A stretch of 64,000 bases of DNA from Labilibaculum euxinicum (GTDB lineage Bacteria > Bacteroidota > Bacteroidia > Bacteroidales > Marinifilaceae): the NCBI RefSeq assembly GCF_009795715.1, contig NZ_WTCR01000005.1, forward strand, positions 310,001-374,000, read 5' to 3'. Below, piece after piece: positions 1-64,000 of this stretch. The translations under genes and the position numbers were made by a program. The notes under the pieces are model-generated. The model did no database searches, was not told the DNA's origin, and saw only the letters and a program-made list of their open reading frames with translations. Each line of letters starts with the position of its first letter. Positions within the stretch are counted from its first letter, which is position 1.

Positions 1-1553
1 CGAATATCGTCAACAACTGAAAGTTTAAGATGTTCCTTATTTCTTCCTACCGGACGACTATAACCATAATCGAGAACTTGTTCGCTCACAAAAACCGGGG
101 TCATGTTTTTTGGGCCGAAAGGCTCAAACTGTTTAATAATCCGGAAAAATTTAGGGGTAATATCAGATAATTTTATATTTGCATCAATCTTAACCTGAGG
201 AACCAACATATCTTCTGAAATGTTATTTACCACATAATCTTCGAAACGTTTTTGGAACTCTCCAACATTCTCGATTTTCATAGTTAAACCTGCAGCATAC
301 TTGTGACCACCAAAGTTTTCCAGTAAATCACTACATTCCGAAATTGCATTGTACAAATCAAAACCGTCAACCGAACGAGCGCTGCCTGTAGCAAAACCAT
401 TCGATTCGGTAAGAATTACTGTTGGTTTATAATAATTCTCAATCATTCGAGAAGCAACAATACCAATCACTCCTTTGTGCCAGTTACGATCAAAAAGAAC
501 AGTGCTTTTTTTAGCAAGCAACGCGCTGCTTTTTGCAACTCTTTCCAACGCTTCATCCGTAATACTATGATCCAATTCTTTGCGATCTTCGTTCATCACA
601 TCAATTGTATCTCCTATTAATATGGCCGACTCCTCAGTATCGGCAATCAGCAATTGAACTGCCCGGTTGCCCGATTGAATTCTTCCGGCAGCATTAATTC
701 TTGGACCGACTTTAAAAACAATATCGTTTACTGTCAGATCTTTGTCAACTCCGGCTAAATTTAATATTGTTTTCAGTCCTAGTCTCGGAGAATTATTCAG
801 TTGTATTAATCCAAAATAGGTCAGCACTCTGTTCTCGCCGGTAATTGGGACAATATCCGAAGCTATACTAACAGCCAATAAATCAAGCAATGGTATCAAC
901 TCCTCAAATGGCCATCCCATTTTCTGAGCCAATCCCTGCATTAACTTAAAGCCAACTCCACAACCCGATAACGCATCACAAGGATAATCGCAATCCAATC
1001 TTTTAGGATCGAGAACTGCAATTGCCTCTGGCAAAATATCGCCTGGTGTATGATGATCGCAAACTATAAAATCGATGCCTTTTTCATTCGCGTATGCAAT
1101 TTTACCAACGGCCTTAATACCGCAGTCCAATGCAATTATCAATTTAAAATTGTTATCCGCGGCGTAATCAATCCCTGCTGTTGAAACGCCGTAACCTTCC
1201 GAGTACCGATCAGGAATATAATAATCTATAAAATCGAAGTGTTTTTTAAGATAAGTGTAAACAAGAGAAACAGATGTGGTTCCATCAACGTCATAATCAC
1301 CATAGATCATAACTCTTTCTTGTTTCTGAATTGCTGTCTCTATTCTTTCAACAGCTTTATCCATATCTTTCATTAGAAAAGGATCGTGCAGATCATCGAG
1401 GCTGGGACGAAAAAACTTCTTTGCCATATCGAATGTAGTAATCCCACGTTGCACCAGCAAATCAGCGACTAAACGGTCAACACCAAGTGATTTCATAAGT
1501 GTTATAACCGTTCCTTCATCTCCCGGCTCATTGATTACCCATCTCTTTTCCAT
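1..1553 (-). CDS. recJ: Single-stranded-DNA-specific exonuclease RecJ (C-terminus beyond window)
   Basis: Translating the minus strand from the ATG at 1553 gives an open frame that runs off the left edge, about 517 residues of a family usually near 570. The DHH phosphoesterase motifs are visible: YGDYDVDG at residues 84-91, then a DCG motif and a DHH motif further on, which bind the catalytic metals. RecJ degrades single-stranded DNA 5' to 3' in recombination and mismatch or base-excision repair. It starts 23 bases after lipB and is probably the last gene of a lipA-lipB-recJ unit. Identity is secure from the motifs; only the extreme C-terminus is missing because of the window boundary. Confidence 0.95.
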   Translation of the reverse strand, partial: MEKRWVINEPGDEGTVITLMKSLGVDRLVADLLVQRGITTFDMAKKFFRPSLDDLHDPFLMKDMDKAVERIETAIQKQERVMIYGDYDVDGTTSVSLVYTYLKKHFDFIDYYIPDRYSEGYGVSTAGIDYAADNNFKLIIALDCGIKAVGKIAYANEKGIDFIVCDHHTPGDILPEAIAVLDPKRLDCDYPCDALSGCGVGFKLMQGLAQKMGWPFEELIPLLDLLAVSIASDIVPITGENRVLTYFGLIQLNNSPRLGLKTILNLAGVDKDLTVNDIVFKVGPRINAAGRIQSGNRAVQLLIADTEESAILIGDTIDVMNEDRKELDHSITDEALERVAKSSALLAKKSTVLFDRNWHKGVIGIVASRMIENYYKPTVILTESNGFATGSARSVDGFDLYNAISECSDLLENFGGHKYAAGLTMKIENVGEFQKRFEDYVVNNISEDMLVPQVKIDANIKLSDITPKFFRIIKQFEPFGPKNMTPVFVSEQVLDYGYSRPVGRNKEHLKLSVVDDI

Positions 1554-1576
1554 ATTCTAGAATTTGGCTAGCTAAA

Positions 1577-2281
1577 TTAGTCAATTTCAAGCGTCATATC
1601 AAACAGTTTAGTGATATGGCTCTTCAAATTATGTTTTACTTCTTCAATATCAAGCTCTTTGCCCAATTCTTTTTTTAAGGATGTTACCCCTTTATCAACA
1701 AATCCACACGGATTAATGTACTCAAAATATTTTAAATCGGTATTTACATTAAAAGCAAAACCATGCATGCTTACCCATCTGCTGATTCGCACACCAATAG
1801 CACAAATTTTGCGAACAGTCGGCTTTCCAACATCCAACCAAACTCCTGTTGCACCTTCCAACCGCGTTCCAACAATTCCATAATCGGCAATACAATTAAT
1901 AACAGCTTGCTCCAGAGTTTCGATGTATTTTTTAATTCCCATATCGTAGGTTTCCAAATTTAAGATTGGATACCCAACAATCTGTCCCGGCCCATGATAG
2001 GTAATATCACCTCCGCGATTAATTTTATGAAAAGTTGCCTCTTTTGCCTGAAGCTGCAATAAATCAAGAAGCATATTTTGTTCTTTCCCGCTTTTTCCAA
2101 GCGTATAAACGTGTGGATGTTCGCAAAACAACAAATAATTATTTGATAATTTTTTCTGATCAGCCGGAAGATCAGCATTAGCCAGCTTGGATGTCAGAAC
2201 TTCATTAAACAAATTTTCCTGATAATCCCATGCTTCTTTATAATCAATCGATCCAAGATCGCAAAATACAGTCTTAATCAT
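1577..2281 (-). CDS. lipB: Octanoyl-[acyl carrier protein]:protein octanoyltransferase LipB
   Basis: Transfers octanoate from acyl carrier protein to the lipoyl domains of 2-oxoacid dehydrogenases and GcvH, the first step of lipoate assembly, in the cytoplasm. The 234-residue protein has the family signature RGGDITYHGPGQ at 89-100, a lysine in RKICAIG (Lys158) and a cysteine in NPCGF (Cys192), matching the Lys/Cys catalytic pair known for LipB. Its start overlaps the end of lipA by 8 bases, so the two are translationally coupled and act consecutively on the same substrate. Length is normal for the family. The assignment is firm. Confidence 0.97.
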   Translation of the reverse strand: MIKTVFCDLGSIDYKEAWDYQENLFNEVLTSKLANADLPADQKKLSNNYLLFCEHPHVYTLGKSGKEQNMLLDLLQLQAKEATFHKINRGGDITYHGPGQIVGYPILNLETYDMGIKKYIETLEQAVINCIADYGIVGTRLEGATGVWLDVGKPTVRKICAIGVRISRWVSMHGFAFNVNTDLKYFEYINPCGFVDKGVTSLKKELGKELDIEEVKHNLKSHITKLFDMTLEID

Positions 2282-3152
2282 CTTTTAAACTCCGTTTTAA
2301 GTTTAACGCATTTACATGACGTTCTGCATGATATGAGGAACGCACCAAAGGTGTACTTTCTACAAATGCAAAACCTTTTTCCAAACCAACAGTTTCATAT
2401 TTTTTGAATACCTCAGGAGTAATGTATTCCTGAACTTCCAAATGATTTTTTGTTGGCTGCAAATACTGACCAATTGTCATGACTCTGACTCCCACCTCAA
2501 GCAAATCATCCATTACTTGATAAATCTCTTCTTCTTTCTCGCCCAAACCAAGCATTATTCCCGATTTAGCGACAATCCCCGAATCTGAAATTTGCTTTAA
2601 CACCTTCAAGCTTAAATCGTATTTTGCTTTGCTTCGAACTTCACGGGTTAATCTTCGAACCGTTTCCAGATTATGAGAGATCACCTCCGGATTCATATCA
2701 ATCACTCTTTGAATGTCCTCCTCTTTCCCATTAAAATCGGGGATTAAAACCTCAAGTGTGGTTTCCGGAGTAGTTTCTTTTATACATTTTATGGTTTCTG
2801 CCCAAATTCCAGATCCTCCGTCTTCCAAATCATCCCGGTCAACAGAAGTTATTACAGCATGTTTTAAGCTCATCAGCTTAATGGAACGAGCCAATCTTTT
2901 GGGTTCTTTCCAATCTGCCTCAAGTGGCTTTCCTGTTGGAACGTTACAAAATTTGCAGGCACGCGTACAAATATTTCCTAAAATCATAAAAGTAGCAGTT
3001 CCATTTCCCCAACATTCTCCAACATTCGGACATTTCCCGCTCGAACAAATAGTATGCAATCCATTCTCCTTTACTATTCCATTCACGTATGCATAATCGT
3101 CACCCTTTGGCAACTGTATTTTCAACCAATCTGGTTTTCTTCTTGTCTTCAT
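2274..3152 (-). CDS. lipA: Lipoyl synthase LipA (radical SAM)
   Basis: Inserts two sulfurs into protein-bound octanoyl groups to make lipoyl cofactor. Counting from the ATG at 3152 (292 residues), the auxiliary cluster cysteines are in CSSGKCPNVGEC (36, 41, 47), the radical-SAM cluster in CTRACKFC (62, 66, 69), and the conserved RSSYHA motif is near residue 271. An in-frame TTG at 3185 would add 11 residues. I prefer the ATG because related proteins begin close to the RKPDWLK segment and an A-rich stretch precedes it. First gene of lipA-lipB-recJ; a TAnnTTTG element lies about 155 bases upstream. Confidence 0.96.
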   Translation of the reverse strand: MKTRRKPDWLKIQLPKGDDYAYVNGIVKENGLHTICSSGKCPNVGECWGNGTATFMILGNICTRACKFCNVPTGKPLEADWKEPKRLARSIKLMSLKHAVITSVDRDDLEDGGSGIWAETIKCIKETTPETTLEVLIPDFNGKEEDIQRVIDMNPEVISHNLETVRRLTREVRSKAKYDLSLKVLKQISDSGIVAKSGIMLGLGEKEEEIYQVMDDLLEVGVRVMTIGQYLQPTKNHLEVQEYITPEVFKKYETVGLEKGFAFVESTPLVRSSYHAERHVNALNLKRSLKDD

Positions 3153-3305
3153 TTTACTACTGCTTAATTTTTCCTGATGATTCAAAACTCTTTAAACTCT
3201 TTTCATCAATAATTTATAACTGATCAAAACACCACAAATAATCAATTGATTTTCAGCAACAAACACTACAGCAAAATTTAATTCCTAAATAAAAATAAAT
3301 CCACG

Positions 3306-3313
3306 CAAAGGTA
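3306..3313 (-). promoter_or_regulatory. Candidate -7 element for lipA-lipB-recJ
   Basis: On the minus strand this reads TACCTTTG followed by CG, matching the Bacteroidota primary-sigma -7 consensus TAnnTTTG. No good TTTG is present 19-21 bases upstream, so only the -7 half is supported. It implies a leader of roughly 145 bases before the lipA ATG. Confidence 0.4.
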
Positions 3314-3671
3314 TTCGAAACATTTTAACTTTGCATGAAATACCTTATATTTTTGCCTCTTTCGTGAATGTTTCGTTATATTTATTCAATCTAAATACCA
3401 TTAATTTCATGCAATATTACCAATTATATTTGGCTTTACAATGGCATTTGAAACAACACATTTTTCGTTTAAGAAATAGAAAAATTCAACAGTAAAGAAA
3501 ATAAGCTTTCTTTTTAAATCTTTTATAAACCCCCTAAGCTGGCAGACACAATCAATTCTCATACTTTAATTAGCGCAATCAGCATTAAATCCAATAAGTA
3601 AAGCTATTGAAATTAATTATTTGGACAGATTATATTATCTTTGCACCCGAATAAACTTTATTGAGATTAAG
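3314..3671. other. Intergenic region between lipA and lysS
   Basis: AT-rich divergent spacer. Besides the lipA and lysS promoter elements, it has other TAnnTTTG-like octamers on the plus strand at 3326-3333 and 3348-3355, which are not placed near a gene start. I see no RNA gene, repeat or credible small ORF. Confidence 0.5.
3636..3643 (+). promoter_or_regulatory. lysS promoter -7 element (TATCTTTG then CACC)
   Basis: TATCTTTG followed by CACC, the extended Bacteroidota -7 motif also seen before lptB and the tRNA-Leu gene in this window. It lies 29 bases before the ATG at 3672 and downstream of a possible in-frame TTG at 3621. This is the main reason for placing the lysS start at 3672. Confidence 0.65.
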
Positions 3672-5393
3672 ATGAATGCGTTAGAACTTAGTGAACAAGA
3701 AATCATTAGAAGGAATTCCCTTAAAGAAATGCAGTCTATGGGTATCAACCCATTTCCTGCGGCACAATATCATGTAAACAGCTTTTCTTCAGATATTCTG
3801 AAAGATTTCGATCCTGAAAAGAAAAACCTTCAAGAGGTTTGTATAGCAGGTAGAATCATGAGCAGAAGAATTATGGGTAAAGCTTCCTTTCTTGAACTTC
3901 AGGATTCGAAGGGAAGAATACAGGTTTACATTACAAGAGATGATATCTGCCCGGGCGAGGATAAAACCCTTTACAACACAGTATTCAAAAAACTGACTGA
4001 TATTGGTGATTTTATTGGAATTAAGGGTTACGTATTTGTTACTCAGGTAGGTGAAACTTCGGTTCATGCAACCGAAATGACAATTCTTTCAAAATCTATT
4101 CGTCCGCTTCCAATTGTTAAGGAAAAAGATGGAAAAGTTTACGATGCTTTCAGCGATCCTGAAATGCGTTACCGTCAGCGGTATGTTGATTTGGTAGTAA
4201 ACCCATCTGTTAAGGATGTTTTCCTGAAAAGAACGAAAATCATCAACTCGATGCGCGAACTTTTCAACAGCAAGGATTATTTAGAAGTGGAAACACCAAT
4301 CTTACAGGCTATTCCAGGTGGTGCTTCTGCCCGTCCGTTCGAAACACATCACAATGCATTGGATATTCCTCTTTACATGCGTATTGCCAACGAACTTTAT
4401 CTGAAAAGATTAATTGTTGGTGGATTTGACGGGGTTTATGAGTTTGCAAAAGATTTTCGTAACGAAGGAATGGATCGTACTCACAATCCGGAATTTACAG
4501 TAATGGAAATCTATGTTGCCTATAAGGATTACAACTGGATGATGGACTTTACTGAAGAAATGATCGAGAAAATTGCGATGGATCTTCACGGAAAAACCAA
4601 ATTGACTGTTGGCGATAAGGAGATTGATTTCAAACGTCCTTTCAAACGGATCTCTATGCTTGATTCTATTCTTGAATTCACCGGAATTGATATCAATGGA
4701 ATGGATGATGTACAACTTCGCGAGGTTTGTAAAAAACTGAATATAGAAGTGGATGAAACCATGGGAAAAGGAAAATTAATCGATGAAATTTTTGGTGAGA
4801 AATGTGAAGGAAATTACATTCAGCCAACTTTCATTACCGATTACCCTGTTGAAATGTCTCCTCTTTGCAAAAAGCACAGAGACAATCCGGAATTAACCGA
4901 GCGCTTCGAACTAATGGTGAATGGAAAAGAACTTTGTAATGCATATTCGGAGTTAAATGATCCTATTGATCAGTTGGAGCGTTTTCAGGAACAAAACAAA
5001 TTAAGTGAAAAGGGTGATGATGAAGCCATGTTTATTGATATGGACTTTGTTCGTGCTCTTGAATATGGTATGCCTCCTACATCAGGAATGGGAATTGGTA
5101 TTGATCGGTTAACGATGTTGATGACCAACTCACAATCAATTCAGGATGTATTATTCTTCCCGCAAATGAGACCTGAGAAGAAAGCGGCTGTTGACAGTGA
5201 TGATAAATTTATTGCTTTGGGGATTGCCCCTGAATGGATGCCTGTAATTCGTAAAGCGGGTTTTTTAACCGTTAGCGCTTTAAAGGAAGAAAAGTCAACA
5301 AAACTTCATCAGGATATTTGCGGCTGGAATAAAAAACTAAAAATGGGATTAAAAAACCCAAGTCAGGAAGAAGTAGCAGAGTGGTTGTCTTAA
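3672..5393 (+). CDS. lysS: Lysyl-tRNA synthetase, class II
   Basis: Charges tRNA-Lys. The 573-residue protein has an N-terminal OB-fold anticodon-binding domain (about 50-160), class II motif 2 in [14 protein letters not shown] and motif 3 in [12 protein letters not shown]. After motif 3 it continues about 70 residues with a small helical C-terminal extension ([14 protein letters not shown] onward). This makes it longer than the roughly 505-residue enterobacterial enzyme, but such length is usual in this phylum. The frame is open back to a TTG at 3621, but the promoter element at 3636-3643 makes ATG 3672 the likely start. A hairpin follows the stop. Single-gene unit. Confidence 0.97.
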
Positions 5394-5417
5394 TAATTCC
5401 CGCTTTAAAATATTTTC

Positions 5418-5454
5418 ATATCGGAGGTCGGGAATTTCTCCCTTCCTCCGATAT
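5418..5454 (+). terminator. Hairpin after lysS
   Basis: Perfect 10-base arms ATATCGGAGG (5418-5427) and CCTCCGATAT (5445-5454) enclose a 17-base loop just after the lysS stop. There is no long T-run, so it may be a weak terminator or an mRNA-stabilising hairpin. Confidence 0.55.
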
Positions 5455-5522
5455 TTAGTAAATTAGAGATCTGATCGTTACAGAAATAATTCTCTAACAA
5501 CACCAGACTTATCAATAAATTC

Positions 5523-6518
5523 ATGAACAAATCATCAAAAATTGCCATAATTGGTGGTGGTAGCTGGGCTACAGCTATTGCAAAAATCTTTATGGAAAAT
5601 GTAGCAGAAATTAACTGGTACATGCGTAATCCGGATACCATTGACCAATTTAAGGAATTAGGTCATAACCCACGCTACATTACCAGTGCGGAATTTGACA
5701 TCGACAAAATCAATTTCTCACATAATATTGATGAAATCGTAACAAATTCTGACATCATTGTTTTTGCAATACCATCCGCATTCTTGAAGAATGCACTAAA
5801 AAATCTTACGGTAAGCCTTGAAGATAAATTTATTGTATCAGCAATTAAAGGTATTGTTCCCGATGAAAATATGATTATTGGTGAATTCTTTAATGAAAAA
5901 TACAATGTGCCAATTGACAACATCGGAATAATATCCGGTCCATGCCATGCGGAAGAAGTTGCATTGGAACGATTATCATATTTAACGATTGCCTCTCAGA
6001 ATACAAAAAAAGCAAGAGTTTTGGCTCTAAAAATGGAATGTGCATATATTAAAACAACCATTTCCGATGATATTTACGGAACTGAATATTCGGCTGTTCT
6101 AAAAAATGTTATTGCCATCGCTTCCGGTATTTGTCACGGACTTCGTTATGGTGATAATTTTCAAGCCGTGCTGATATCAAACGCAATTCAGGAAATTAAA
6201 CGATTTGTAGATACGGTTCATCCCATCACAAGAGATATTAAAAGCTCAGCTTATTTAGGCGATTTATTGGTCACCTGTTATTCTCAATTTAGTAGAAACA
6301 GAACTTTTGGAACCATGATTGGGAAAGGATATTCTGTGAAATTTGCTCAGTTAGAAATGCATATGATTGCCGAAGGATATTATGCGGTTAGTTGTATCAA
6401 AGAAATTAATGATAAATACAAGGTTCACATGCCAATTACCATGGCTGTTTATAATATTCTGTACGAAAAAATATCTCCTGCAATGGAAATCAAATTATTA
6501 ACAGAAGATTTACGTTAA
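5523..6518 (+). CDS. gpsA: Glycerol-3-phosphate dehydrogenase [NAD(P)+]
   Basis: Reduces dihydroxyacetone phosphate to sn-glycerol-3-phosphate, the backbone for phospholipid synthesis. The 331-residue protein opens with a Rossmann nucleotide-binding motif, GGGSWATA at residues 11-18. It has the substrate-domain motifs ISGPCHAEEVA and, around residue 195, LKNVIAIASGI with the catalytic lysine. Length and motif order are normal. It lies between lysS and pgi with its own start and 130 or more bases on each side, so it is probably a single-gene unit. Confidence 0.96.
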   Translation: MNKSSKIAIIGGGSWATAIAKIFMENVAEINWYMRNPDTIDQFKELGHNPRYITSAEFDIDKINFSHNIDEIVTNSDIIVFAIPSAFLKNALKNLTVSLEDKFIVSAIKGIVPDENMIIGEFFNEKYNVPIDNIGIISGPCHAEEVALERLSYLTIASQNTKKARVLALKMECAYIKTTISDDIYGTEYSAVLKNVIAIASGICHGLRYGDNFQAVLISNAIQEIKRFVDTVHPITRDIKSSAYLGDLLVTCYSQFSRNRTFGTMIGKGYSVKFAQLEMHMIAEGYYAVSCIKEINDKYKVHMPITMAVYNILYEKISPAMEIKLLTEDLR

Positions 6519-6745
6519 AGTTATTTTTCAATTGTAAATTTGTATTTTGAAAAACTTTTCATTTTACAAAAGTAAAAGTAACGCATTGCATGAATGCAGA
6601 ATAAGAGAGATCGCAAAAGCATTCGTCAATTATTTTAGTTTGAAATACATTTAATTAATTATACACATTAAACCCATTTCTGTCTTTCGCTCTGAGGGGG
6701 TATCGGTTCTGACAGATCTGGATTTTACAACTTAATTTGAAAATA

Positions 6746-8086
6746 ATGGAACACATCAAGTTGAGCTTTGAAAAATCTTTAAACTTCGTAAGCAAGGAAG
6801 AGATTTTCAAATTTAAAGAAGAAAGTCAAAAACATTTAACTGCTCTTCAAAAAGGAACCGGTAAGGGAAATGACTATGTTGGTTGGGTAGATTTACCTTC
6901 TCAGATTACTGAAGAAGAGCTAAATGATATCGAAGCAACCGCTTTATCTTTGAAAGATAAAGTAGAAGTATTGGTAGTAATTGGTATTGGAGGATCGTAC
7001 CTGGGTGCAAAAGCTGTTAACGATGCTTTGGCTCATAGTTTCGATCAACTGAATATCGGTAACGAAAATCCGCTTGTATTGTATGCCGGACAAAATATCA
7101 GCGAGGACTATCTGTTCGAGTTAATGGACATTTTAAAAGATCTTGAGTTTGGTATTTGTGTAATATCTAAATCGGGAACAACTACCGAACCTGCTATTGC
7201 CTTTCGTTTGTTAAAAGAACTTTTGGAAGAAAATGTTGGCAAAGAGGAAGCTCGTGAAAGAATTATCGCTATTACAGATGCATCAAAAGGAGCTCTTAGA
7301 ACTCTTGCTGTTCAGGAAGGCTACAAAACATTTGTAATTCCTGATGACGTTGGTGGTAGATTTTCGGTTTTAACTCCTGTTGGATTGCTTCCTATTGCGG
7401 TTGCAGGTCACGACATCAAGGAATTGGTAAAAGGCGCTAAATCGATGCAGGAATATTCAATAGCAACGGCATTCGAAGAAAATCCTGCATTACTATACGC
7501 AGCTACCAGAAATGCTCTTTACGCAAAAGGCAAAGGAATTGAAATTTTAGCCAATTACAATCCAAAACTGCACAATGTAGCCGAATGGTGGAAGCAACTT
7601 TACGGTGAAAGCGAAGGAAAAGAAAACAAAGGTATTTTTCCAGCCAGTGTTGATTTCACAAGTGATTTGCACTCAATGGGACAATATATTCAGGAAGGAC
7701 AACGTAACATTTTCGAAACTGTTATTTCAATTGCTAAACCCAACCATACTGTAATTATTCCTGAAGATAAAGACAATCTTGACGGTTTGAACTTTTTGGC
7801 TGGAAGACGCATTGACGCGGTGAATAAAATGGCAGAATTAGGAACCCAATTGGCTCACGTTGACGGTGGTGTTCCAAATCTAAGAATTGAAATGCCTCAG
7901 TTGAATGAATTCTACTTAGGTGAATTGCTTTATTTCTTTGAAATTGCCTGTGGTGTAAGTGGTTACATTCTTGATGTAAACCCATTTGATCAACCCGGTG
8001 TTGAAGCATACAAAAGCAACATGTTTGCTTTGCTTGAAAAACCTGGCTTCGAAGAGGAAACTCAAAAAATCAAAGAGAAATTGTAG
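6746..8086 (+). CDS. pgi: Glucose-6-phosphate isomerase
   Basis: Interconverts glucose-6-phosphate and fructose-6-phosphate. At 446 residues from ATG 6746 it belongs to the short bacillus-type Pgi group rather than the 550-residue proteobacterial type. Visible features are [10 protein letters not shown] (from residue 80), the phosphate-binding SKSGTTTEP stretch, a [10 protein letters not shown] segment and the catalytic-site region around [12 protein letters not shown]. The frame is open to a TTG at 6737, nine bases upstream, but ATG 6746 is the simpler start. The leader region carries an inverted TCTGTC/GACAGA pair (6679-6716) of unknown meaning. A strong hairpin follows the gene. Confidence 0.96.
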
Positions 8087-8104
8087 TCTCAGTTTCAATA
8101 CTAT

Positions 8105-8138
8105 AAAAAAAGATCAACTTTAGAGTTGATCTTTTTTT
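8105..8138. terminator. Bidirectional terminator between pgi and the 8120-8425 gene
   Basis: Arms AAAAAAGATCAACT and AGTTGATCTTTTTT around a TTAG loop, flanked by A and T runs on both sides. It can serve pgi on the plus strand and the small membrane-protein gene on the minus strand, whose stop codon lies inside the hairpin. Confidence 0.85.
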
Positions 8139-8425
8139 ATTTCCTCACTTTGTAGCTCTTCTGCTAAACTCTTTTTTGCATCCCTTCGAATCCGTGTTTT
8201 TTTCCCCGCAAACTGCCCCAAAAAGAAAGCACTCACCATAATTGGATAGGTGTATAACTGAAAGCCCAAACCAAACAAATGCCGAAACAGGATTACAAAT
8301 GGAATGGGTGCATGAATACAGACAAACCACATTACTGAGAACTTTTTAAATCCTTGCCTGATAAATCCAAATGGTATATTCAAAATAAAAGTTGAGAGAG
8401 CTGCTAAAAGTAAATTTAGTTCCAT
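8120..8425 (-). CDS. Small conserved membrane protein of unknown function
   Basis: A 101-residue protein from the ATG at 8425; an in-frame extension upstream to 8485 is less likely. Two to three hydrophobic segments are visible: residues 1-25, 30-55 around FSVMWFVCIHAPIPFVILFR, and 60-78 around YPIMVSAFFLGQF. A short basic, then acidic, cytoplasmic tail follows. I do not recognise a named family, although small proteins of this look are common in Bacteroidota. Its stop codon lies inside the terminator hairpin shared with pgi. No function can be assigned. Confidence 0.75.
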   Translation of the reverse strand: MELNLLLAALSTFILNIPFGFIRQGFKKFSVMWFVCIHAPIPFVILFRHLFGLGFQLYTYPIMVSAFFLGQFAGKKTRIRRDAKKSLAEELQSEEIKKDQL

Positions 8426-8586
8426 GCAAACGAATATATTAATAATATCTAATAAAACGGTGCGTAATCTCTTTAATAAAAACAAACTAATATTTACATT
8501 TGCCCCAATTAAAAATGCTTTAAATTATGCAGTACTCATCTCTAAACTAGAAGGAAGCTTGTTGGTGATATTCGACAGAAATCGAA

Positions 8587-11088
8587 TTAATTCAGAACCC
8601 TTTTTACCTCAGTTAAAAAATTATCTTTAGTAATTGGCATTGCAATATAACCATGACATCCGGCTTCAATACAACGCTCTTCTTCCCCTTTCATAGTATA
8701 AGCTGCCTGAGCAATCACTTTTGTATCCTGATTCCTGTTTTTTATTAAAGCCATACAATCTTTCGTTGATTTACTATAAATGTTCATATCAAGAATAAGC
8801 AAATCAGGCATTAATTCATTCAACATGTTTATCATGATATTCTCATTTGAAGCATGAGAAATAGTAACATCTTCACCATCAAATAATTTTTGCAGATAAA
8901 GAAACGAGTTATAATCTTCCTCTGCAATTAATACCGATTTTCGGCCCATAGACTTCGTCCGCGTTACAACTTGTGAATCATCAGCACCAATTGTTTCATT
9001 TTTAGAATAGGGTAGTGTAAAATAAAAAGTACTGCCCTTTCCAACTATCGATTCAAACCTGATTTCACCTCCCAGAAGCTCAACAAGTCCTTTTGAAATG
9101 CTTAAACCCAATCCTGTTCCATCAGTAAACTGCTCTTCATCTCCTTGTCTGAAACGTTTAAAAATAATATCATGTCTGTTTTTAGGTATTCCGCAGCCTT
9201 CATCTTTCACATATACTTCGATTACTGTCTGCGACAAATATTCCTTAAAATTATATCCAACTTCCACCTTACCAACTTCTGAAAATTTGATCGCATTATT
9301 AAGCAAATTATCCAGAATTTGATGAAACCGATTAGAATCTGTAAAAACAGAAAGTCTCTCATACTCTTCCGGCAAATTCAAAACCAACTCGATATTAGGT
9401 TTGCTTTCTAATAACACTCCCCTTTTAACCACCTCTATACTGCTTACAAATAATTCGTGCAAATTGGTTTCCACTCTATGTACCGCCACCTGATCCAATT
9501 CCAATTTAGAGATATCTACAATATCATCAATAAGCTGTAACAGTCTATTCCCTGAATTTTGAATAATATTTATATACTGAGATTTTTCAGCATCATCCAA
9601 TTCTGAATCAACAAGCAATTCTGAAAACCCCATAATTGCATTCATTGGAGTACGTATCTCATGACTCATATTAGCGAGAAAAATCGATTTCAATTTATCA
9701 CTTTCCTCAGCCTTTTCTTTCGCCTTTAACAGCTCTCTTTCAGCCAGCTTTATATCCGTAATATCTCTTGAAACACCTAGAACTCCGATTAGCTTTCCTT
9801 CTACATCGTGCATTGGAGTTTTAATTGTCTCAGTTAAAAGTCTGTTTCCACTGGTAGCTGAAACAGCCCAATTGGTAAAGCGAACGCTTTTCGCACTATT
9901 TAAAACCTCCAAATCTTTTTCCCAGTAAAAATCAGCAATCTCCCGCGGATAAAAATCATAATCTGATTTGCCAATAAGAGCATTTCCCTTTAAACCATTA
10001 AATTTTTCGAAGTTCCTATTACAAGACAGATATATTCCCTTTGGATCTTTTAACCAAATCATTTCAGGAACAGTTTCAATCAGTATTTTTAAATGAGCTC
10101 TTTCATTTTCAACCAACGCCATGGCATTCTTACGCAAAGAAATATCACGGACCATAGCCCAAAATCCTTTGGGCTTACCTTTTTCGTCCTTCAACAAATA
10201 GATACGCAGTTCAACAGGAATCAAACTTCCATCTTTTCTTATACACTCCTTTTCATATACTCTGGAACTTCCGGATACGAGAACCTCTTCTTCCATTATT
10301 TTCTGATCAAATTCAAGCCATTTTAAAGGGGTTAAATCATGACAATTCATATGCGGCAACTCGTCAGAGGAGTAACCAAGCATTTCTTTGAATGCTGTGT
10401 TAAATTCGATCACATTAGCATCCATATCCAAAACAACAAATGCATCATTCATGCTTTCATACAAACGCGAATACTTTTCCTTTGTTCTGCTTAATGCGAT
10501 TTTATTAGCCCTGTTTTGTAATTGTCGGTTCATGAATAATCCCAGCAACATATTGCCCAGTGGATAAATCGTTAGCAGGGGCCAGGAAATTTGCAGCAAA
10601 GTTGGCATGGCTTTTTCTGAAGGCAAAAATACAGAGCAACTAATCATCGCAAAATGAACGGCTACTCCTAAAAGTAAATATTTCAACCAATAAGATTTAA
10701 CACCGATTTTAGTCCATATTTGTTTCCATAAAATACCTATCACACCTGAACTGATTATAACGGCAATTCCCATAAACATTCCTTCTCCGCCTAAAATAAA
10801 CCGATAAGTACCTGTAATTAGAATTGCAATAATAGTAGGAATTACACCAAAAAATAACCCGGAAATGGAAAGAATAACTGAACGCGTATCAAAAACGACT
10901 CCAGTTGCCATTTCCCAGGAAGAAAGCATAAGAACAACACCAATAGCCCCTACAATTCCACCTGCTAATAATTGTTCCCATATGGATTTAAGACCAGTTC
11001 TTCTTACCCACAAATAATCATACAACATACTAAATGACAGCAATATTGCAGTATTCTGTATTAAGCTTAGAAACATGGAATTATTCAT
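8587..11088 (-). CDS. Hybrid sensor histidine kinase with 5TMR-LYT membrane domain, two PAS domains and degenerate receiver
   Basis: The 833-residue protein has an N-terminal five- or six-helix LytS-like membrane domain (about 1-190; SGLFFGVIPT and the RFILGGEGMFMG segment are typical). Two PAS domains follow (about 205-325 and 335-450). The HisKA dimerisation domain carries the phospho-acceptor His in NMSHEIRTPMN, and the HATPase domain has N and G boxes (NNAIKFSE, DEGCGIPKN, GTGLGLSI). The C-terminal receiver (about 715-833) keeps the acidic pair and the acceptor Asp in LLILDMN. The usual Lys is Met (GYIAMPI) and the usual switch Thr is Ala (IAQAAYTM). It is expressed alone and no DNA-binding partner is adjacent. 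Confidence 0.93.
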   Translation of the reverse strand: MNNSMFLSLIQNTAILLSFSMLYDYLWVRRTGLKSIWEQLLAGGIVGAIGVVLMLSSWEMATGVVFDTRSVILSISGLFFGVIPTIIAILITGTYRFILGGEGMFMGIAVIISSGVIGILWKQIWTKIGVKSYWLKYLLLGVAVHFAMISCSVFLPSEKAMPTLLQISWPLLTIYPLGNMLLGLFMNRQLQNRANKIALSRTKEKYSRLYESMNDAFVVLDMDANVIEFNTAFKEMLGYSSDELPHMNCHDLTPLKWLEFDQKIMEEEVLVSGSSRVYEKECIRKDGSLIPVELRIYLLKDEKGKPKGFWAMVRDISLRKNAMALVENERAHLKILIETVPEMIWLKDPKGIYLSCNRNFEKFNGLKGNALIGKSDYDFYPREIADFYWEKDLEVLNSAKSVRFTNWAVSATSGNRLLTETIKTPMHDVEGKLIGVLGVSRDITDIKLAERELLKAKEKAEESDKLKSIFLANMSHEIRTPMNAIMGFSELLVDSELDDAEKSQYINIIQNSGNRLLQLIDDIVDISKLELDQVAVHRVETNLHELFVSSIEVVKRGVLLESKPNIELVLNLPEEYERLSVFTDSNRFHQILDNLLNNAIKFSEVGKVEVGYNFKEYLSQTVIEVYVKDEGCGIPKNRHDIIFKRFRQGDEEQFTDGTGLGLSISKGLVELLGGEIRFESIVGKGSTFYFTLPYSKNETIGADDSQVVTRTKSMGRKSVLIAEEDYNSFLYLQKLFDGEDVTISHASNENIMINMLNELMPDLLILDMNIYSKSTKDCMALIKNRNQDTKVIAQAAYTMKGEEERCIEAGCHGYIAMPITKDNFLTEVKRVLN

Positions 11089-11212
11089 AAATAAAATAGT
11101 AGTAATTTCCTATTGTGGTTATAGTCTATAATAAGAGTGTTTTGTCTCTTATTTACAAAAAATGTATACTTCATTTTCTAAATAAAGTTTTGTTTTCATT
11201 CATATTTTATAA

Positions 11213-11244
11213 TAAAAAAAAGAGCAGATTAAATCTACTCTTTT
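11213..11244 (-). terminator. Rho-independent terminator of the COG2403-type gene
   Basis: On the minus strand AAAAGAGTAGATT pairs with AATCTGCTCTTTT (one G-T wobble), followed by a T-run. It lies 29 bases past the stop codon of the minus-strand gene at 11273-12625. Confidence 0.8.
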
Positions 11245-11272
11245 ACAATAAAAAATAAAATTGCTTCACTAT

Positions 11273-12625
11273 TCAAGCCATTTCCTTATTCAAATGATGC
11301 TTTTCAGTAAACTGATTTATTACATGAGATAATTTTGGATACCCAATCTCTTCCAAATCATAATAAACCCGCGTTGTAGGTTTTTTAATATTGATAATAC
11401 GATTTAAGTCTATTGGAGTACCAATAATAACAGAATCGCAATCGCTGCTATTAATTGTAGTTTCCAAATCCTTAAGCTGTTGATCGGAATACCCCATGGC
11501 AGGTAAAATATTACCAATGTTTGGATAAATTTCGTAGGTTTCTTTCAACTTACCTGCAAGAAAAGGTCGGGCATCTATCTCTTCGGCAGCGCCAAATTTG
11601 CGTGCCGCAATTGTGCCTGCGCCAATCTTCATTTCACCATGAGTTAAAGTAGGTCCGTCTTCTACTATTAAAACACGTTTGCCACGAATCAACTCAGGAT
11701 GATCAACTGTGATTGGTGAAGCTCCATCAATTACGATGGCGTTTGGATTTGCCAATGCAATATTTTCGCGGACTGTTTGAATTCCTTCCGGCGCGGCTGA
11801 ATCCATTTTATTAATAACAACAACATCAGCCAACCGGAGATTAACTTCTCCCGGATAGTAATTCATTTCGGCTCCCGGACGATGAGGGTCCGCAACTGTA
11901 ATTGTTAAATCCGGTTTGTAAAAAGAGAAATCATTATTACCTCCATCCCACAAAATAACATCACATCCATCCGGATCTTCCTCTGCCGCACGAACAATCG
12001 CCTCATAATCAACCCCAGCGTAAATTATATTTCCACGAGTAACATGTGGTTCATATTCTTCCATTTCCTCAACAGTACAATTGTGTTTTTTCAAGTCATC
12101 AACTGTTGCAAAACGTTGTACTTTTTGAGCAACCAAATCCCCATAAGGCATTGGGTGACGTATTGCAATCACCTTTAATCCTTTATTCATTAATTCTTCA
12201 ATAACCTTTCTAGATGTTTGTGATTTACCACAACCGGTTCTTGTTGCAACCACAGCTATAACAGGCTTATGACTTTTTATCATTGTATCACCAGGTCCTA
12301 ATAACTTAAAGTTAGATCCTGCCGCATTAACAATCGCACTAACGTTCATTACTTTTTTATACGGAACATCCGAATAAGAAAAAACACAATCATCTACACA
12401 ATGTTCTTTAATTAATTTAACCAAATCCTCTTCTGCATAAATTGGAATTCCCTCCGGATACAATTCTCCGGACAATTCGGCAGGATATTTTCTTCCATCA
12501 ATATCAGGAATTTGAGCTGCAGTAAATGCAACTACATTGTACTCCGAGTTGTCTCTAAAGTAAGTGTTGAAATTGTGAAAATCACGACCTGCAGCACCAA
12601 TAATAATGACATTCTTTTTAGCCAT
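11273..12625 (-). CDS. COG2403-type P-loop GTPase (annotated in places as cyclic 2,3-diphosphoglycerate synthetase-like)
   Basis: A 450-residue cytoplasmic protein. The N-terminal 120 residues look like a nucleotide-binding Rossmann half (IIGAAGRDFHNF). The middle contains a P-loop, ATRTGCGKSQTSR near residue 128, a DGGNND segment and a GTPase-like specificity motif INKMDS. The C-terminal 100 residues end with a domain containing GTPIDLNRI. Members of this family are often named after the archaeal cyclic 2,3-diphosphoglycerate synthetase, but a bacterial role is not established to my knowledge. It is a single-gene unit with its own terminator. I am sure of the fold class and unsure of the reaction. 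Confidence 0.8.
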   Translation of the reverse strand: MAKKNVIIIGAAGRDFHNFNTYFRDNSEYNVVAFTAAQIPDIDGRKYPAELSGELYPEGIPIYAEEDLVKLIKEHCVDDCVFSYSDVPYKKVMNVSAIVNAAGSNFKLLGPGDTMIKSHKPVIAVVATRTGCGKSQTSRKVIEELMNKGLKVIAIRHPMPYGDLVAQKVQRFATVDDLKKHNCTVEEMEEYEPHVTRGNIIYAGVDYEAIVRAAEEDPDGCDVILWDGGNNDFSFYKPDLTITVADPHRPGAEMNYYPGEVNLRLADVVVINKMDSAAPEGIQTVRENIALANPNAIVIDGASPITVDHPELIRGKRVLIVEDGPTLTHGEMKIGAGTIAARKFGAAEEIDARPFLAGKLKETYEIYPNIGNILPAMGYSDQQLKDLETTINSSDCDSVIIGTPIDLNRIINIKKPTTRVYYDLEEIGYPKLSHVINQFTEKHHLNKEMA

Positions 12626-12925
12626 AACTTTTGTTTCTTAAGTTAAAATTAATATTAGGTATGAACACTTAAAATTAAAACTTTAAAGGATTTTTTCTAA
12701 TTTTAACGACTTTAAGTTGTAGATTTTGAGCCTGTTGCTTAACACGAGCAAAAAAATTGACTTTGTCACAAAACTGTCATAACTTATTTAGTTTTTCCGT
12801 TGTTATAAAACTTTTTAACTTCCATATTGTCAATACCCAAACACTTTCCCTTAAAAAAAGAAAATACAAAAATTAATTGAAATTATTATTTATTGCTTAT
12901 TTTGGGGAAACAAGACTGATGAAAC
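12626..12925. other. Intergenic region between the COG2403-type gene and acpH
   Basis: About 300 bases of AT-rich divergent spacer that must hold both promoters. No exact TTTG-N19-TAnnTTTG match is evident on either strand; a near match TTATTTTG lies at about 12897-12904 before acpH. No repeat or RNA gene is seen. Confidence 0.4.
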
Positions 12926-13564
12926 ATGAATTTTTTAGCACACCAATACCTTTCAGGTAATTCGGAAAAAGTGAAGATTGGAAACTTTATTGGTGATTAC
13001 ATTAAGGGTAATAAATACAAGGATTATCATCCCGAAATTCAAAAAGGAATTCTCCTGCATCGAAATATTGATCACTTCACTGATCATCATCCAATTGTTT
13101 TACAAAGCTCAAACAGACTTAAAAATGGATATAAAAGATACTCAGGAGTTATTGTCGATATGATATATGACCATTTTTTAGCAAAAAAATGGAATAAATA
13201 TCATACTCAGCCCATTTCAAGCTTTGTCAACAAATCACATGAAATATTAGTGAAGAACTATTTGATTCTTCCTCAGAAAGTAAAACTATTTCTTCCTTTC
13301 TTAATTCAAAGCAGAAGATTAGAAAGCTATTCAACAATTGACGGTTTACAAACTGCATTACAAATCATGTCACGCAGAACCAGTTTGCCCGATCAGACCG
13401 ATTATGCAATAAAAACACTCCTCGATCAATATGAAGATATTGAAACTGAATTTGACTGCTTCATGAGTGATCTTATTAGCTATGTCAGCAATGAACATCA
13501 AATTATCGTAGCAACTCCATACGATTGGCATCTAAACGAAGAAATACGAATAACAAAATTGTAA
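12926..13564 (+). CDS. acpH: Acyl carrier protein phosphodiesterase-like protein (AcpH/DUF479)
   Basis: AcpH removes the 4'-phosphopantetheine arm from holo-acyl carrier protein. The 212-residue protein begins MNFLAHQYLS and has the HD-like metal-binding set typical of the family: GNFIGDYIKG (19-28), HRNIDHFTDHHP (about 50-61) and DMIYDHFLAKKW (about 79-90). Length is close to the E. coli protein (193). Its last 62 bases run antiparallel into the 3' end of rodA, an unusually deep convergent overlap. The function follows from family membership; substrate specificity in this phylum is inferred. Confidence 0.85.
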   Translation: MNFLAHQYLSGNSEKVKIGNFIGDYIKGNKYKDYHPEIQKGILLHRNIDHFTDHHPIVLQSSNRLKNGYKRYSGVIVDMIYDHFLAKKWNKYHTQPISSFVNKSHEILVKNYLILPQKVKLFLPFLIQSRRLESYSTIDGLQTALQIMSRRTSLPDQTDYAIKTLLDQYEDIETEFDCFMSDLISYVSNEHQIIVATPYDWHLNEEIRITKL

Positions 13565-14927
13565 ACGCCCACAAGGAAGATCCTCCATAACTAAAAAATG
13601 GCAAAGGAATTCCTATAACCGGAGCAAGGCCAATTGTCATACCAACATTTATTGCCATATGAAAAAACAATATACAAGCTACTCCATATCCATATATCCG
13701 ACTAAAAGGAGATCGTTGCCTTTCGGCCAAAAACAACAAACGAATTATTAGCAGTAATAGAAGGGATAAAACTGCAGTAGAACCAATAAATCCCCATTCT
13801 TCGCCTACCGTACAGAAAATAAAATCGGTACTTTGTTCGGGAACAAATTTAAATTTCGTTTGTGTTCCATTCAAAAATCCTTTTCCTGAAAATCCTCCGG
13901 ATCCAATTGCAATTTTTGATTGAGCCACATTATATCCCGCACCGGAAGGATCCGACTCAATTCCTAACAAATCGTTTATACGTTCTTGCTGATGAGATTC
14001 CAAAACATTTTCAAACAAATAACTCACCGAAAATGTGAGGAACAAGCTGCCAACAGCAATCAACAAAACCCAAATGACATTCTTAAGTCGTTCTCTATAA
14101 ATATAATATAAGAAGGGTACAATATTTAAACTTACTGATATTACTAATATCATATAGGTGGAAACATCCAATTGCAAAGCTTTAACTACACCCCAAACCA
14201 AACCAAAACCGATAAATAATGCTGACAGACCAATTATTATTTGTTTGAACCGAAGCCCCATAAATTTCAGACATACAAAAGAAAATCCTAAAATCATCAG
14301 AAGCACATATAACTTGGCTAAAAGAAGTGTTACTATAAATAATACTGCTGATAAAAAACCAACAAATAAAACAATACCTGAAAGTCCTTCCCTGTATAAC
14401 ACCAATATGAAAACCACATATACCAAAGCCGATCCAGCGTCTCGCTGCAGAATTATTAAAACAGCCGGAGTGAATAAAATAACTCCTGCTACAACCAAAG
14501 ACTTAAATTTGTGTATTTTAAAATTAAACTGGCTTATGTATCGTGAAATAGCCAGACAAGTTGCAAATTTAGCAAACTCTGCAGGTTGTAAACGAATTCC
14601 TCCAATCTCAAACCATGATCGGGCACCGTTGACCTCCCTTCCAAATATTAGTACGGCAACAAGTAGGAAAATCATGACCAAATAGGTGGGATAAGCGAAT
14701 GCGGAGAAAAATTTACCTTCTATAATCAGAATAACCATCGCGAGGAAGAAAGCTGCTCCTATCCACATTAATTGTTTTCCATATCTCTGACTAATATCAA
14801 AAATACTTTGATGTTCTTCATTGTATACTGCGGCGTAAATATTTATCCATCCAAGAAAAACAAGCAGAACATATATAAAAATTGTCCACCAATCCAGATT
14901 CTTTATTAAACTTACCTTTCTTGTCAT
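13503..14927 (-). CDS. rodA: Peptidoglycan glycosyltransferase RodA (SEDS family)
   Basis: Polymerises lipid II during cell elongation together with the transpeptidase PBP2. The 474-residue polytopic membrane protein shows the SEDS signatures PAEFAKFA, QRDAGSALVY, FVPEQSTDFIF with GEEWGF, and near the C-terminus PFFSYGGSS. The lengthened central part (about 200-310) adds further membrane helices compared with the 370-residue E. coli protein, which is usual for this phylum. Last gene of purH-mreB-mreC-mreD-mrdA-rodA, 14 bases after mrdA. Its final 62 bases overlap acpH on the other strand. Confidence 0.95.
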   Translation of the reverse strand: MTRKVSLIKNLDWWTIFIYVLLVFLGWINIYAAVYNEEHQSIFDISQRYGKQLMWIGAAFFLAMVILIIEGKFFSAFAYPTYLVMIFLLVAVLIFGREVNGARSWFEIGGIRLQPAEFAKFATCLAISRYISQFNFKIHKFKSLVVAGVILFTPAVLIILQRDAGSALVYVVFILVLYREGLSGIVLFVGFLSAVLFIVTLLLAKLYVLLMILGFSFVCLKFMGLRFKQIIIGLSALFIGFGLVWGVVKALQLDVSTYMILVISVSLNIVPFLYYIYRERLKNVIWVLLIAVGSLFLTFSVSYLFENVLESHQQERINDLLGIESDPSGAGYNVAQSKIAIGSGGFSGKGFLNGTQTKFKFVPEQSTDFIFCTVGEEWGFIGSTAVLSLLLLLIIRLLFLAERQRSPFSRIYGYGVACILFFHMAINVGMTIGLAPVIGIPLPFFSYGGSSLWAFTILLFVFLRLDANRMELLR

Positions 14928-14941
14928 CCCAACGTTATTAT

Positions 14942-16798
14942 TTATTCAACAACTCCTGCACTGGGAGCTGCTGCCTGATTAATTAAATCAGCATCAAGCA
15001 TCCTCTTTTCCAGCCATTTTTTGTTTTCAGAAATCTCCCCTTTTAGATATTTTTCGATCATTAAACCTGAAATCGGTGCTGCATATCTACTTCCCCACAC
15101 TCCATTTTCAACATAAACAACAATAGCAATCTTCGGATTTTCTCTTGGCGCAAATGCAACAAAAACAGAATGATCTGCTTCGTCGGAATTCTGAACTGTT
15201 CCTGTTTTACCACACACACGAATATCTTTAATCGCTGCCAATGCTCCAGTACTTCCCTCACCTCCTGTAACTACCATTTCCATACCATCAATTACAGGTG
15301 TAAAATTAGAAGAGTCTACACTGGTATAATGTTTTTCCAGATACTTTTTCCCTAAAGCCCCATCCTCTCCAACAGCCTTTACGATATGAGGAATATAATA
15401 ATAACCTCTATTGGCAATTGCAGCTATCATATTTGCCATCTGCATTGGTGTTATCTGCAATTCACCCTGTCCTATTGCAAGGGAGATTGCATTTAAGGCC
15501 CTCCAATTCTTACGATACTTAGTCTGATAATATTCGTTTGTGGGAATAGAACCTGTTTTTTCATTCGGCAAATCAATGCCAAGTTCACTTCCAAAACCAA
15601 AAGAAGTGACATGTTTTCTCCATGCAGTATACCCATCCTGAACAGAACCAAACTTAGGACTTTCCAAAACATAACGAAATACATTTGCAAAGTAAGCATT
15701 ACAGGATTGCTGAATTGCATGACGCAAATCCAAAGGAGATGCATGAGAATGACATCCCATCGTAAAATTACCAACATGATAACCACTGTGACATTCAAAT
15801 CTTGTAGCAGGGCTGATTACATTTTCCTGAAGAGCAACCAAAGCATTTACTAATTTAAATATTGACCCTGGAGGATACAGCGCTTGCATTGTTCGATCAA
15901 ACAAAGGCTTCAATGAATCATTTTGAACCATCATCTGATAATTCTTATTCATTGCACGCCCAACAAACATTTCAGGATCATATCCCGGACTGGATACTTT
16001 TGCTAATATTTCACCAGTGTGGGGTTCAATCGCAACAATTCCGCCTTTTTTATTTTGCATCAACAACTCACCGTATTGCTGTAAATCGATATCTAAACTC
16101 GTGTGTAAATTTTTACCTGAGACTGCTTTTTCATCGAATTTCCCATTCCGAAACGATCCTTTTATTCGATTAAAAACATCAACCCAATAAATCTTTACTC
16201 CCTTTTCGCCACGAAGCTCTTTTTCATATGTTCTTTCTATACCACTTTTCCCAATATAGTCTCCTTGTCTAAAATACGGATCACTTTTAATCTCCTGATT
16301 GGTTACTTCTCTAAGATATCCTAAAGCGTGGGCAGCACTTTTGAATGGATATTTCCGCAATGTTCTCGTCTGAACAAAGAAACCGGGAAATTTATATAAC
16401 TTCTCCTGCAAAACAGCATATCTTTCAGACGACAACTGTTTTAAAAAAATAGATGCCTTTCGATAAGAATAATGCTTTGCCTTAGCAATTCCTTCAATTA
16501 ATTCTAATTTTTCTATTCCCAATAATTGGCAAAAATCTGTGGTGTCAAAAACTTCCAATTGTCTGGGAATCAACATCAGATCGTAAGCTGCCTGATTGTA
16601 CACCAACAATTTTCCATTCCTATCATAAATTAATCCCCTTGCCGGATATTGTGTTACCTGCCTTTGAGAATTATTCTCAGCAGATAATTTATAGGTGTCA
16701 TCAATTATTTGAAGGTTAAATAAACGGATAATGAAAATTAGAACAACCAGAATGAATATTCCGCCAATAATGTATTTTCGGTTTGAGAAATTATTCAT
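14942..16798 (-). CDS. mrdA: Penicillin-binding protein 2 (elongation transpeptidase)
   Basis: Cross-links peptidoglycan during lateral growth with RodA and MreBCD. The 618-residue protein has an N-terminal membrane anchor (about 9-28), a dimerisation/pedestal domain, and a transpeptidase domain. That domain contains the active-site SxxK in PPGSIFKL, SxN as SCN in AIQQSCNAYF, and KTGT in VCGKTGTVQN. All catalytic residues are present and length is normal. It sits 18 bases after mreD and 14 before rodA, its functional partner. Confidence 0.96.
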   Translation of the reverse strand: MNNFSNRKYIIGGIFILVVLIFIIRLFNLQIIDDTYKLSAENNSQRQVTQYPARGLIYDRNGKLLVYNQAAYDLMLIPRQLEVFDTTDFCQLLGIEKLELIEGIAKAKHYSYRKASIFLKQLSSERYAVLQEKLYKFPGFFVQTRTLRKYPFKSAAHALGYLREVTNQEIKSDPYFRQGDYIGKSGIERTYEKELRGEKGVKIYWVDVFNRIKGSFRNGKFDEKAVSGKNLHTSLDIDLQQYGELLMQNKKGGIVAIEPHTGEILAKVSSPGYDPEMFVGRAMNKNYQMMVQNDSLKPLFDRTMQALYPPGSIFKLVNALVALQENVISPATRFECHSGYHVGNFTMGCHSHASPLDLRHAIQQSCNAYFANVFRYVLESPKFGSVQDGYTAWRKHVTSFGFGSELGIDLPNEKTGSIPTNEYYQTKYRKNWRALNAISLAIGQGELQITPMQMANMIAAIANRGYYYIPHIVKAVGEDGALGKKYLEKHYTSVDSSNFTPVIDGMEMVVTGGEGSTGALAAIKDIRVCGKTGTVQNSDEADHSVFVAFAPRENPKIAIVVYVENGVWGSRYAAPISGLMIEKYLKGEISENKKWLEKRMLDADLINQAAAPSAGVVE

Positions 16799-16816
16799 TT
16801 TATATTATTAATTGAT

Positions 16817-17320
16817 CTATTTTTTAAAAAGTAAGAATTGAGATGTAATGAGTAAGCTTAAAGTAAAGAATGTACTAAGAATGATTCTGGTTATGGTTTC
16901 ACTTAGATTGGAAAAAGAAAATACTTCTATAAAAAACAAAAAGCTATGATGAGCAATGACTAATATCAAGCAATACTTAAAGAACCATCCAAATCCATAA
17001 TGAAGAATACTCGGCGTTGTCCCTTGTTCATAACCATCTCTTACTGACAAATAATTTAATATGTATGGACGCAAGTACGCCATAAAGACACTGGCGGATG
17101 CATGCATACCAAGAGTATTGGAGAAAAGATCTACACTTAATCCCAAAAAAAACGACAAAACCAACAAAAGCCAGTTCGGAGTCTCAAATGGAAGTAATAA
17201 GATGAATAAGATATACATATAAGGATTTAAAAAACCACTTATTTGAATATTATTTAATATGGCAACCTGGATAAATACAAGAACCACAAATCTTATTATA
17301 TTTTTTACGATCTGATTCAT
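16817..17320 (-). CDS. mreD: Rod shape-determining protein MreD
   Basis: A 167-residue integral membrane protein with about five hydrophobic helices and the FFLGLSVDLFSNTLGMHA segment that resembles the MreD core. It belongs to the elongasome that links MreB filaments to wall synthases. It overlaps mreC by four bases (ATGA type), indicating coupled translation. The sequence itself is poorly conserved, so the call depends strongly on position between mreC and mrdA. Confidence 0.92.
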   Translation of the reverse strand: MNQIVKNIIRFVVLVFIQVAILNNIQISGFLNPYMYILFILLLPFETPNWLLLVLSFFLGLSVDLFSNTLGMHASASVFMAYLRPYILNYLSVRDGYEQGTTPSILHYGFGWFFKYCLILVIAHHSFLFFIEVFSFSNLSETITRIILSTFFTLSLLITSQFLLFKK

Positions 17321-18144
17321 TCGACCACCTCCTTTTCAAGTTCCAAGCGTTCAGTTTTCATCAAATCACCAATAACTTTCACGTATGACAGACTTTTAAA
17401 ATCATTGGAAAAGGCGATTCTCAATTCATGAAAATTACCTCCTGAGCTTGGCAAAATTTCCTGTACTGTACCCAGCAATATTCCCTCTGGAAAAATTGAT
17501 GAATAACCACTAGTAACAATTGTATCTCCTGTCTGAATTAACACATGTATCGGAACCTCATACAAACGTGCTGATTTATAATCTCTTCCATCCCAGGAAA
17601 GGGAACCAAAATAATTGTTCTTCTTAATTTTAGCCGAAACACTTATTCGGCTATTCAATAAAGAAATTACGGTCGAAAAATTATTTGAAACACTTTTTAC
17701 AACACCAACAACACCATGATCTGTAACTACAGCCATCTCTGGCTGAATGCCATTTAACTTGCCTTTATTCAAAGTAATATAATTCAGTTGTTTATTAACA
17801 GAATTATTAATGATTTTGGCGGTTCGATAAAGGTATTGCTGTTGATATAAAGAATCATTATAAAGAACAGACGAATCGACTGACATCTTGTATGATTCAG
17901 CCAGAATATTTTTCAATCGGGTATTTTCTTTATTTAATTCTTCGTTTGTTTCAGCCAAAGCCAAATAATCGGTCATGGATGAAACTTTCTCATAAAGACT
18001 TCCGGTAAGGGCGTTACTCGAATTCAGGTACTCTGTCTTTTGATAGTTATTGTAGCTGACTAACAATAACATGCAAAAAATTTCAATTACAACAAAAATG
18101 ATCGTAAAATGAAATCTTACGATAAAATGTAATAAATTCTTCAT
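17317..18144 (-). CDS. mreC: Rod shape-determining protein MreC
   Basis: A 275-residue bitopic protein: a membrane helix at about 10-32, a coiled-coil around 60-100 (TNEELNKENTRLKNIL), then the beta-rich periplasmic domain with family motifs such as VVGVVKSV and VTSGYSSIFPEGILLGTV. It scaffolds PBP2 and RodA to MreB. It follows mreB after 46 bases that contain a strong hairpin, and overlaps mreD by four bases. Length is normal. Confidence 0.95.
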   Translation of the reverse strand: MKNLLHFIVRFHFTIIFVVIEIFCMLLLVSYNNYQKTEYLNSSNALTGSLYEKVSSMTDYLALAETNEELNKENTRLKNILAESYKMSVDSSVLYNDSLYQQQYLYRTAKIINNSVNKQLNYITLNKGKLNGIQPEMAVVTDHGVVGVVKSVSNNFSTVISLLNSRISVSAKIKKNNYFGSLSWDGRDYKSARLYEVPIHVLIQTGDTIVTSGYSSIFPEGILLGTVQEILPSSGGNFHELRIAFSNDFKSLSYVKVIGDLMKTERLELEKEVVE

Positions 18145-18178
18145 TCAAAAAATCAAATCCCTGTTAAACCAAAATAAG

Positions 18179-18210
18179 TTTCGTTCCTGATTATCTCATC
18201 AGAAACGAAA
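18179..18210 (-). other. Hairpin spanning the mreB stop codon
   Basis: In the transcript TTTCGTTTCTGAT pairs with ATCAGGAACGAAA over 13 positions (one U-G wobble), with the loop GAGATA containing the start of the mreB stop codon. Only a weak T-run follows (CTTATTTT). It sits between mreB and mreC, so it may attenuate transcription or protect the mreB part of the message. Confidence 0.6.
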
Positions 18211-19213
18211 ACTTATCTACATTTTTTAGTGCAATTCCAGTACCACGTGCAACTGCCCTTAATGGATCTTCCGCAATGTGAAATGGAATATTTATTTTAT
18301 CTGTTAATCGCTTATCTAATCCGCGAAGCAATGCTCCACCACCGGCAAGGTAAATTCCTCTATTTACAATATCAGCGTATAATTCCGGAGGTGTTTGCTC
18401 CAATGCACTTAAAATTGCGATTTCAATTTTCGAGATTGATTTCTCCAGACAATGAGCAATTTCCTGATAAGATACAGGTACTTCAATAGGAAGTGCTGTC
18501 ATCTGATTTGGTCCTTGCACCCGAAAATCATTTGGTGGCTCTTCCAACTCAGACAATGCAGATCCAACCTGAATTTTTATTTCCTCAGCAGTTCTTTCAC
18601 CAATTTTGATATTGTGCTGATGACGCATATACTCCTGTATATCAGAAGTCAAATCATCACCTGCAATACGAATCGATTTATTAGTTACAATTCCACCCAA
18701 TGAGATCACTGCTATTTCAGTTGTTCCTCCTCCTATATCTACTACCATATTTCCTTCAGGCGCTTCAACATCAATACCGATACCTATAGCTGCCGCCATT
18801 GGCTCATAAATCATGTATACATCACGTCCTCCGGCATGCTCTGAAGAATCACGCACCGCTCTCATTTCAACTTCCGTACTTCCCGAAGGAATACAAATCA
18901 CCATGCGTAATGATGGTGGAAACAGACGAGGTTTTTTGTTGATCATCTTGATCATCCCACGAATCATTTGCTCTGCAGCATTAAAGTCAGCAATTACGCC
19001 ATCTCTAAGCGGACGAATCGTTCTTAGGTTTCCGTGGGTTTTGCCCTGCATCTGGCGAGCCTTTTCGCCAATCGCAACCATTTTTTCGGTGCGACGATCA
19101 ATAGCTACAATTGATGGTTCATCAACTACAATCTTATCATTACAGATAATAATCGTATTTGCTGTCCCTAAGTCAATCGCGATCTCCTGAGTTAAAAATG
19201 AAAAAAATCCCAT
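18191..19213 (-). CDS. mreB: Rod shape-determining protein MreB (actin homologue)
   Basis: Forms membrane-associated filaments that direct lateral wall synthesis. The 340-residue protein has the actin-family phosphate-1 motif DLGTANT near residue 15, the phosphate-2 region VVDIGGGTTEIAVISLGGI near 160, and the adenosine motif YLAGGGALLRGLD near 290. Size and motif order are canonical. It lies 29 bases after purH and heads the mre genes. A hairpin covers its stop codon, which could set the excess of MreB over MreC. Confidence 0.97.
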   Translation of the reverse strand: MGFFSFLTQEIAIDLGTANTIIICNDKIVVDEPSIVAIDRRTEKMVAIGEKARQMQGKTHGNLRTIRPLRDGVIADFNAAEQMIRGMIKMINKKPRLFPPSLRMVICIPSGSTEVEMRAVRDSSEHAGGRDVYMIYEPMAAAIGIGIDVEAPEGNMVVDIGGGTTEIAVISLGGIVTNKSIRIAGDDLTSDIQEYMRHQHNIKIGERTAEEIKIQVGSALSELEEPPNDFRVQGPNQMTALPIEVPVSYQEIAHCLEKSISKIEIAILSALEQTPPELYADIVNRGIYLAGGGALLRGLDKRLTDKINIPFHIAEDPLRAVARGTGIALKNVDKFSFLMR

Positions 19214-19242
19214 ATGGTAGTATAAATCTCTGTTATCTTATT

Positions 19243-20775
19243 TTAATGCTTAAAATGTCTCATTCCTGTAAATATCATAGCAATTCCAAATTTGTTAGCT
19301 GCCTCAATAGAATCCTTATCTCTTATCGAACCTCCTGGTTGAATAATAGCAGTTATTCCTGCTGCATGAGCTGCTTCTACACAATCTGAGAATGGGAAAA
19401 ATGCATCAGAAGCTAAAACACTTCCTGCAATTCGATCCTCCCCCTGACGAATAGCATTTTCCAAGGCCCAAATACGACTTACCTGTCCCGGACCAACACC
19501 ACATGTCGTTTTATTTTTTGCTATGGCAATTCCGTTTGATTTTGCATGTTTCACTGTTTTCCATGCAAACATCAAATCCTCCATTTCACTTTCTGATGGT
19601 TCTCTTTCGGTAACTACTTCTAATTTTTCACCAATTAATTCCTTATCCATTTCCTGAATTAAGAAACCTCCTAAAACAGTTTTCCCTTTAAATGAGGAAT
19701 AATCCGATTTTAAAATCTCCGGCAATTCCAATAATCTTAAATTCTTCTTCGCTGTTAATACTTCCAAAGCTTCTTTGCTAAATGATGGAGCAACTATTAC
19801 TTCCAGAAAAATTCCACTCATAATTTCGGCCGTTGCCTTATCAATTTCACGATTTGAAGCCACTATTCCACCATAAATTGAAACCGGATCAGCATCATAA
19901 GCTTTTTGAAAAGCTTCTGAAATTGTTTTGGCACTACCAATTCCACATGGATTAGCATGCTTAGCAGCAACAATTGTAGGCTCTTCAAACTCTTTTAAGG
20001 TTTCCAAAGCTCCATCTGTATCTCCAATATTGTTGTAAGATAGTTCTTTACCATGGATTTTATTAGCCGCTGTTAAAGTTCCTTCCGTTTCTTGAATTTG
20101 GCTATAAAAAGTCGCATTCTGATGAGGGTTCTCTCCGTAACGAAGATCTTGCATCTTTTCGTATGTGAGAGTTAATGTTTTTGGAGATGTAATTTTTAGT
20201 TTTTTATTGAAATACCCGGAAATCAATGCATCGTAATGAGCAGTATGCTCAAATACTTTAGCTGCTAAATATTCTTTTGTTTCTAAACTAGTGTCTTCGC
20301 CTGATTTTAATTCATCAATTACTTTTGAATAATCTTCAGGATCAGTAATTACACTAACAAACTTATAATTTTTGGCAGCAGCTCTCAACATTGTTGGACC
20401 ACCTATATCAATATTTTCAATAATTTCCTCGTGACCAGCCTCAGGATTTAAAATTGTTTCTTTGAATGGATACAAATTACAAACAACGATATCAATAGGC
20501 TCAATTCCCAACTCATTCATTTGAGCGATGTGGGTTTCATTATCCCGAATTGCTAAAATTCCACCTTCAACATTTGGATGCAGCGTTTTTACACGTCCAT
20601 CAAAACATTCAGGAAATTTAGTAAGATCTGAAATGTCCATTACAGGAATTCCCTCAGCCTTAAATTTAGCAGAAGTTCCACCTGTAGAGATGATTTCCCA
20701 TCCTAAACCTGTTAATTCTCTAGCAAATTCAACAACATTTGTTTTATCAAACACACTGATCAGCGCTCTCTTCAT
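19243..20775 (-). CDS. purH: Bifunctional AICAR formyltransferase / IMP cyclohydrolase PurH
   Basis: Performs the last two steps of IMP synthesis. The 510-residue protein has an N-terminal MGS-like cyclohydrolase domain (about 1-190, with STGGTSAKFK and DGRVKTLHP) and the AICAR transformylase domain (about 200-510) containing the KHANPCG motif with the catalytic Lys-His pair. Length is normal. It is the first gene of the unit that continues into mreBCD-mrdA-rodA, an order seen often in this phylum, so purine supply and cell elongation share a transcript here. Confidence 0.97.
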   Translation of the reverse strand: MKRALISVFDKTNVVEFARELTGLGWEIISTGGTSAKFKAEGIPVMDISDLTKFPECFDGRVKTLHPNVEGGILAIRDNETHIAQMNELGIEPIDIVVCNLYPFKETILNPEAGHEEIIENIDIGGPTMLRAAAKNYKFVSVITDPEDYSKVIDELKSGEDTSLETKEYLAAKVFEHTAHYDALISGYFNKKLKITSPKTLTLTYEKMQDLRYGENPHQNATFYSQIQETEGTLTAANKIHGKELSYNNIGDTDGALETLKEFEEPTIVAAKHANPCGIGSAKTISEAFQKAYDADPVSIYGGIVASNREIDKATAEIMSGIFLEVIVAPSFSKEALEVLTAKKNLRLLELPEILKSDYSSFKGKTVLGGFLIQEMDKELIGEKLEVVTEREPSESEMEDLMFAWKTVKHAKSNGIAIAKNKTTCGVGPGQVSRIWALENAIRQGEDRIAGSVLASDAFFPFSDCVEAAHAAGITAIIQPGGSIRDKDSIEAANKFGIAMIFTGMRHFKH

Positions 20776-20903
20776 AATTCTCTTATTTGGATAATTTTAT
20801 AAAATGGCGTAAACTTTATTTTCTCTCGAAAAATAAAATAGGCTCAGACAAGACTGTAAATACTTTAATAATAGACACTTACCTAACCTCAAAAAACCTC
20901 ACG

Positions 20904-20911
20904 CAAAGTTA
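20904..20911 (-). promoter_or_regulatory. Candidate promoter of the purH-mre operon
   Basis: On the minus strand TAACTTTG followed by CG, matching TAnnTTTG, about 130 bases before the purH ATG. The region upstream is T-rich but has no exact TTTG at the expected spacing. I see no purine riboswitch-like structure in the leader by eye. Confidence 0.45.
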
Positions 20912-21056
20912 AGAAAAACCTAAAAAAAACACGGTCTAAAAAAGATTTTTATTGAACTTTTTCATTGAAAAAAAATATCAAGCAACTTTTCATACAAAAA
21001 ACTATTTTTTATACTTGAAATTTCCATTCTAATAAAATTACTCTCAAAAAGCAGAA

Positions 21057-22418
21057 CTAAATGACGCTTAAAAAATAGGCTCCAATTGATAGATAAATAA
21101 AAAGACCCACGATATCATTCAAGGTAGTTACAAAGGGACCAGTTGCCAAAGCAGGGTCAATTTTCATTTTATGCAGAGTTAATGGAATTAGTGTACCAAA
21201 TATTGATGCAAAAATAATAACTGAGAACAATGCAACCGACACACTTATTGTTAAACTAAAAGAATGCCCAACCAGAAATAAATTAACAATAAAAACCAAG
21301 CCCGAACAAATTATACCATTTAGGAATGCACCCATCAGCTCTCTTAACAACCGGCTGATTGTACTTTCAAAACCCAATGAATTACTTGCCAACCCCTGAA
21401 CAATAATCGCCGCCGATTGAACACCAACATTTCCTCCCATTGCAGTAATCAACGGAATAAAAAATGCCATAGCTGTATAGTTTCCCAAATCACCTTCGTG
21501 CCTTGATATTACAAAGGCACTTATAAGTCCCCCCATTAAACCAATTAACAACCAAGGAAGACGCGCTCTTGTTTGAATCCAAACCGAGTCACTTGACTCA
21601 ACATCTTCGGTAAGACCAGATGCCATTTGGTAATCTTTCTCGGCCTCATCACGAATCACATCTACAACATCATCAATGGTAATGCGTCCCATTAATCGTC
21701 CGATGCTATCTATAACCGGTATTGCCACAAGGTCATACTTCTCCATGATTCGGGCCACTTCCTCATCCGGCTCATCGGTATGAACCGACATAACATCCGG
21801 CTGATAAATATTACTGATTTTTGCTGATGTCGGACTCAAAATCATAATCTTTAAGGAAAGAGTACCCTTTAAAATACCATCATCATCAACAACATACACA
21901 TAGTAAATCTCATCAATATCTTCAGCTTGGCGGCTTAATTCTCTCAGACAGGTCAGAACGGTCCAATTCTCATTAACCATCACCAACTCTTTCGCCATCA
22001 ATCCTCCGGCAGTATCTTCATCGTAATGAAGTAAATCTACAATGTCGCCCGCTTGTTCAATATCTCCAATATGGGAGAGAATCTCCTCTTGCTGCTCTTC
22101 GGACATACCACCAATCACATCGGCAGCATCATCAGAATCCATCCTGTGAATAAACTGCTTTGCAATAACTTCAATAGGAAGAACTTTTAAAAACCGATCC
22201 CGGTCATCTTCTTCCAATTCAGCTAAAACGTCTGCAGCCGTATCAATATCGAGAAGTAAATACAGAAATTTAGCCTCCTCTGTATTTAGCTCATCATATA
22301 TTTCGGCAATATCAGCAGGATGCAATCCATCCATCATACCAATTGCCCCGGCCTCATCCTTCTCTTCGATAATTCTTTTTAACTGATCGATGTACTCGCG
22401 AGTCAATTCAAATTGCAT
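21057..22418 (-). CDS. mgtE: Magnesium transporter MgtE
   Basis: A 453-residue Mg2+ channel: an N-terminal superhelical MgtE_N domain (about 1-130), two CBS domains (about 135-255) that sense cytosolic Mg2+, and five membrane helices (about 285-453). Pore signatures PLITAMGGNVGVQSA and the conserved Asp in TTLNDIVGL are present. It lies 23 bases after rsmA in the same direction and is probably co-transcribed. Length is normal for the family. Confidence 0.95.
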   Translation of the reverse strand: MQFELTREYIDQLKRIIEEKDEAGAIGMMDGLHPADIAEIYDELNTEEAKFLYLLLDIDTAADVLAELEEDDRDRFLKVLPIEVIAKQFIHRMDSDDAADVIGGMSEEQQEEILSHIGDIEQAGDIVDLLHYDEDTAGGLMAKELVMVNENWTVLTCLRELSRQAEDIDEIYYVYVVDDDGILKGTLSLKIMILSPTSAKISNIYQPDVMSVHTDEPDEEVARIMEKYDLVAIPVIDSIGRLMGRITIDDVVDVIRDEAEKDYQMASGLTEDVESSDSVWIQTRARLPWLLIGLMGGLISAFVISRHEGDLGNYTAMAFFIPLITAMGGNVGVQSAAIIVQGLASNSLGFESTISRLLRELMGAFLNGIICSGLVFIVNLFLVGHSFSLTISVSVALFSVIIFASIFGTLIPLTLHKMKIDPALATGPFVTTLNDIVGLFIYLSIGAYFLSVI

Positions 22419-22441
22419 ATCAATGTATTTTAGTTGTGATT

Positions 22442-23239
22442 TTATTCTCTTAATTCCGTGTTTATTAATTCTTCAATTTTATTGGTCAAATAAACAAACT
22501 GATCTACTGATAATTGCTCTGGCCTTTGAGCCATAAGTTCATCATCAAGCTTGTAATCGCCCAATACCGATTTTAAAGAATTTCGCAAGGTTTTCCGGCG
22601 CTGATTGAATCCGGATTTAACGACTCGGAAGAATAGTTTTTCATCACAAGCCAATCTGCCGGTAGTATTCCTTTCCATACGAATTACTGCAGATTTAACT
22701 TTTGGAGGTGGGTCGAATACCGTTTCGCTAACAGTAAACAAATATTCTATATTATAAAAAGCCTGCATAAGCACACTTAAGATACCATATGTTTTATTTC
22801 CAGGAACAGCGGCCATTCTTTCCGCAACTTCTTTCTGAATCATTCCTACAACTTCAGGGATTTGATCTCTATAATCCAAAACTTTAAAGAATATTTGAGA
22901 GGAAATATTGTAAGGAAAGTTCCCAATTACAGCAAAAGGCTCCGAAAATAGTCTTGATAAATCATATTTCAGAAAATCCTCTCCAATTATTCTTCCTGAT
23001 AATTCCGGAAAATTTTTATTTAAATAAGCTACGGACTCTCTATCTATCTCAACAACATGAGTTTCAAATCTCTCTTCTTTAAGTAAATATTGTGTTAACA
23101 CTCCCATTCCCGGGCCAACCTCAAGCACCTTCGAAACGTTATCAGCCTTCATACTTGCCACTATTTTTTTGGCAATATTCAAATCTTTTAAGAAATGCTG
23201 CCCTAAACTCTTTTTTGCCCTAACGTATCCCATATCCAT
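22442..23239 (-). CDS. rsmA: 16S rRNA (adenine1518-N6/adenine1519-N6)-dimethyltransferase
   Basis: Dimethylates two adjacent adenines in the 3'-terminal hairpin of 16S rRNA. The 265-residue protein has the SAM-binding motif [12 protein letters not shown] (about 39-50) and the catalytic NFPYNISS motif (about 106-113), with the helical C-terminal domain of the KsgA family ending in a [10 protein letters not shown] segment. Two close ATG codons exist (23239 and 23233); the choice changes only two residues. First gene of rsmA-mgtE. Confidence 0.96.
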
Positions 23240-23323
23240 CCAATTAATCCCTTTTATTTCAGCATCTCAAACTAACAAAAATTAAAAACAGCAGCTTTTC
23301 AAAGGAGATTTCAAACATTTACT

Positions 23324-23331
23324 TATTTTTG
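23324..23331 (+). promoter_or_regulatory. Candidate -7 element for the flippase/acyltransferase pair
   Basis: TATTTTTG followed by TAGC, matching TAnnTTTG, about 119 bases before the TTG start at 23450. No clear -33 TTTG partner. Confidence 0.4.
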
Positions 23332-23449
23332 TAGCTGATTTATCGCCCGGCAAATTTAGGACTTAATAATAGAAACACAGCTTATACTTGCTTAAAATTT
23401 AACTTCAGTTAGTTTTTTCTATAAAATCCTAACTCTAAAATTATCAATT

Positions 23450-24469
23450 TTGAAGAAAAATCTCATACATATCATAAAATTTCTAATCTTCTTTTCAATT
23501 AGTTGTTTCTTATTTTGGTACGTTTACCGAGGTCAAAATACTTCTGAGCTAATTTTCACTTTAAAAAATGAAGTCAATTATTACTGGATTCTTCTTTCGC
23601 TGTTTTTTGGTCTGCTGAGTCACATCAGCAGAACCATTCGATGGAATATGCTCATTGAATCCTTAGGAAAAAAACCCAGAACAATCAATACTTTTCTTGC
23701 GGTTATGGTCGGTTACTTTGCGAATCTTGCACTCCCAAGAATGGGCGAAATTTCAAGATGTGGTTTAATCAGCAAGTATGAAAATATTTCTTTTTCCAAA
23801 TTGATCGGCACAGTAGTTCTTGAAAGAGTACTGGATATAATCATGCTAATCATTTTTCTGTTAATAGCATTATCAACACAATTTTCGGTTATCTCTCATT
23901 TCTTCTCAAATAATCCTGAAGTCAGCAGCAAGCTATCAAATGTATTTGCATCCGCAAATACTCTATATGTAATTGTTGCTGTATCAATCCTAATCTGGAT
24001 TTTAAGAAAAAAATTTAAAAACACAGTTGTTTTTAAGAAGATTGATCAAACTCTTTCCAATTTTATGGCTGGCTTTCGCGCCATTAAGAAACTCGATAAC
24101 AAATGGTCGTTTGTCTTCCATACTGTCTTTATTTGGATTATGTATTATTTGATGACATATATCTGTTTCTTCAGTTTCGGATTTACATCAAATCTTCCCG
24201 CGATTGCCGGACTGACCGTTTTTGTAATGGGTAGTTTTGGAATGGTTGCTCCCGTTCAAGGAGGAATTGGTGCCTGGCATTTTATGGTGATCGGAACTCT
24301 CCTGATTTACCTTCCTGAAGTTGCCAACATCGAAACCATGTCGAAAAGCTTTGCTCTTGTTGTGCACGGTGCACAAACAGCTATGATTATCATACTAGGT
24401 GCAGCCTCAGTAATTGCTCTTCCAATAGCAAACCGAAAGCAAGTGAAATTAATAAAGTCCAAAATTTGA
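23450..24469 (+). CDS. Polytopic membrane protein of the lysylphosphatidylglycerol synthase flippase (UPF0104) family
   Basis: The 339-residue protein has about eight to nine membrane helices and the family hallmark segments GYFANLALPRMGEISRC (about 86-102), TVVLERVLDI and PVQGGIGAWHFMV (about 268-280). This is the membrane domain found at the N-terminus of MprF and as stand-alone proteins such as AglD. The start is TTG 23450, giving MKKNLIHIIKF; no ATG is available without losing the first helices. The next gene begins one base after its stop and has a GNAT fold, so the pair resembles MprF split in two. Substrate unknown. Confidence 0.85.
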   Translation: MKKNLIHIIKFLIFFSISCFLFWYVYRGQNTSELIFTLKNEVNYYWILLSLFFGLLSHISRTIRWNMLIESLGKKPRTINTFLAVMVGYFANLALPRMGEISRCGLISKYENISFSKLIGTVVLERVLDIIMLIIFLLIALSTQFSVISHFFSNNPEVSSKLSNVFASANTLYVIVAVSILIWILRKKFKNTVVFKKIDQTLSNFMAGFRAIKKLDNKWSFVFHTVFIWIMYYLMTYICFFSFGFTSNLPAIAGLTVFVMGSFGMVAPVQGGIGAWHFMVIGTLLIYLPEVANIETMSKSFALVVHGAQTAMIIILGAASVIALPIANRKQVKLIKSKI

Positions 24470-24470
24470 G

Positions 24471-25652
24471 ATGAGAATCGATTTTACCATTATTGAAGTT
24501 AACGATCTTAATTCAAAAAGAGAATTCATTGAACTTCCGGTACGACTTTATCAGAAAATGAAAAACTGGATTCGGCCTCTGGATTCGGACATTGAGAAGG
24601 TTTTTGATCCGAAACAAAACAAAATGTTTACTCATGGAGAATGCATACGCTGGATTCTTCAGGATCAAAATAAACAAACAATAGGCAGAATCGCAGCTTT
24701 TATAGACCATAAAACAAAAGATCTAAACGATCAGCCAACTGGAGGGCTGGGCTTTTTCGAATGTATTAACAATAAAGACGCAGCCTTCGCTCTATTTGAC
24801 ACTTGCAAAAATTGGCTGAAAGACAAACAAATTGAAGCCATGGATGGACCAATTAATTTTGGAGAAAGGCATCAATGGTGGGGACTTCATGTTGACGGAG
24901 ATCACAAACCTGTTTATTGTATGCCTTACCATTTTAAATACTATCAGGATTTTTTCGACTCTTACGGATTCCAAGTCTACTTTAAACAATATACTTACCG
25001 AACTAAGTTTGCAGTCGAAAGCTTGAGTGAAATTATAAAATGGAAAGCTAAAAGACTTCTAAACAACAACGAATACCAGATAATCCATTTCAACAAAAAA
25101 AACTCAGACAAACTGATAAAGGATTTTGTACACGTCTACAACGAAGCCTGGGTGAAGGAAATACCAGGCATTGAAGGTATTTCCGAACAACAAACTCAAG
25201 ACCTGTTCAAGACCTTAAAACCAATCATGCATGAAAAATTGATGTGGTTTGCCTATCACAAAAAAGAACCCATTGGCTTTTTCATAATGATTCCGGACTT
25301 AAATGAACTTCTGCAGCATATAAATGGTAAAATGAACCTTTATGCAAAACTTCGCTTCATCTACTACAAACACCTGCAAAAAAACAAAAATGCATTGGGC
25401 CTAATATTCGGAGTGGTTCCTGAGTTTCAAAAGCGTGGTATCGAGGCCGCAATGATTTACGAATTCTCCAAATCGGGTTTTGATTCAAGTTTTCCATTTT
25501 TAAATTTGGAAATGAATTGGATAGGTGATTTCAATCCAAGAATGAGCCATTTGATGGATCACATTGGAGCAAAAGTCTACAAAACTCATTATACTTACCG
25601 AAAGTTGTTCGATGAAACAAAAGAATTTAAACGGTCCGTAATTATAAAATAA
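24471..25652 (+). CDS. GNAT-fold acyltransferase-like protein
   Basis: A 393-residue soluble protein. The C-terminal half has a GNAT core: WFAYHKKEPIGFFIMIPD as central strands and the acyl-CoA loop motif VVPEFQKRGIEAAMI near 315-330. The N-terminal half (about 50-160, GRIAAFID and MDGPINFGERHQWWG) looks like a second degenerate GNAT fold, as in Fem/MprF-type tandem proteins. It starts one base after the flippase-family gene and is followed by a terminator, so the two form one unit. I know similar proteins only as uncharacterised. A role in modifying a lipid or envelope molecule moved by the upstream protein is inference. Confidence 0.75.
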   Translation: MRIDFTIIEVNDLNSKREFIELPVRLYQKMKNWIRPLDSDIEKVFDPKQNKMFTHGECIRWILQDQNKQTIGRIAAFIDHKTKDLNDQPTGGLGFFECINNKDAAFALFDTCKNWLKDKQIEAMDGPINFGERHQWWGLHVDGDHKPVYCMPYHFKYYQDFFDSYGFQVYFKQYTYRTKFAVESLSEIIKWKAKRLLNNNEYQIIHFNKKNSDKLIKDFVHVYNEAWVKEIPGIEGISEQQTQDLFKTLKPIMHEKLMWFAYHKKEPIGFFIMIPDLNELLQHINGKMNLYAKLRFIYYKHLQKNKNALGLIFGVVPEFQKRGIEAAMIYEFSKSGFDSSFPFLNLEMNWIGDFNPRMSHLMDHIGAKVYKTHYTYRKLFDETKEFKRSVIIK

Positions 25653-25681
25653 AAAAGCTGCTCGACTTTGAGCAGCTTTTG
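25653..25681. terminator. Terminator after the acyltransferase gene
   Basis: Arms AAAAGCTGCTC and GAGCAGCTTTT around GACTTT. The A and T flanks let it work in both directions, so it may also end recQ transcription from the other strand. Confidence 0.85.
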
Positions 25682-25701
25682 CTGTATTTTACCTAAATAA
25701 T

Positions 25702-27879
25702 TTACAATCCATTTTCGGAATGATACAATATCCGCATTAAGCGAATATCATCTTCCGAAAAATCTTCTTCTCCCAACTCTTCAAGAGCTGCTTCAATACT
25801 ATCAGTCTCGGCTTCGTCAAAATACTCCAAGATTTCCTCCTGACGATCCTCATCAATCGTCTCATCCACATAATAATTCAGACTCAGTTTCGTTCCTGAA
25901 TAAACAATAGCCTCCATCTCACTAAGCAGATCAGAAAATGCCATTCCTTTGGCTTCAGCAATATCTTCCAAATCCATTTTCCGGTCTACGCTCTGAATAA
26001 TATAAACCTTAAATTTAGATTTGTCAACTACAGAGCGAACAACCATATCTTGCGGTCTTTCGATATCATTCTCCTCAACATGCTTGCCTATTAAACTAAC
26101 AAACTCCTTTCCAAACCGTTTTGCCTTACCAGCCCCTACCCCTTGTATATGAGACAGTTCTTCAATGTTTACTGGATAATGAATGGCCATTTCTTCCAGA
26201 GAAGGATCCTGAAAAACCACATATGGAGGCACCTCTTTTTTCTTAGCAACCTGCCTTCTTAAATCTTTCAACATTGACAACAAAGCAGTATCGACAGTTG
26301 CCGTGCTGGCCGCTTTTGTTGCTTCCAAATCAACACCTTCAAAATCATGATCATCGGTAAGCATAAAAGGCACCGGATTTTTCAGGAATTTACGCCCTTC
26401 GGGTTTAAATTTAATCACCCCATACTGCTCAATATCCTTTTCAATTAAAGAATGAACCAACGCTCTTCGAAAAACCATATTCCAAAAATGCTGATCCCTA
26501 TCCTTACCGCAACCAAACATCTCCAACTCATCATGCTTATATGATTTAATCGAAGAATTCATTTCCCCGGTAAGTATATTAACCAAATGATCGATTTTAA
26601 AGCGCTCCTTAACCAGCTTAACCAGTTTCAATGCTTTAATAACAAATTCTTCTCCCTGAAATTCTTTCTTAGGATGCAAACAATTATCACAATTGCCACA
26701 ATTTGCATCAATATAATTCTCCCCAAAATAATGAAGTAAAATTGTTCGGCGACAAATAGCCGATTCTGCAAACGAAACTGTTTCCAACAAAAGCTGTCTG
26801 CCAATTTCCTGCTCTGCCACAGGTTTTCCCTGCATGAACTTCTCAAGCTTTTGAATATCCTTATAGCTGTAAAAAGTCAGGCATCGCCCTTCTCCGCCAT
26901 CCCGACCAGCTCTTCCTGTTTCCTGATAATAGCCTTCTAAACTCTTTGGTATATCGTAATGAATTACAAACCGAACATCCGGCTTATCAATACCCATTCC
27001 AAAAGCAATTGTTGCAACCACAACATCCACATCCTCCATCAGAAATTTATCCTGATTCCCCGAACGTGTTGACGAATCCATTCCTGCATGATAAGGAACA
27101 GCTTTAATTCCATTAACCTGAAGTGTTTCGGCCAATTCCTCAACCTTTTTTCGGCTCAAACAATATATAATTCCTGATTTTCCTGTATTTGCCCTAATAA
27201 ACTTAATGATCTCTTTGGTCGCATTTACTTTTGGAAGAACTTCATAATATAAATTAGGCCGGTTAAATGATGATTTAAAAACCAATGCATCCAACATTCC
27301 CAAATTCTTTTGAATATCATGTTGTACTTTAGGTGTTGCCGTTGCAGTAAGTGCAATTATCGGAGCCGAACCAATTTCATTAACTATTGAACGAATCTTC
27401 CTGTATTCAGGCCTGAAATCGTGCCCCCATTCAGAAATACAATGCGCTTCATCAACAGCGTAAAAAGAAATTTTCACCTGCTTAAGAAACTCAATATTAC
27501 TTTCTTTTGTTAACGATTCCGGAGCTACATATAAAAGCTTGGTTCTGCCTTCCAGAACATCTTCTTTTACTTTTAAGGTAGCTGATTTGGAGAGAGAGGA
27601 ATTCAAAAAATGAGCTACGCCATCATCTTCACCAAAATTTCTCATTGCATCAACCTGATTTTTCATCAGAGCGATTAATGGGGATATAACAATTGCTGTA
27701 CCCTCCAACATTAGCGAAGGCAATTGATAACACAATGACTTTCCCCCACCTGTGGGCATCAACACAAATGTGTCGTTACCACTTAAGATATTTTGAATTA
27801 CCGGTTCTTGATTTCCCTTAAAATTCTCGAATCCAAAATACTTCTTTAAATTAGTTGATAATTCAAAGTTCTTTCCCAT
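25702..27879 (-). CDS. recQ: ATP-dependent DNA helicase RecQ
   Basis: A 3'-5' helicase of recombination and replication restart. The 725-residue protein has Walker A MPTGGGKSLCYQ (about 41-52), the DEAH box DEAHCISEWGHDFRPEY, and motif VI YQETGRAGRDG. The zinc site CRR...CGNCDNC lies near 378-402, followed by a winged helix, and an HRDC domain around 535-610 (MAIHYPVNIEELSHIQGVG). The remaining 110 residues form an acidic tail (EEDFSEDDIRLMR) absent from the 609-residue E. coli enzyme. Divergent from kdsD. A TATTTTTG element at 27905-27912 on the minus strand is a likely promoter with a short leader. Confidence 0.96.
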   Translation of the reverse strand: MGKNFELSTNLKKYFGFENFKGNQEPVIQNILSGNDTFVLMPTGGGKSLCYQLPSLMLEGTAIVISPLIALMKNQVDAMRNFGEDDGVAHFLNSSLSKSATLKVKEDVLEGRTKLLYVAPESLTKESNIEFLKQVKISFYAVDEAHCISEWGHDFRPEYRKIRSIVNEIGSAPIIALTATATPKVQHDIQKNLGMLDALVFKSSFNRPNLYYEVLPKVNATKEIIKFIRANTGKSGIIYCLSRKKVEELAETLQVNGIKAVPYHAGMDSSTRSGNQDKFLMEDVDVVVATIAFGMGIDKPDVRFVIHYDIPKSLEGYYQETGRAGRDGGEGRCLTFYSYKDIQKLEKFMQGKPVAEQEIGRQLLLETVSFAESAICRRTILLHYFGENYIDANCGNCDNCLHPKKEFQGEEFVIKALKLVKLVKERFKIDHLVNILTGEMNSSIKSYKHDELEMFGCGKDRDQHFWNMVFRRALVHSLIEKDIEQYGVIKFKPEGRKFLKNPVPFMLTDDHDFEGVDLEATKAASTATVDTALLSMLKDLRRQVAKKKEVPPYVVFQDPSLEEMAIHYPVNIEELSHIQGVGAGKAKRFGKEFVSLIGKHVEENDIERPQDMVVRSVVDKSKFKVYIIQSVDRKMDLEDIAEAKGMAFSDLLSEMEAIVYSGTKLSLNYYVDETIDEDRQEEILEYFDEAETDSIEAALEELGEEDFSEDDIRLMRILYHSENGL

Positions 27880-28112
27880 GTTTCCTATTGATATGCTTTT
27901 TTCCCAAAAATATATGCGGTTGGCTAAATTAACATTTTACTTAGCAACCTAAAATTTTTAAATGGTAATTTTCACATCACCATTCATTCCCGTATTGCAA
28001 ATTTCGATACTTTTGTATTTTAAATTTAGATAAACACTTGTACAATTCAAAACAAAAACTGCAATTAACAGATTTTAACTAATTATTAAAGTTTCATTTA
28101 TCTGAGTTTAAT

Positions 28113-28120
28113 TAGCTTTG
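28113..28120 (+). promoter_or_regulatory. Candidate -7 element for kdsD
   Basis: TAGCTTTG followed by TAC, matching TAnnTTTG, 24 bases before the TTG start at 28145, implying a short leader. Confidence 0.5.
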
Positions 28121-28144
28121 TACATAAAATAAAAACAAGAAGAT

Positions 28145-29113
28145 TTGAAGCCTACATACGATATTAAGCAAATTGCAATAAAAACAATTGCAGAAGAAGA
28201 AAAAACCGTTAGTCAACTAAAAGAGTATATTGACGAAGATTTTGTTAATACTGTTGAATTGATCTTAAAAAGTAAAGGTCGGGTTGTAATTACGGGAATT
28301 GGTAAAAGTGCCAACATTGCCAACAAAATTGTGGCAACCCTTAATTCAACAGGTACCCCAGCCTTATTCATGCATGCGGCCGACGCTATTCATGGGGATT
28401 TAGGAATGATCCTTCCTGATGATATTATTATTTGTATTTCGAAAAGTGGAAGCACACCGGAAATCAAAGTTTTAGTGCCACTCATCAAAAATATGGGAAA
28501 TACATTAATTGCAATGGTTTCCGGATTGGATTCTTTTCTTGCAAAAGAATCGGACTATGTTTTAAAAGCCGTTGTCGAAAAAGAAGCCGATCCGAACAAT
28601 TTAGCACCAACAAATTCGACTACTGCTCAACTTGTTATTGGAGATGCTTTAGCAGTTTCCTTATTGGAATGCAGACAATTCACCAGTCAGGATTTTGCAA
28701 AATATCACCCGGGAGGAGCTCTTGGGAAAAAATTATATTTACGGGTTAGTGATCTTTACAAAATTAATCTGGCTCCCAAAGTATCCGAAAAAGAAAATAT
28801 TCGTCCGATTATCCTTGAAATTTCCTCAAAAAGAATGGGAGCTACTGCCGTTGTTGATAAAGAGAATAAACTTGTTGGAATAATCACTGACGGTGACCTT
28901 CGTAGAATGCTTGAACAAAATGAAGATGTAAGCAAATTAACTGCCCGCGATATCATGTCTCCAAAACCGAAGACTATTGATCCGCATTCACTTGCAATTA
29001 ATGCTTTCCAACTAATGGAAGACAACAACATCACTCAGCTTGCAGTTGTCGAAAATGAAAAATATGTTGGAATGGTTCATCTGCATGACATCTTAAAAGA
29101 AGGAATTGTATAA
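28145..29113 (+). CDS. kdsD: Arabinose-5-phosphate isomerase (KdsD/KpsF family)
   Basis: Converts ribulose-5-phosphate to arabinose-5-phosphate for Kdo synthesis in lipopolysaccharide. The 322-residue protein has an N-terminal SIS sugar-isomerase domain (about 40-175, GIGKSANIANKIVATLNSTG and ISKSGSTPEI) followed by two CBS domains (about 205-320). The start is TTG 28145 (MKPTYDIKQ); no ATG exists near the expected N-terminus. 27 bases before tatC. Length and domain order match the family. Confidence 0.94.
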   Translation: MKPTYDIKQIAIKTIAEEEKTVSQLKEYIDEDFVNTVELILKSKGRVVITGIGKSANIANKIVATLNSTGTPALFMHAADAIHGDLGMILPDDIIICISKSGSTPEIKVLVPLIKNMGNTLIAMVSGLDSFLAKESDYVLKAVVEKEADPNNLAPTNSTTAQLVIGDALAVSLLECRQFTSQDFAKYHPGGALGKKLYLRVSDLYKINLAPKVSEKENIRPIILEISSKRMGATAVVDKENKLVGIITDGDLRRMLEQNEDVSKLTARDIMSPKPKTIDPHSLAINAFQLMEDNNITQLAVVENEKYVGMVHLHDILKEGIV

Positions 29114-29140
29114 CTTGTCGCAATTTGTAAATCAACACGC

Positions 29141-29965
29141 ATGTCGGATAAAGAAGCAACAAATGAAGAAAACCAGATGAGTTTTCTTGAACATCTGGAA
29201 GAACTAAGATGGCACTTAATGAGATCGGTTATTGCCGTTATGGTTTTTGCAATAGCTGCTTTTATCTTTTATGATTTCATATTTAATGTATTGATTCTTG
29301 CGCCAAAAAACCCGGAATTCTTTACAAACAGAATGTTTTTCAAACTATCCGAATACACAGGAGTTGAATCTCTGAAAATTAACATCCATCCGTTTCAGGT
29401 TATAAATATTAACATGGCCGGGCAATTTGCAACACACATAAGTGTTTCCTTAGTGATCGGCATAATTGCCAGTTTCCCATACATATTTTACGAATTCTGG
29501 AGCTTTTTAAAACCAGCTTTATACGACAATGAAAAGAAGCATGCAAGAGGATCTATTTTTTACACTTCATTTTTATTCGCTCTTGGAGTTCTTTTTGGCT
29601 ACTACCTTATAACCCCGCTATCAGTCCATTTTCTAGGATCTTACAGTATAAGTAATCAGGTTCTGAATCAAATAAACCTAACATCCTACATCTCATCTAT
29701 TACTTCAATTGTTTTGGCAAGTGGTGTGATATTTGAACTGCCCGTTCTTATTTTCTTTTTAAGTAAAATAGGTTTGGTATCCCCTGAGTTTTTAAAAAAA
29801 TACAGAAAACACTCTGTGGTTTTAATTCTTATTCTTTCAGCAATCATCACTCCTCCGGATATCTTTAGTCAGATACTGGTTTGTTTACCATTGATGTTGC
29901 TTTACGAAATAGGTATTAAAATCTCGAAGCAGGTTCAAAAAAACCAACAAGCAAATTTGGGTTAA
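29141..29965 (+). CDS. tatC: Sec-independent protein translocase TatC
   Basis: Receptor subunit of the twin-arginine export pathway. The 274-residue membrane protein begins with the characteristic FLEHLEELRWHLM segment (about 15-27) and has six hydrophobic helices, with FPYIFYEFWSFLKPALY and the VFELPVLIFF helix typical of TatC. It lies 27 bases after kdsD. TatA/TatB are not in the window. The periplasmic loop after helix 1 is longer than in E. coli, as often in this phylum. Confidence 0.96.
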   Translation: MSDKEATNEENQMSFLEHLEELRWHLMRSVIAVMVFAIAAFIFYDFIFNVLILAPKNPEFFTNRMFFKLSEYTGVESLKINIHPFQVININMAGQFATHISVSLVIGIIASFPYIFYEFWSFLKPALYDNEKKHARGSIFYTSFLFALGVLFGYYLITPLSVHFLGSYSISNQVLNQINLTSYISSITSIVLASGVIFELPVLIFFLSKIGLVSPEFLKKYRKHSVVLILILSAIITPPDIFSQILVCLPLMLLYEIGIKISKQVQKNQQANLG

Positions 29966-30045
29966 ACAATTACACAGTTTATTTGTATTTTCACATGACT
30001 AAAGTCTGGGTTACTTTTTATCCGGACTATCACTATAGTATATTT

Positions 30046-32562
30046 ATGAATCAGATTCTAAAAAAAGGATTTTTACTCTTTACTATTCTTGTTATTTCAG
30101 GCTTAATTTGCTCTAGTTTTGCACAAACTACAAAAATAAGAGGCCGAATAATTGATTCGGAAACTAAAGAACCGCTTCCGTTTGTAAATATTGCATTCAA
30201 GGGAACTACCATTGGTACAACTTCGGATTTTGATGGACAGTATTTTCTTGAAACAAGAACACCATCAGATTTATTGTACATCTCTTTTGTAGGTTATAAA
30301 GAACAGGTATTTGAAATTCAAAAAGCCAGCTTTCAAACTATCAATATCGAATTAAAATCAGAAACGTTCGACTTGGCAGAAATTGTTGTTACTCCCGGAG
30401 AGAATCCTGCACATGTACTTCTCCGCAAAATTATAGCAAAAAAAGAAGACAATAATCCTTCCCGGTTCGATTCATATCAATACGAATCCTACACCAAAAT
30501 GGAAATGGATTTGAACAATATCAAAGATAGTTTTAAGAATAAAAAAATCATGCGACAATTCCAGTTTGTCTTTGATTACATTGACACCTCTGTAATAACC
30601 GGAAAACCATATTTACCTGTTTTTATTACCGAATCTCTTTCAGACTATCATTTTCAGAAAAAGCCAAGAGTGGAAAGAGAGATTATAAAAGCGTCGCAAA
30701 TGTCTGGCATAAACGACAACGCAAGTCTGGCACAATTTACAGGACAGCTTCATCAAAATGTGAATATTTACGACAACTTTATTGATCTTTTCAATATGGG
30801 TTTTGTAAGTCCTATTGCAGATGGCGGTCTTCGCTATTACAAATACTACTTAACTGACAGCGCATTCAGGGAAGGCAGCTGGTGCTATCACATGTCATTT
30901 AAGCCTAAAAGAAAGCAGGAACCAACTTTTGTAGGAGATTTTTGGGTAGCCGACACCACCTTTGCCATACAAAACATGCAAATGCGTATCGCAAAAGATG
31001 TGAACCTTAACTGGGTTAAAGATTTGGTTAGCAATAATGAATTTCAGAAACTAAACGACAGTACCTGGTTCTTAAAAAAGCAAAATCTTTTTGTTGATTT
31101 TATGATAACAGAAAAAGATTCGACCAAACAAATGGGCTTTTTTGGAAGAAAATCAATTTCCTACAAAAACATTAAACTAAATGAACCAATAAAAGAGGAA
31201 ATAATTAAGCTCGACAATAATGTTATTGTTGAAGAAACCGCCTTAAAACAACCCAAAGAGTATTGGGACAATGCCCGTCCGTATAAATTATCAGAAAGAG
31301 AATCGGGCATTTACGCTATGGTTGATTCGATTCAAAACGTACCCTTATACAAAAATATAATTGATATTATCCAAACATTTGTTACAGGCTATTACGTGAA
31401 AGGGAACTTTGAATACGGCCCGTATTATAAACTTTACAGCTTCAACGAAATTGAAGGAAACAGATTCATGTTTGGCGGGAGAACTTCGAACCAATTCAGC
31501 ACCAAGATAATGTTTAACGGTCATTTAGCCTACGGTGATAAAGACAATAAATTCAAATATGGATTGGGATTTCTTTACATGATCAATAAGCTCCCAAGAG
31601 AAACTTTCGGAGTACAATACAAACATGATATTCAGCAATTAGGAAAAAGTCCAAATGCATTTACCGAAGGGAATATTCTATCCTCTATTTTGAAACGAAA
31701 CCCAAACAATAAACTCACGATGGTTAATCAACTTGAAACTCATTACGAGAAAGAATGGTTTCAGGGATTTTCGAACACTTTAAAATTTCGCTATCGTGAC
31801 ATTACCCCAACCCAATATGTTCCATTTAATGCTCCTGATGCAAGCGGAGGAATACCTGTTCCTGGAATAACATCTTCGGAAATTGAGCTAAGAACCAGAT
31901 TTACCAAAAATGAAAGAGTAATAATGGGTGAATTCGAAAGAGTTCATCTGGGTGGACCATTCCCAATATTTAATCTTTACCTTACTATGGGCATGAAAGA
32001 TGTTTTGGGTGCCGATCACAATTATCAAAAAATTGATTTAAGCATTGAACACACCATAGAATTACCTCCCTTGGGAAATCTATACTATTTAGTTACTGCA
32101 GGGAAATTATTCGGAAAAGTTCCTTACCCACTCCTTCATCTGCACGAAGGAAACGAGACTTACGCTTTTGATCCGTATGCATTTAACATGATGAACTATT
32201 ACGAATTCACAAGTGACCAATACGTTAGTTTATTTGTTGAACATCACTTTAACGGACTCATTTTAAACAGAATCCCATTATTCAGGAAATTAAAATGGAG
32301 AACTGTTGTATCGGGAAAAGGATTAATTGGCAGCTTAAGTGACAAGAACAATGGCTCATTAAACAATACTGAAGCTGAAATGATTTTCCCAAATGGACTT
32401 TCGGATGTAAGCAAACCTTACTTTGAAGCAAGTGTAGGAATTGAAAACATATTTAAGTTTATACGAATTGATGCTATGTGGCGGTTAAATCATTTGGAAG
32501 ACAATCCATATCAGGATTTTGAAAATTTTGGTATCCGGGCGATGTTCCAATTTACTTTTTAA
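30046..32562 (+). CDS. DUF5686 outer-membrane protein with carboxypeptidase-like regulatory domain
   Basis: An 838-residue protein from ATG 30046, which begins a clear signal peptide (MNQILKKGFLLFT, cleavage near SSFAQT). In-frame codons upstream to 29983 look untranslated. After the signal comes a CarboxypepD_reg-like beta-sandwich (about 30-115: IRGRIIDSETKEPLPFVNI), then the long DUF5686 region, which ends in beta-barrel-like strands and a terminal aromatic (FQFTF). Such proteins are outer-membrane proteins of unknown function in Bacteroidota. It follows tatC by 80 bases and precedes lptB, consistent with an envelope cluster. Confidence 0.88.
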   Translation: MNQILKKGFLLFTILVISGLICSSFAQTTKIRGRIIDSETKEPLPFVNIAFKGTTIGTTSDFDGQYFLETRTPSDLLYISFVGYKEQVFEIQKASFQTINIELKSETFDLAEIVVTPGENPAHVLLRKIIAKKEDNNPSRFDSYQYESYTKMEMDLNNIKDSFKNKKIMRQFQFVFDYIDTSVITGKPYLPVFITESLSDYHFQKKPRVEREIIKASQMSGINDNASLAQFTGQLHQNVNIYDNFIDLFNMGFVSPIADGGLRYYKYYLTDSAFREGSWCYHMSFKPKRKQEPTFVGDFWVADTTFAIQNMQMRIAKDVNLNWVKDLVSNNEFQKLNDSTWFLKKQNLFVDFMITEKDSTKQMGFFGRKSISYKNIKLNEPIKEEIIKLDNNVIVEETALKQPKEYWDNARPYKLSERESGIYAMVDSIQNVPLYKNIIDIIQTFVTGYYVKGNFEYGPYYKLYSFNEIEGNRFMFGGRTSNQFSTKIMFNGHLAYGDKDNKFKYGLGFLYMINKLPRETFGVQYKHDIQQLGKSPNAFTEGNILSSILKRNPNNKLTMVNQLETHYEKEWFQGFSNTLKFRYRDITPTQYVPFNAPDASGGIPVPGITSSEIELRTRFTKNERVIMGEFERVHLGGPFPIFNLYLTMGMKDVLGADHNYQKIDLSIEHTIELPPLGNLYYLVTAGKLFGKVPYPLLHLHEGNETYAFDPYAFNMMNYYEFTSDQYVSLFVEHHFNGLILNRIPLFRKLKWRTVVSGKGLIGSLSDKNNGSLNNTEAEMIFPNGLSDVSKPYFEASVGIENIFKFIRIDAMWRLNHLEDNPYQDFENFGIRAMFQFTF

Positions 32563-32628
32563 TAATCAGAAGAAATTACTGACCGGCTTTGAACTTACAT
32601 ACAAAGTTTAATTCTCACAGATCTTTTC

Positions 32629-32636
32629 TATATTTG
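32629..32636 (+). promoter_or_regulatory. lptB promoter -7 element (TATATTTG then CACC)
   Basis: TATATTTG followed by CACC, the same extended element as at lysS and tRNA-Leu. A TTTA at 32607-32610 lies 18 bases upstream as a possible -33 element. About 34 bases before the lptB ATG. Confidence 0.65.
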
Positions 32637-32669
32637 CACCATTCCGATCCTTAAATATATTGAACAACG

Positions 32670-33404
32670 ATGATTTTAAGAGCTGAAAATTTAATAAAAA
32701 GATACAAGACCAGAACTGTAGTTAAAGGTGTTTCTGTTGAAGTTAAACAAGGTGAAATTGTTGGCTTACTTGGACCTAATGGTGCTGGAAAAACCACTTC
32801 ATTTTACATGATTGTTGGGCTGATTCAGCCAAACGGTGGAAGAATCTTTTTAGACGACCGCGAAATTACAAATGAACCTGTTTATAAAAGAGCGCAATTA
32901 GGTGTTGGATATTTAGCTCAGGAAGCCTCTGTGTTTCGAAAGCTAAGTGTGGAGGACAATATCAGAGCTGTACTTGAAATGTCTGATTTCTCAAAAGAAT
33001 ACCAGAAAGAACGATTGGAAGAAATGCTGAACGAGTTTAGTCTGCAGAAAATCAGAAAAAGTCTTGGTATTCAACTATCGGGTGGCGAAAGAAGAAGAAC
33101 CGAAATTGCAAGAGCTTTATCGATCAAACCAAAGTTTATTCTTTTAGATGAGCCGTTTGCAGGTGTCGACCCAATAGCGGTTGAAGATATCCAAGACATT
33201 GTCCGACATTTAAAAGATAAAAACATTGGAATTCTAATTACCGATCACAACGTACAGGAAACTCTTTCCATTACTGAAAGAGCCTATCTTCTATTCGAAG
33301 GTAATATCCTTAAATCAGGAACTGCTGAAGAACTTGCAGCAGATGAAGATGTAAGAAGAGTTTATTTAGGGAAGAACTTTGAGCTTCGAAGAGCTGCAAA
33401 ATAG
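32670..33404 (+). CDS. lptB: LPS export ABC transporter ATP-binding protein LptB
   Basis: ATPase that powers extraction of lipopolysaccharide from the inner membrane with LptFG. The 244-residue protein has Walker [10 protein letters not shown] (about 36-44), Q-loop region, signature [15 protein letters not shown] (about 138-152), Walker [14 protein letters not shown] and H-loop ITDHNVQET. The C-terminus ([12 protein letters not shown]) is the LptB hallmark, distinguishing it from other ABC ATPases. It has its own promoter element. LptF/G and LptA are not in the window. Confidence 0.95.
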
Positions 33405-33500
33405 CTCATTTTCAAGAGAATTGAATTGATTCAGTATTCGATCAAAATTCAGACTTACTATATTACTCAAAAAAAACTTCATTTTTTTTTCTGGCAGGTA

Positions 33501-33531
33501 TTGCAAATTATAAAAAACAGCTCTATATTTG
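33501..33531 (+). promoter_or_regulatory. tRNA-Leu promoter (TTG near -33, TATATTTG at -7)
   Basis: TATATTTG at 33524-33531 followed by CACC, with TATTG ending at 33503 about 20 bases upstream. It ends 15 bases before the mature tRNA 5' end, the distance expected for a tRNA promoter, which supports the motif assignment. Confidence 0.7.
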
Positions 33532-33546
33532 CACCGCAATTAACCC

Positions 33547-33628
33547 GCGGATGTGGCGTAATTGGTAGCCGCGCTAGACTTAGGATCTAGTGCCGAGAGG
33601 CGTGGGGGTTCGAGTCCCTTCATCCGCA
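33547..33628 (+). tRNA. tRNA-Leu (anticodon TAG)
   Basis: Acceptor stem GCGGATG pairs with CATCCGC, discriminator A. Anticodon stem CTAGA/TCTAG carries the loop CTTAGGA with TAG at positions 34-36. A long variable arm (TGCCGAGAGGCGT) marks a class II tRNA, and the T-arm has GGTTCGAGTCC. The 3' CCA is not encoded. It reads CUA and, by wobble, other CUN codons. It stands alone with its own promoter and terminator. Confidence 0.96.
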
Positions 33629-33647
33629 CAATAAAAAGAATAACCTT

Positions 33648-33702
33648 AAACCGCCCGTACTTCCGATACTGATATGTATCGATCGTGAGGCGGTTTTTTT
33701 TC
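33648..33702 (+). terminator. Terminator after tRNA-Leu
   Basis: Outer arms AAACCGCC (33648-33655) and GGCGGTTT, an inner CGATAC/GTATCG stem, and a run of eight or more T residues. Confidence 0.85.
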
Positions 33703-33735
33703 AATTAAAGAGGTTTTATCTATAATAGCTAAAAA

Positions 33736-35085
33736 ATGAACATTACAAAAACCAATATTGATGATTTAAATGCTGTAATCAAATTACAGATTGTTCAAGA
33801 AGATTACGAAACCCGAGTAAACAATGTGTTGAAAGACTATCGTAAAAAAGCAAATATCAATGGTTTCCGTGCAGGTAAAGTACCTATGGGTGTGATTAAA
33901 AAAATGTACGGAACTCCTGTTTTAGCTGATGAAATTAACAAAATTCTTAGCGAGGAGCTAATGAAGTATATTCGTGAAAATGATTTAAATATCATGGGCG
34001 AACCTCTTCCAAATGAAACTGAACAAAAGGAAATCAATTGGGAAAAAGACACTGAATTCGAATTCTCTTTTGATATTGCTTTAACTCCTGAATATACACT
34101 TAACCTAAGCAAGAAAGATAAAATCGACTTCTTCAAAATTATTGTTGACGAGAAAATGATTCAGAGCGGTGTTGATATGCACTCCCGTCGTTTCGGATCA
34201 AACAATGCTGCTGAAGTTGTTGAAGAAAAAGAACTTTTGAAAGGTAACTACGCTCAGGTTGATGCTGACGGAAAACTAATTGAAGAAGGAATTGTTAGCG
34301 AAAATGTTGCCATGTCTTTAGAATACATGAAAGACGAAGACGCTAAAAAGAAATTCATTGGAGCTAAAAAAGATGATGTAGTAGTTTTCAATCCTGCTAA
34401 AGCTTTTGAAAACAAATCAGACATCGCTTCTATGCTAAACATTTCGAAAGAAGAAGCTGAAACATTAGACTCTGATTTCCAATTTACAATTACCGAAATC
34501 ACCAAATTTGTTAATGCTGAATTGAATCAGGAATTATTCGATAAAGTATTTGGCGAAGGAACTGTATCTTCAGAGGAAGAATTCAAGAATAAAATTAAAG
34601 AAGATATCGAAAAACAATTGGTTAACGACAGTGACTACAAATTCCTGATCGATGCCAAAGCCAAATTGGTGAAAAAAGCAAAAATTGAACTTCCTGAAGT
34701 ATTCTTGAAACGTTGGATTGTTTCTACAAACAAGGATATGACCGCAGAGCAGGTTGATACTGATTTTGCAAATTATGCTGACGAATTCAAATGGCAATTG
34801 ATCAAAAACAGATTAATTCAAGAGAATGATCTGAAAGTTAGCCATGAAGAAGTTATGGAATTTGCTAAAAAACAAGCATTAATGCAATTTCAGCAATACG
34901 GAATGATGGATGTACCTGAAGAGTACTTAAACAACTACGCTCAGCAAATGATGCAAAATCAAGACGAGCAAAGAAAAATTTATGAGCGTAAAGCTGATGA
35001 TAAAGTTGTTGAATACATCAAAGGAACCGTTAAACTGGACGAAAAAGAGATTTCTACTGAAGATTTCAACAAGCTGTTTGAATAA
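33736..35085 (+). CDS. tig: Trigger factor (ribosome-associated chaperone)
   Basis: Binds nascent chains at the ribosome exit. The 449-residue protein has an N-terminal ribosome-binding domain with the signature NGFRAGKVPMGVIKKMYG (about 39-56). A middle domain shows only weak resemblance to an FKBP-type isomerase, and the alpha-helical C-terminal domain forms the cradle. Length is normal. It precedes clpP and clpX, the usual tig-clpP-clpX order, although a strong terminator separates it from clpP. Confidence 0.94.
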   Translation: MNITKTNIDDLNAVIKLQIVQEDYETRVNNVLKDYRKKANINGFRAGKVPMGVIKKMYGTPVLADEINKILSEELMKYIRENDLNIMGEPLPNETEQKEINWEKDTEFEFSFDIALTPEYTLNLSKKDKIDFFKIIVDEKMIQSGVDMHSRRFGSNNAAEVVEEKELLKGNYAQVDADGKLIEEGIVSENVAMSLEYMKDEDAKKKFIGAKKDDVVVFNPAKAFENKSDIASMLNISKEEAETLDSDFQFTITEITKFVNAELNQELFDKVFGEGTVSSEEEFKNKIKEDIEKQLVNDSDYKFLIDAKAKLVKKAKIELPEVFLKRWIVSTNKDMTAEQVDTDFANYADEFKWQLIKNRLIQENDLKVSHEEVMEFAKKQALMQFQQYGMMDVPEEYLNNYAQQMMQNQDEQRKIYERKADDKVVEYIKGTVKLDEKEISTEDFNKLFE

Positions 35086-35110
35086 GTCGGTACACCTTAA
35101 TAAGACATTA

Positions 35111-35145
35111 AACCACGCTTTCAAAAAGCGTGGTTTTCTTTTTGT
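35111..35145 (+). terminator. Terminator after tig
   Basis: Arms AACCACGCTTT and AAAGCGTGGTT, then a T-rich stretch. It makes tig a separate unit from clpP. Confidence 0.85.
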
Positions 35146-35234
35146 CTTATAAAATACAGATTTTGTTAAGCCATTCTTTTCAAATGGGGAAAATTTAACT
35201 AATTTAGGTCTACGAAATATAAAATCACTTCGCT

Positions 35235-35909
35235 ATGATACCAAAAGATGAATTCAATAAATTTGCTACAAAGCACATAGGCATAAGCAGCCTAAACTTA
35301 GATAGATACACTTCAATCCACAACAGCTACATCTCTCCCACTATTATTGAGGAAAGACAGCTAAATGTTGCGTCAATGGATGTGTTCTCCCGTCTTATGA
35401 TGGATCGGATTATCTTCCTTGGTATTCCAATTGATGATTATGTAGCCAATATTATCATGGCACAATTGCTGTTTTTAGAATCAACAGAGCCTTCAAAGGA
35501 TATCCAAATCTATTTCAACACTCCCGGAGGTTCAGTGCATGCGGGTTTAGGAATTTACGATACCATGCAGTACATCAAGTGTGATGTTGCAACTATCTGT
35601 ACGGGAATGGCCGCTTCGATGGGTGCTGTTTTATTAACTGCAGGAACAAAAGGAAAACGGTCTGCTCTTAAACACTCAAGAGTAATGATTCACCAGCCAA
35701 TGGGTGGTGCTCAGGGACAAGCTTCGGATATCGAAATTACTGCGCGCGAAATTTTAAAACTGAAAAAAGAACTTTATACTATTATTGCTGATCATTCTGG
35801 AAATACTTACGAAAAAGTTGAGAAAAACTCTGATCGTGATTATTGGATGACAGCCGCGGAAGCAAAGGAGTACGGGATGATTGACGAAGTGCTTATCCGT
35901 GAGCAATAA
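35235..35909 (+). CDS. clpP: ATP-dependent Clp protease proteolytic subunit
   Basis: Serine peptidase that degrades proteins unfolded by ClpX. The 224-residue protein has the catalytic Ser in GMAASMGA (about 126-133), His in RVMIHQPMGG (about 150-159) and the Asp region SDRDYWM. Oligomer segments FNTPGGSV are normal. The N-terminus is about 20 residues longer than mature E. coli ClpP and may be processed. Followed by a large palindrome and clpX. Confidence 0.96.
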   Translation: MIPKDEFNKFATKHIGISSLNLDRYTSIHNSYISPTIIEERQLNVASMDVFSRLMMDRIIFLGIPIDDYVANIIMAQLLFLESTEPSKDIQIYFNTPGGSVHAGLGIYDTMQYIKCDVATICTGMAASMGAVLLTAGTKGKRSALKHSRVMIHQPMGGAQGQASDIEITAREILKLKKELYTIIADHSGNTYEKVEKNSDRDYWMTAAEAKEYGMIDEVLIREQ

Positions 35910-35935
35910 GCTAACTAAATAGAAATCAGAATAAC

Positions 35936-35976
35936 AAAATGCAGAGTTAAGCATAAAATTCTTAACTTTGCATTTT
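35936..35976. promoter_or_regulatory. Long palindrome between clpP and clpX that contains the clpX -7 element
   Basis: Arms AAAATGCAGAGTTAAG (35936-35951) and CTTAACTTTGCATTTT (35961-35976) match at 15 of 16 positions around a 9-base loop. The right arm contains TAACTTTG (35963-35970), a TAnnTTTG promoter element 27 bases before the clpX ATG. One sequence could therefore be the clpP terminator, the clpX promoter and perhaps an operator. Confidence 0.65.
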
Positions 35977-35996
35977 TAGTATAACAAATAAGAAAC

Positions 35997-37211
35997 ATGG
36001 ATAAATGCTCGTTTTGTGGGAGAGAAAAGAAGGATACAAATCTTCTAATTGCCGGAATCAGCGGTCATATTTGCGATAGCTGTATCGAACAGGCCTATGC
36101 TATTGTACAGGAAGAATTGAAGAATCGTACTGATATCAACCTAAAAGAGATTCAATTATTAAAACCAACAGAAATAAAGACATTTCTTGACCAGTATGTA
36201 ATTGGACAAGATGATGCAAAAAAATATCTTGCGGTTGCGGTATATAATCATTACAAGAGATTACTGCAGGAAAGAGATGACGAAGATATTGAGATTGAAA
36301 AATCGAATATTATTCTTGTTGGAGAAACTGGAACAGGTAAAACCTTATTAGCCAGAACAATTGCCAAGATGCTTCATGTGCCGTTTACTATTGTTGATGC
36401 CACGGTACTAACCGAAGCTGGTTATGTTGGTGAGGATATTGAATCGATCTTAACAAGGCTTCTTCAGGCATCAGATTATGATGTTGCTGCTGCTGAAAAA
36501 GGAATTGTGTTTATTGATGAAATAGATAAAATTGCCAGAAAAAGCGACAATCCTTCCATTACCCGAGATGTGTCAGGTGAAGGTGTTCAGCAAGGATTAC
36601 TCAAATTACTGGAAGGATCGGTTGTTAATGTTCCGCCTCAAGGAGGAAGAAAACATCCTGATCAAAAAATGATACCGGTAAATACCAAAAACGTTTTATT
36701 TATATGTGGTGGTGCATTTGATGGTATTCAAAGAAAAATTGCTCAACGATTAAATACTCAAATTGTTGGATTCAATGCCAACAAAGAAAAAGAACAGATT
36801 GATCAGGATAATTTATTGCAATATATTGCCCCACAGGATTTAAAATCTTTTGGTTTAATTCCTGAGATTATTGGCCGTTTACCTGTTCTTACCTACTTAG
36901 AACCTTTGGATAGAAGAGCATTGAGAAACATTCTGACAGAGCCTAAAAATGCAATTTTAAAACAATACACCAAGCTATTTAAAATTGACGATATCGAATT
37001 GACATTTGAAAACAATGCATTGGAATATATTGTAGATAAAGCATTGGAATTTAAACTTGGAGCCCGTGGATTAAGATCCATTTGCGAAGCCATCATGATT
37101 GATGCCATGTTTGAATTACCAACAAGCGGTCAGAAGAAAATTGATATTGACAGAAAGTACGCAAGTGAGAAACTTGAAAAAATAAACCTCAAGCGTTTAA
37201 AAGTCGCATAG
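35997..37211 (+). CDS. clpX: ATP-dependent Clp protease ATP-binding subunit ClpX
   Basis: Unfolds substrates and feeds them to ClpP. The 404-residue protein has the N-terminal zinc-binding domain (CSFC at 4-7 and CDSC near 27-30), Walker A GETGTGKT (about 107-114), Walker [10 protein letters not shown], a pore loop GYVGED and the C-terminal small domain [10 protein letters not shown]. Length is normal. The promoter appears to lie inside the palindrome upstream. Confidence 0.97.
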
Positions 37212-37239
37212 AAAAAGCCGGATAATATCCGGCTTTTTT
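37212..37239. terminator. Bidirectional terminator between clpX and the lipoprotein gene
   Basis: AAAAAGCCGGATA pairs with TATCCGGCTTTTT, flanked by A and T runs, serving both converging genes. Confidence 0.88.
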
Positions 37240-37243
37240 CTTT

Positions 37244-38098
37244 TTATAATGTTATTGATATATTTGCTCCGAATGCACTTACTGTGGCCTTAGCATCACA
37301 ATCAGACTCAGACTCAGGATCTCCTCCTCCAAAATTTACTATACCATCACCAATATCGCTTAATGAGAAATCGGCCTTCCCGCCTATAATATTCTTACAC
37401 GAATAAGCATAGATTAAGTCACTACTACTTTCCAAATTAAACAATGCTCCATCAGGAGTTTTCCCCGAAAGACTCGTTGTAAATTTAAAAATATCATCAG
37501 TATAATCAGTCAAACCTTCCTCACTCTTAAAAAAAGTGTAAACATTGTTTATACTTGCTACAGTAACTGTATAAACCGTTTCCCCGGTTCCACTAATTAA
37601 AAATTCAGCATTTTCCATTTTCATGGAAAAATCTTTTCCAGCGGTTTCTCCGGTTATCTGAAACTCAATTGCTCCGGTTATGGAATATCCATAAGATTTG
37701 AAATCCTTTAAACGAATATCAAAAGATTTCAGATCTTCATCTTTAGGATCTACAATTACTTTTCCTTTAAACGCAGCACCATTCGAAGAACATGTTACTG
37801 TTCCATAATCCAATACAATTGAATCAAGCACAAAAGTCTGTGAATTTCGATGAACTGAAGCCTTCAGGCATTTAGCTACATTTGTTGTGATCAAATCACC
37901 TGTGAATTCCAATTTATGCATCGCAATACCATTCACATCCATGGCTAAATCGTTAAACACATTTTCTATTTGCAGAGTAAGCTCGGCAGGAACAGAGAAC
38001 ACGTCAAGAATAATATCTTCAGGATCTGATCCTGTTGAACATGAATTCACCGATAAAAAGCAAAAAAATAATGCTAAACCTGAAATAAAACGCCTCAT
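37244..38098 (-). CDS. Hypothetical lipoprotein
   Basis: A 284-residue protein with a lipoprotein signal peptide (basic start MRRF, hydrophobic core, lipobox ending at Cys20 in SVNSC). The rest is predicted beta-rich, with alternating hydrophobic residues and many Gly/Ser. Cysteines at about 76, 102, 234 and 267 could form disulfides. I recognise no domain. It lies 8 bases after folA at the end of a unit with thyA and the nucleoside-gate gene, but nothing in the sequence ties it to folate metabolism. Confidence 0.75.
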   Translation of the reverse strand: MRRFISGLALFFCFLSVNSCSTGSDPEDIILDVFSVPAELTLQIENVFNDLAMDVNGIAMHKLEFTGDLITTNVAKCLKASVHRNSQTFVLDSIVLDYGTVTCSSNGAAFKGKVIVDPKDEDLKSFDIRLKDFKSYGYSITGAIEFQITGETAGKDFSMKMENAEFLISGTGETVYTVTVASINNVYTFFKSEEGLTDYTDDIFKFTTSLSGKTPDGALFNLESSSDLIYAYSCKNIIGGKADFSLSDIGDGIVNFGGGDPESESDCDAKATVSAFGANISITL

Positions 38099-38106
38099 AT
38101 ATACTG

Positions 38107-38592
38107 TTATTTTCTAATGTAATCGATAAATGAATAAGGAACTTCGTTTTTTTCATCTGGAAAACAATCCTCTCTGTTAACTGATTTCCATTCTTTTAAA
38201 TCCAAAACCGGAAAAAAAGTATCTCCTTCAAAATCCTTATGAACTTTTGTGTAATATATCTTATTAGCCTTAGCCAAAGCTTCTTGATAAATAGTTCCTC
38301 CGCCAATAATAAAAACTTCCTCCTGATCCGAAAATTTTTCCAAAGCCTCCTCTAACGAATTAACAACAACGCATCCTTCTGCCACATAATCCGCTTGACG
38401 GGTTATAATTACAGAAGTTCTGTTTGGCAATGGCTTACCTATTGATTCGAAAGTTTTTCTCCCCATAATAATGGTATGACCTGTGGTTAAAGCTTTAAAC
38501 CTTTTTAAATCGGCAGACAGCTTCCAGATTAACTGATTATCTTTTCCGATTACCTGATTTCGGGAAACGGCAACAATAATTGATACATTCAT
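38107..38592 (-). CDS. folA: Dihydrofolate reductase
   Basis: Reduces dihydrofolate made by ThyA. The 161-residue protein has the family elements IVAVSRNQVIGKDNQLIW (residues 5-22), the helix with ADLKRFKALT, NADPH-binding TIIMGRKTFESIG and IIGGGTIYQEAL. The active-site carboxylate position, normally Asp27, corresponds to Asp28 in SADLKRF. It lies 11 bases after thyA, the classic functional pair. Confidence 0.95.
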   Translation of the reverse strand: MNVSIIVAVSRNQVIGKDNQLIWKLSADLKRFKALTTGHTIIMGRKTFESIGKPLPNRTSVIITRQADYVAEGCVVVNSLEEALEKFSDQEEVFIIGGGTIYQEALAKANKIYYTKVHKDFEGDTFFPVLDLKEWKSVNREDCFPDEKNEVPYSFIDYIRK

Positions 38593-38603
38593 AATGTTTA
38601 GTT

Positions 38604-39398
38604 TTAAATGGAAATTGCTCCTTTAATATGAGGATGTGGATCGTAGTTTTCCAAACTAAAATCCTCAAATTTAAAATCGAATATACTTTTAACCTCAGGA
38701 TTTATTTTAAGTACCGGAAGTTCTTTCGGTTCTCTCGACAATTGCAACTTTACCTGATCCATATGATTCATGTAAATATGCGCATCGCCCAAGGTATGTA
38801 TAAACTCACCTGGTTCCAAATTACACACCTGAGCCATCATCATTGTTAAAATAGCATAGGAAGCGATATTAAACGGAACACCCAAAAATATATCAGCACT
38901 GCGCTGGTACAACTGACAGGAAAGTTTGCCATTGGCTACATAAAACTGAAACAGTGCATGACAGGGAGGCAAAGCCATATTTTCAATATCTGCCGGATTC
39001 CATGCACTTACAATTAACCTTCTTGAATCAGGATTATTTTTAATATCATGCACCACTTGCGTGATCTGATCTATTGATTCTCCATTGCTTTTTGGCCACG
39101 ATCTCCACTGGTATCCGTAAACATGTCCCAAATCGCCGTTTTCATCAGCCCACTCGTTCCAGATTCTAACACCATTATCCTGAAGATATTTGACATTGGT
39201 GTCTCCATCTAAAAACCAAAGCAATTCGTGAATTATTGATTTTAAGTGAAGCTTCTTAGTAGTTAAAAGAGGAAATCCTTTGGATAAATCGAAGCGCATT
39301 TGATGACCAAAAACACTTACGGTTCCCGTTCCGGTTCTGTCTTCTTTCTTATTCCCTTCTTCGAGAACTCTTTCTAATAAGTGAAGATATTGTTGCAT
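38604..39398 (-). CDS. thyA: Thymidylate synthase ThyA
   Basis: Converts dUMP to dTMP with methylene-tetrahydrofolate. At 264 residues it matches E. coli ThyA. The catalytic Cys is in [10 protein letters not shown] (about 143-152), followed by [18 protein letters not shown], and the dUMP contact HIYMNHMDQ is present. Followed by folA, which recycles its dihydrofolate product, and preceded by the nucleoside-gate gene 16 bases upstream. Confidence 0.97.
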
Positions 39399-39414
39399 AA
39401 CTAATTGTCAAAAT

Positions 39415-40392
39415 TTAATTTTTAAAGATAAAACTATTTAACGACTTCCTTATAAATAGTTCGAAACGATATAACCACACCACAATAATTCCTAAAAATA
39501 GACGAGGAATAATCAACCAACCCAAAGGCACACCAATAGCTGCAAATAATAGCGGATCTTCTAATTGTGAATGGGATACAGCGATGTGATGATTTAATAA
39601 ATCAGCTTCTGATTTTGTCATTTGTCCCTTTTCAACTTGTTCTATCATGATGGCTGAACCATATGCCAAACCCAAAGTATTAGCAACTATCCATGAAAAG
39701 GATGTGGAATCGGGCAGTCCCATTATTGACTGAAAAGGAGCCAACATTCGCGACAGCCATTTAATAACACCAAAAACTTCCAGAATTCGCTGCAAGATCA
39801 TCAACAAGGTAATCAGAATTATTACTTTTAAACTTAATACCAACGAAGACAAAAACCAAGCTGCAAACATTAAATTAAAAGTTTCCTGCTGTACAGAAAC
39901 GCCAGCCTGAGCATGAAATGAATCTGCCGGCAAAGCCCAATTTAAAAATAACCCAAGCACAAAACTTCCTGTCAATCTTAGAATTATCATTCGAAACATC
40001 GACGATCCTGTTTTTTTTAGAACCGCTGTTTCAATTATAAAACCGTGTGCCACCAAACACATTGCTGCTAAAATTGTAACCACCCGACCCTCCAGCTCCA
40101 AACTGGTAATTACAGCAATCGCCGTATAAATATTCGTGAAAATACTGGTTAGTAAAACAAATGCCGATTCTCCCGGCAAGCCCATGTACTCGAATACAGG
40201 CTGCAAATAACCCGAAACCAAAGCCAATATTCCCGTGTAGTTGAGCAACAACACACCAAAGGAAACCGGAATCATGATACTCAAAAGCCACTTAGATGTA
40301 GAATAGGCTTTTGGAATAGATTCCCTGACAGCTGCAATGACTTTAGCTTTCGGCGACAGGGTTTTATCACGAACTGAACTTTCCTGAATCAT
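39415..40392 (-). CDS. Nucleoside-recognition (Gate) domain membrane protein, SpmA/SpmB-like
   Basis: A 325-residue polytopic protein with about eight membrane helices and two Gate-like halves (around 40-140 and 190-300). Segments such as FVLLTSIFTNIYTAIAVI and NTLGLAYGSAIM resemble the nucleoside-recognition domain family found in SpmA/SpmB and FeoB-like proteins. Transported substrate is unknown. Its place directly before thyA-folA suggests, without proving, a link to nucleoside salvage. A minus-strand TATTTTTG at 40416-40423 is a likely promoter of the unit. Confidence 0.78.
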   Translation of the reverse strand: MIQESSVRDKTLSPKAKVIAAVRESIPKAYSTSKWLLSIMIPVSFGVLLLNYTGILALVSGYLQPVFEYMGLPGESAFVLLTSIFTNIYTAIAVITSLELEGRVVTILAAMCLVAHGFIIETAVLKKTGSSMFRMIILRLTGSFVLGLFLNWALPADSFHAQAGVSVQQETFNLMFAAWFLSSLVLSLKVIILITLLMILQRILEVFGVIKWLSRMLAPFQSIMGLPDSTSFSWIVANTLGLAYGSAIMIEQVEKGQMTKSEADLLNHHIAVSHSQLEDPLLFAAIGVPLGWLIIPRLFLGIIVVWLYRFELFIRKSLNSFIFKN

Positions 40393-40722
40393 TTATATTC
40401 AACTTGAGTGAAGTACAAAAATACTTTTTTCAATCAATTTATAGGTCATCTCCAACACATACATTTACCAAATTAGTTCGCTAAAAATTAAGACCGCTCT
40501 ATCTAGAATGTTTTCATATCACTTGTAATTGTCATAAAAAGACAATGCCGATGTTTTAAGAATCTATTTTTTTAGTTAGTTTTGACACTTCTGATTTTCA
40601 AAAGAGTAAAGATTCCAATCGTTATTAACGAATCCTCGGGCGAATTTCAAATTAAGACTACGAAAACAACCAATAACCAGTAAGACATATCAAATACTAA
40701 CCTATTTTTTAAAAACATCGTT
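40393..40722. promoter_or_regulatory. Divergent promoter region between the nucleoside-gate operon and the nucleoside permease
   Basis: On the minus strand TATTTTTG at 40416-40423 lies 24 bases before the 40392 start. On the plus strand TAGTTTTG at 40577-40584 has a TTTT at 40554-40557 nineteen bases upstream, a plausible promoter with a leader of about 130 bases for the gene at 40723. Nothing else recognisable. Confidence 0.45.
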
Positions 40723-41976
40723 ATGGGTATAAAAAATCGTCTGATAGTAATGAACTTCCTTCAATTTTTTGTTTGGGGAGCATGGTTAATAACTATTGGT
40801 GGTTATTGGTTTCAAAACAAAGGCTGGTCGGGAACAGAATTTGGCGCTATTTTCTCAACAATGGGCATAGCATCCTTGTTTATGCCTGCTATTGCGGGAA
40901 TTATTGCCGACCGTTGGGTTAATGCCGAAAAACTTCTTGGAATCTTCCACATTTGCGGGGCAATAATACTTACTCTTTTACCCCAAGCAAACACTCCTGC
41001 GTCTATGTTTTGGCTGATGCTAATTAATATGTTTTTTTACATGCCAACTATTTCCTTGTCAATTACAGTTGCCTATTCGGCATTAAACAAATCGAATATG
41101 GATGTAGTTAAGGAATATCCACCCATAAGAGTTTTTGGAACTGTTGGTTTTATTATTGCCATGTGGACTGTTAGTTTGCTTAAAATTGAAACTTCAGCAT
41201 TACAATTCTACGTAGCAGCCCTAGCCTCTCTGTGTCTTGGTTTCTATGCATTTTCTTTACCAAAGTGTAATATCTGCAAAGAACCGCGGGATAAATCCAT
41301 TGTCAATTCGTTAGGACTAAATGCTTTTCGGTTATTCAAAAATCCTAAAATGGCAATGTTCTTTATTTTCTCGATGCTGTTGGGAGCTTCTCTTCAACTA
41401 ACCAATGCCTACGGAGATACATTCTTGCACGATTTTGCAAAAATAGATGCATACAAAGAACTAATTGCTGTAAAATATCCAGCTATCATCATGTCGATTT
41501 CTCAGATATCTGAAACCCTTTTCATTCTTGCCATTCCTTTCTTTCTAAAGAGATTTGGAATAAAAAAAGTCATGCTAATAAGTATGATCGCATGGGTTCT
41601 TCGATTCGGACTCTTTGCTTTTGGTGATCCATCAGGTGGATTATGGATGATAATTCTTTCTTGTATTGTATATGGAATGGCTTTTGATTTCTTTAATATT
41701 TCAGGTTCGCTATTCGTTGAAACCTCGAGTGATTCAAGCATGCGTGCAAGTGCTCAGGGATTATTTATGATGATGACCAATGGATTTGGTGCCATTTTGG
41801 GAAGTTGGTCAAGTGGTCTCATTATTGATACATTCTTTAAAGGCGAGGGAGATCTTTTTAATTGGGAAGGGATTTGGAGTACATTTGCAGTCTATTCCCT
41901 AGTTGTTGCCATTTTCTTTGCAATTCTGTTTAAGCACAAGCACGATCCAAAACAACTGGCCGAATTTAGCCACTAA
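40723..41976 (+). CDS. Nucleoside permease of the MFS superfamily (NupG/XapB-like)
   Basis: The 417-residue protein has twelve predicted membrane helices and the N-terminal NupG-family stretch FFVWGAWLITIGGYWF (about 14-29), then FMPAIAGIIADRWVNAEK in the loop between helices 2 and 3. It should import nucleosides by proton symport. It is transcribed away from thyA-folA and the nucleoside-gate gene, so this locus groups several nucleoside-related functions. Exact substrates cannot be read from the sequence. Confidence 0.88.
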   Translation: MGIKNRLIVMNFLQFFVWGAWLITIGGYWFQNKGWSGTEFGAIFSTMGIASLFMPAIAGIIADRWVNAEKLLGIFHICGAIILTLLPQANTPASMFWLMLINMFFYMPTISLSITVAYSALNKSNMDVVKEYPPIRVFGTVGFIIAMWTVSLLKIETSALQFYVAALASLCLGFYAFSLPKCNICKEPRDKSIVNSLGLNAFRLFKNPKMAMFFIFSMLLGASLQLTNAYGDTFLHDFAKIDAYKELIAVKYPAIIMSISQISETLFILAIPFFLKRFGIKKVMLISMIAWVLRFGLFAFGDPSGGLWMIILSCIVYGMAFDFFNISGSLFVETSSDSSMRASAQGLFMMMTNGFGAILGSWSSGLIIDTFFKGEGDLFNWEGIWSTFAVYSLVVAIFFAILFKHKHDPKQLAEFSH

Positions 41977-41988
41977 ATATATACAACA

Positions 41989-42021
41989 AAAATGGCAAGT
42001 GAAAACTTGCCATTTTTGTTT
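41989..42021. terminator. Terminator after the nucleoside permease gene
   Basis: AAAATGGCAAGT pairs with ACTTGCCATTTT around GAAA, followed by a T-rich run. It may also serve the converging bifunctional-nuclease gene. Confidence 0.87.
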
Positions 42022-42047
42022 TTAATTATATAATAATTTGTATTTTT

Positions 42048-42653
42048 TTAAACAGATTCTCCCCGACGATCAATTTCATCACGAATCAGTGACGCTCGTT
42101 CGTAGTCTTCATCACGAACTGCATCATCCAGCATCCCTCTAAGCTGTGCAATAGAATATTCGGTAAATTGACTCCTCTTCTCAGGCTTAGGTACCTCTGG
42201 GTCTGTTTGTCCGGCAATCATCGGATCTTCAGATTCTCCCTCAAGACTTAACACAATTCCTGCTTTCTCAATTATTTCTTCTGTTGTGAATATTGGACAC
42301 CTAAAACGCAGAGCAATGGCAACAGCATCTGATGTGCGGGAATCTATCCGAATACGACTTAATCCTTTTTCGCAGATTAACTCTGAGTAAAAAATTCCCT
42401 CTTCCAGCCGATAAATATTTACCTCAACAACATTCACCGCAAAGGCTTCAGCAAAACTTTTAAAAAGATCATGAGTTAATGGTCGTGGAGGCTCTAATTC
42501 CTCCAACTGAATAGCAATTGACTGAGCCTCTACACCACCTATAATTATAGGAATCCTTCGGTCTCCATTTTCTTCAGACAAAACAAGTGCATAGGCTCCT
42601 GTTTGAGTCTGACTGTACGACAATCCTAAAACGTTAAGTTTTATCTTCCCCAT
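42048..42653 (-). CDS. Bifunctional nuclease-domain protein (DUF151) with UVR motif
   Basis: A 201-residue protein. Residues 1-135 form the BFN/DUF151 domain (LGLSYSQTQTGAYALVL, RRIPIIIGGVEAQSIA, SRTSDAVAIALR), and residues 160-200 form a UVR helix pair (QLRGMLDDAVRDEDYERA) as in UvrB/UvrC and protein-arginine-kinase activators. ATG 42653 is chosen because AGAGGAG, one of the few good Shine-Dalgarno sites here, lies just upstream; a TTG at 42677 is in frame. A minus-strand TATATTTG at 42686-42693 is a likely promoter. In vivo role unknown. Confidence 0.88.
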   Translation of the reverse strand: MGKIKLNVLGLSYSQTQTGAYALVLSEENGDRRIPIIIGGVEAQSIAIQLEELEPPRPLTHDLFKSFAEAFAVNVVEVNIYRLEEGIFYSELICEKGLSRIRIDSRTSDAVAIALRFRCPIFTTEEIIEKAGIVLSLEGESEDPMIAGQTDPEVPKPEKRSQFTEYSIAQLRGMLDDAVRDEDYERASLIRDEIDRRGESV

Positions 42654-42987
42654 AAAAACTCCTCTTTTTTTCACCAATCAATTAACAAATATAAGAATTG
42701 TTTTTAATTGACTATTAACAATAAACTGAGGTTACTTCTCATCTTCACCAATACCTGCTGATTTACTTCTATTTACAAAATCAATTAGCAACTTCGAATT
42801 CCTTTTCATCAATCACATATATACCATATATTGATTTTCTCAATCGTATCTATGAAGATACGTATTATAGCCAAAGAAATCCAAAAGCAGCCATGGAAAC
42901 TTATTGATTTTATTTTTGTGAAATCAATTGAAATTAGATCCAAATCGAAAAAAAAGAATCAAAATGATTCATTTACAGGAGTAAAAC

Positions 42988-43018
42988 TTTGTTTATCAAT
43001 TATTCTTTTTTATTTTTG
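42988..43018 (+). promoter_or_regulatory. rplU-rpmA promoter, full consensus
   Basis: TTTG at 42988-42991, a 19-base spacer, then TATTTTTG at 43011-43018 followed by CAATCC: an exact Bacteroidota -33/-7 promoter. It implies a leader of about 85-90 bases before rplU, with GGGGGTTCACC and TGACCCACCC segments (about 43040-43087) that could pair imperfectly. The rest of 42694-42987 shows nothing. Confidence 0.8.
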
Positions 43019-43112
43019 CAATCCGAAATAAAATTCTTTGGGGGTTCACCAAGAGGTATATTTAATGTTTAAAATGACCCACCCTCAGGAACAAACCGTA
43101 AAATTAGAAATA

Positions 43113-43424
43113 ATGTACGTAATTGTAGAAATCGCTGGTCAGCAATTTAAAGTTGAAAAAGACCAAAAGATTTTTGTTCACAGACTATCTGCTGAAGAAG
43201 GCGGACAAGTAGAGTTCCCTAAAGTACTTTTAGTGGATAACGATGGTGAGATAGTAGTTGGTGCTCCAACTGTTGAAGGAGCTAAAGTAACTGCTAAAGT
43301 TTTATCTCACATGAGAGGTGACAAGGTAAAAGTATTCAAAAAGAAAAGAAGAAAAGGATACAGAAAACTGAACGGACACCGTCAGGACCTTTCACAAATT
43401 CAAATTGAAGAAATTGTTGCTTAA
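43113..43424 (+). CDS. rplU: 50S ribosomal protein L21
   Basis: A 103-residue ribosomal protein starting at ATG 43113 with [19 protein letters not shown]. The open frame extends upstream to 43038, but that part lies in the leader and does not match the family. Typical L21 residues include [11 protein letters not shown], the basic [19 protein letters not shown] stretch and a terminal QIEEI. Co-transcribed with rpmA 19 bases downstream. Confidence 0.97.
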
Positions 43425-43443
43425 TCCTTAAAAATATAACAAA

Positions 43444-43704
43444 ATGGCACATAAAAAAGGAGCCGGTAGTTCTAGAAACGGTAGAGAATCGGAAAGTAAG
43501 CGATTAGGAGTTAAGATTTTTGGCGGGCAATTGGCTAAAGCTGGAAGCATTCTTATTCGTCAAAGAGGAACAAAACACAACCCAGGTGAAAATGTAGGTA
43601 TTGGCAGAGATCATACTCTTTTTGCTCTTATTCCTGGAACAGTGGTTTTTAAAAAGAAAAGAGATAATAAATCTTACGTTTCTATTGAACCTTTAGCTGA
43701 ATAG
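43444..43704 (+). CDS. rpmA: 50S ribosomal protein L27
   Basis: An 86-residue protein with the unmistakable L27 N-terminus [20 protein letters not shown], whose tail reaches the peptidyl-transferase centre, and [21 protein letters not shown]. There is no N-terminal extension of the cleaved kind found in Firmicutes. Second gene of rplU-rpmA, followed by a long terminator. Confidence 0.98.
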
Positions 43705-43726
43705 ATTATTTAGCTTTAAAATATTT

Positions 43727-43768
43727 AAATCTCCTGCTTTATTTCGTATAAAGACAGGAGATTTTTTT
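43727..43768 (+). terminator. Terminator of rplU-rpmA
   Basis: AAATCTCCTG and CAGGAGATTT with an inner CTTTAT/ATAAAG stem around TTCGT, then seven T residues. Confidence 0.92.
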
Positions 43769-43817
43769 ATTTTTATAACCTGAAAGTTATAGATATAATC
43801 ATTAACAAAAGATACTG

Positions 43818-45092
43818 ATGTTAAGCCTCAAATACCTACAGGAAAATAAGGAAGAAGCCATTAAGGCTTTAAAAATCAAGAATTTCGACGCAACAGAAAT
43901 CATCGGAAGAATTATCATTCTTGACGAAAAAAGAAAAGAAAGCCAAGTAAAATTAGATGCTACACTGGCAGAAATGAACGGTTTATCGAAAGAAATCGGA
44001 ATGCTTTTTAAAAGTGGAAAAGCTGATGAGGCGAATACTGCAAAAGAAAAAACCGGAGAATTGAAGGATTCTATTGCCGAATTAACTGCGATTCAGAACA
44101 GTACAATTCAGGAATTAAATGATTTGTTGCTTCAAATTCCAAATACACCGCATTCATCTGTTCCTGCAGGTAAAGGTGAAAACGAAAATGTTGTTGAAAA
44201 AACGTGTGGAACTATTCCAAAACTGCACGCCGATGCAATTCCTCACTGGGAATTAGCTAAAAAATATAATATTATTGATTTTGAATTGGGAAATAAAATC
44301 ACCGGTGCTGGTTTCCCTTTATACAGGGGCAAAGGTGCAATTCTTCAGAGAGCCTTAATCAATTTCTTTTTGGACGAAAACCGCAAAGCCGGTTACGAAG
44401 AAGTAATTCCTCCGCTAGTTGTTAACGAAGCTTCTGGATACGGAACCGGACAATTGCCAGACAAAGAAGGGCAAATGTATCACGTAACTGAGGATAACCT
44501 GTATTTAATACCTACAGCTGAAGTTCCGGTAACAAATATTTACCGTGATGTTATCTTAAAAGAAGAAGATTTCCCGGTAAAAAATACCGCTTATTCTGCT
44601 TGTTTTAGAAGAGAAGCCGGATCGTACGGAAAAGATGTACGTGGCTTAAATCGTCTTCACCAGTTCGATAAAGTAGAAATTGTACAATTACAGCATCCTG
44701 ATAAATCATACGAAGCCCTTGAAGGAATGGTAGCCCACGTTGAGGGTCTTATCCTGAAATTGGAACTTCCTTACCGCCTGCTTCGCTTATGTGGTGGTGA
44801 CACCAGCTTTACTGCGGCTCTCACCTTCGATTTCGAAGTATTTTCTGCAGCTCAAGACAAATGGCTTGAAGTAAGTTCTGTTTCTAACTTTGAAGCTTAC
44901 CAATCGAATCGTTTAAAATTACGATACAAAGGTAAGGATATGAAAAAACCTGAACTGGCACACACTTTGAACGGAAGTGCACTGGCATTGCCCAGAATTG
45001 TAGCCGCCTTGCTTGAAAACAACCAAACTCCTGAAGGAATCCGAATTCCAAAAGCATTGGTTCCTTACACTGGATTTGAGCTAATCGACTAA
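43818..45092 (+). CDS. serS: Seryl-tRNA synthetase
   Basis: Charges tRNA-Ser. The 424-residue enzyme has the N-terminal two-helix coiled-coil arm (about 28-105) that grips the long variable arm of tRNA-Ser, and a class II core with TAEVPVTNIYRD, motif 2 in CFRREAGSYGKDVRGL and motif 3 in LNGSALALPRIVAALLE. Length and domain order are canonical. Stands alone between two terminators. Confidence 0.97.
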   Translation: MLSLKYLQENKEEAIKALKIKNFDATEIIGRIIILDEKRKESQVKLDATLAEMNGLSKEIGMLFKSGKADEANTAKEKTGELKDSIAELTAIQNSTIQELNDLLLQIPNTPHSSVPAGKGENENVVEKTCGTIPKLHADAIPHWELAKKYNIIDFELGNKITGAGFPLYRGKGAILQRALINFFLDENRKAGYEEVIPPLVVNEASGYGTGQLPDKEGQMYHVTEDNLYLIPTAEVPVTNIYRDVILKEEDFPVKNTAYSACFRREAGSYGKDVRGLNRLHQFDKVEIVQLQHPDKSYEALEGMVAHVEGLILKLELPYRLLRLCGGDTSFTAALTFDFEVFSAAQDKWLEVSSVSNFEAYQSNRLKLRYKGKDMKKPELAHTLNGSALALPRIVAALLENNQTPEGIRIPKALVPYTGFELID

Positions 45093-45114
45093 AAGATATT
45101 TACTTAATTTTATG

Positions 45115-45144
45115 GCCCGGTTCGAAACAACCGGGCTTTTTTTA
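45115..45144 (+). terminator. Terminator after serS
   Basis: GCCCGGTT pairs with AACCGGGC around CGAAAC, followed by seven T residues. Confidence 0.9.
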
Positions 45145-45152
45145 TATTTTTG
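45145..45152 (+). promoter_or_regulatory. Candidate -7 element for the TPR-protein gene
   Basis: TATTTTTG follows directly on the serS terminator, 31 bases before the TTG start at 45183, so terminator and next promoter abut. Confidence 0.5.
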
Positions 45153-45182
45153 AGTTAGAGTATCATCTTTAAAAAACTGGTT

Positions 45183-47000
45183 TTGAAAAAATTCATAGTA
45201 AGCTTTCTTGTTCTGATTTCCTTTTTAGGATCTGAATACAGCTATTCACAAAACAACATCCAAACAGAAAGTCAACTGGCTTTTAACTACTTTCGTGATA
45301 AAGAATACAGACCGGCATCTTCCCTATTCTTTAACCTGCATAAAATTACACGGTCAAGAACTTATTTCAACTACTATATTGATTGCTTAATTCAACTTGA
45401 GGATTATCAGGAAGCAGAGAAATCAATTAAAAAAGAAATTAAAAAAAATCCGGACGACCGAAGCTTTTTAATAGACCTGGGATTCGTTTACCAAATGGCC
45501 GGAGAAAGTGATCAAAGTCTGGCTCAATACAATCAGGTTTTAAAAAAGATGGTTCCTGTCAGAAGTGAAATCACTAGTATTGCTAACGCTTTCGTAAGAA
45601 AACGCGAATATGAATTCGCCGTTAAAACTTACCATATCGGCAGAAAAATTATGAATCAGGAGCATCTCTTTCACATGGAACTGGCAACTATTTTCCTATC
45701 TCAGAGAGATTTTGAAAAGATGGTTGCAGAATACCTGCTGGCACTTTCAGTTGATCCAACACAAATAAAAACTGTAGAAAACCATTTGCAATCCGCACTC
45801 CTTCAGGATATCAATTCAAGTTTGGATCCCATTCTAAAAAATCAATTGCTGCAAAAAATACAAACTGAAACTGAAAACATCAGCTTTAAGGAATTGTTAC
45901 AATGGTATTTTATGCAGAAAAAACAGTTTCAAGCAGCTTTCACACAAGCAAGGTCGATAGATTTAATTGGAAAAGAGGATGGTTCCCGTCTGCTATCCTT
46001 AGCAAGCACTGCAAGAACAAATGATGATTTTAAAACTGCTCTTGAATGTTATCAACATGTTGTTGATAAAGGATCTTCATCGCCCAATTATTTAAATGCC
46101 CGCGTTGGTGATTTGGAAACCCGTTATCTTCTGCTTCAAAAACAAAATTCAACATCAAAATCTGATTGGATTGAGCTTTCCGGACGATATAAAAAATTCT
46201 TTTCGGAAGAAAATACTGCATTGCAGAACAGTTCTGTTCTAATACAATACGCACACATCAATTCATTCTTTTTGAATCAATCGGCAGAATCAATCGAACT
46301 ATTAGAAAAAGCATTGGCAAGTTCAGGACTTAGCCAACAAAACAGATCGGAATTAAAACTTGAACTGGCAGACATCAAGCTATTTACCAACGAAAAATGG
46401 GATGCAATTCTACTGTATTCACAAATCGAAAAATCAAACAAAAACAACACGATAGGCTTCGAAGCAAAATTCAAAAAAGCCAAAGTGTCTTACTTTATGG
46501 GTGAATTAAAATGGGCCAAAGCTCAGCTGGATGCACTAAAAGGAAGTACTTCGAAACTAATAGCCAACGATGCAATTTTCCTATCGCAATTGATTAGTGA
46601 CAATACTACTTTAGATACAAGCTACACAGCTATGAAAATCTATGCTGAAGCAGAATTCCTGATGTATCAGCGAAAAGATTCTTTAGCCCTTCTTAAGCTG
46701 GATGAATTGCTTAAAAATCATCCGGGACATTCACTAACTGATGAAGTTTATTTTCTGAAATATGAAATTTTCATCAAAGCAAATAAAACAGAAAAAGCAC
46801 TTTTGGCCTTGTCCAAAATTATAGAAGAACATCCATACGAAACTCTTGCGCCAAAGGCATTGTTCACACAAGGAGAACTGCTTCAGAAGTTAAACGAAAC
46901 AGAAAAAGCCATGGAGAACTACAAAAATATTGTGACTGAATATTCTGACAGCATATACTCTGTTGAAGCCCGAAAAAAATTAAATGATTTAAGAAAGTGA
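45183..47000 (+). CDS. Exported tetratricopeptide-repeat protein
   Basis: A 605-residue protein with a signal peptide (MKKFIVSFLVLISFLGS, cleavage near SYSQN), starting at TTG 45183. The body is a chain of degenerate TPR helices, clearest at about 78-115 (DRSFLIDLGFVYQMAGESDQSLAQYNQVL), 290-310 and 500-595 (DEVYFLKYEIFIKANKTEKA, PKALFTQGELLQ). The C-terminal repeats resemble YbgF/BamD-type periplasmic TPRs. It probably scaffolds protein interactions in the periplasm; partners are unknown. Terminal repeats end just before the stop, so the gene looks complete. Confidence 0.85.
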   Translation: MKKFIVSFLVLISFLGSEYSYSQNNIQTESQLAFNYFRDKEYRPASSLFFNLHKITRSRTYFNYYIDCLIQLEDYQEAEKSIKKEIKKNPDDRSFLIDLGFVYQMAGESDQSLAQYNQVLKKMVPVRSEITSIANAFVRKREYEFAVKTYHIGRKIMNQEHLFHMELATIFLSQRDFEKMVAEYLLALSVDPTQIKTVENHLQSALLQDINSSLDPILKNQLLQKIQTETENISFKELLQWYFMQKKQFQAAFTQARSIDLIGKEDGSRLLSLASTARTNDDFKTALECYQHVVDKGSSSPNYLNARVGDLETRYLLLQKQNSTSKSDWIELSGRYKKFFSEENTALQNSSVLIQYAHINSFFLNQSAESIELLEKALASSGLSQQNRSELKLELADIKLFTNEKWDAILLYSQIEKSNKNNTIGFEAKFKKAKVSYFMGELKWAKAQLDALKGSTSKLIANDAIFLSQLISDNTTLDTSYTAMKIYAEAEFLMYQRKDSLALLKLDELLKNHPGHSLTDEVYFLKYEIFIKANKTEKALLALSKIIEEHPYETLAPKALFTQGELLQKLNETEKAMENYKNIVTEYSDSIYSVEARKKLNDLRK

Positions 47001-47008
47001 AATTTAAA

Positions 47009-47016
47009 TACCTTTG
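47009..47016 (+). promoter_or_regulatory. Candidate -7 element for the DUF4286-EamA-ruvC unit
   Basis: TACCTTTG followed by CA, 23 bases before the ATG at 47039, with TTTA at 46988-46991 as a possible -33 element. Confidence 0.5.
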
Positions 47017-47038
47017 CAAAAACTAAAGACTGCAATCA

Positions 47039-47341
47039 ATGATTATATACAATACCAGCTATTTGATTGAAAATTCTATGGAGAAAGAGTTTTGTGAATG
47101 GATGAAAACAAAATTTATCCCTTTACTTAAAGAAACCGGAACTTTTTCCGCCAATTATTTTTGCAAAGTAATGGTTGCTACAGAAAATGAAGGTTTGACC
47201 TATTCACTTCAACTTCTGTTCAAAAACAAAGAATTATTCACTAAGTATCACTGTAGTTTCGAGCCAAGAGCCAAAGCTGTTTTCGAAGCAAAATACAGAA
47301 GCCAGGTGATGAGTTTTTCATCCTTGCTGGAAGAAGCATAA
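47039..47341 (+). CDS. DUF4286 family protein
   Basis: A 100-residue protein beginning MIIYNTSYLIEN, with a ferredoxin-like alpha/beta pattern (strand, helix EKEFCEWMKTKFIPLL, strand YFCKVMVATE, strand YSLQLLFK). Matches the small DUF4286 family common in this phylum; function unknown. It is the first gene of a tight run with EamA (11 bases later) and ruvC. Confidence 0.85.
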   Translation: MIIYNTSYLIENSMEKEFCEWMKTKFIPLLKETGTFSANYFCKVMVATENEGLTYSLQLLFKNKELFTKYHCSFEPRAKAVFEAKYRSQVMSFSSLLEEA

Positions 47342-47352
47342 TTTCCAAGACT

Positions 47353-48246
47353 TTGGATACGCAAAAGAAAGCATACATTTACGCCCTGTCAGCAATCTTT
47401 TGCTGGTCAACAGTAGCGACAGCATTTAAAATTGCATTGCACGGAATGGATTTTCTTCATCTTCTGCTAATCTCTTCGGGAATAGCCGTGCTTTTTTTGG
47501 GCTGTTTACTTTTATTCACATCTCAATTACAAAAAACTTTTTCAGGAAGCACAAAGGATTATATTCGATCGGCAGGATTGGGCTTTTTAAATCCATTTCT
47601 ATACTATTTGGTGCTTTTAAAAGCTTACTCAATACTGCCTGCTCAATTTGCTTTGAGTCTGAACTACATTTGGCCAATTACCTTGGTACTGCTTTCGATC
47701 CCTTTATTAAAACATAAAATTGGATGGAAGAGTATCTCATGCATATTGGTAAGTTTTTCGGGCGTTGTGATTATTGCTAACAAAGGTTCATTCACATCCA
47801 TTCAAACCCCAAATACCTTTGGAGTACTGTTAGCTCTTTCCAGCTCTGTATTTTGGGCTCTGTTCTGGTTGTTTAATGTTCGCGATTTAAGAGAAGAAAA
47901 AGGCAAACTATTTTTGAACATGGCTTTTGGCTTTCTTTATATACTGATATCTATCATCCTGTTTTCTGAATTTCGCATGCCTGACAACAAAAGTATTTTA
48001 GCTGCTGTATATATAGGTGTCGTAGAATGTGGAATTGCAGCTGTATTCTGGTTAAAAGCATTAAAAATGACAAGTTCAACAGATAAAATAAGCAATCTGG
48101 TTTTTTTAAGTCCGTTTGTTTCCTTGCTGTTTGTTCATCTTATTATCGGAGAATCTATCTATCTTAGTACTCTTGCAGGACTGGTACTTATCATTTTGGG
48201 TATTGTACTGCAAAAATTTATTCGAAAAACCAATTCAATTGAGTAA
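47353..48246 (+). CDS. EamA/DMT family transporter
   Basis: A 297-residue inner-membrane protein with ten predicted helices in two EamA repeats (about 10-135 and 150-290). The end-of-domain signature GVVIIANKG follows helix 5. It starts with TTG 47353 (MDTQKKAYIYALSAIFCW), eleven bases after the DUF4286 stop. Likely exports or imports a small metabolite; the substrate cannot be deduced. Its last eight bases overlap the ruvC start. Confidence 0.88.
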   Translation: MDTQKKAYIYALSAIFCWSTVATAFKIALHGMDFLHLLLISSGIAVLFLGCLLLFTSQLQKTFSGSTKDYIRSAGLGFLNPFLYYLVLLKAYSILPAQFALSLNYIWPITLVLLSIPLLKHKIGWKSISCILVSFSGVVIIANKGSFTSIQTPNTFGVLLALSSSVFWALFWLFNVRDLREEKGKLFLNMAFGFLYILISIILFSEFRMPDNKSILAAVYIGVVECGIAAVFWLKALKMTSSTDKISNLVFLSPFVSLLFVHLIIGESIYLSTLAGLVLIILGIVLQKFIRKTNSIE

Positions 48247-48790
48247 CGACAGAATAATTATGGGAATTGATCCTGGCACCAATCTAATGGGCTACGGACT
48301 AATAAGAGTTGTAGACAAAAAACCACAAATCTTGGTTTCCGGTGTCTTGGATCTCAAAAAGATTTCTGATCCCTACATTAAACTTCAGAAAATTTTCCAA
48401 CGTACACTGCAGGTAATTGATGAGTACAAACCCGATGAATTAGCTATTGAGTCACAGTTTTTTGGAAAAAACATTCAATCAATGCTTAAATTAGGACGGG
48501 CTCAGGGTGTTGCAATTTCAGCAGCATTGCATCGCAATATTCCCATTTTTGAGTACGCACCAAAAAAAATTAAACTTGCGATTACCGGAACCGGACTGGC
48601 CTCAAAAGAACAATTGGCAACCGTTCTTCAACGTTTTTTTAATCTGAAGGAATTCCCACAAAATTCGGATGAAACGGATGCTATTGCAATCGCAATGTGT
48701 CATTTTTTTCAGTCCAATAGCATTGCATCTGCAGGTAAACCAAAATCCTGGGCAGATTTTGTAAAAAAGAATCCGGGCAGGGTCAAATAA
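48239..48790 (+). CDS. ruvC: Crossover junction endodeoxyribonuclease RuvC
   Basis: Resolves Holliday junctions. With the TTG start at 48239 the protein is 183 residues and begins SNDRIIMGIDPGTN after the initiator, the normal N-terminus for the family; starting at ATG 48260 would remove the first beta-strand. Catalytic acidic residues are in GIDPGT, LAIESQFFGKN and SDETDAIAIA. The start overlaps the EamA stop by eight bases, so translation is probably coupled. RuvA/RuvB are not in the window. Confidence 0.94.
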   Translation: MSNDRIIMGIDPGTNLMGYGLIRVVDKKPQILVSGVLDLKKISDPYIKLQKIFQRTLQVIDEYKPDELAIESQFFGKNIQSMLKLGRAQGVAISAALHRNIPIFEYAPKKIKLAITGTGLASKEQLATVLQRFFNLKEFPQNSDETDAIAIAMCHFFQSNSIASAGKPKSWADFVKKNPGRVK

Positions 48791-48805
48791 TTTTAAATTG
48801 GATCA

Positions 48806-48831
48806 CAAAAAAAGCCACTTAAAAAGTGGCT
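48806..48831 (-). terminator. Terminator of greA-HIT
   Basis: On the minus strand AGCCACTT pairs with AAGTGGCT, followed by seven T residues. It lies 26 bases past the HIT-protein stop. Confidence 0.82.
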
Positions 48832-48856
48832 GATATTTCTATTGGAAGAATTGATT

Positions 48857-49252
48857 CTATTTAAAATTCTCTCTAATTTTTGCCGCAATTTCGGCCAACT
48901 TATCCGATGCTATTTCCAATTTTGGATTCGCAAAGTTTAAATCTCCAACATTATTTATCGGAACCAGGTGAATGTGAGTGTGCGGAACCTCTATACCAAT
49001 AACAGCAATTCCAATTCTTTTGCATTCAATGGTCTTCTCAACGGCCTTTGCTACGCGTTTGGCAAAAAGATTTAATCCTGTTAAAACATCATCATCCAAA
49101 TCAAAAATATAGTCAACCTCCTGCTTTGGTATTACCAAAGTGTGACCTAGTGCCAAAGGACTGATATCCAAAAAAGCAAAAAAATTCTCATCTTCAGCTA
49201 TTTTATGGCAAGGAATTTCGCCATTTACTATTTTTGTGAAAATTGAAGCCAT
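48857..49252 (-). CDS. HIT family nucleotide hydrolase/transferase
   Basis: A 131-residue protein with the histidine-triad motif PHTHIHLVPI near residues 89-98 and the N-terminal IFTKIVNGEIPCHKI stretch typical of the HINT/protein kinase C inhibitor branch. Members hydrolyse nucleoside phosphoramidates or adenylated molecules; the cellular substrate is not known. Lies 33 bases after greA and shares a terminator, so likely the second gene of greA-HIT. Confidence 0.92.
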   Translation of the reverse strand: MASIFTKIVNGEIPCHKIAEDENFFAFLDISPLALGHTLVIPKQEVDYIFDLDDDVLTGLNLFAKRVAKAVEKTIECKRIGIAVIGIEVPHTHIHLVPINNVGDLNFANPKLEIASDKLAEIAAKIRENFK

Positions 49253-49285
49253 ATCCGTGTGTTTCTGATTTTGTACCCGCTTTAA

Positions 49286-49759
49286 TTATAACGAAATATC
49301 AATAATTTCAAATGGAATTAAACCATTTGGAACCTGAATTTCAACAACATCACCAATAACCTTACCTATTAAACCTTTGGCAATTGGTGTATTGATTGAT
49401 AGTTTCCCTTTCTTAAAATCAGCCTCGGTTTCCGACACTAAAGTATAAGCCATTACAGTACCATTTTTTTGATTCTTAATGGTAACCTTAGTCATCATCT
49501 GAACCTTCGAGGTATCAATTTTAGTCTCATCAATTACCCGACTGTTAGCCAGAATACCTCTTAATTGTGAAATTTTGGCTTCCAATAAACCTTGAGCTTC
49601 TTTTGCAGCATCGTACTCGGCATTTTCCGACAAGTCTCCTTTATCGATTGCTTCTCCAATTTGTTTGGAAATATTAGGACGTTCGATCGTCTCTAGATGT
49701 TCCACTTCTGCTCTTAGTTTTTTTAGTCCTTCGGCTGTTACATATGAATAACCAGACAT
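49286..49759 (-). CDS. greA: Transcription elongation factor GreA
   Basis: Rescues backtracked RNA polymerase by stimulating transcript cleavage. The 157-residue protein has an N-terminal coiled-coil with the acidic tip GEAIDKGDLSENAEYDAAKEAQ (about 37-58), bearing the Asp and Glu residues that act in the secondary channel, and a C-terminal FKBP-like domain ending in a ValGluIleGln strand. Length is normal. First gene of a greA-HIT unit. Confidence 0.97.
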   Translation of the reverse strand: MSGYSYVTAEGLKKLRAEVEHLETIERPNISKQIGEAIDKGDLSENAEYDAAKEAQGLLEAKISQLRGILANSRVIDETKIDTSKVQMMTKVTIKNQKNGTVMAYTLVSETEADFKKGKLSINTPIAKGLIGKVIGDVVEIQVPNGLIPFEIIDISL

Positions 49760-49858
49760 AATTCCCTCCTATTTAAATTCTTATAATTCTTATCTATTTG
49801 ATCGATAACGATCTAAAAAACAAAAAGAATTTCGATTTTTCGAAACTCTTCCGGATGC

Positions 49859-49874
49859 AAATATACAAATTTAG
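49859..49874 (-). promoter_or_regulatory. greA promoter, two overlapping -7-like elements
   Basis: On the minus strand TAAATTTG is followed immediately by TATATTTG and then CATCC, both matching TAnnTTTG. About 100 bases before the greA ATG. Confidence 0.6.
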
Positions 49875-49938
49875 TATAAACGAACCCTTACCTGCATTAA
49901 ATAACAGGAATCAATAAAAGTATACTTTATTTTTTGCT

Positions 49939-50379
49939 TTAGGTGTACCTTCTATCTAAAATCTCTTTGTAAATAATGGCTTGGCGCCAATCGATTTCTT
50001 CTTCCTGATCTTCTTCTAACTCATTCTCATGCTTACTATCACTATAGATTGATTTTAAATCATCAAAAACAGGTTCTTTTTTCTCTTCGCGAACCTCTTC
50101 CTTCAGTTCTTGCAATCTTGTATATTCCTCCATCATTGTTTCCTTTTGCTCGGAAGTTGTATTTTCTACAGGCTGAACGTAAGGTTTGGGTATTTCGTTG
50201 CCCAACAAGCTCTCAAAAAGTGATTCGAATCCACCCTGAATTTCAGGCTCCGACCGTTGAAGAATTTCCTCATCATCGGGAGGCTGAACAGCTACCGGCT
50301 TCTTTTTTTTGAGAGCACCAACAATAACAAAGAGTGCCACTATAACATAGTATAATATATTCCCCCAACTATCGTCCAT
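49939..50379 (-). CDS. Hypothetical single-pass membrane protein with acidic tail
   Basis: A 146-residue protein: a membrane helix near the N-terminus (about 8-24, LYYVIVALFVIVGAL), a KKKK stop-transfer cluster, then a highly charged, probably unstructured or coiled region (EYTRLQELKEEVREEKKE). It ends with a conserved-looking motif EIDWRQAIIYKEILDRRY. The C-terminal motif recurs in small Bacteroidota proteins that I know only as hypothetical. No function can be given. Alone on the minus strand. Confidence 0.75.
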   Translation of the reverse strand: MDDSWGNILYYVIVALFVIVGALKKKKPVAVQPPDDEEILQRSEPEIQGGFESLFESLLGNEIPKPYVQPVENTTSEQKETMMEEYTRLQELKEEVREEKKEPVFDDLKSIYSDSKHENELEEDQEEEIDWRQAIIYKEILDRRYT

Positions 50380-50476
50380 ACTGATACTGTTAAAATTAAT
50401 TTAAAAGCTTAATTTTGCGAATGCCTGCACTAATAACGGCAACCATTACGTTATATAAAGAATAAAACAAACTACA

Positions 50477-50938
50477 ATGAGCCACAATAAATCAAATTTA
50501 CCACTTTTTTTTCTTTTCTGTCTGATAAACATCACTTTTTGTTCCTGCAGTAAAGATACGAATGTTGATGAAATCATCCCATACGTTTATGTAAATGGAA
50601 AGATTTATTTAGAATTTTATGACGGGTTAAATTCTGTTGGCAATGCGCTTTACTTTGATGAGATAGGCACATCAACCGGATACAACGGGCATGGATTTAT
50701 TGTAGTTAGAACCAGTACTTATGAATTTGACGTATTTGACGCAAGTTGCACGAATGATAGGGATTCAGAAGAACATGTCGAACTTGATGGTGTTTTTGTA
50801 AAATGTCCTGTTTGCAAAAGTAAATTTAATATTCTGGGCGATGGTTACCCCTTTAACGGATCTGTTGCGATTCACAAATTAAAAGAATATCGAAACAGTT
50901 ACTCTTCCAGTACAAACACATTAAATGTCCGCAATTAA
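50477..50938 (+). CDS. Rieske-like lipoprotein with non-canonical metal ligands
   Basis: A 153-residue protein with a lipoprotein-like signal (hydrophobic core LFFLFCLINITF then CSC). The later part follows a Rieske layout: YEFDVFDASCTND, then VFVKCPVCKSKFNILGDGYPFNG and a terminal LKEYR strand. The canonical ligands CxH and CxxH are replaced by CTN and CPVC, so both histidines are missing. It might bind zinc or a different cluster, or just keep the fold. Related small Bacteroidota proteins with CPxC exist as far as I recall. No neighbour suggests a redox partner. Confidence 0.7.
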   Translation: MSHNKSNLPLFFLFCLINITFCSCSKDTNVDEIIPYVYVNGKIYLEFYDGLNSVGNALYFDEIGTSTGYNGHGFIVVRTSTYEFDVFDASCTNDRDSEEHVELDGVFVKCPVCKSKFNILGDGYPFNGSVAIHKLKEYRNSYSSSTNTLNVRN

Positions 50939-51128
50939 ATTAATTCCAAAACAATAGTTCCCTAACCTAAGGAACTAATTTTCACACGTTAAAAATAAGA
51001 AATTCAGGATACAATCAAAATATAATAAAGTTTACTTTTTAAAAAAGTAATTACATAAAGTCTTGTTTCACTTTACAATAATGCATAATTTGATAGGAAA
51101 TTCACCTAATTAATTTAATCTCTATCCT

Positions 51129-53657
51129 ATGAAAAAAGCATTATTACTACTAGTGTTCGGGGTACTGCTAACTCCTTTCGCAAGTTTTGCCAGCGAAGCA
51201 GACCTGGTTGTTCCCGATTTAAGACAGAGTGTTTTTGGCGGACTTGGTGGCATAAATGGCTGGAACTTGTTATTTTATGGCATTGTAGTTATCGTTTTGG
51301 GTTTATTCTTCGGAATGATTCAATTTAATAGAATTAAAAATCTTCCTGTACATCATTCAATGGCAAAGGTTTCCAATATTATTTACGAAACCTGCAAAAC
51401 TTACCTATTGCAGCAAGGTAAATTTCTAATTATTCTTTTTCTGATTATTGGTTTTGCAATTTCCTATTATTTTATTGGATTAGCTCACGTATCCATTCCA
51501 AAAACTATGCTTATTCTGCTTTGGACAGTACTGGGAATATTAGGATCGTATGGAGTTGCCTGGTTTGGAATCAGGATAAATACTTACGCAAACAGCCGCA
51601 CATCATTTGCAGCGCTTAAGAAAAAGCCCTTCGATGTAATGTCCATTCCATTGCAGGCAGGTATGAGTGTTGGTCTTCTTTTAATTTGTATCGAGCTGAT
51701 TATGATGATCGCTATTTTGCTGTTTATACCTGGTGATAGTGCCGGTGCTTGTTTCGTGGGTTTTGCTATTGGCGAATCATTAGCCGCTTCGGCTCTGCGA
51801 ATTGCCGGTGGTATTTTCACCAAGATTGCCGACATTGGTGCCGATTTAATGAAAATCGTATTCAAAATTGGTGAAGATGACCCACGTAATCCTGGAGTTA
51901 TTGCCGATTGTACCGGTGATAATGCAGGTGATAGTGTTGGACCAACTGCTGATGGGTTTGAGACTTATGGTGTTACCGGTGTTGCATTAATTACTTTCAT
52001 TATTTTGATGTTTGGTGAAACCGGATTAATGCCAAACGTTGGTTTTGCATCAACTCTTATTGTCTGGATTTTCGCTATGCGTGTCCTGATGATCTTCACA
52101 TCAGTATTTGCTTATTTGGTAAATCAAGCCATTGCAAAAGCAAGATACAGTCAAGCTGATCATTTTAATTTTGAAGCTCCGTTGACTTCTTTGGTTTGGA
52201 TTACTTCGATTATTTCAATTGTTGTAACTTATGTCGTCAGCGACATCCTAATATCAGATCTGCCTGAAGGATTGTGGTGGAAACTTTCAACAATAATATC
52301 CTGCGGAACACTTGCCGCTGCGGTTATTCCGGAATTAACCAAAGCATTTACCAGTTCGGGTTCCCGTCATGTTCAGGAAGTGGTTACCGCTTCCCGGGAA
52401 GGTGGTGCATCCTTAACGATACTTTCGGGAATGGTAGCCGGTAATTTCTCTGCTTTTTGGAAAGGTATGGTAATGATGGCTCTTATGGCAACTGCATTTT
52501 ACACCGTTCAAGACATTGCCATATTTGGCGATTATCCTGGAATTTTTGCTTTTGGATTGGTGGCTTTTGGTTTCTTGGGAATGGGACCCGTTACCATTGC
52601 TGTTGACAGTTATGGTCCGGTAACAGATAATGCTCAATCGGTTTTTGAACTATCTCAGATAGAAAAGATTCCAAACATTAAAGAGGAAATTCTTAACGAT
52701 TTTGGTTTTGAACCTAATTTTGTAAGTGGCAAACATAATTTGGAAGAGAATGACTCTGCCGGAAATACCTTTAAAGCTACGGCCAAACCCGTATTAATTG
52801 GCACTGCAGTTATTGGTGCAACTACAATGATTTTTGCAATTATCCTTTTGCTTAAGGGAACGATTCTCTCGAATGGGGAATCATTGCTGCAAATTCAATT
52901 GACCGATCCATCTGTGATTCTTGGTTTAATTACTGGCGGGGCTGTAATTTTCTGGTTCTCGGGTGCATCCATGCAGGCTGTTACTACCGGAGCTTATCGT
53001 GCTGTTGAATACATCAAAAGGAATATCGATTTGGACAAGACAGAAGCCGACATTGAAGATTCAAAGAATGTTGTGAGAATTTGCACTCAGTATGCACAAA
53101 CAGGAATGTGGAACATTTTTGCCGTAATTTTATGCCTGACACTGGCATTTGCCTTCTTTAGTCCGAACTTCTTTGTAGCCTATCTTATTTCCATTGCCAT
53201 TTTTGGTTTGTTTCAAGCCATGTATATGGCCAACGCAGGCGGTGCGTGGGATAATGCTAAAAAAGTGGTTGAGGTTGATTTGAAAGAGAAAAACACTCCA
53301 TTACACGATGCAACAATTATTGGTGATACTGTCGGTGATCCATACAAAGACACCTCATCGGTAGCCTTGAACCCTATCATCAAGTTTTCTACTTTATTTG
53401 GACTATTGGCAGCCGAAATTGCCATTGAACTGATTGTTCAATCAGATAAAACAGGAAATATAAATTACGCCCCTTACATTGGAGCTGTTTTCTTAGTAAT
53501 TGGTTTGTTCTTTGTGTACCGTTCATTTTATGGAATGAGAATTCCCGCAAAGGAAGTAAACACTTCCACTCCTCAGACAAAACATGAGGAAACACAAATG
53601 GGAAGTAATCATCAGAATCAGATAAAAATGGACGTAGCCGGCAAAACAAGTAACTAG
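51129..53657 (+). CDS. hppA: Membrane-bound ion-translocating pyrophosphatase
   Basis: Couples pyrophosphate hydrolysis to proton or sodium pumping. The 842-residue protein has an N-terminal signal-like helix (MKKALLLLVFGVLL, then ASFAS) and about sixteen membrane helices. Metal/PPi-binding motifs are GEDDPRNPGVIADCTGDNAGD (about 244-264), AVDSYGPVTDNAQ and DNAKK plus GDTVGDPYKDT near the C-terminus. The residue after AGNTF is Lys (KAT), the position linked to K+ independence in characterised enzymes. A hydrophilic 40-residue tail follows the last helix, making it longer than the usual 650-750. Ion specificity cannot be fixed by eye. Confidence 0.93.
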   Translation: MKKALLLLVFGVLLTPFASFASEADLVVPDLRQSVFGGLGGINGWNLLFYGIVVIVLGLFFGMIQFNRIKNLPVHHSMAKVSNIIYETCKTYLLQQGKFLIILFLIIGFAISYYFIGLAHVSIPKTMLILLWTVLGILGSYGVAWFGIRINTYANSRTSFAALKKKPFDVMSIPLQAGMSVGLLLICIELIMMIAILLFIPGDSAGACFVGFAIGESLAASALRIAGGIFTKIADIGADLMKIVFKIGEDDPRNPGVIADCTGDNAGDSVGPTADGFETYGVTGVALITFIILMFGETGLMPNVGFASTLIVWIFAMRVLMIFTSVFAYLVNQAIAKARYSQADHFNFEAPLTSLVWITSIISIVVTYVVSDILISDLPEGLWWKLSTIISCGTLAAAVIPELTKAFTSSGSRHVQEVVTASREGGASLTILSGMVAGNFSAFWKGMVMMALMATAFYTVQDIAIFGDYPGIFAFGLVAFGFLGMGPVTIAVDSYGPVTDNAQSVFELSQIEKIPNIKEEILNDFGFEPNFVSGKHNLEENDSAGNTFKATAKPVLIGTAVIGATTMIFAIILLLKGTILSNGESLLQIQLTDPSVILGLITGGAVIFWFSGASMQAVTTGAYRAVEYIKRNIDLDKTEADIEDSKNVVRICTQYAQTGMWNIFAVILCLTLAFAFFSPNFFVAYLISIAIFGLFQAMYMANAGGAWDNAKKVVEVDLKEKNTPLHDATIIGDTVGDPYKDTSSVALNPIIKFSTLFGLLAAEIAIELIVQSDKTGNINYAPYIGAVFLVIGLFFVYRSFYGMRIPAKEVNTSTPQTKHEETQMGSNHQNQIKMDVAGKTSN

Positions 53658-53676
53658 CTATTGCATTGAAATACAA

Positions 53677-53708
53677 AACCCCGGAGAATTTCTTCGGGGT
53701 TGTTTTTT
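53677..53708. terminator. Terminator between hppA and ribF
   Basis: AACCCCG pairs with CGGGGTT, followed by a T-run on the plus strand and preceded by AAAA, so it could also act for the converging ribF. Confidence 0.85.
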
Positions 53709-53724
53709 TAGCTGTGTTACTTAT

Positions 53725-54654
53725 TTATCCCAACAAACTTATCACTTCCAATTTGTCCTTCGCCAACTGAGCTTTCAACTCATCAAGCGATGCAAAAAAC
53801 TGTTCGTTACGAATGCGCTGATAAAAATGAATTGTAATATTTTTGAAGTAGATATCCTGATTAAAATCCAATATATGAACTTCGATAGACCGGTTATCTA
53901 ACTGATTATTTACGGTTGGGCGAACACCAATATTCAGCATTCCCAAATACCGTTTATCGTCAACATCAACTTTTACGGCATAAACGCCGTCTTTTGGAAC
54001 CAGCTTATAGCTTTCCTGAGGATCAATGTTTGCGGTTGGAAATCCAATGGTATGTCCTAATTTTTTCCCGTTAACAACATCTCCTTTAATAAAAAACCGA
54101 TAACCTAAATATTTATTTGCCATTTGAATATCGCCATCGGCAATGGCATTCCTTATTTTTGTAGAGCTAACATTTATAGCATCCATATTCAAGACATCCT
54201 GACGCTCTATTTTAAAGTTTAACTGATCGGCAAAAACCTTTAAATCTTCATATTTCCCTTCCCGGTTGTGCCCAAAACGATGATCGTAACCAACCACCAG
54301 ATATTTCATCCCCAATTGCTTTACCAAAATTTTTTCGACAAACTCAACGTAAGTTAATTTGGAAAATTCTTTTGTAAATGGATAAACAACTAAATGATCG
54401 ATACCCGCAGCTTCGAGCAACACTTTTTTTTCTTCCAAAGTATTGATTAAGCGCAAGCCATTGTCTTCTGTATTTAAAACAAGTCGCGGGTGAGGATAAA
54501 AAGTGAATATTACAGTTTCCCCATTCACTTTTTGAGCCAATTCCTGCAAGCGACGAATCACTTTACGATGCCCAAGGTGCACCCCATCGAAGGTGCCTAT
54601 AGTTACAACTGGATTAATTGCGGAAAAATCTTTTAAATCCGTATATATTTTCAT
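53725..54654 (-). CDS. ribF: Bifunctional riboflavin kinase / FAD synthetase RibF
   Basis: Makes FMN and FAD. The 309-residue protein has an N-terminal nucleotidyltransferase domain (TIGTFDGVHLGHRKVI at about 18-33, with the HxGH motif) and a C-terminal flavokinase domain (about 185-305, GKKLGHTIGFPTANI). Length and order are canonical. Converges on hppA. A minus-strand TATTTTTG at 54756-54763, followed by CATC, is a likely promoter with a leader of about 95 bases. Confidence 0.96.
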   Translation of the reverse strand: MKIYTDLKDFSAINPVVTIGTFDGVHLGHRKVIRRLQELAQKVNGETVIFTFYPHPRLVLNTEDNGLRLINTLEEKKVLLEAAGIDHLVVYPFTKEFSKLTYVEFVEKILVKQLGMKYLVVGYDHRFGHNREGKYEDLKVFADQLNFKIERQDVLNMDAINVSSTKIRNAIADGDIQMANKYLGYRFFIKGDVVNGKKLGHTIGFPTANIDPQESYKLVPKDGVYAVKVDVDDKRYLGMLNIGVRPTVNNQLDNRSIEVHILDFNQDIYFKNITIHFYQRIRNEQFFASLDELKAQLAKDKLEVISLLG

Positions 54655-55091
54655 GTGCCGGCAAAATTATTCTATCAAAAAATTCTCTTTCATCTCCTCC
54701 ACTTCCCCAGATTTTTCGAGCTATAGAATTGAGAATACATCTTAATTTCTTGATGCAAAAATATGAAAATTTAAGGAACAAACTCAGCCTTAAGGTAAGC
54801 GAATTAAATTTCATGCGAATGTTTGAAATAATAGGATTCGTCTGCAAGGCATATATGAGACCTGTTTTTTACAAGGAACAAATTAAATCCGGGAAGGGAA
54901 TAATAATGATTAAACAGGAAATTATTAGTAAATTTCCCGCTTAGTTTCCGAATAGAATTATGAAATAATTAAATTCATTTCGTTTTTCTGTGATAATATT
55001 ATGAGGATCACTTACTAAATAAGCGGCTGCATATATTCATCCGGATAAAAATTGAAAAAACTGTTGAATGTAACCAAAGAAAACCAATCAT
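54655..55091. other. Intergenic region between ribF and the TlpA-like gene
   Basis: Holds the ribF promoter element (54756-54763, minus). An open frame on the plus strand from about 54618 has no family features and crosses the promoter, so I do not call it. No convincing promoter for the gene at 55092 and no repeat were found. Confidence 0.4.
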
Positions 55092-56246
55092 ATGAAAAAA
55101 TTATTATTAGCCCTACCGATCCTTTTATTCTGGGCTTGTAGTCAAAAAGACCTAGTTAAAGTAGAAGGTAAAATTGATAATGCCGAAGGTAAGGTATTGT
55201 ACTTTGACAGACTGAACACTACTGGTGTTGAAGTTTTGGACTCAACTACCCTGGATGAAGAAGGTCGGTTTAGATTTAAAGTAGAAAATACCCAACCCGA
55301 ATTTTATCTGCTGCGCCTTTCGAATGGAAAATTAATTACCCTTTTAGCTGAAGCCAACGAGAGCATTCTTGTTTACAGCAAAAGTGAAAATATGGGAAAA
55401 AATTACATTGTTGAAGGCTCCAAAGGATCTAAATTAGTTAAGGAGTTAAATGATAAACTGAATGAGACAAAGGATCAGCTTGCATCTATTCGTAAAGAAT
55501 TGGAAGAGAAAAAGACTGATCCGAACTATTCCAGCATTTCCCAAAACCTATTGGCAGATTACGTGAAAGCTCTTCAAAGCCAAAGAGAATTTTCAATTAA
55601 TTTCATCATGAAAAATGCCACCTCTTTATCGAGCTATATGGCTTTGTATCAAAAATTAGATGACAAGACTTTTACCTTAAACGAGAACGACGACATCAAA
55701 TTTGTTAAAATCGTTGCGTCATCGATGAAAGCCTTGTATCCTGAACACGATTACACCAAAGCAATTTTAAGTAATCTTGCCGATCTTGAAAAACGTATGG
55801 TCAACCTTAAAATGTCTAAGCTGATTGAAGAAAAAGGAAGTAGTTTTCCTGATATTACTCTTCCAAATGCAAAAGGAAAAGAAATTACCCTTAGCTCTTT
55901 ACAAGGTAAATTTATTGTTTTAAGTTTTTGGGCGTCTCAAGATGCCAATTCTCGCAAACAGAACGCAACCTTGAAGAAGGTATACAATAAATTCAACAAA
56001 AAAGGATTGGAAATTTATCAGATTTCTGTTGATCAGAATAAAAATTTATGGACCAAAGCCATTCAGGAAGATCAGTTAAACTGGACTAATGTCTGCGATT
56101 TAAAAAACGGAAGTGCGATGGCAACCAGACTATACAATATTCAGTCAATACCATCCAACTACCTGTTGGATCAGAAAGGTGAAATTGTTGGTAAAAATCT
56201 TTTTGGTTTGGCTCTTGAAGAAAAAATTGCCGAATACGTGAAGTAG
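55092..56246 (+). CDS. TlpA-like thioredoxin-fold lipoprotein (DUF4369) lacking redox cysteines
   Basis: A 384-residue protein with a lipoprotein signal (LLLALPILLFWAC, lipobox Cys16). The DUF4369 beta domain spans about 20-115, a helical linker about 115-235, and a C-terminal thioredoxin fold about 250-384 (GSSFPDITLPNAKGKEITLSS). The usual WCxxC of TlpA/ResA is replaced by FWASQDANSRK, so there is no catalytic pair, although the later cis-Pro region (YNIQSIPSNYLL) is kept. It is thus unlikely to be a thiol oxidoreductase; a binding or sensing role is inference. No operon partner is obvious. Confidence 0.85.
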   Translation: MKKLLLALPILLFWACSQKDLVKVEGKIDNAEGKVLYFDRLNTTGVEVLDSTTLDEEGRFRFKVENTQPEFYLLRLSNGKLITLLAEANESILVYSKSENMGKNYIVEGSKGSKLVKELNDKLNETKDQLASIRKELEEKKTDPNYSSISQNLLADYVKALQSQREFSINFIMKNATSLSSYMALYQKLDDKTFTLNENDDIKFVKIVASSMKALYPEHDYTKAILSNLADLEKRMVNLKMSKLIEEKGSSFPDITLPNAKGKEITLSSLQGKFIVLSFWASQDANSRKQNATLKKVYNKFNKKGLEIYQISVDQNKNLWTKAIQEDQLNWTNVCDLKNGSAMATRLYNIQSIPSNYLLDQKGEIVGKNLFGLALEEKIAEYVK

Positions 56247-56271
56247 ATTTACACAAAACCTAATTCCCCAA

Positions 56272-56295
56272 CCCCTTCCAAAAAAGGTGAAGGGG
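56272..56295. repeat. GC-rich palindrome downstream of the TlpA-like gene
   Basis: CCCCTTC and GAAGGGG arms enclose an A-rich loop in otherwise AT-rich sequence, without a T-run on either side. It resembles the dispersed CCCCAACCCCTT-type palindromes I recall from Bacteroidota intergenic regions, rather than a standard terminator. Confidence 0.5.
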
Positions 56296-56336
56296 AGAAA
56301 AAATTGACAATTACAAACCATTTGTCTTAGACAGAA

Positions 56337-57107
56337 ATGATCGAAAACAAAAAAATATACTTTGCATCGGATGTACATTTAGGAGCTCCTGCTTTACGAA
56401 ACAACCGCGAACGCGAAAAATTGTTTGTACGATGGCTCGATCAGGTGAAGGATGATGCAGAAACCATCTATCTGATGGGAGATATTTTTGATTTTTGGTT
56501 TGAATACAAACGCGCCGTACCAAGAGGCTTTACTCGTGTACTGGGTAAGATTGCTGAAATTACTGATTCTGGAATTCCTGTACATTTCTTTACCGGCAAC
56601 CACGACATTTGGGTGTTCGACTACTTACCAACCGAAATTGGTGTGATTGTACATCGGGATATTGTAAAAACCGAAATTAAAGGGAAAAAATTTTTCCTTG
56701 GACATGGTGATGGATTGGGCCCCTTCGACAAGAATTACAAACTACTGAAGAAGATATTTACCAGTCGTTTTTTGCAATGGTCATTTGCCCGTATTCATCC
56801 CAATTTATCAATTTGGCTGGCCCACAAATGGTCGGGACACAGCAGACTTAGAGATGGAAAAGTAGAGGCTGACAGCTTTAGAGGCATAGATAAAGAATGG
56901 CTTATTCTGTTTGCCAAAGATGAACTGAAAAAGGAACATTTCGACTACTTTGTTTTTGGACACCGGCACTGGCCATCTAATGTCGATTTAAACGGTAAAA
57001 GCCGATACATCAACACCGGCGATTGGGTAACTCATTTTACCTATGCTGTATTCGATGGAGAAAAAATGGAGCTTAAGGAATACGAAAAACCTAAAATTAA
57101 CCACTAA
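56337..57107 (+). CDS. lpxH: UDP-2,3-diacylglucosamine diphosphatase LpxH
   Basis: Cleaves UDP-diacylglucosamine to lipid X in lipid A synthesis. The 256-residue calcineurin-type phosphoesterase has all metal motifs: FASDVHLG (about 9-16), GDIFDFWFEY, TGNHDIW, FLGHGDGLG and GHRHWP near 215. A second group of aromatic residues after the GHGD motif (FLQWSFARIHPNLSIWLA) fits the membrane-facing cap. Length is close to E. coli LpxH (240). The stop codon lies in the base of a terminator hairpin. Confidence 0.9.
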   Translation: MIENKKIYFASDVHLGAPALRNNREREKLFVRWLDQVKDDAETIYLMGDIFDFWFEYKRAVPRGFTRVLGKIAEITDSGIPVHFFTGNHDIWVFDYLPTEIGVIVHRDIVKTEIKGKKFFLGHGDGLGPFDKNYKLLKKIFTSRFLQWSFARIHPNLSIWLAHKWSGHSRLRDGKVEADSFRGIDKEWLILFAKDELKKEHFDYFVFGHRHWPSNVDLNGKSRYINTGDWVTHFTYAVFDGEKMELKEYEKPKINH

Positions 57108-57136
57108 GAACACAACATACTTTGTGGTTAAAAAAA
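57097..57136 (+). terminator. Terminator overlapping the lpxH stop
   Basis: TTAACCACTAAG and CTTTGTGGTTAA match at 11 of 12 positions, followed by a run of A rather than T on the plus strand; T-rich pairing is only partial. The lpxH TAA is inside the left arm. Confidence 0.55.
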
Positions 57137-57209
57137 TAACATTCTCCACTTCACCTCAAAAACCAATGTAAAAACGCAGCATGCGTTACTACAAACAAAA
57201 AACTACAAA

Positions 57210-58583
57210 ATGGAAATAGTATACATCGCAATCGGAATAATCTGTGGATTGGTTATTGCCTGGTTTATCTACCGAAGAAAAGCAGGACAACAGTCGGCTT
57301 TGCATCGGGAAGAATTGCTGAAACAGGAAAACGCTTTTATTAACGAAAAGAGTGAACTTTCGCACAAACTGTCGGTTTTGGAAGAACGGGCCAATAATCT
57401 GCAAAAGGAGAAAACAGAAGTAAACGAAACGATGAATCTGGAGCGTCAGAAGAATGAGAACCTCACCCGCTCTGTTTCCATATCTGCCACCGAGCGAAAA
57501 AATTTAGAAGAACGCTTAACAACTCAAAAACAAGAGTTGGAAGAACTTCAGAAAAAATTCACTACCGAATTTGAAAATATTGCCACAAAAATACTAAAGG
57601 AAAACACCAAAGAATTTACGACCTCAAATCAAAAAAACATGAGTGACATCATGAGTCCGATTAAGGAAAAACTGATGTCGTTTGAGAAAAAAGTAGAGGA
57701 AACTTACGATAGGGAACTGCGTGATAAGATCAGCCTAAAGGAAGAGGTGAAAAAGCTTTACGATCTGAACTCCAAAATTAGTGATGAAGCCAACAACCTG
57801 ACCAAAGCTTTAAAAGGTGATGTAAAAAAACAGGGAAATTGGGGTGAAGTGGTTCTGGAAAGAATTTTAGAGCGGTCGGGCTTAACCAAGGGTCAGGAAT
57901 ACGACCGTGAAGTGGTGATGCAAAACAGTGAAGGACAAACCATTCGTCCGGATGTGATCATTCATTTGCCGGAAGAGAAACACGTAATTGTTGATTCTAA
58001 AGTATCGCTGATTGCTTACGAACGATATGTAAATTCAATTGGTGATGTGGATGCCGAAAAGTTCCAAAAGGAACACATTGTTTCGATGAAAGCTCATGTA
58101 AAAGAATTGGCCGAGAAACATTACCAAAGCTCTGCAGCAATAAACTCGCCTGACTTTGTTCTCATGTTTATGCCGATTGAATCATCCTTTGCCATGGCGG
58201 TGCAATACGATCAGGAGCTTTTTAATTATGCGTGGGACAACAAAATTGTGATTGTGAGTCCATCGACATTGCTCGCAACCTTGCGTACCATTGCTTCGAT
58301 CTGGAAACAGGAACAACAAAACCGAAATGTATTGGAAATTGCCAAGCAGGGAGGTTTGCTTTACGATAAATTTGTTGGTTTTGTTGAGGATATGATCAAT
58401 TTAGGCAGACAAATGGACACTTCAAAAAAGACTTATGCTACGGCAATGAATAAGTTAACCGAAGGAAGTGGTAACCTTATTCGAAGAGCAGAAAACATTC
58501 GTGAGTTAGGCGCCAAAGTAAAAAAGAAACTGCCTCAATCGTTGATCGATAGAATTAACGATACGGAAGCAATTGCAGAATAA
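57210..58583 (+). CDS. rmuC: DNA recombination protein RmuC
   Basis: A 457-residue protein: an N-terminal membrane anchor (about 3-22), a long coiled-coil (about 30-190, rich in Glu, Lys and Leu), then the RmuC nuclease-like domain with GNWGEVVLERILERSGL (about 211-227) and RPDVIIHLPEEKHVIVDSKVSL (PD-(D/E)XK-like residues). RmuC limits inversions at short repeats; the biochemical mechanism is unsettled. Single gene, followed by a perfect palindrome that may end it. Confidence 0.93.
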   Translation: MEIVYIAIGIICGLVIAWFIYRRKAGQQSALHREELLKQENAFINEKSELSHKLSVLEERANNLQKEKTEVNETMNLERQKNENLTRSVSISATERKNLEERLTTQKQELEELQKKFTTEFENIATKILKENTKEFTTSNQKNMSDIMSPIKEKLMSFEKKVEETYDRELRDKISLKEEVKKLYDLNSKISDEANNLTKALKGDVKKQGNWGEVVLERILERSGLTKGQEYDREVVMQNSEGQTIRPDVIIHLPEEKHVIVDSKVSLIAYERYVNSIGDVDAEKFQKEHIVSMKAHVKELAEKHYQSSAAINSPDFVLMFMPIESSFAMAVQYDQELFNYAWDNKIVIVSPSTLLATLRTIASIWKQEQQNRNVLEIAKQGGLLYDKFVGFVEDMINLGRQMDTSKKTYATAMNKLTEGSGNLIRRAENIRELGAKVKKKLPQSLIDRINDTEAIAE

Positions 58584-58605
58584 TTACAAAACATACCTAT
58601 TACTA

Positions 58606-58635
58606 AAAAAGGTCACGACATGTCGTGACCTTTTT
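58606..58635. repeat. Perfect palindrome, GGTCACGA family (copy 1)
   Basis: A 30-base perfect inverted repeat without a loop: AAAAAGGTCACGACA at 58606-58620 and its exact complement at 58621-58635. With A and T ends it can terminate rmuC. It shares its GGTCACGA core with copies at 59719 and 60003 and resembles the copy at 62264. Confidence 0.75.
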
Positions 58636-58894
58636 ATTTGCAGCAAAATATTATTGTTCCAGGAAGGATGTATAGTGTCGCTAAACTTAAAACCGATTAT
58701 CCGAACTGTCAGGGATTATTTCATCTGCTAATTATAATCAATACAAATAGGCAATTGATCCATATTAAAAAAAACTTCTGTTAACATTAATCCAATTTTA
58801 TTTTGATAAATTCGCAAATTATTTTTCATATTGATTTACGTAAAATTTGAATTTTTGCATTAAGAACCAAGATTAAACTCTAAATAAACCAAGT
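58636..58894. other. Spacer before the beta-barrel protein gene
   Basis: AT-rich. AATTTTTG followed by CATT at about 58853 is a one-mismatch -7 element for the gene at 58895. No ORF or repeat beyond the palindrome. Confidence 0.35.
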
Positions 58895-59695
58895 ATGAAT
58901 TATTTAAAATACCTCTTGCCAATTCTTTTGTTTTCTTCTTTTCAGCTTAGTGCTCAGGATAGAATTGTAAAAACCAATCAGGATACCATTGCATGTAAGG
59001 TTAAGGAAGTTTTAACCGATGAGGTAAAATACATCATCCCGGAAACCTCAAATGACATTCTGTTTGGAATCGATAAAAACGACATTCTGAAAATCATATT
59101 GGAAAACGGGAAAGAGCTGAGCTTTTCTCATTCTCTTTACGGAAAGGAAACCTATGAAAATCAGAAAAAACATGCCATTAAAGTAGATTTTCTGGCTCCC
59201 TTAACCGGAAACACAACATTATCATATGAAAAACTAATCCGACCTTCAAGAAGCTGGGAAGTCAGTTTGGGAATAATTGGTTTAGGCGTTGATAATAATG
59301 ACGAGAATCCCCGAGGTGCTTTTGCGAAGTTTGGGATGAAATTTATAAAGAGTCCTGATTTCTATTTAAAAGGCATGCGTTATGCTCACGTTTTAAAAGG
59401 AACTTATGTGAAGCCGGAAATTGCCTTCTCAATGTATTCTTACGATTTCGACTATAATAAAAGAGCGACAAATTGGGCTACTGCCTTAAATATTATTGTG
59501 GGTAAGCAGTATGTATTTAATGATATCTTCCTTTTGGATATGTATTTCGGCTTGGGTTATGGATTTAGTAAAGGTAATGCAGAAGATTATTACTATAACT
59601 CTGATGAATCCTATCATTATGGTTTTTCGGGTGCCAATTCGGATACACCACTGACTATAACGGCTGGTCTTAAAATTGGTATTTTGCTGAAATAA
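58895..59695 (+). CDS. Hypothetical exported beta-barrel-like protein
   Basis: A 266-residue protein with a signal peptide (MNYLKYLLPILLFSSF, cleavage near LSAQD). Residues 20-85 form a small beta domain seen in other Bacteroidota proteins (IVKTNQDTIACKVKEVLTDEVKYI, DKNDILKIILENGKEL). Residues 95-266 look like an outer-membrane eight-strand barrel (alternating aromatics, glycine-rich turns, last strand LTITAGLKIGILLK). Function unknown. It is the last ordinary gene before the accessory right end and is followed by palindrome copy 2. Confidence 0.75.
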   Translation: MNYLKYLLPILLFSSFQLSAQDRIVKTNQDTIACKVKEVLTDEVKYIIPETSNDILFGIDKNDILKIILENGKELSFSHSLYGKETYENQKKHAIKVDFLAPLTGNTTLSYEKLIRPSRSWEVSLGIIGLGVDNNDENPRGAFAKFGMKFIKSPDFYLKGMRYAHVLKGTYVKPEIAFSMYSYDFDYNKRATNWATALNIIVGKQYVFNDIFLLDMYFGLGYGFSKGNAEDYYYNSDESYHYGFSGANSDTPLTITAGLKIGILLK

Positions 59696-59718
59696 AAAAA
59701 CTTCAATAATATTTAGCT

Positions 59719-59747
59719 AGGGTCACGATAGGTCGTGACCCTTTTTT
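59719..59747. repeat. Palindrome, GGTCACGA family (copy 2)
   Basis: AGGGTCACGA (59719-59728) and TCGTGACCCT (59733-59742) around TAGG, followed by TTTTTT. It can act as terminator for the gene ending at 59695 and shares its core with copy 1. Confidence 0.75.
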
Positions 59748-59802
59748 ATTTATGAACAAGAGATAAACATGCTGTACGCCCTATTACTGTTGACCCGTTT
59801 TG

Positions 59803-59934
59803 CAACAGGAAGGTCTTTTTACCAACAGGAAACCTAAACTGAGCAACAGGAGCAACATTTTGCCAACAGGAGACTCAAATCGAGCTACAGGAGTATAAAA
59901 GTATCCATCTGGAATATCAATTTGCCCGACAGGC
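59803..59934. repeat. Phased array of degenerate CAACAGGA repeats, 20-21 bp period
   Basis: Units start at 59803, 59823, 59844, 59864, 59885, 59906 and 59927, so the spacings are 20, 21, 20, 21, 21 and 21 bases. Units 1-4 read CAACAGGA or CAACAGG plus A, unit 5 CTACAGGA, unit 6 CATCTGGA, unit 7 CGACAGGC. The intervening bases are not conserved, apart from frequent GC or CC just before the unit. Conservation decays from left to right. The period is close to two DNA turns, so all units face the same side of the helix. No ORF covers it. Confidence 0.75.
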
Positions 59935-60002
59935 ATTATAAATTCTCGTTTTTACCTACCAAACTATACCAAAGCCAGTTGCAGCACTCCGAATATCAAC
60001 TA

Positions 60003-60012
60003 TCGTGACCCT
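60003..60012. repeat. Half of a GGTCACGA-family palindrome (copy 3)
   Basis: TCGTGACCCT equals the right arm of copy 2, but no left arm precedes it. It lies 5 bases from the stop codon of the PLP-enzyme tail fragment at 60018, in the same position that the complete copy at 62264-62287 holds beside the second fragment. Confidence 0.6.
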
Positions 60013-60017
60013 ATAAA

Positions 60018-60166
60018 TTATATTTTCCCCAAGGCCTCACCTATCTGCCCTTTTAATTTTTCGATATTTTCAATTCCTACCGATAATCGAATAACTCCCG
60101 GCAGTGGATATTTTGCGCCCCAAACAGGCTCTACCGGTAATAAAATGGTATCTGCTTCGCCCAATA
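60018..60166 (-). pseudogene. 3'-end fragment of a Cys/Met-metabolism PLP-enzyme gene (fragment 1)
   Basis: Encodes only the last 48 or so residues of the enzyme whose gene is at 63519 onward: LGEADTILLPVEPVWGAKYP, then a near-identical tail ending GEALGKI. By eye about 15 of 128 aligned bases differ from the real gene. The frame stays open but similarity stops abruptly after CCCAAT near 60166, and there is no start, PLP lysine or upstream domain, so it cannot be a functional enzyme. It ends in GKI where the real gene ends in DNL, sharing the CCCCAAGGCCTC ending with fragment 2. Beside it lies half a palindrome and the CAACAGGA array. Confidence 0.85.
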
Positions 60167-60214
60167 TGGGGTTTGATTGTAATAAACACCCCATAAATAA
60201 AACAATTAAAAGAC

Positions 60215-60304
60215 ATGAAAGGACTATTACATTTTTCTTTAATTTTAATAGCTCTAACATTTCTTGTTTCTTGTGAACGGGAACAAATGCAACAAAATAC
60301 ATAG
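60215..60304 (+). CDS. Possible lipoprotein leader micro-ORF (29 residues), perhaps a remnant
   Basis: ATG 60215 to TAG 60304 encodes a short peptide with a basic start (MKGLLHF), hydrophobic core and a good lipobox LVSC at residues 17-20, then only nine polar residues. It has the composition of a complete lipoprotein signal peptide with almost no mature protein. It may be a truncated lipoprotein gene cut during the rearrangement that left fragment 1, or a genuine small lysis/entericidin-like lipoprotein. It ends 42 bases before the regulator ATG. Confidence 0.4.
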   Translation: MKGLLHFSLILIALTFLVSCEREQMQQNT

Positions 60305-60345
60305 AAAAATAAAACGTGCCACACACAAGCAAAAAACCATCCAAA

Positions 60346-61068
60346 ATGGAAGAAAAACCTAGACTGTCTAGATTAACTGCTATATTAACTCAACTACAAT
60401 CAAAACAGATTTTAACGGCCCGGGAAATTGCTAAAAAGCATAACGTAAGCATCCGGACTATATATCGGGATATTAGAACACTTGAAAATTCTGGAATCCC
60501 AATAATTACAGAAGAAGGAAAAGGCTATTCCCTAATGCAGGGATTCAATCTTCCCCCTGTAATGTTTACAGAAAAAGAAGCAAATGCCTTAATAACAGCT
60601 GAACAACTAATAGTAAGAAACAAAGACAAATCTTTTACCGAGGAATATCAAAATGCTGTTTCTAAAATAAAATCGATTTTACGATACTCTCAAAAAGAAA
60701 AGATTGAGTTTTTATCTGAAAGAATATTTTTCAGGAATAATCCGGAAAGTCAGAAAACAAGTGATTATTTAATGACCATTCAATCAGCAATTACAAATTC
60801 TAATCTTATAAAAATTGAATATAAATCTTTGCAAGGAGAATTTACAAAACGAACAATTGAACCATTTGCAATATACAGCACTCAAGAAAACTGGCTGTTA
60901 ATTGCTATCTGTCAGTTAAGAAATGATTTTAGAGTTTTTCGACTTGACCGTATTCAGAAATTAATTGTTCAAAATGAGCATTTCGAACCTCAAAAAATGA
61001 CACTTCAAGAATATTTTGAAATTTGCAGAGAAAAATACATGACACCCCCTGACACACCTTTGTCATAG
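60346..61068 (+). CDS. YafY-type HTH/WYL-domain transcriptional regulator
   Basis: A 240-residue cytoplasmic regulator. Residues 5-60 form an HTH_11 winged helix (RLTAILTQLQSKQILTAREI, HNVSIRTIYRDIRTLENSG). Residues 130-205 form a WYL domain (LIKIEYKSLQGEFTKRTIEPFAIYSTQENWLLIA, with degenerate W-Y-L), and the last 35 residues a short WCX end (FRLDRIQKLI). GTG 60316 is in frame, but ATG 60346 is preferred. TGACAC repeats at its 3' end may be its own operator. It heads the cargo interval with the GyrI-like and DUF1801 genes and probably controls them. Confidence 0.88.
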   Translation: MEEKPRLSRLTAILTQLQSKQILTAREIAKKHNVSIRTIYRDIRTLENSGIPIITEEGKGYSLMQGFNLPPVMFTEKEANALITAEQLIVRNKDKSFTEEYQNAVSKIKSILRYSQKEKIEFLSERIFFRNNPESQKTSDYLMTIQSAITNSNLIKIEYKSLQGEFTKRTIEPFAIYSTQENWLLIAICQLRNDFRVFRLDRIQKLIVQNEHFEPQKMTLQEYFEICREKYMTPPDTPLS

Positions 61069-61084
61069 CCTGCATTTACTTTTG
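61040..61084 (+). promoter_or_regulatory. Candidate operator and promoter for the GyrI-like/DUF1801 genes
   Basis: TGACAC at 61040-61045 and again at 61050-61055, ten bases apart, then TGTCA at 61061-61065. The second TGACA and the TGTCA make an inverted pair with a 6-base centre. TACTTTTG at 61077-61084 matches the -7 consensus. Lying at the end of the yafY-like gene and before the gyrI-like gene, it is a natural site for the regulator to act. The 61085-61210 leader otherwise shows only a 23-codon ORF at 61114 that I do not call. Confidence 0.45.
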
Positions 61085-61210
61085 TAACATTACAAATCAT
61101 AAAAAATAAGAATATGAAACGTCCATGCCTAAGCAATCTTGACACACAGGGAGATGATTATCTAAGCACGGTAAGTTCCATATGACAATTAAAAAACAAA
61201 TTATAATCAT

Positions 61211-61669
61211 ATGAAAAAGGTAAGTGTTAACGCATTTAAAGTAATCGGTATTTCAGTAAGAACTACAAACGAAAACGAACAAGCGGCAACAGACATTGGA
61301 GCGTTGTGGAACAAGTTTATGACGGAAGGAATTCTTGAGAAAATACCGAACAAAATTGACAATACAATTTATTCAATCTATACAGAATACGAAAGCGACC
61401 ATACAAGACCGTACACAACACTTTTAGGTTGCAAAGTTGAAAATCTAAATAAAATACCCAACGGAATGGTTGGTAAATCATTTGAAGGCGGAAAATATAT
61501 TAAAATATCAGCCAAAGGAGATTTAACAAAAGGATTAATTGTAAATGAATGGACAAAAATATGGGGAATGGATTTAGATCGGGTTTATACTGCAGATTTT
61601 GAAGTGTTTGGAGAAAAATCACAAAACCCAAATGACGCAACAATAGACTTTTTAATTGCTGTAAAATAA
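61211..61669 (+). CDS. GyrI-like small-molecule-binding (AraC effector-binding) domain protein
   Basis: A 152-residue stand-alone effector-binding domain: starts MKKVSVNAFKVIGISVRT, then SIYTEYESDHTRPYTTLLGCKV and the final strand ATIDFLIAVK, the beta-alpha-beta-beta repeat of the SHS2/GyrI fold. The conserved Glu near the C-terminus (DFEVFGE) is present. Relatives bind hydrophobic cations or protect DNA gyrase, or simply sense ligands. It follows the YafY-like regulator, a pairing seen elsewhere, and precedes a DUF1801 gene by 13 bases. Confidence 0.85.
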   Translation: MKKVSVNAFKVIGISVRTTNENEQAATDIGALWNKFMTEGILEKIPNKIDNTIYSIYTEYESDHTRPYTTLLGCKVENLNKIPNGMVGKSFEGGKYIKISAKGDLTKGLIVNEWTKIWGMDLDRVYTADFEVFGEKSQNPNDATIDFLIAVK

Positions 61670-61682
61670 CATCTGTAAAAAT

Positions 61683-62051
61683 ATGATTCGAGAAACTAAT
61701 AATTATTATTTAAACAAGAAAGAACCGAACAAAAGTTGCTTACTTGCTTTGAGAAAGATTATTCTTACACAAGATGATAACATTACAGAGACAACGAAAT
61801 GGGGAATGCCTTGCTTTTGCTACAAGAAAAGAATGTTCTGTTACCTTTGGACTGACAAGAAAACAGATGAGCCTTATATTCTAATGGTTGAAGGAAAACA
61901 CTTGACCCATCCTGAATTAGAAGAAGGAAGTCGTTCCCGAATGAAAATTTTTAGAGTAAACCCGAATGAAGACCTGCCTGTTAATTTTATTGAATTATTA
62001 CTAAATGACGCTTTAGATTTATATAGAAATGGAACTATAAAAACAAAATAA
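61683..62051 (+). CDS. DUF1801 (YdhG-like) family protein
   Basis: A 122-residue protein with the DUF1801 pattern: ACLLALRKIILTQ-like helix (LLALRKIIL), ETTKWGMPCFCYKKRMFCYLW (the TKWGMPCF motif is the family hallmark), and a C-terminal helix around residue 105. The family is related to frataxin-like folds and is of unknown function. Thirteen bases after the GyrI-like gene and likely co-transcribed. The spacer after it (62052-62263) shows nothing recognisable. Confidence 0.85.
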   Translation: MIRETNNYYLNKKEPNKSCLLALRKIILTQDDNITETTKWGMPCFCYKKRMFCYLWTDKKTDEPYILMVEGKHLTHPELEEGSRSRMKIFRVNPNEDLPVNFIELLLNDALDLYRNGTIKTK

Positions 62052-62263
62052 TACCAATTAGGATCTAAATAGTAAAAACTGTAAGTCCTTACTATTTAAT
62101 ACCAAACTAACATCAAAACTGATTTTATAAAATGTTTCATTTCAACTATATCTTCGTTAAAAAAAGATGCAACGTAACCCGGCTATGTTATTCTATTTTA
62201 TTTAAAGATACTTTTGAAATTAAATTGGCATATCACAAACCATTAAAGAGATATCTAAAATAA

Positions 62264-62287
62264 AGGGACACGCCATGGCGTGTCCCT
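62264..62287. repeat. Perfect palindrome, GGGACACGCC type (copy 4)
   Basis: AGGGACACGCCA (62264-62275) followed directly by its exact complement (62276-62287), with no loop and no T-run. It lies 5 bases beyond the stop of fragment 2. It differs from copies 1-3 mainly in TCACGA versus ACACGC, so it is a relative rather than an identical repeat. Confidence 0.7.
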
Positions 62288-62292
62288 ACGGA

Positions 62293-62480
62293 TTACATTT
62301 TCCCCAAGGCCTCACCTATCCAGCCTTTTAATTTTTCGATATTTTCAATTTCCACTGATAATCGAATAACTCCCGGCAAGGGATATTTTGCGCCCTAAAC
62401 AGGCTCTACAGGTAATAAAATGGTATCTACTTCGCCCAATGTTGGTCCCAATGGAATTGTTTCCTCCAGAGACGTTATTA
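62293..62480 (-). pseudogene. 3'-end fragment of a Cys/Met-metabolism PLP-enzyme gene (fragment 2), with in-frame stop
   Basis: About 60 codons of the same 3' end. The Trp of the PVWGAK motif is TAG here, so the frame is broken. Similarity to the real gene continues further upstream than in fragment 1, through the VPTLGE-like stretch, fading near 62475-62480. By eye 11 of the first 128 aligned bases differ from the real gene. It shares with fragment 1 the GKx ending and several substitutions absent from the real gene, so the two fragments look like sisters. It abuts the methyltransferase terminator. Confidence 0.88.
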
Positions 62481-62512
62481 AAAGAGGAATGTCCCCTAAA
62501 AGAACATTCCTC
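62481..62512 (-). terminator. Terminator of the methyltransferase gene
   Basis: On the minus strand GAGGAATGT pairs with ACATTCCTC around an 11-base loop, then TTTT. It lies eight bases past the stop and directly adjoins fragment 2, so the methyltransferase cassette is complete up to the junction. Confidence 0.8.
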
Positions 62513-62520
62513 GCATTCAA

Positions 62521-63294
62521 TTAAATTTTCTTTCCTATATAAAATACATAGCCGTAAAATTCTTTGTGTTTGTAATACAGTTGCATTTCATGCCGTTGAT
62601 TTGCGATGAAACCTTCGGCGGCCTTATTGCCCGCATGCTTTTTCAAGAACTCTTCCTGAACTACGTCCTGTAATTCGTAAAAGTGTTTGATCCAACATTC
62701 ATCAGGTAGAATAAATGAAGCTACTGGAACATATCCCGCTTCCTGCATTTGTTTCACTTTATTTGGAATGGTGTCTATTCCAGGATAAGCATCCTCCCAA
62801 AATTCTTCTATCTCAGCTGGTCGTTCATCTGTAAACCATGATGCTTCCGAAACGGCAACGTACCCTCCTTTTTTTAAAAATTTACGCCATTCCCTAAGTC
62901 CACGTTCAAAACCGATATTATAAATGGCTCCTTCTGACCAAATCAAGTCCATTTCTTCTTGCTGAAAAGGGAGATCATCCATAGAGGCTACAATCCCTTT
63001 TACACGATCCTGAAGATTGAGTTTACTGGCATTCGAATTGAACAGATCAATAAAAGTGGGAAAAAGATCTATTCCTCTTACATTTCCTGATGCATTCTGA
63101 GCCAAAACCATTGTTTGACCACCAGTTCCGCAACCAATATCAACAATATTGGATTCTTCAGTAAGATTGTCAATAAAACCTAGTGCTTTAGTTGTAATTT
63201 CAGGACTACCTGGCCCTTGTCTTTCTAAACCTGAATAATACTCGCAAATTATATTAAGGTCGAACTCGTGAATTGATTTAATTTCGTCACTCAT
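62521..63294 (-). CDS. Class I SAM-dependent methyltransferase
   Basis: A 257-residue cytoplasmic protein from ATG 63294. The SAM-binding motif I is [15 protein letters not shown] (about 53-67), acidic motif [10 protein letters not shown], and motif IV region [15 protein letters not shown]. The sequence resembles small-molecule methyltransferases of the UbiE/Methyltransf_11 group; the substrate is unknown. A frame extension to 63342 is unlikely. It has its own terminator and sits between the real PLP-enzyme gene and fragment 2, so it is part of the inserted material. Confidence 0.88.
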
Positions 63295-63415
63295 GATGTT
63301 TAAATTTATTATGCTGAAAGTAATGACAAGAAGATAATACATCTCTTGCCAAACTTCAAGCTCTTGTTACTATATAGATATGAAAATACCTCAGACATGA
63401 TTATGTCTGAGTAAA

Positions 63416-63456
63416 ATAAAAGGATAACCCCAGGCTGAGAACCTCAGGTTATTTAC
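63416..63456 (-). terminator. Terminator of the PLP-enzyme gene
   Basis: On the minus strand the ATAACC...GGTTAT arms (63424-63429 and 63447-63452), with an inner AGG/CCT, are followed by CCTTTTATTTT. The real gene thus ends in an ordinary terminator, not in the palindrome found beside the two fragments. Confidence 0.75.
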
Positions 63457-63518
63457 CCCACCAAATCCTTCTTACATTTAAACATCAAATAATTTTAGTA
63501 CGATAAAGATAGTGATTC

Positions 63519-64000
63519 TTATAAATTATCTAAAGCTTCACCTATCCAGCCTTTTAACTTTTCGATATTTTCAATTCCTACCGATAATCGAATAACGCCA
63601 GGCAAGGGATATTTTGCCCCCCAAACAGGTTCTACAGGTAATAAAATAGTATCTACTTCACCCAATGTTGGTACCAATGGAATTGTATCTTCCAAAGCTG
63701 CGATAAAGCGATTGCATTTCTCTCTTTTGTCCTCATCGGAAATTCCTTTGATATCGAAAGTTAACATGCCGCCAAAACCTTTATCGCCAAACAAAACCAC
63801 AGCTTCTTTTCGGGTTGGATGAGATTCCAGTCCTGGATACAAAACCTCTCCTATTTTTGGATGATTTTCTAAATATTCAGCCAATTCCATTGCATTTTCG
63901 CAATGCTTCCGGAAACGCAATTCGAAACTTTTTACCTGCGTTCCCAACCGGTAAGCATCATCCGGACTTAAGAAATGACCTGCCCATTTTCGGTATTCAA
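63519..64000 (-). CDS. Cys/Met-metabolism PLP-dependent enzyme (C-terminal part; start beyond window)
   Basis: The frame is open from the right edge (EYRKWAGHFLSPDDAYRLGTQVKSF) to TAA at 63519, giving the last 160 residues of a cystathionine gamma-synthase / methionine gamma-lyase-type enzyme. Recognisable features are the C-terminal domain start SPDDAYRLGTQVKSFELR, the phosphate-binding Arg region GVIRLSVGIENIEKLKGW, and an unusual LPVEPVWGAKYPLPG in place of the THA..P motif of classical members. The PLP lysine is outside the window, so the exact reaction (gamma-synthase, gamma-lyase or O-acylhomoserine sulfhydrylase) cannot be decided. Two fragments of its 3' end lie to the left. Confidence 0.85.
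   Translation of the reverse strand, partial: EYRKWAGHFLSPDDAYRLGTQVKSFELRFRKHCENAMELAEYLENHPKIGEVLYPGLESHPTRKEAVVLFGDKGFGGMLTFDIKGISDEDKREKCNRFIAALEDTIPLVPTLGEVDTILLPVEPVWGAKYPLPGVIRLSVGIENIEKLKGWIGEALDNL

Follow-up and report, generated by a model that had tools for sequence, protein, structure and literature searches.

Displaced copies of the 3′ end of a PLP-enzyme gene and the cargo genes between them in Labilibaculum euxinicum

The PLP-enzyme gene, its displaced tails, and the cargo

Labilibaculum euxinicum is a bacterium of marine sediment. The window analyzed here (the whole stretch of 64,000 nucleotides, positions 310,001 to 374,000 of contig NZ_WTCR01000005.1) closes with the 3′ part of an intact PLP-enzyme gene of 1173 nt (390 a.a), which extends past the window to contig position 374691. 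Behind this gene lie two displaced copies of its 3′ end (hereafter tails) and the cargo genes that separate them, comprising the following features:

63519–64000, − strand: 3′ part of the intact Cys/Met-metabolism PLP-enzyme gene (PF01053, E 2.3e-79)
62521–63342, − strand: newer cargo, SAM methyltransferase (PF08241), in the same direction as the PLP-enzyme gene
62484–62512, − strand: hairpin (GAGGAATGT...ACATTCCTC) ending the methyltransferase unit and adjoining the middle displaced tail, read directly from the sequence
62293–62480, − strand: middle displaced tail, gene positions ~970–995 to 1173, with an internal TAG, ending GKM
62265–62286, no strand: REP-like palindrome behind the middle tail, with GTAG before it
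60316–62051, + strand: older cargo, whole set, 96% identical to Labilibaculum sp. K2S over 2061 bases
61683–62051, + strand: DUF1801 gene of the older cargo (PF08818, protein family match)
61211–61669, + strand: Cass2/GyrI-like gene of the older cargo (PF14526/PF06445, protein family matches)
61114–61210, + strand: dispersed start-codon element (~96 bp), one copy in the older cargo
60316–61068, + strand: HTH/WYL regulator gene of the older cargo (PF08279/PF13280, protein family matches)
60018–60165, − strand: outer displaced tail, gene positions 1026–1173, ending GKI
60000–60013, no strand: half palindrome remaining at the far end of the outer tail, with deletion of the spacer next to it

That the 3′ end of the PLP-enzyme gene recurs twice, both times in the orientation of the gene, had been proposed in an earlier note made from the sequence, and this holds: a 179-nt stretch is present three times in register (60018–60196, 62293–62471, and 63519–63697 within the window), with the displaced tails lying ~1.0 and ~3.4 kb behind the gene. 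When aligned to the full gene (1173 nt), the middle fragment covered positions 995–1160 with 90% identity and the outer fragment positions 1026–1173 with 86% identity. The stop codon described in the middle copy was likewise read in the sequence, with a TGG of the gene appearing there as TAG. Using the middle fragment as a query against the whole genome, we found three places only; the two besides the query itself had E values of 3.5e-59 and 3.6e-56, so the tail copies are not chance matches. Among 475 ORFs (576 kb) scanned at E 1e-8, the PLP-enzyme gene alone had displaced tails.

The cargo had been described as a methyltransferase together with a YafY-like regulator, GyrI-like, and DUF1801 set, and the family matches listed above bear this out. 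DNA homologous to the methyltransferase unit was present in 36 of the 144 genomes searched (its own included), with several matches spanning nearly the whole unit and the best match outside its own genome at 73%; a donor joining the methyltransferase to the present tail allele was not found among these 144 genomes. Four Rfam matches were returned for positions 57000–64000, each under the gathering score of its family. Separate from the tail story is the start-codon element, with 30 exact-motif copies in this genome and 88 in L. filiforme, which is a dispersed mobile element that sits at start codons and may deserve more attention. Among the reading frames of the 30 copies, 18 run from MKRP(C/W) into varied stretches, six read MKRPCIKLSTH, and six stop after MKRP; a conserved peptide common to the copies is doubtful. 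The ends of the element gave short matches only at Y1-transposase loci (best 23 bases, 91%, E 1e-4), with no clear partner among them.

The two fragments had also been said to share an ending and a palindrome arm that differ from the real gene. The difference stands, given that the real gene end is without the palindrome that the displaced copies keep; the ending itself proved to be a feature of the old gene end, as in the intact gene of a relative (G008), which has the same GKM codons and the palindrome at its end. The common ending of the fragments consists of an old gene end together with a REP-like palindrome. As well as at the middle tail, GTAG precedes the palindrome in G007, G008, G004, and G016, where these tags were read, and six Y1-transposase matches were noted; Bacteroidetes are not listed among the GTAG carriers in the passages of PMC3733652 cited here. 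The spacer missing beside the half palindrome of the outer tail is present in G007, G008, K2S, and L. filiforme. As a cassette end, the palindrome was rejected, being dispersed (eight genome places at up to three mismatches, none in the control) and also following an intact gene in several relatives.

Gene order and tail alleles among relatives

We compared 22 loci, the present one and 21 others, 15 of which show the order PLP-enzyme gene, variable stretch, rmuC, and lpxH. In the stretches compared at the remaining seven, rmuC was not found, those of L065 and L080 ending soon behind the gene. Different whole-gene sets lie between the same conserved genes in the relatives, and several relatives have cargo at the locus without a displaced tail. 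The locus is a variable-cargo hotspot for foreign genes, and no integrase was recognized among the proteins scanned, i.e., the four encoded by the cargo here and those covered from the cargo of the relatives. A ComEC homologue is present. The cargo of the relatives includes defence-like genes.

In Labilibaculum sp. K2S, the intact gene tail leads straight into the older cargo, at the place occupied here by the middle fragment, and the intact tail and older cargo of K2S align with the middle fragment and older cargo here as one block of ~2384 bases at 94.8% identity. K2S is without the methyltransferase, and its older cargo beside an intact gene represents the intermediate state; the methyltransferase unit therefore arrived later. 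The earlier proposal of successive insertions that push the old tail outward is supported by this pre-methyltransferase state and by the real tail, which is a different allele without the palindrome. Over the older cargo, the identity to K2S is 94–100% and drops at the tail copies on either side, while other tracts are as similar between the two genomes as the cargo (95–99%).

A third, separate displaced-tail case was noted in Labilibaculum NORP351 (genome 63% complete), with a Fic/HTH pair as cargo, located at a contig end. The fragments start at gene position ~900–910 in NORP351, ~970–995 in the middle tail, and 1026 in the outer tail, and given these differing starts, no fixed site was used. 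A fixed attachment site or crossover point was thus rejected; the likeness to integrative elements drawn earlier, in so far as it entails a defined attachment site, is not supported, in view of the variable starts, the lack of an integrase in the scanned proteins, and the cargo without a displaced tail in several relatives.

The body and the tail of the gene yielded conflicting trees. In the body tree, G007 and G008 are sisters (99.4/100), whereas in the tail tree the real tail groups with G007 (97.3/99), and the displaced copies group weakly with G008 (83/76 and below), Marinifilum tails included. Over positions 1026–1173, the middle copy is 93.2% identical to the G008 tail versus 87.2% to the real tail, and it matches the G008 tail exactly in the last 29 bases; over positions 1000–1144 alone, it is about equally like both tails (91.0% and 90.3%). 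Among themselves, the tail copies are 86–92% alike. The G007 and G008 genes are mostly identical and differ by 7–19% in windows from position 1021 on, and from ~100 bases behind the gene the identity is again 96–100%, except for a gap of 199 bases and the final window (91%), such that the allele difference is limited to the tail. Since G007 has the allele of the real tail without the methyltransferase, the new tail may have been acquired apart from the latter.

The gene of G028 is 100% identical to that of Ancylomarina DW003 until ~position 1049, and the 3.5 kb behind it are 96–100% identical to MAG11 and unlike DW003, suggesting a recombination border inside the gene tail. Upstream of the gene, DW003-like and MAG11-like tracts alternate too, so mis-assembly at G028 may be present. 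Across the relatives compared, the flanking PLP-enzyme gene displays mosaic identity and tree conflict, which may stem from homologous recombination in the flanks.

Possible routes of cargo entry

Our best reading, to which we assign a probability of about 0.62, is homology-facilitated illegitimate recombination at the 3′ end of a core enzyme gene, twice in this lineage. The incoming DNA would carry cargo behind a related gene end, with homologous recombination within the gene and the other end joined illegitimately somewhere in the last 150–260 bases of the resident gene. At each event, the gene would gain a new tail, probably arriving together with the cargo, and the truncated old tail would remain behind. 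The first event would have brought in the regulator, GyrI-like, and DUF1801 set and left the outer fragment, and the second the methyltransferase unit, leaving the middle fragment. In line with an illegitimate route, which we infer, the new tail is of a different allele, the joints lie at varied positions, and recombination borders occur in the tails of relatives.

An insertion with a long target duplication would place the cargo between two broken sister copies, doubling 150–260 bases of the gene end, with the outer copy then decaying. Such an event makes a donor gene tail unnecessary, yields variable fragment starts, and fits the in-frame stop of the middle copy; we nonetheless hold it to be unlikely, as the middle copy is nearer over positions 1026–1173 to the G008 tail (and identical to it in its last 29 bases) than to the real tail, the real gene end is without the palindrome, and a later tail exchange must be added. 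Quite unlikely is that tail-bounded cassettes excise and re-enter through RecA exchange between tail copies, the gene end serving as an integrase-free attachment site. Direct repeats of 150–190 bases do bound the cargo, the identity tracts against K2S stop at the tails, G007 and G008 differ mainly at the tail, and the G028 border lies in the tail, but the fragment starts vary, the tail copies are just 86–92% alike, and several relatives carry cargo without a displaced tail.

Decay of two or three full-length tandem paralogues, their 5′ parts replaced by cargo, had been the alternative in the earlier note and agrees with the shared orientation of fragments and gene. When tested, it fared poorly: a second full-length copy was found in none of the 22 loci within the stretches compared (those of L065, L076, L078, and L080 being short or cut), and the intact gene of K2S itself lies at the position of the middle fragment. 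Such decay is rejected for the middle fragment and mostly refuted, which leaves it very unlikely overall. A site-specific recombinase encoded elsewhere in the genome would explain why one gene end was used in three events and is highly improbable, given joints at differing gene positions and no integrase in the proteins scanned from the locus cargo here and in relatives.

Displaced gene tails are footprints of cargo entry, showing order, joint position, and tail replacement, and a genome-wide tail search could count such insertion events. Those found here indicate that a plain metabolic gene may also undergo displacement of the kind proposed for toxin loci. As a speculation that we consider improbable, the gene tail might act as an integrase-free docking port, where every insertion adds one more copy of the tail, these copies provide homology for the next exchange, and tail-bounded cassettes (with cargo including the defence-like genes of relatives) accumulate and move between species by housekeeping recombination alone.

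Comparison with known systems

The element e14 at icd is an integrative element with a replacement 3′ end for a protein gene. As with e14, the new tail here keeps the gene whole and the old tail is displaced; unlike e14, the present case shows no integrase in the proteins scanned, and its crossover position is not fixed.

Minimal mobile elements, in the definition given by the passages of PMC3082526 cited here, are modeled by recombination in the flanks on both sides, and many gene-turnover hotspots are described in the relevant part of PMC5635113 as having no recognizable mobile element. The present locus is similar to both, with the PLP-enzyme gene and rmuC enclosing gene sets that differ between species, probable recombination in a flanking gene, and no recognized integrase, whereas the two-flank model of minimal mobile elements would leave no displaced gene tails.

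Sequential displacement is described for the T6SS effector genes and orphan immunity arrays of Vibrio cholerae, with homology-facilitated illegitimate recombination as the proposed route, in the part of PMC5361080 drawn on here, which also mentions orphan 3′ regions of Rhs loci. In those arrays (PMC5361080), the gene end is the changing toxin part, whereas the present tail encodes a conserved portion of a metabolic enzyme, to which the cargo bears no relation; common to both are a new module at a conserved anchor, an old 3′ part shifted outward, and an array that builds up as this repeats.

Displaced gene ends and the probable order of insertions

The PLP-enzyme gene (390-aa product of the Cys/Met-metabolism type; PF01053, E 2.3e-79) is accompanied by two displaced copies of its own tail, as the earlier note had claimed: 179 nt lie in register at 60018, 62293 and 63519, and the middle fragment matches just three places in the 5.06-Mb genome. 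Among the best 25 of the 43 NCBIfam families matched by the enzyme, none reached its cut-off. In gene coordinates, the middle fragment begins at about 970–995 and the outer one at 1026. The same note held that both fragments share an ending, unlike that of the real gene, followed by a palindrome arm; the shared ending stood, while the palindrome proved to be whole behind the middle copy and halved behind the outer one, where it adjoins a deletion of the spacer kept in G007, G008, K2S and L. filiforme. The real gene reads DNL and lacks the palindrome. Among 15 aligned genes, this palindrome, preceded by GTAG, stands behind the intact gene in four relatives (G007, G008, G004 and G016) and, in a diverged form, in K2S; others are without it. 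The resemblance between the two fragments thus comes from their both being old gene ends. Allowing up to three mismatches, the palindrome occurs at eight places in this genome (control 0). Two more palindromes, GGTCACGA...TCGTGACC, at 58611–58635 and 59721–59745, are related to the one behind the middle tail and flank a 266-aa membrane-protein gene.

The gene's DNA matched 19 of the 59 genomes searched (own included), with no match in the congener G005. Stretches were drawn from 14 relatives, and a search of genome contigs gave 21 loci, of which four distant homologues (L081–L084) were dropped and 17 kept; ten of the 17 apparently come from genomes already sampled, and L073 is G069. The comparison set comprised 22 loci (the window locus, G004, G007, G014, G028 and L064–L080), some of them short: L076 begins inside the gene, L078 spans 3.8 kb, and in L065 and L080 under 2 kb of sequence follows the gene. 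This genome falls with Labilibaculum (K2S, L. filiforme). The PLP gene of Marinifilum fragile (L079:8001–9162) appears split over two frames, as a frameshift would leave it.

In G004 and N1E240 the site is empty, with rmuC ending within ~125 bases of the gene. K2S carries a single intact gene followed directly by the DUF1801/GyrI/YafY set; ~2384 of its bases, starting inside the gene tail, correspond to the middle fragment plus the older cargo here (94.8%), and a 45-base stub of displaced tail occupies the same cargo joint as our outer fragment. Over 43 positions, this stub is 90.7% identical to G008 and the displaced copies versus 83.7% to K2S's own gene tail. Given the intact gene with older cargo in K2S and the stub at the same joint, the joint between cargo and outer tail was probably made once and is common to both genomes, and the methyltransferase is a later addition in the lineage of this genome. 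NORP351 has a displaced tail of its own (gene 910–1173, 86%) 1.6 kb behind its gene, with a mobile-mystery A/B (HTH/Fic) pair between; this tail ends at a contig border in a genome 63% complete.

Probable replacement of the gene tail

Over gene positions 1000–1144, the real tail is 98.6% identical to G007 and 92.4% to G008, and the outer copy is 95.1% identical to G008. The middle copy stands at nearly the same distance from G008 (91.0%) as from the real tail (90.3%), and its last 29 bases are identical to G008 versus 72% to the real tail. A tail tree was built from 19 of the 22 genes plus three displaced copies (without M. fragile, N1Y90 and SI037), and a body tree from 18 genes (also without G001). 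This genome joins G007 in the tail tree (97.3/99), and G007 joins G008 in the body tree (99.4/100). The displaced copies are placed near G008 with support no higher than 83/76, in a group that also holds Marinifilum tails. Compared in 60-base windows, the G007 and G008 genes are mostly identical, with 93–96% at 421–540 and 93, 86 and 81% from 1021; behind the gene, identity is 95%, then 96–100%, broken by a 199-base gap and dropping to 91% in the last window. The displaced copies favour a reading in which the G008-type tail would be the older allele.

The 287-aa cargo protein of G008 appears as two shorter frames in G007, the stretch being almost identical apart from the 199-base gap (L055, L056). 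Within the upstream neighbour of the PLP gene and ahead of it, the same pair form a sharp recombination mosaic (L055:1600–4580, L056:2450–5490), long identical tracts alternating with divergent windows of 45–97%, the lowest partly misalignment.

In G028, about the first 1049 positions of the gene match Ancylomarina DW003 at 100% and the following window at 95% (L063:3647–4810, L073:8001–9164, L066). The first 3.5 kb behind the gene are 96–100% identical to the congener MAG11, unlike DW003; before the gene, ~850 bases are again like MAG11 (95–100%), and further up the sequence is 100% like DW003. Either the two genera recombined very recently, with one border in the tail, or the assembly is wrong here.

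Interval content and a dispersed start-codon element

The gene–rmuC interval holds GmrSD/DUF262 with a HEPN protein in M. breve, GmrSD+HNH in M. flexuosum, the 287-aa protein (no Pfam match) in G008, shortened in G007, and different sets in other relatives. A. euxinus has HNH and HpaII restriction genes following a membrane gene of the 266-aa type, in a stretch without rmuC. Among the PADLOC matches is one of the M. breve protein to NsnA (E 2.4e-67). No integrase was found among the proteins scanned from the cargo of this genome and its relatives; a transposase in the G007 stretch is presumably IS1182-like, named by eye. A ~140-bp dispersed repeat closes the older cargo (about 62093–62232), matches in pieces (75–95%) in G001, G006, G016, G024, G069 and G073, and recurs here beside another copy (L162) of the following element:

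61114–61210, forward strand: ~96-bp dispersed element in the older cargo, immediately preceding the start codon of the GyrI-like gene

The element starts with the 14-mer ATGAAACGTCCATG. This genome carries 30 exact copies of it, L. filiforme 88, G005 78 and K2S 50 (reversed control 0 in each), and 17 of 59 genomes contain it; further copies without the exact 14-mer were also seen. We examined copies at L155–L181 and empty sites at L197 and L203–L205. ATGAA stands at the far end of 29 of the 30 copies here; in 21 it is the start of an ORF of 60 aa or more (a raw count, some ORFs leaving the stretch), and the next tandem copy begins at it in three. Two loci vary in presence. At an rpiB-like gene (named by eye), this genome, G005 and G007 carry the element, K2S has a clean empty site, and the site is empty in G003 and G004 as well. 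At a nucleotidyltransferase-like gene, the element is present in this genome, K2S and one G004 locus; G005, G007, G008 and another G004 locus lack it, the border being less exact there and several reading ATGCA for ATGAA. The start codon lies inside a terminal hairpin whose arms co-vary: among 58 copies with both arms recognised (75 scanned), 40 have CATATG/CATATG, nine CATCTG/CAGATG, one CATGTG/CACATG, one a G-T variant and seven one broken pair. Folding of single sequences did not consistently beat shuffles (RNA z −0.9, −2.7, −2.8; DNA z −1.4 to 0.4), Rfam gave no match above gathering score in 57000–64000, and no transposase could be assigned after Y1-transposase loci were checked for element ends. 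The element looks like a non-autonomous transposon that would land on ATGAA and bring its own leader; its interest is possibly greater than that of the tail finding.

Mode of insertion and comparison with known systems

A 576-kb sample, made up of the window and its continuation, 21 other loci and 200 kb of this contig, gave 475 ORFs of 100 aa or longer, and we sought separate copies of the last or first 250 bases of each (E 1e-8). Displaced tails were found for the PLP gene only, in three genomes, in a sample tied to the locus and covering a small part of the genome; the other hits were the outer fragment, itself predicted as an ORF, and a single 5′ match of 34 bases at an Ancylomarina locus. 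The older cargo is 94–100% identical to K2S per window, and the tract of identity stops at the tails on both sides. The suggestion that the gene tail acts as a docking port is nevertheless unlikely, at roughly one in five, and is kept so low because tracts shared with K2S downstream also reach 95–99%; the G028 border does not change these odds. ComEC is present in this genome, which says little, given its presence in 10 of 14 named genomes in a control search.

Hotspots without mobile elements, with recombination in flanking core genes, and minimal mobile elements are described in PMC5635113 and PMC3082526, respectively. The varied joints, replaced tail and nested order seen here fit the homology-facilitated illegitimate recombination proposed for Vibrio T6SS arrays (PMC5361080).
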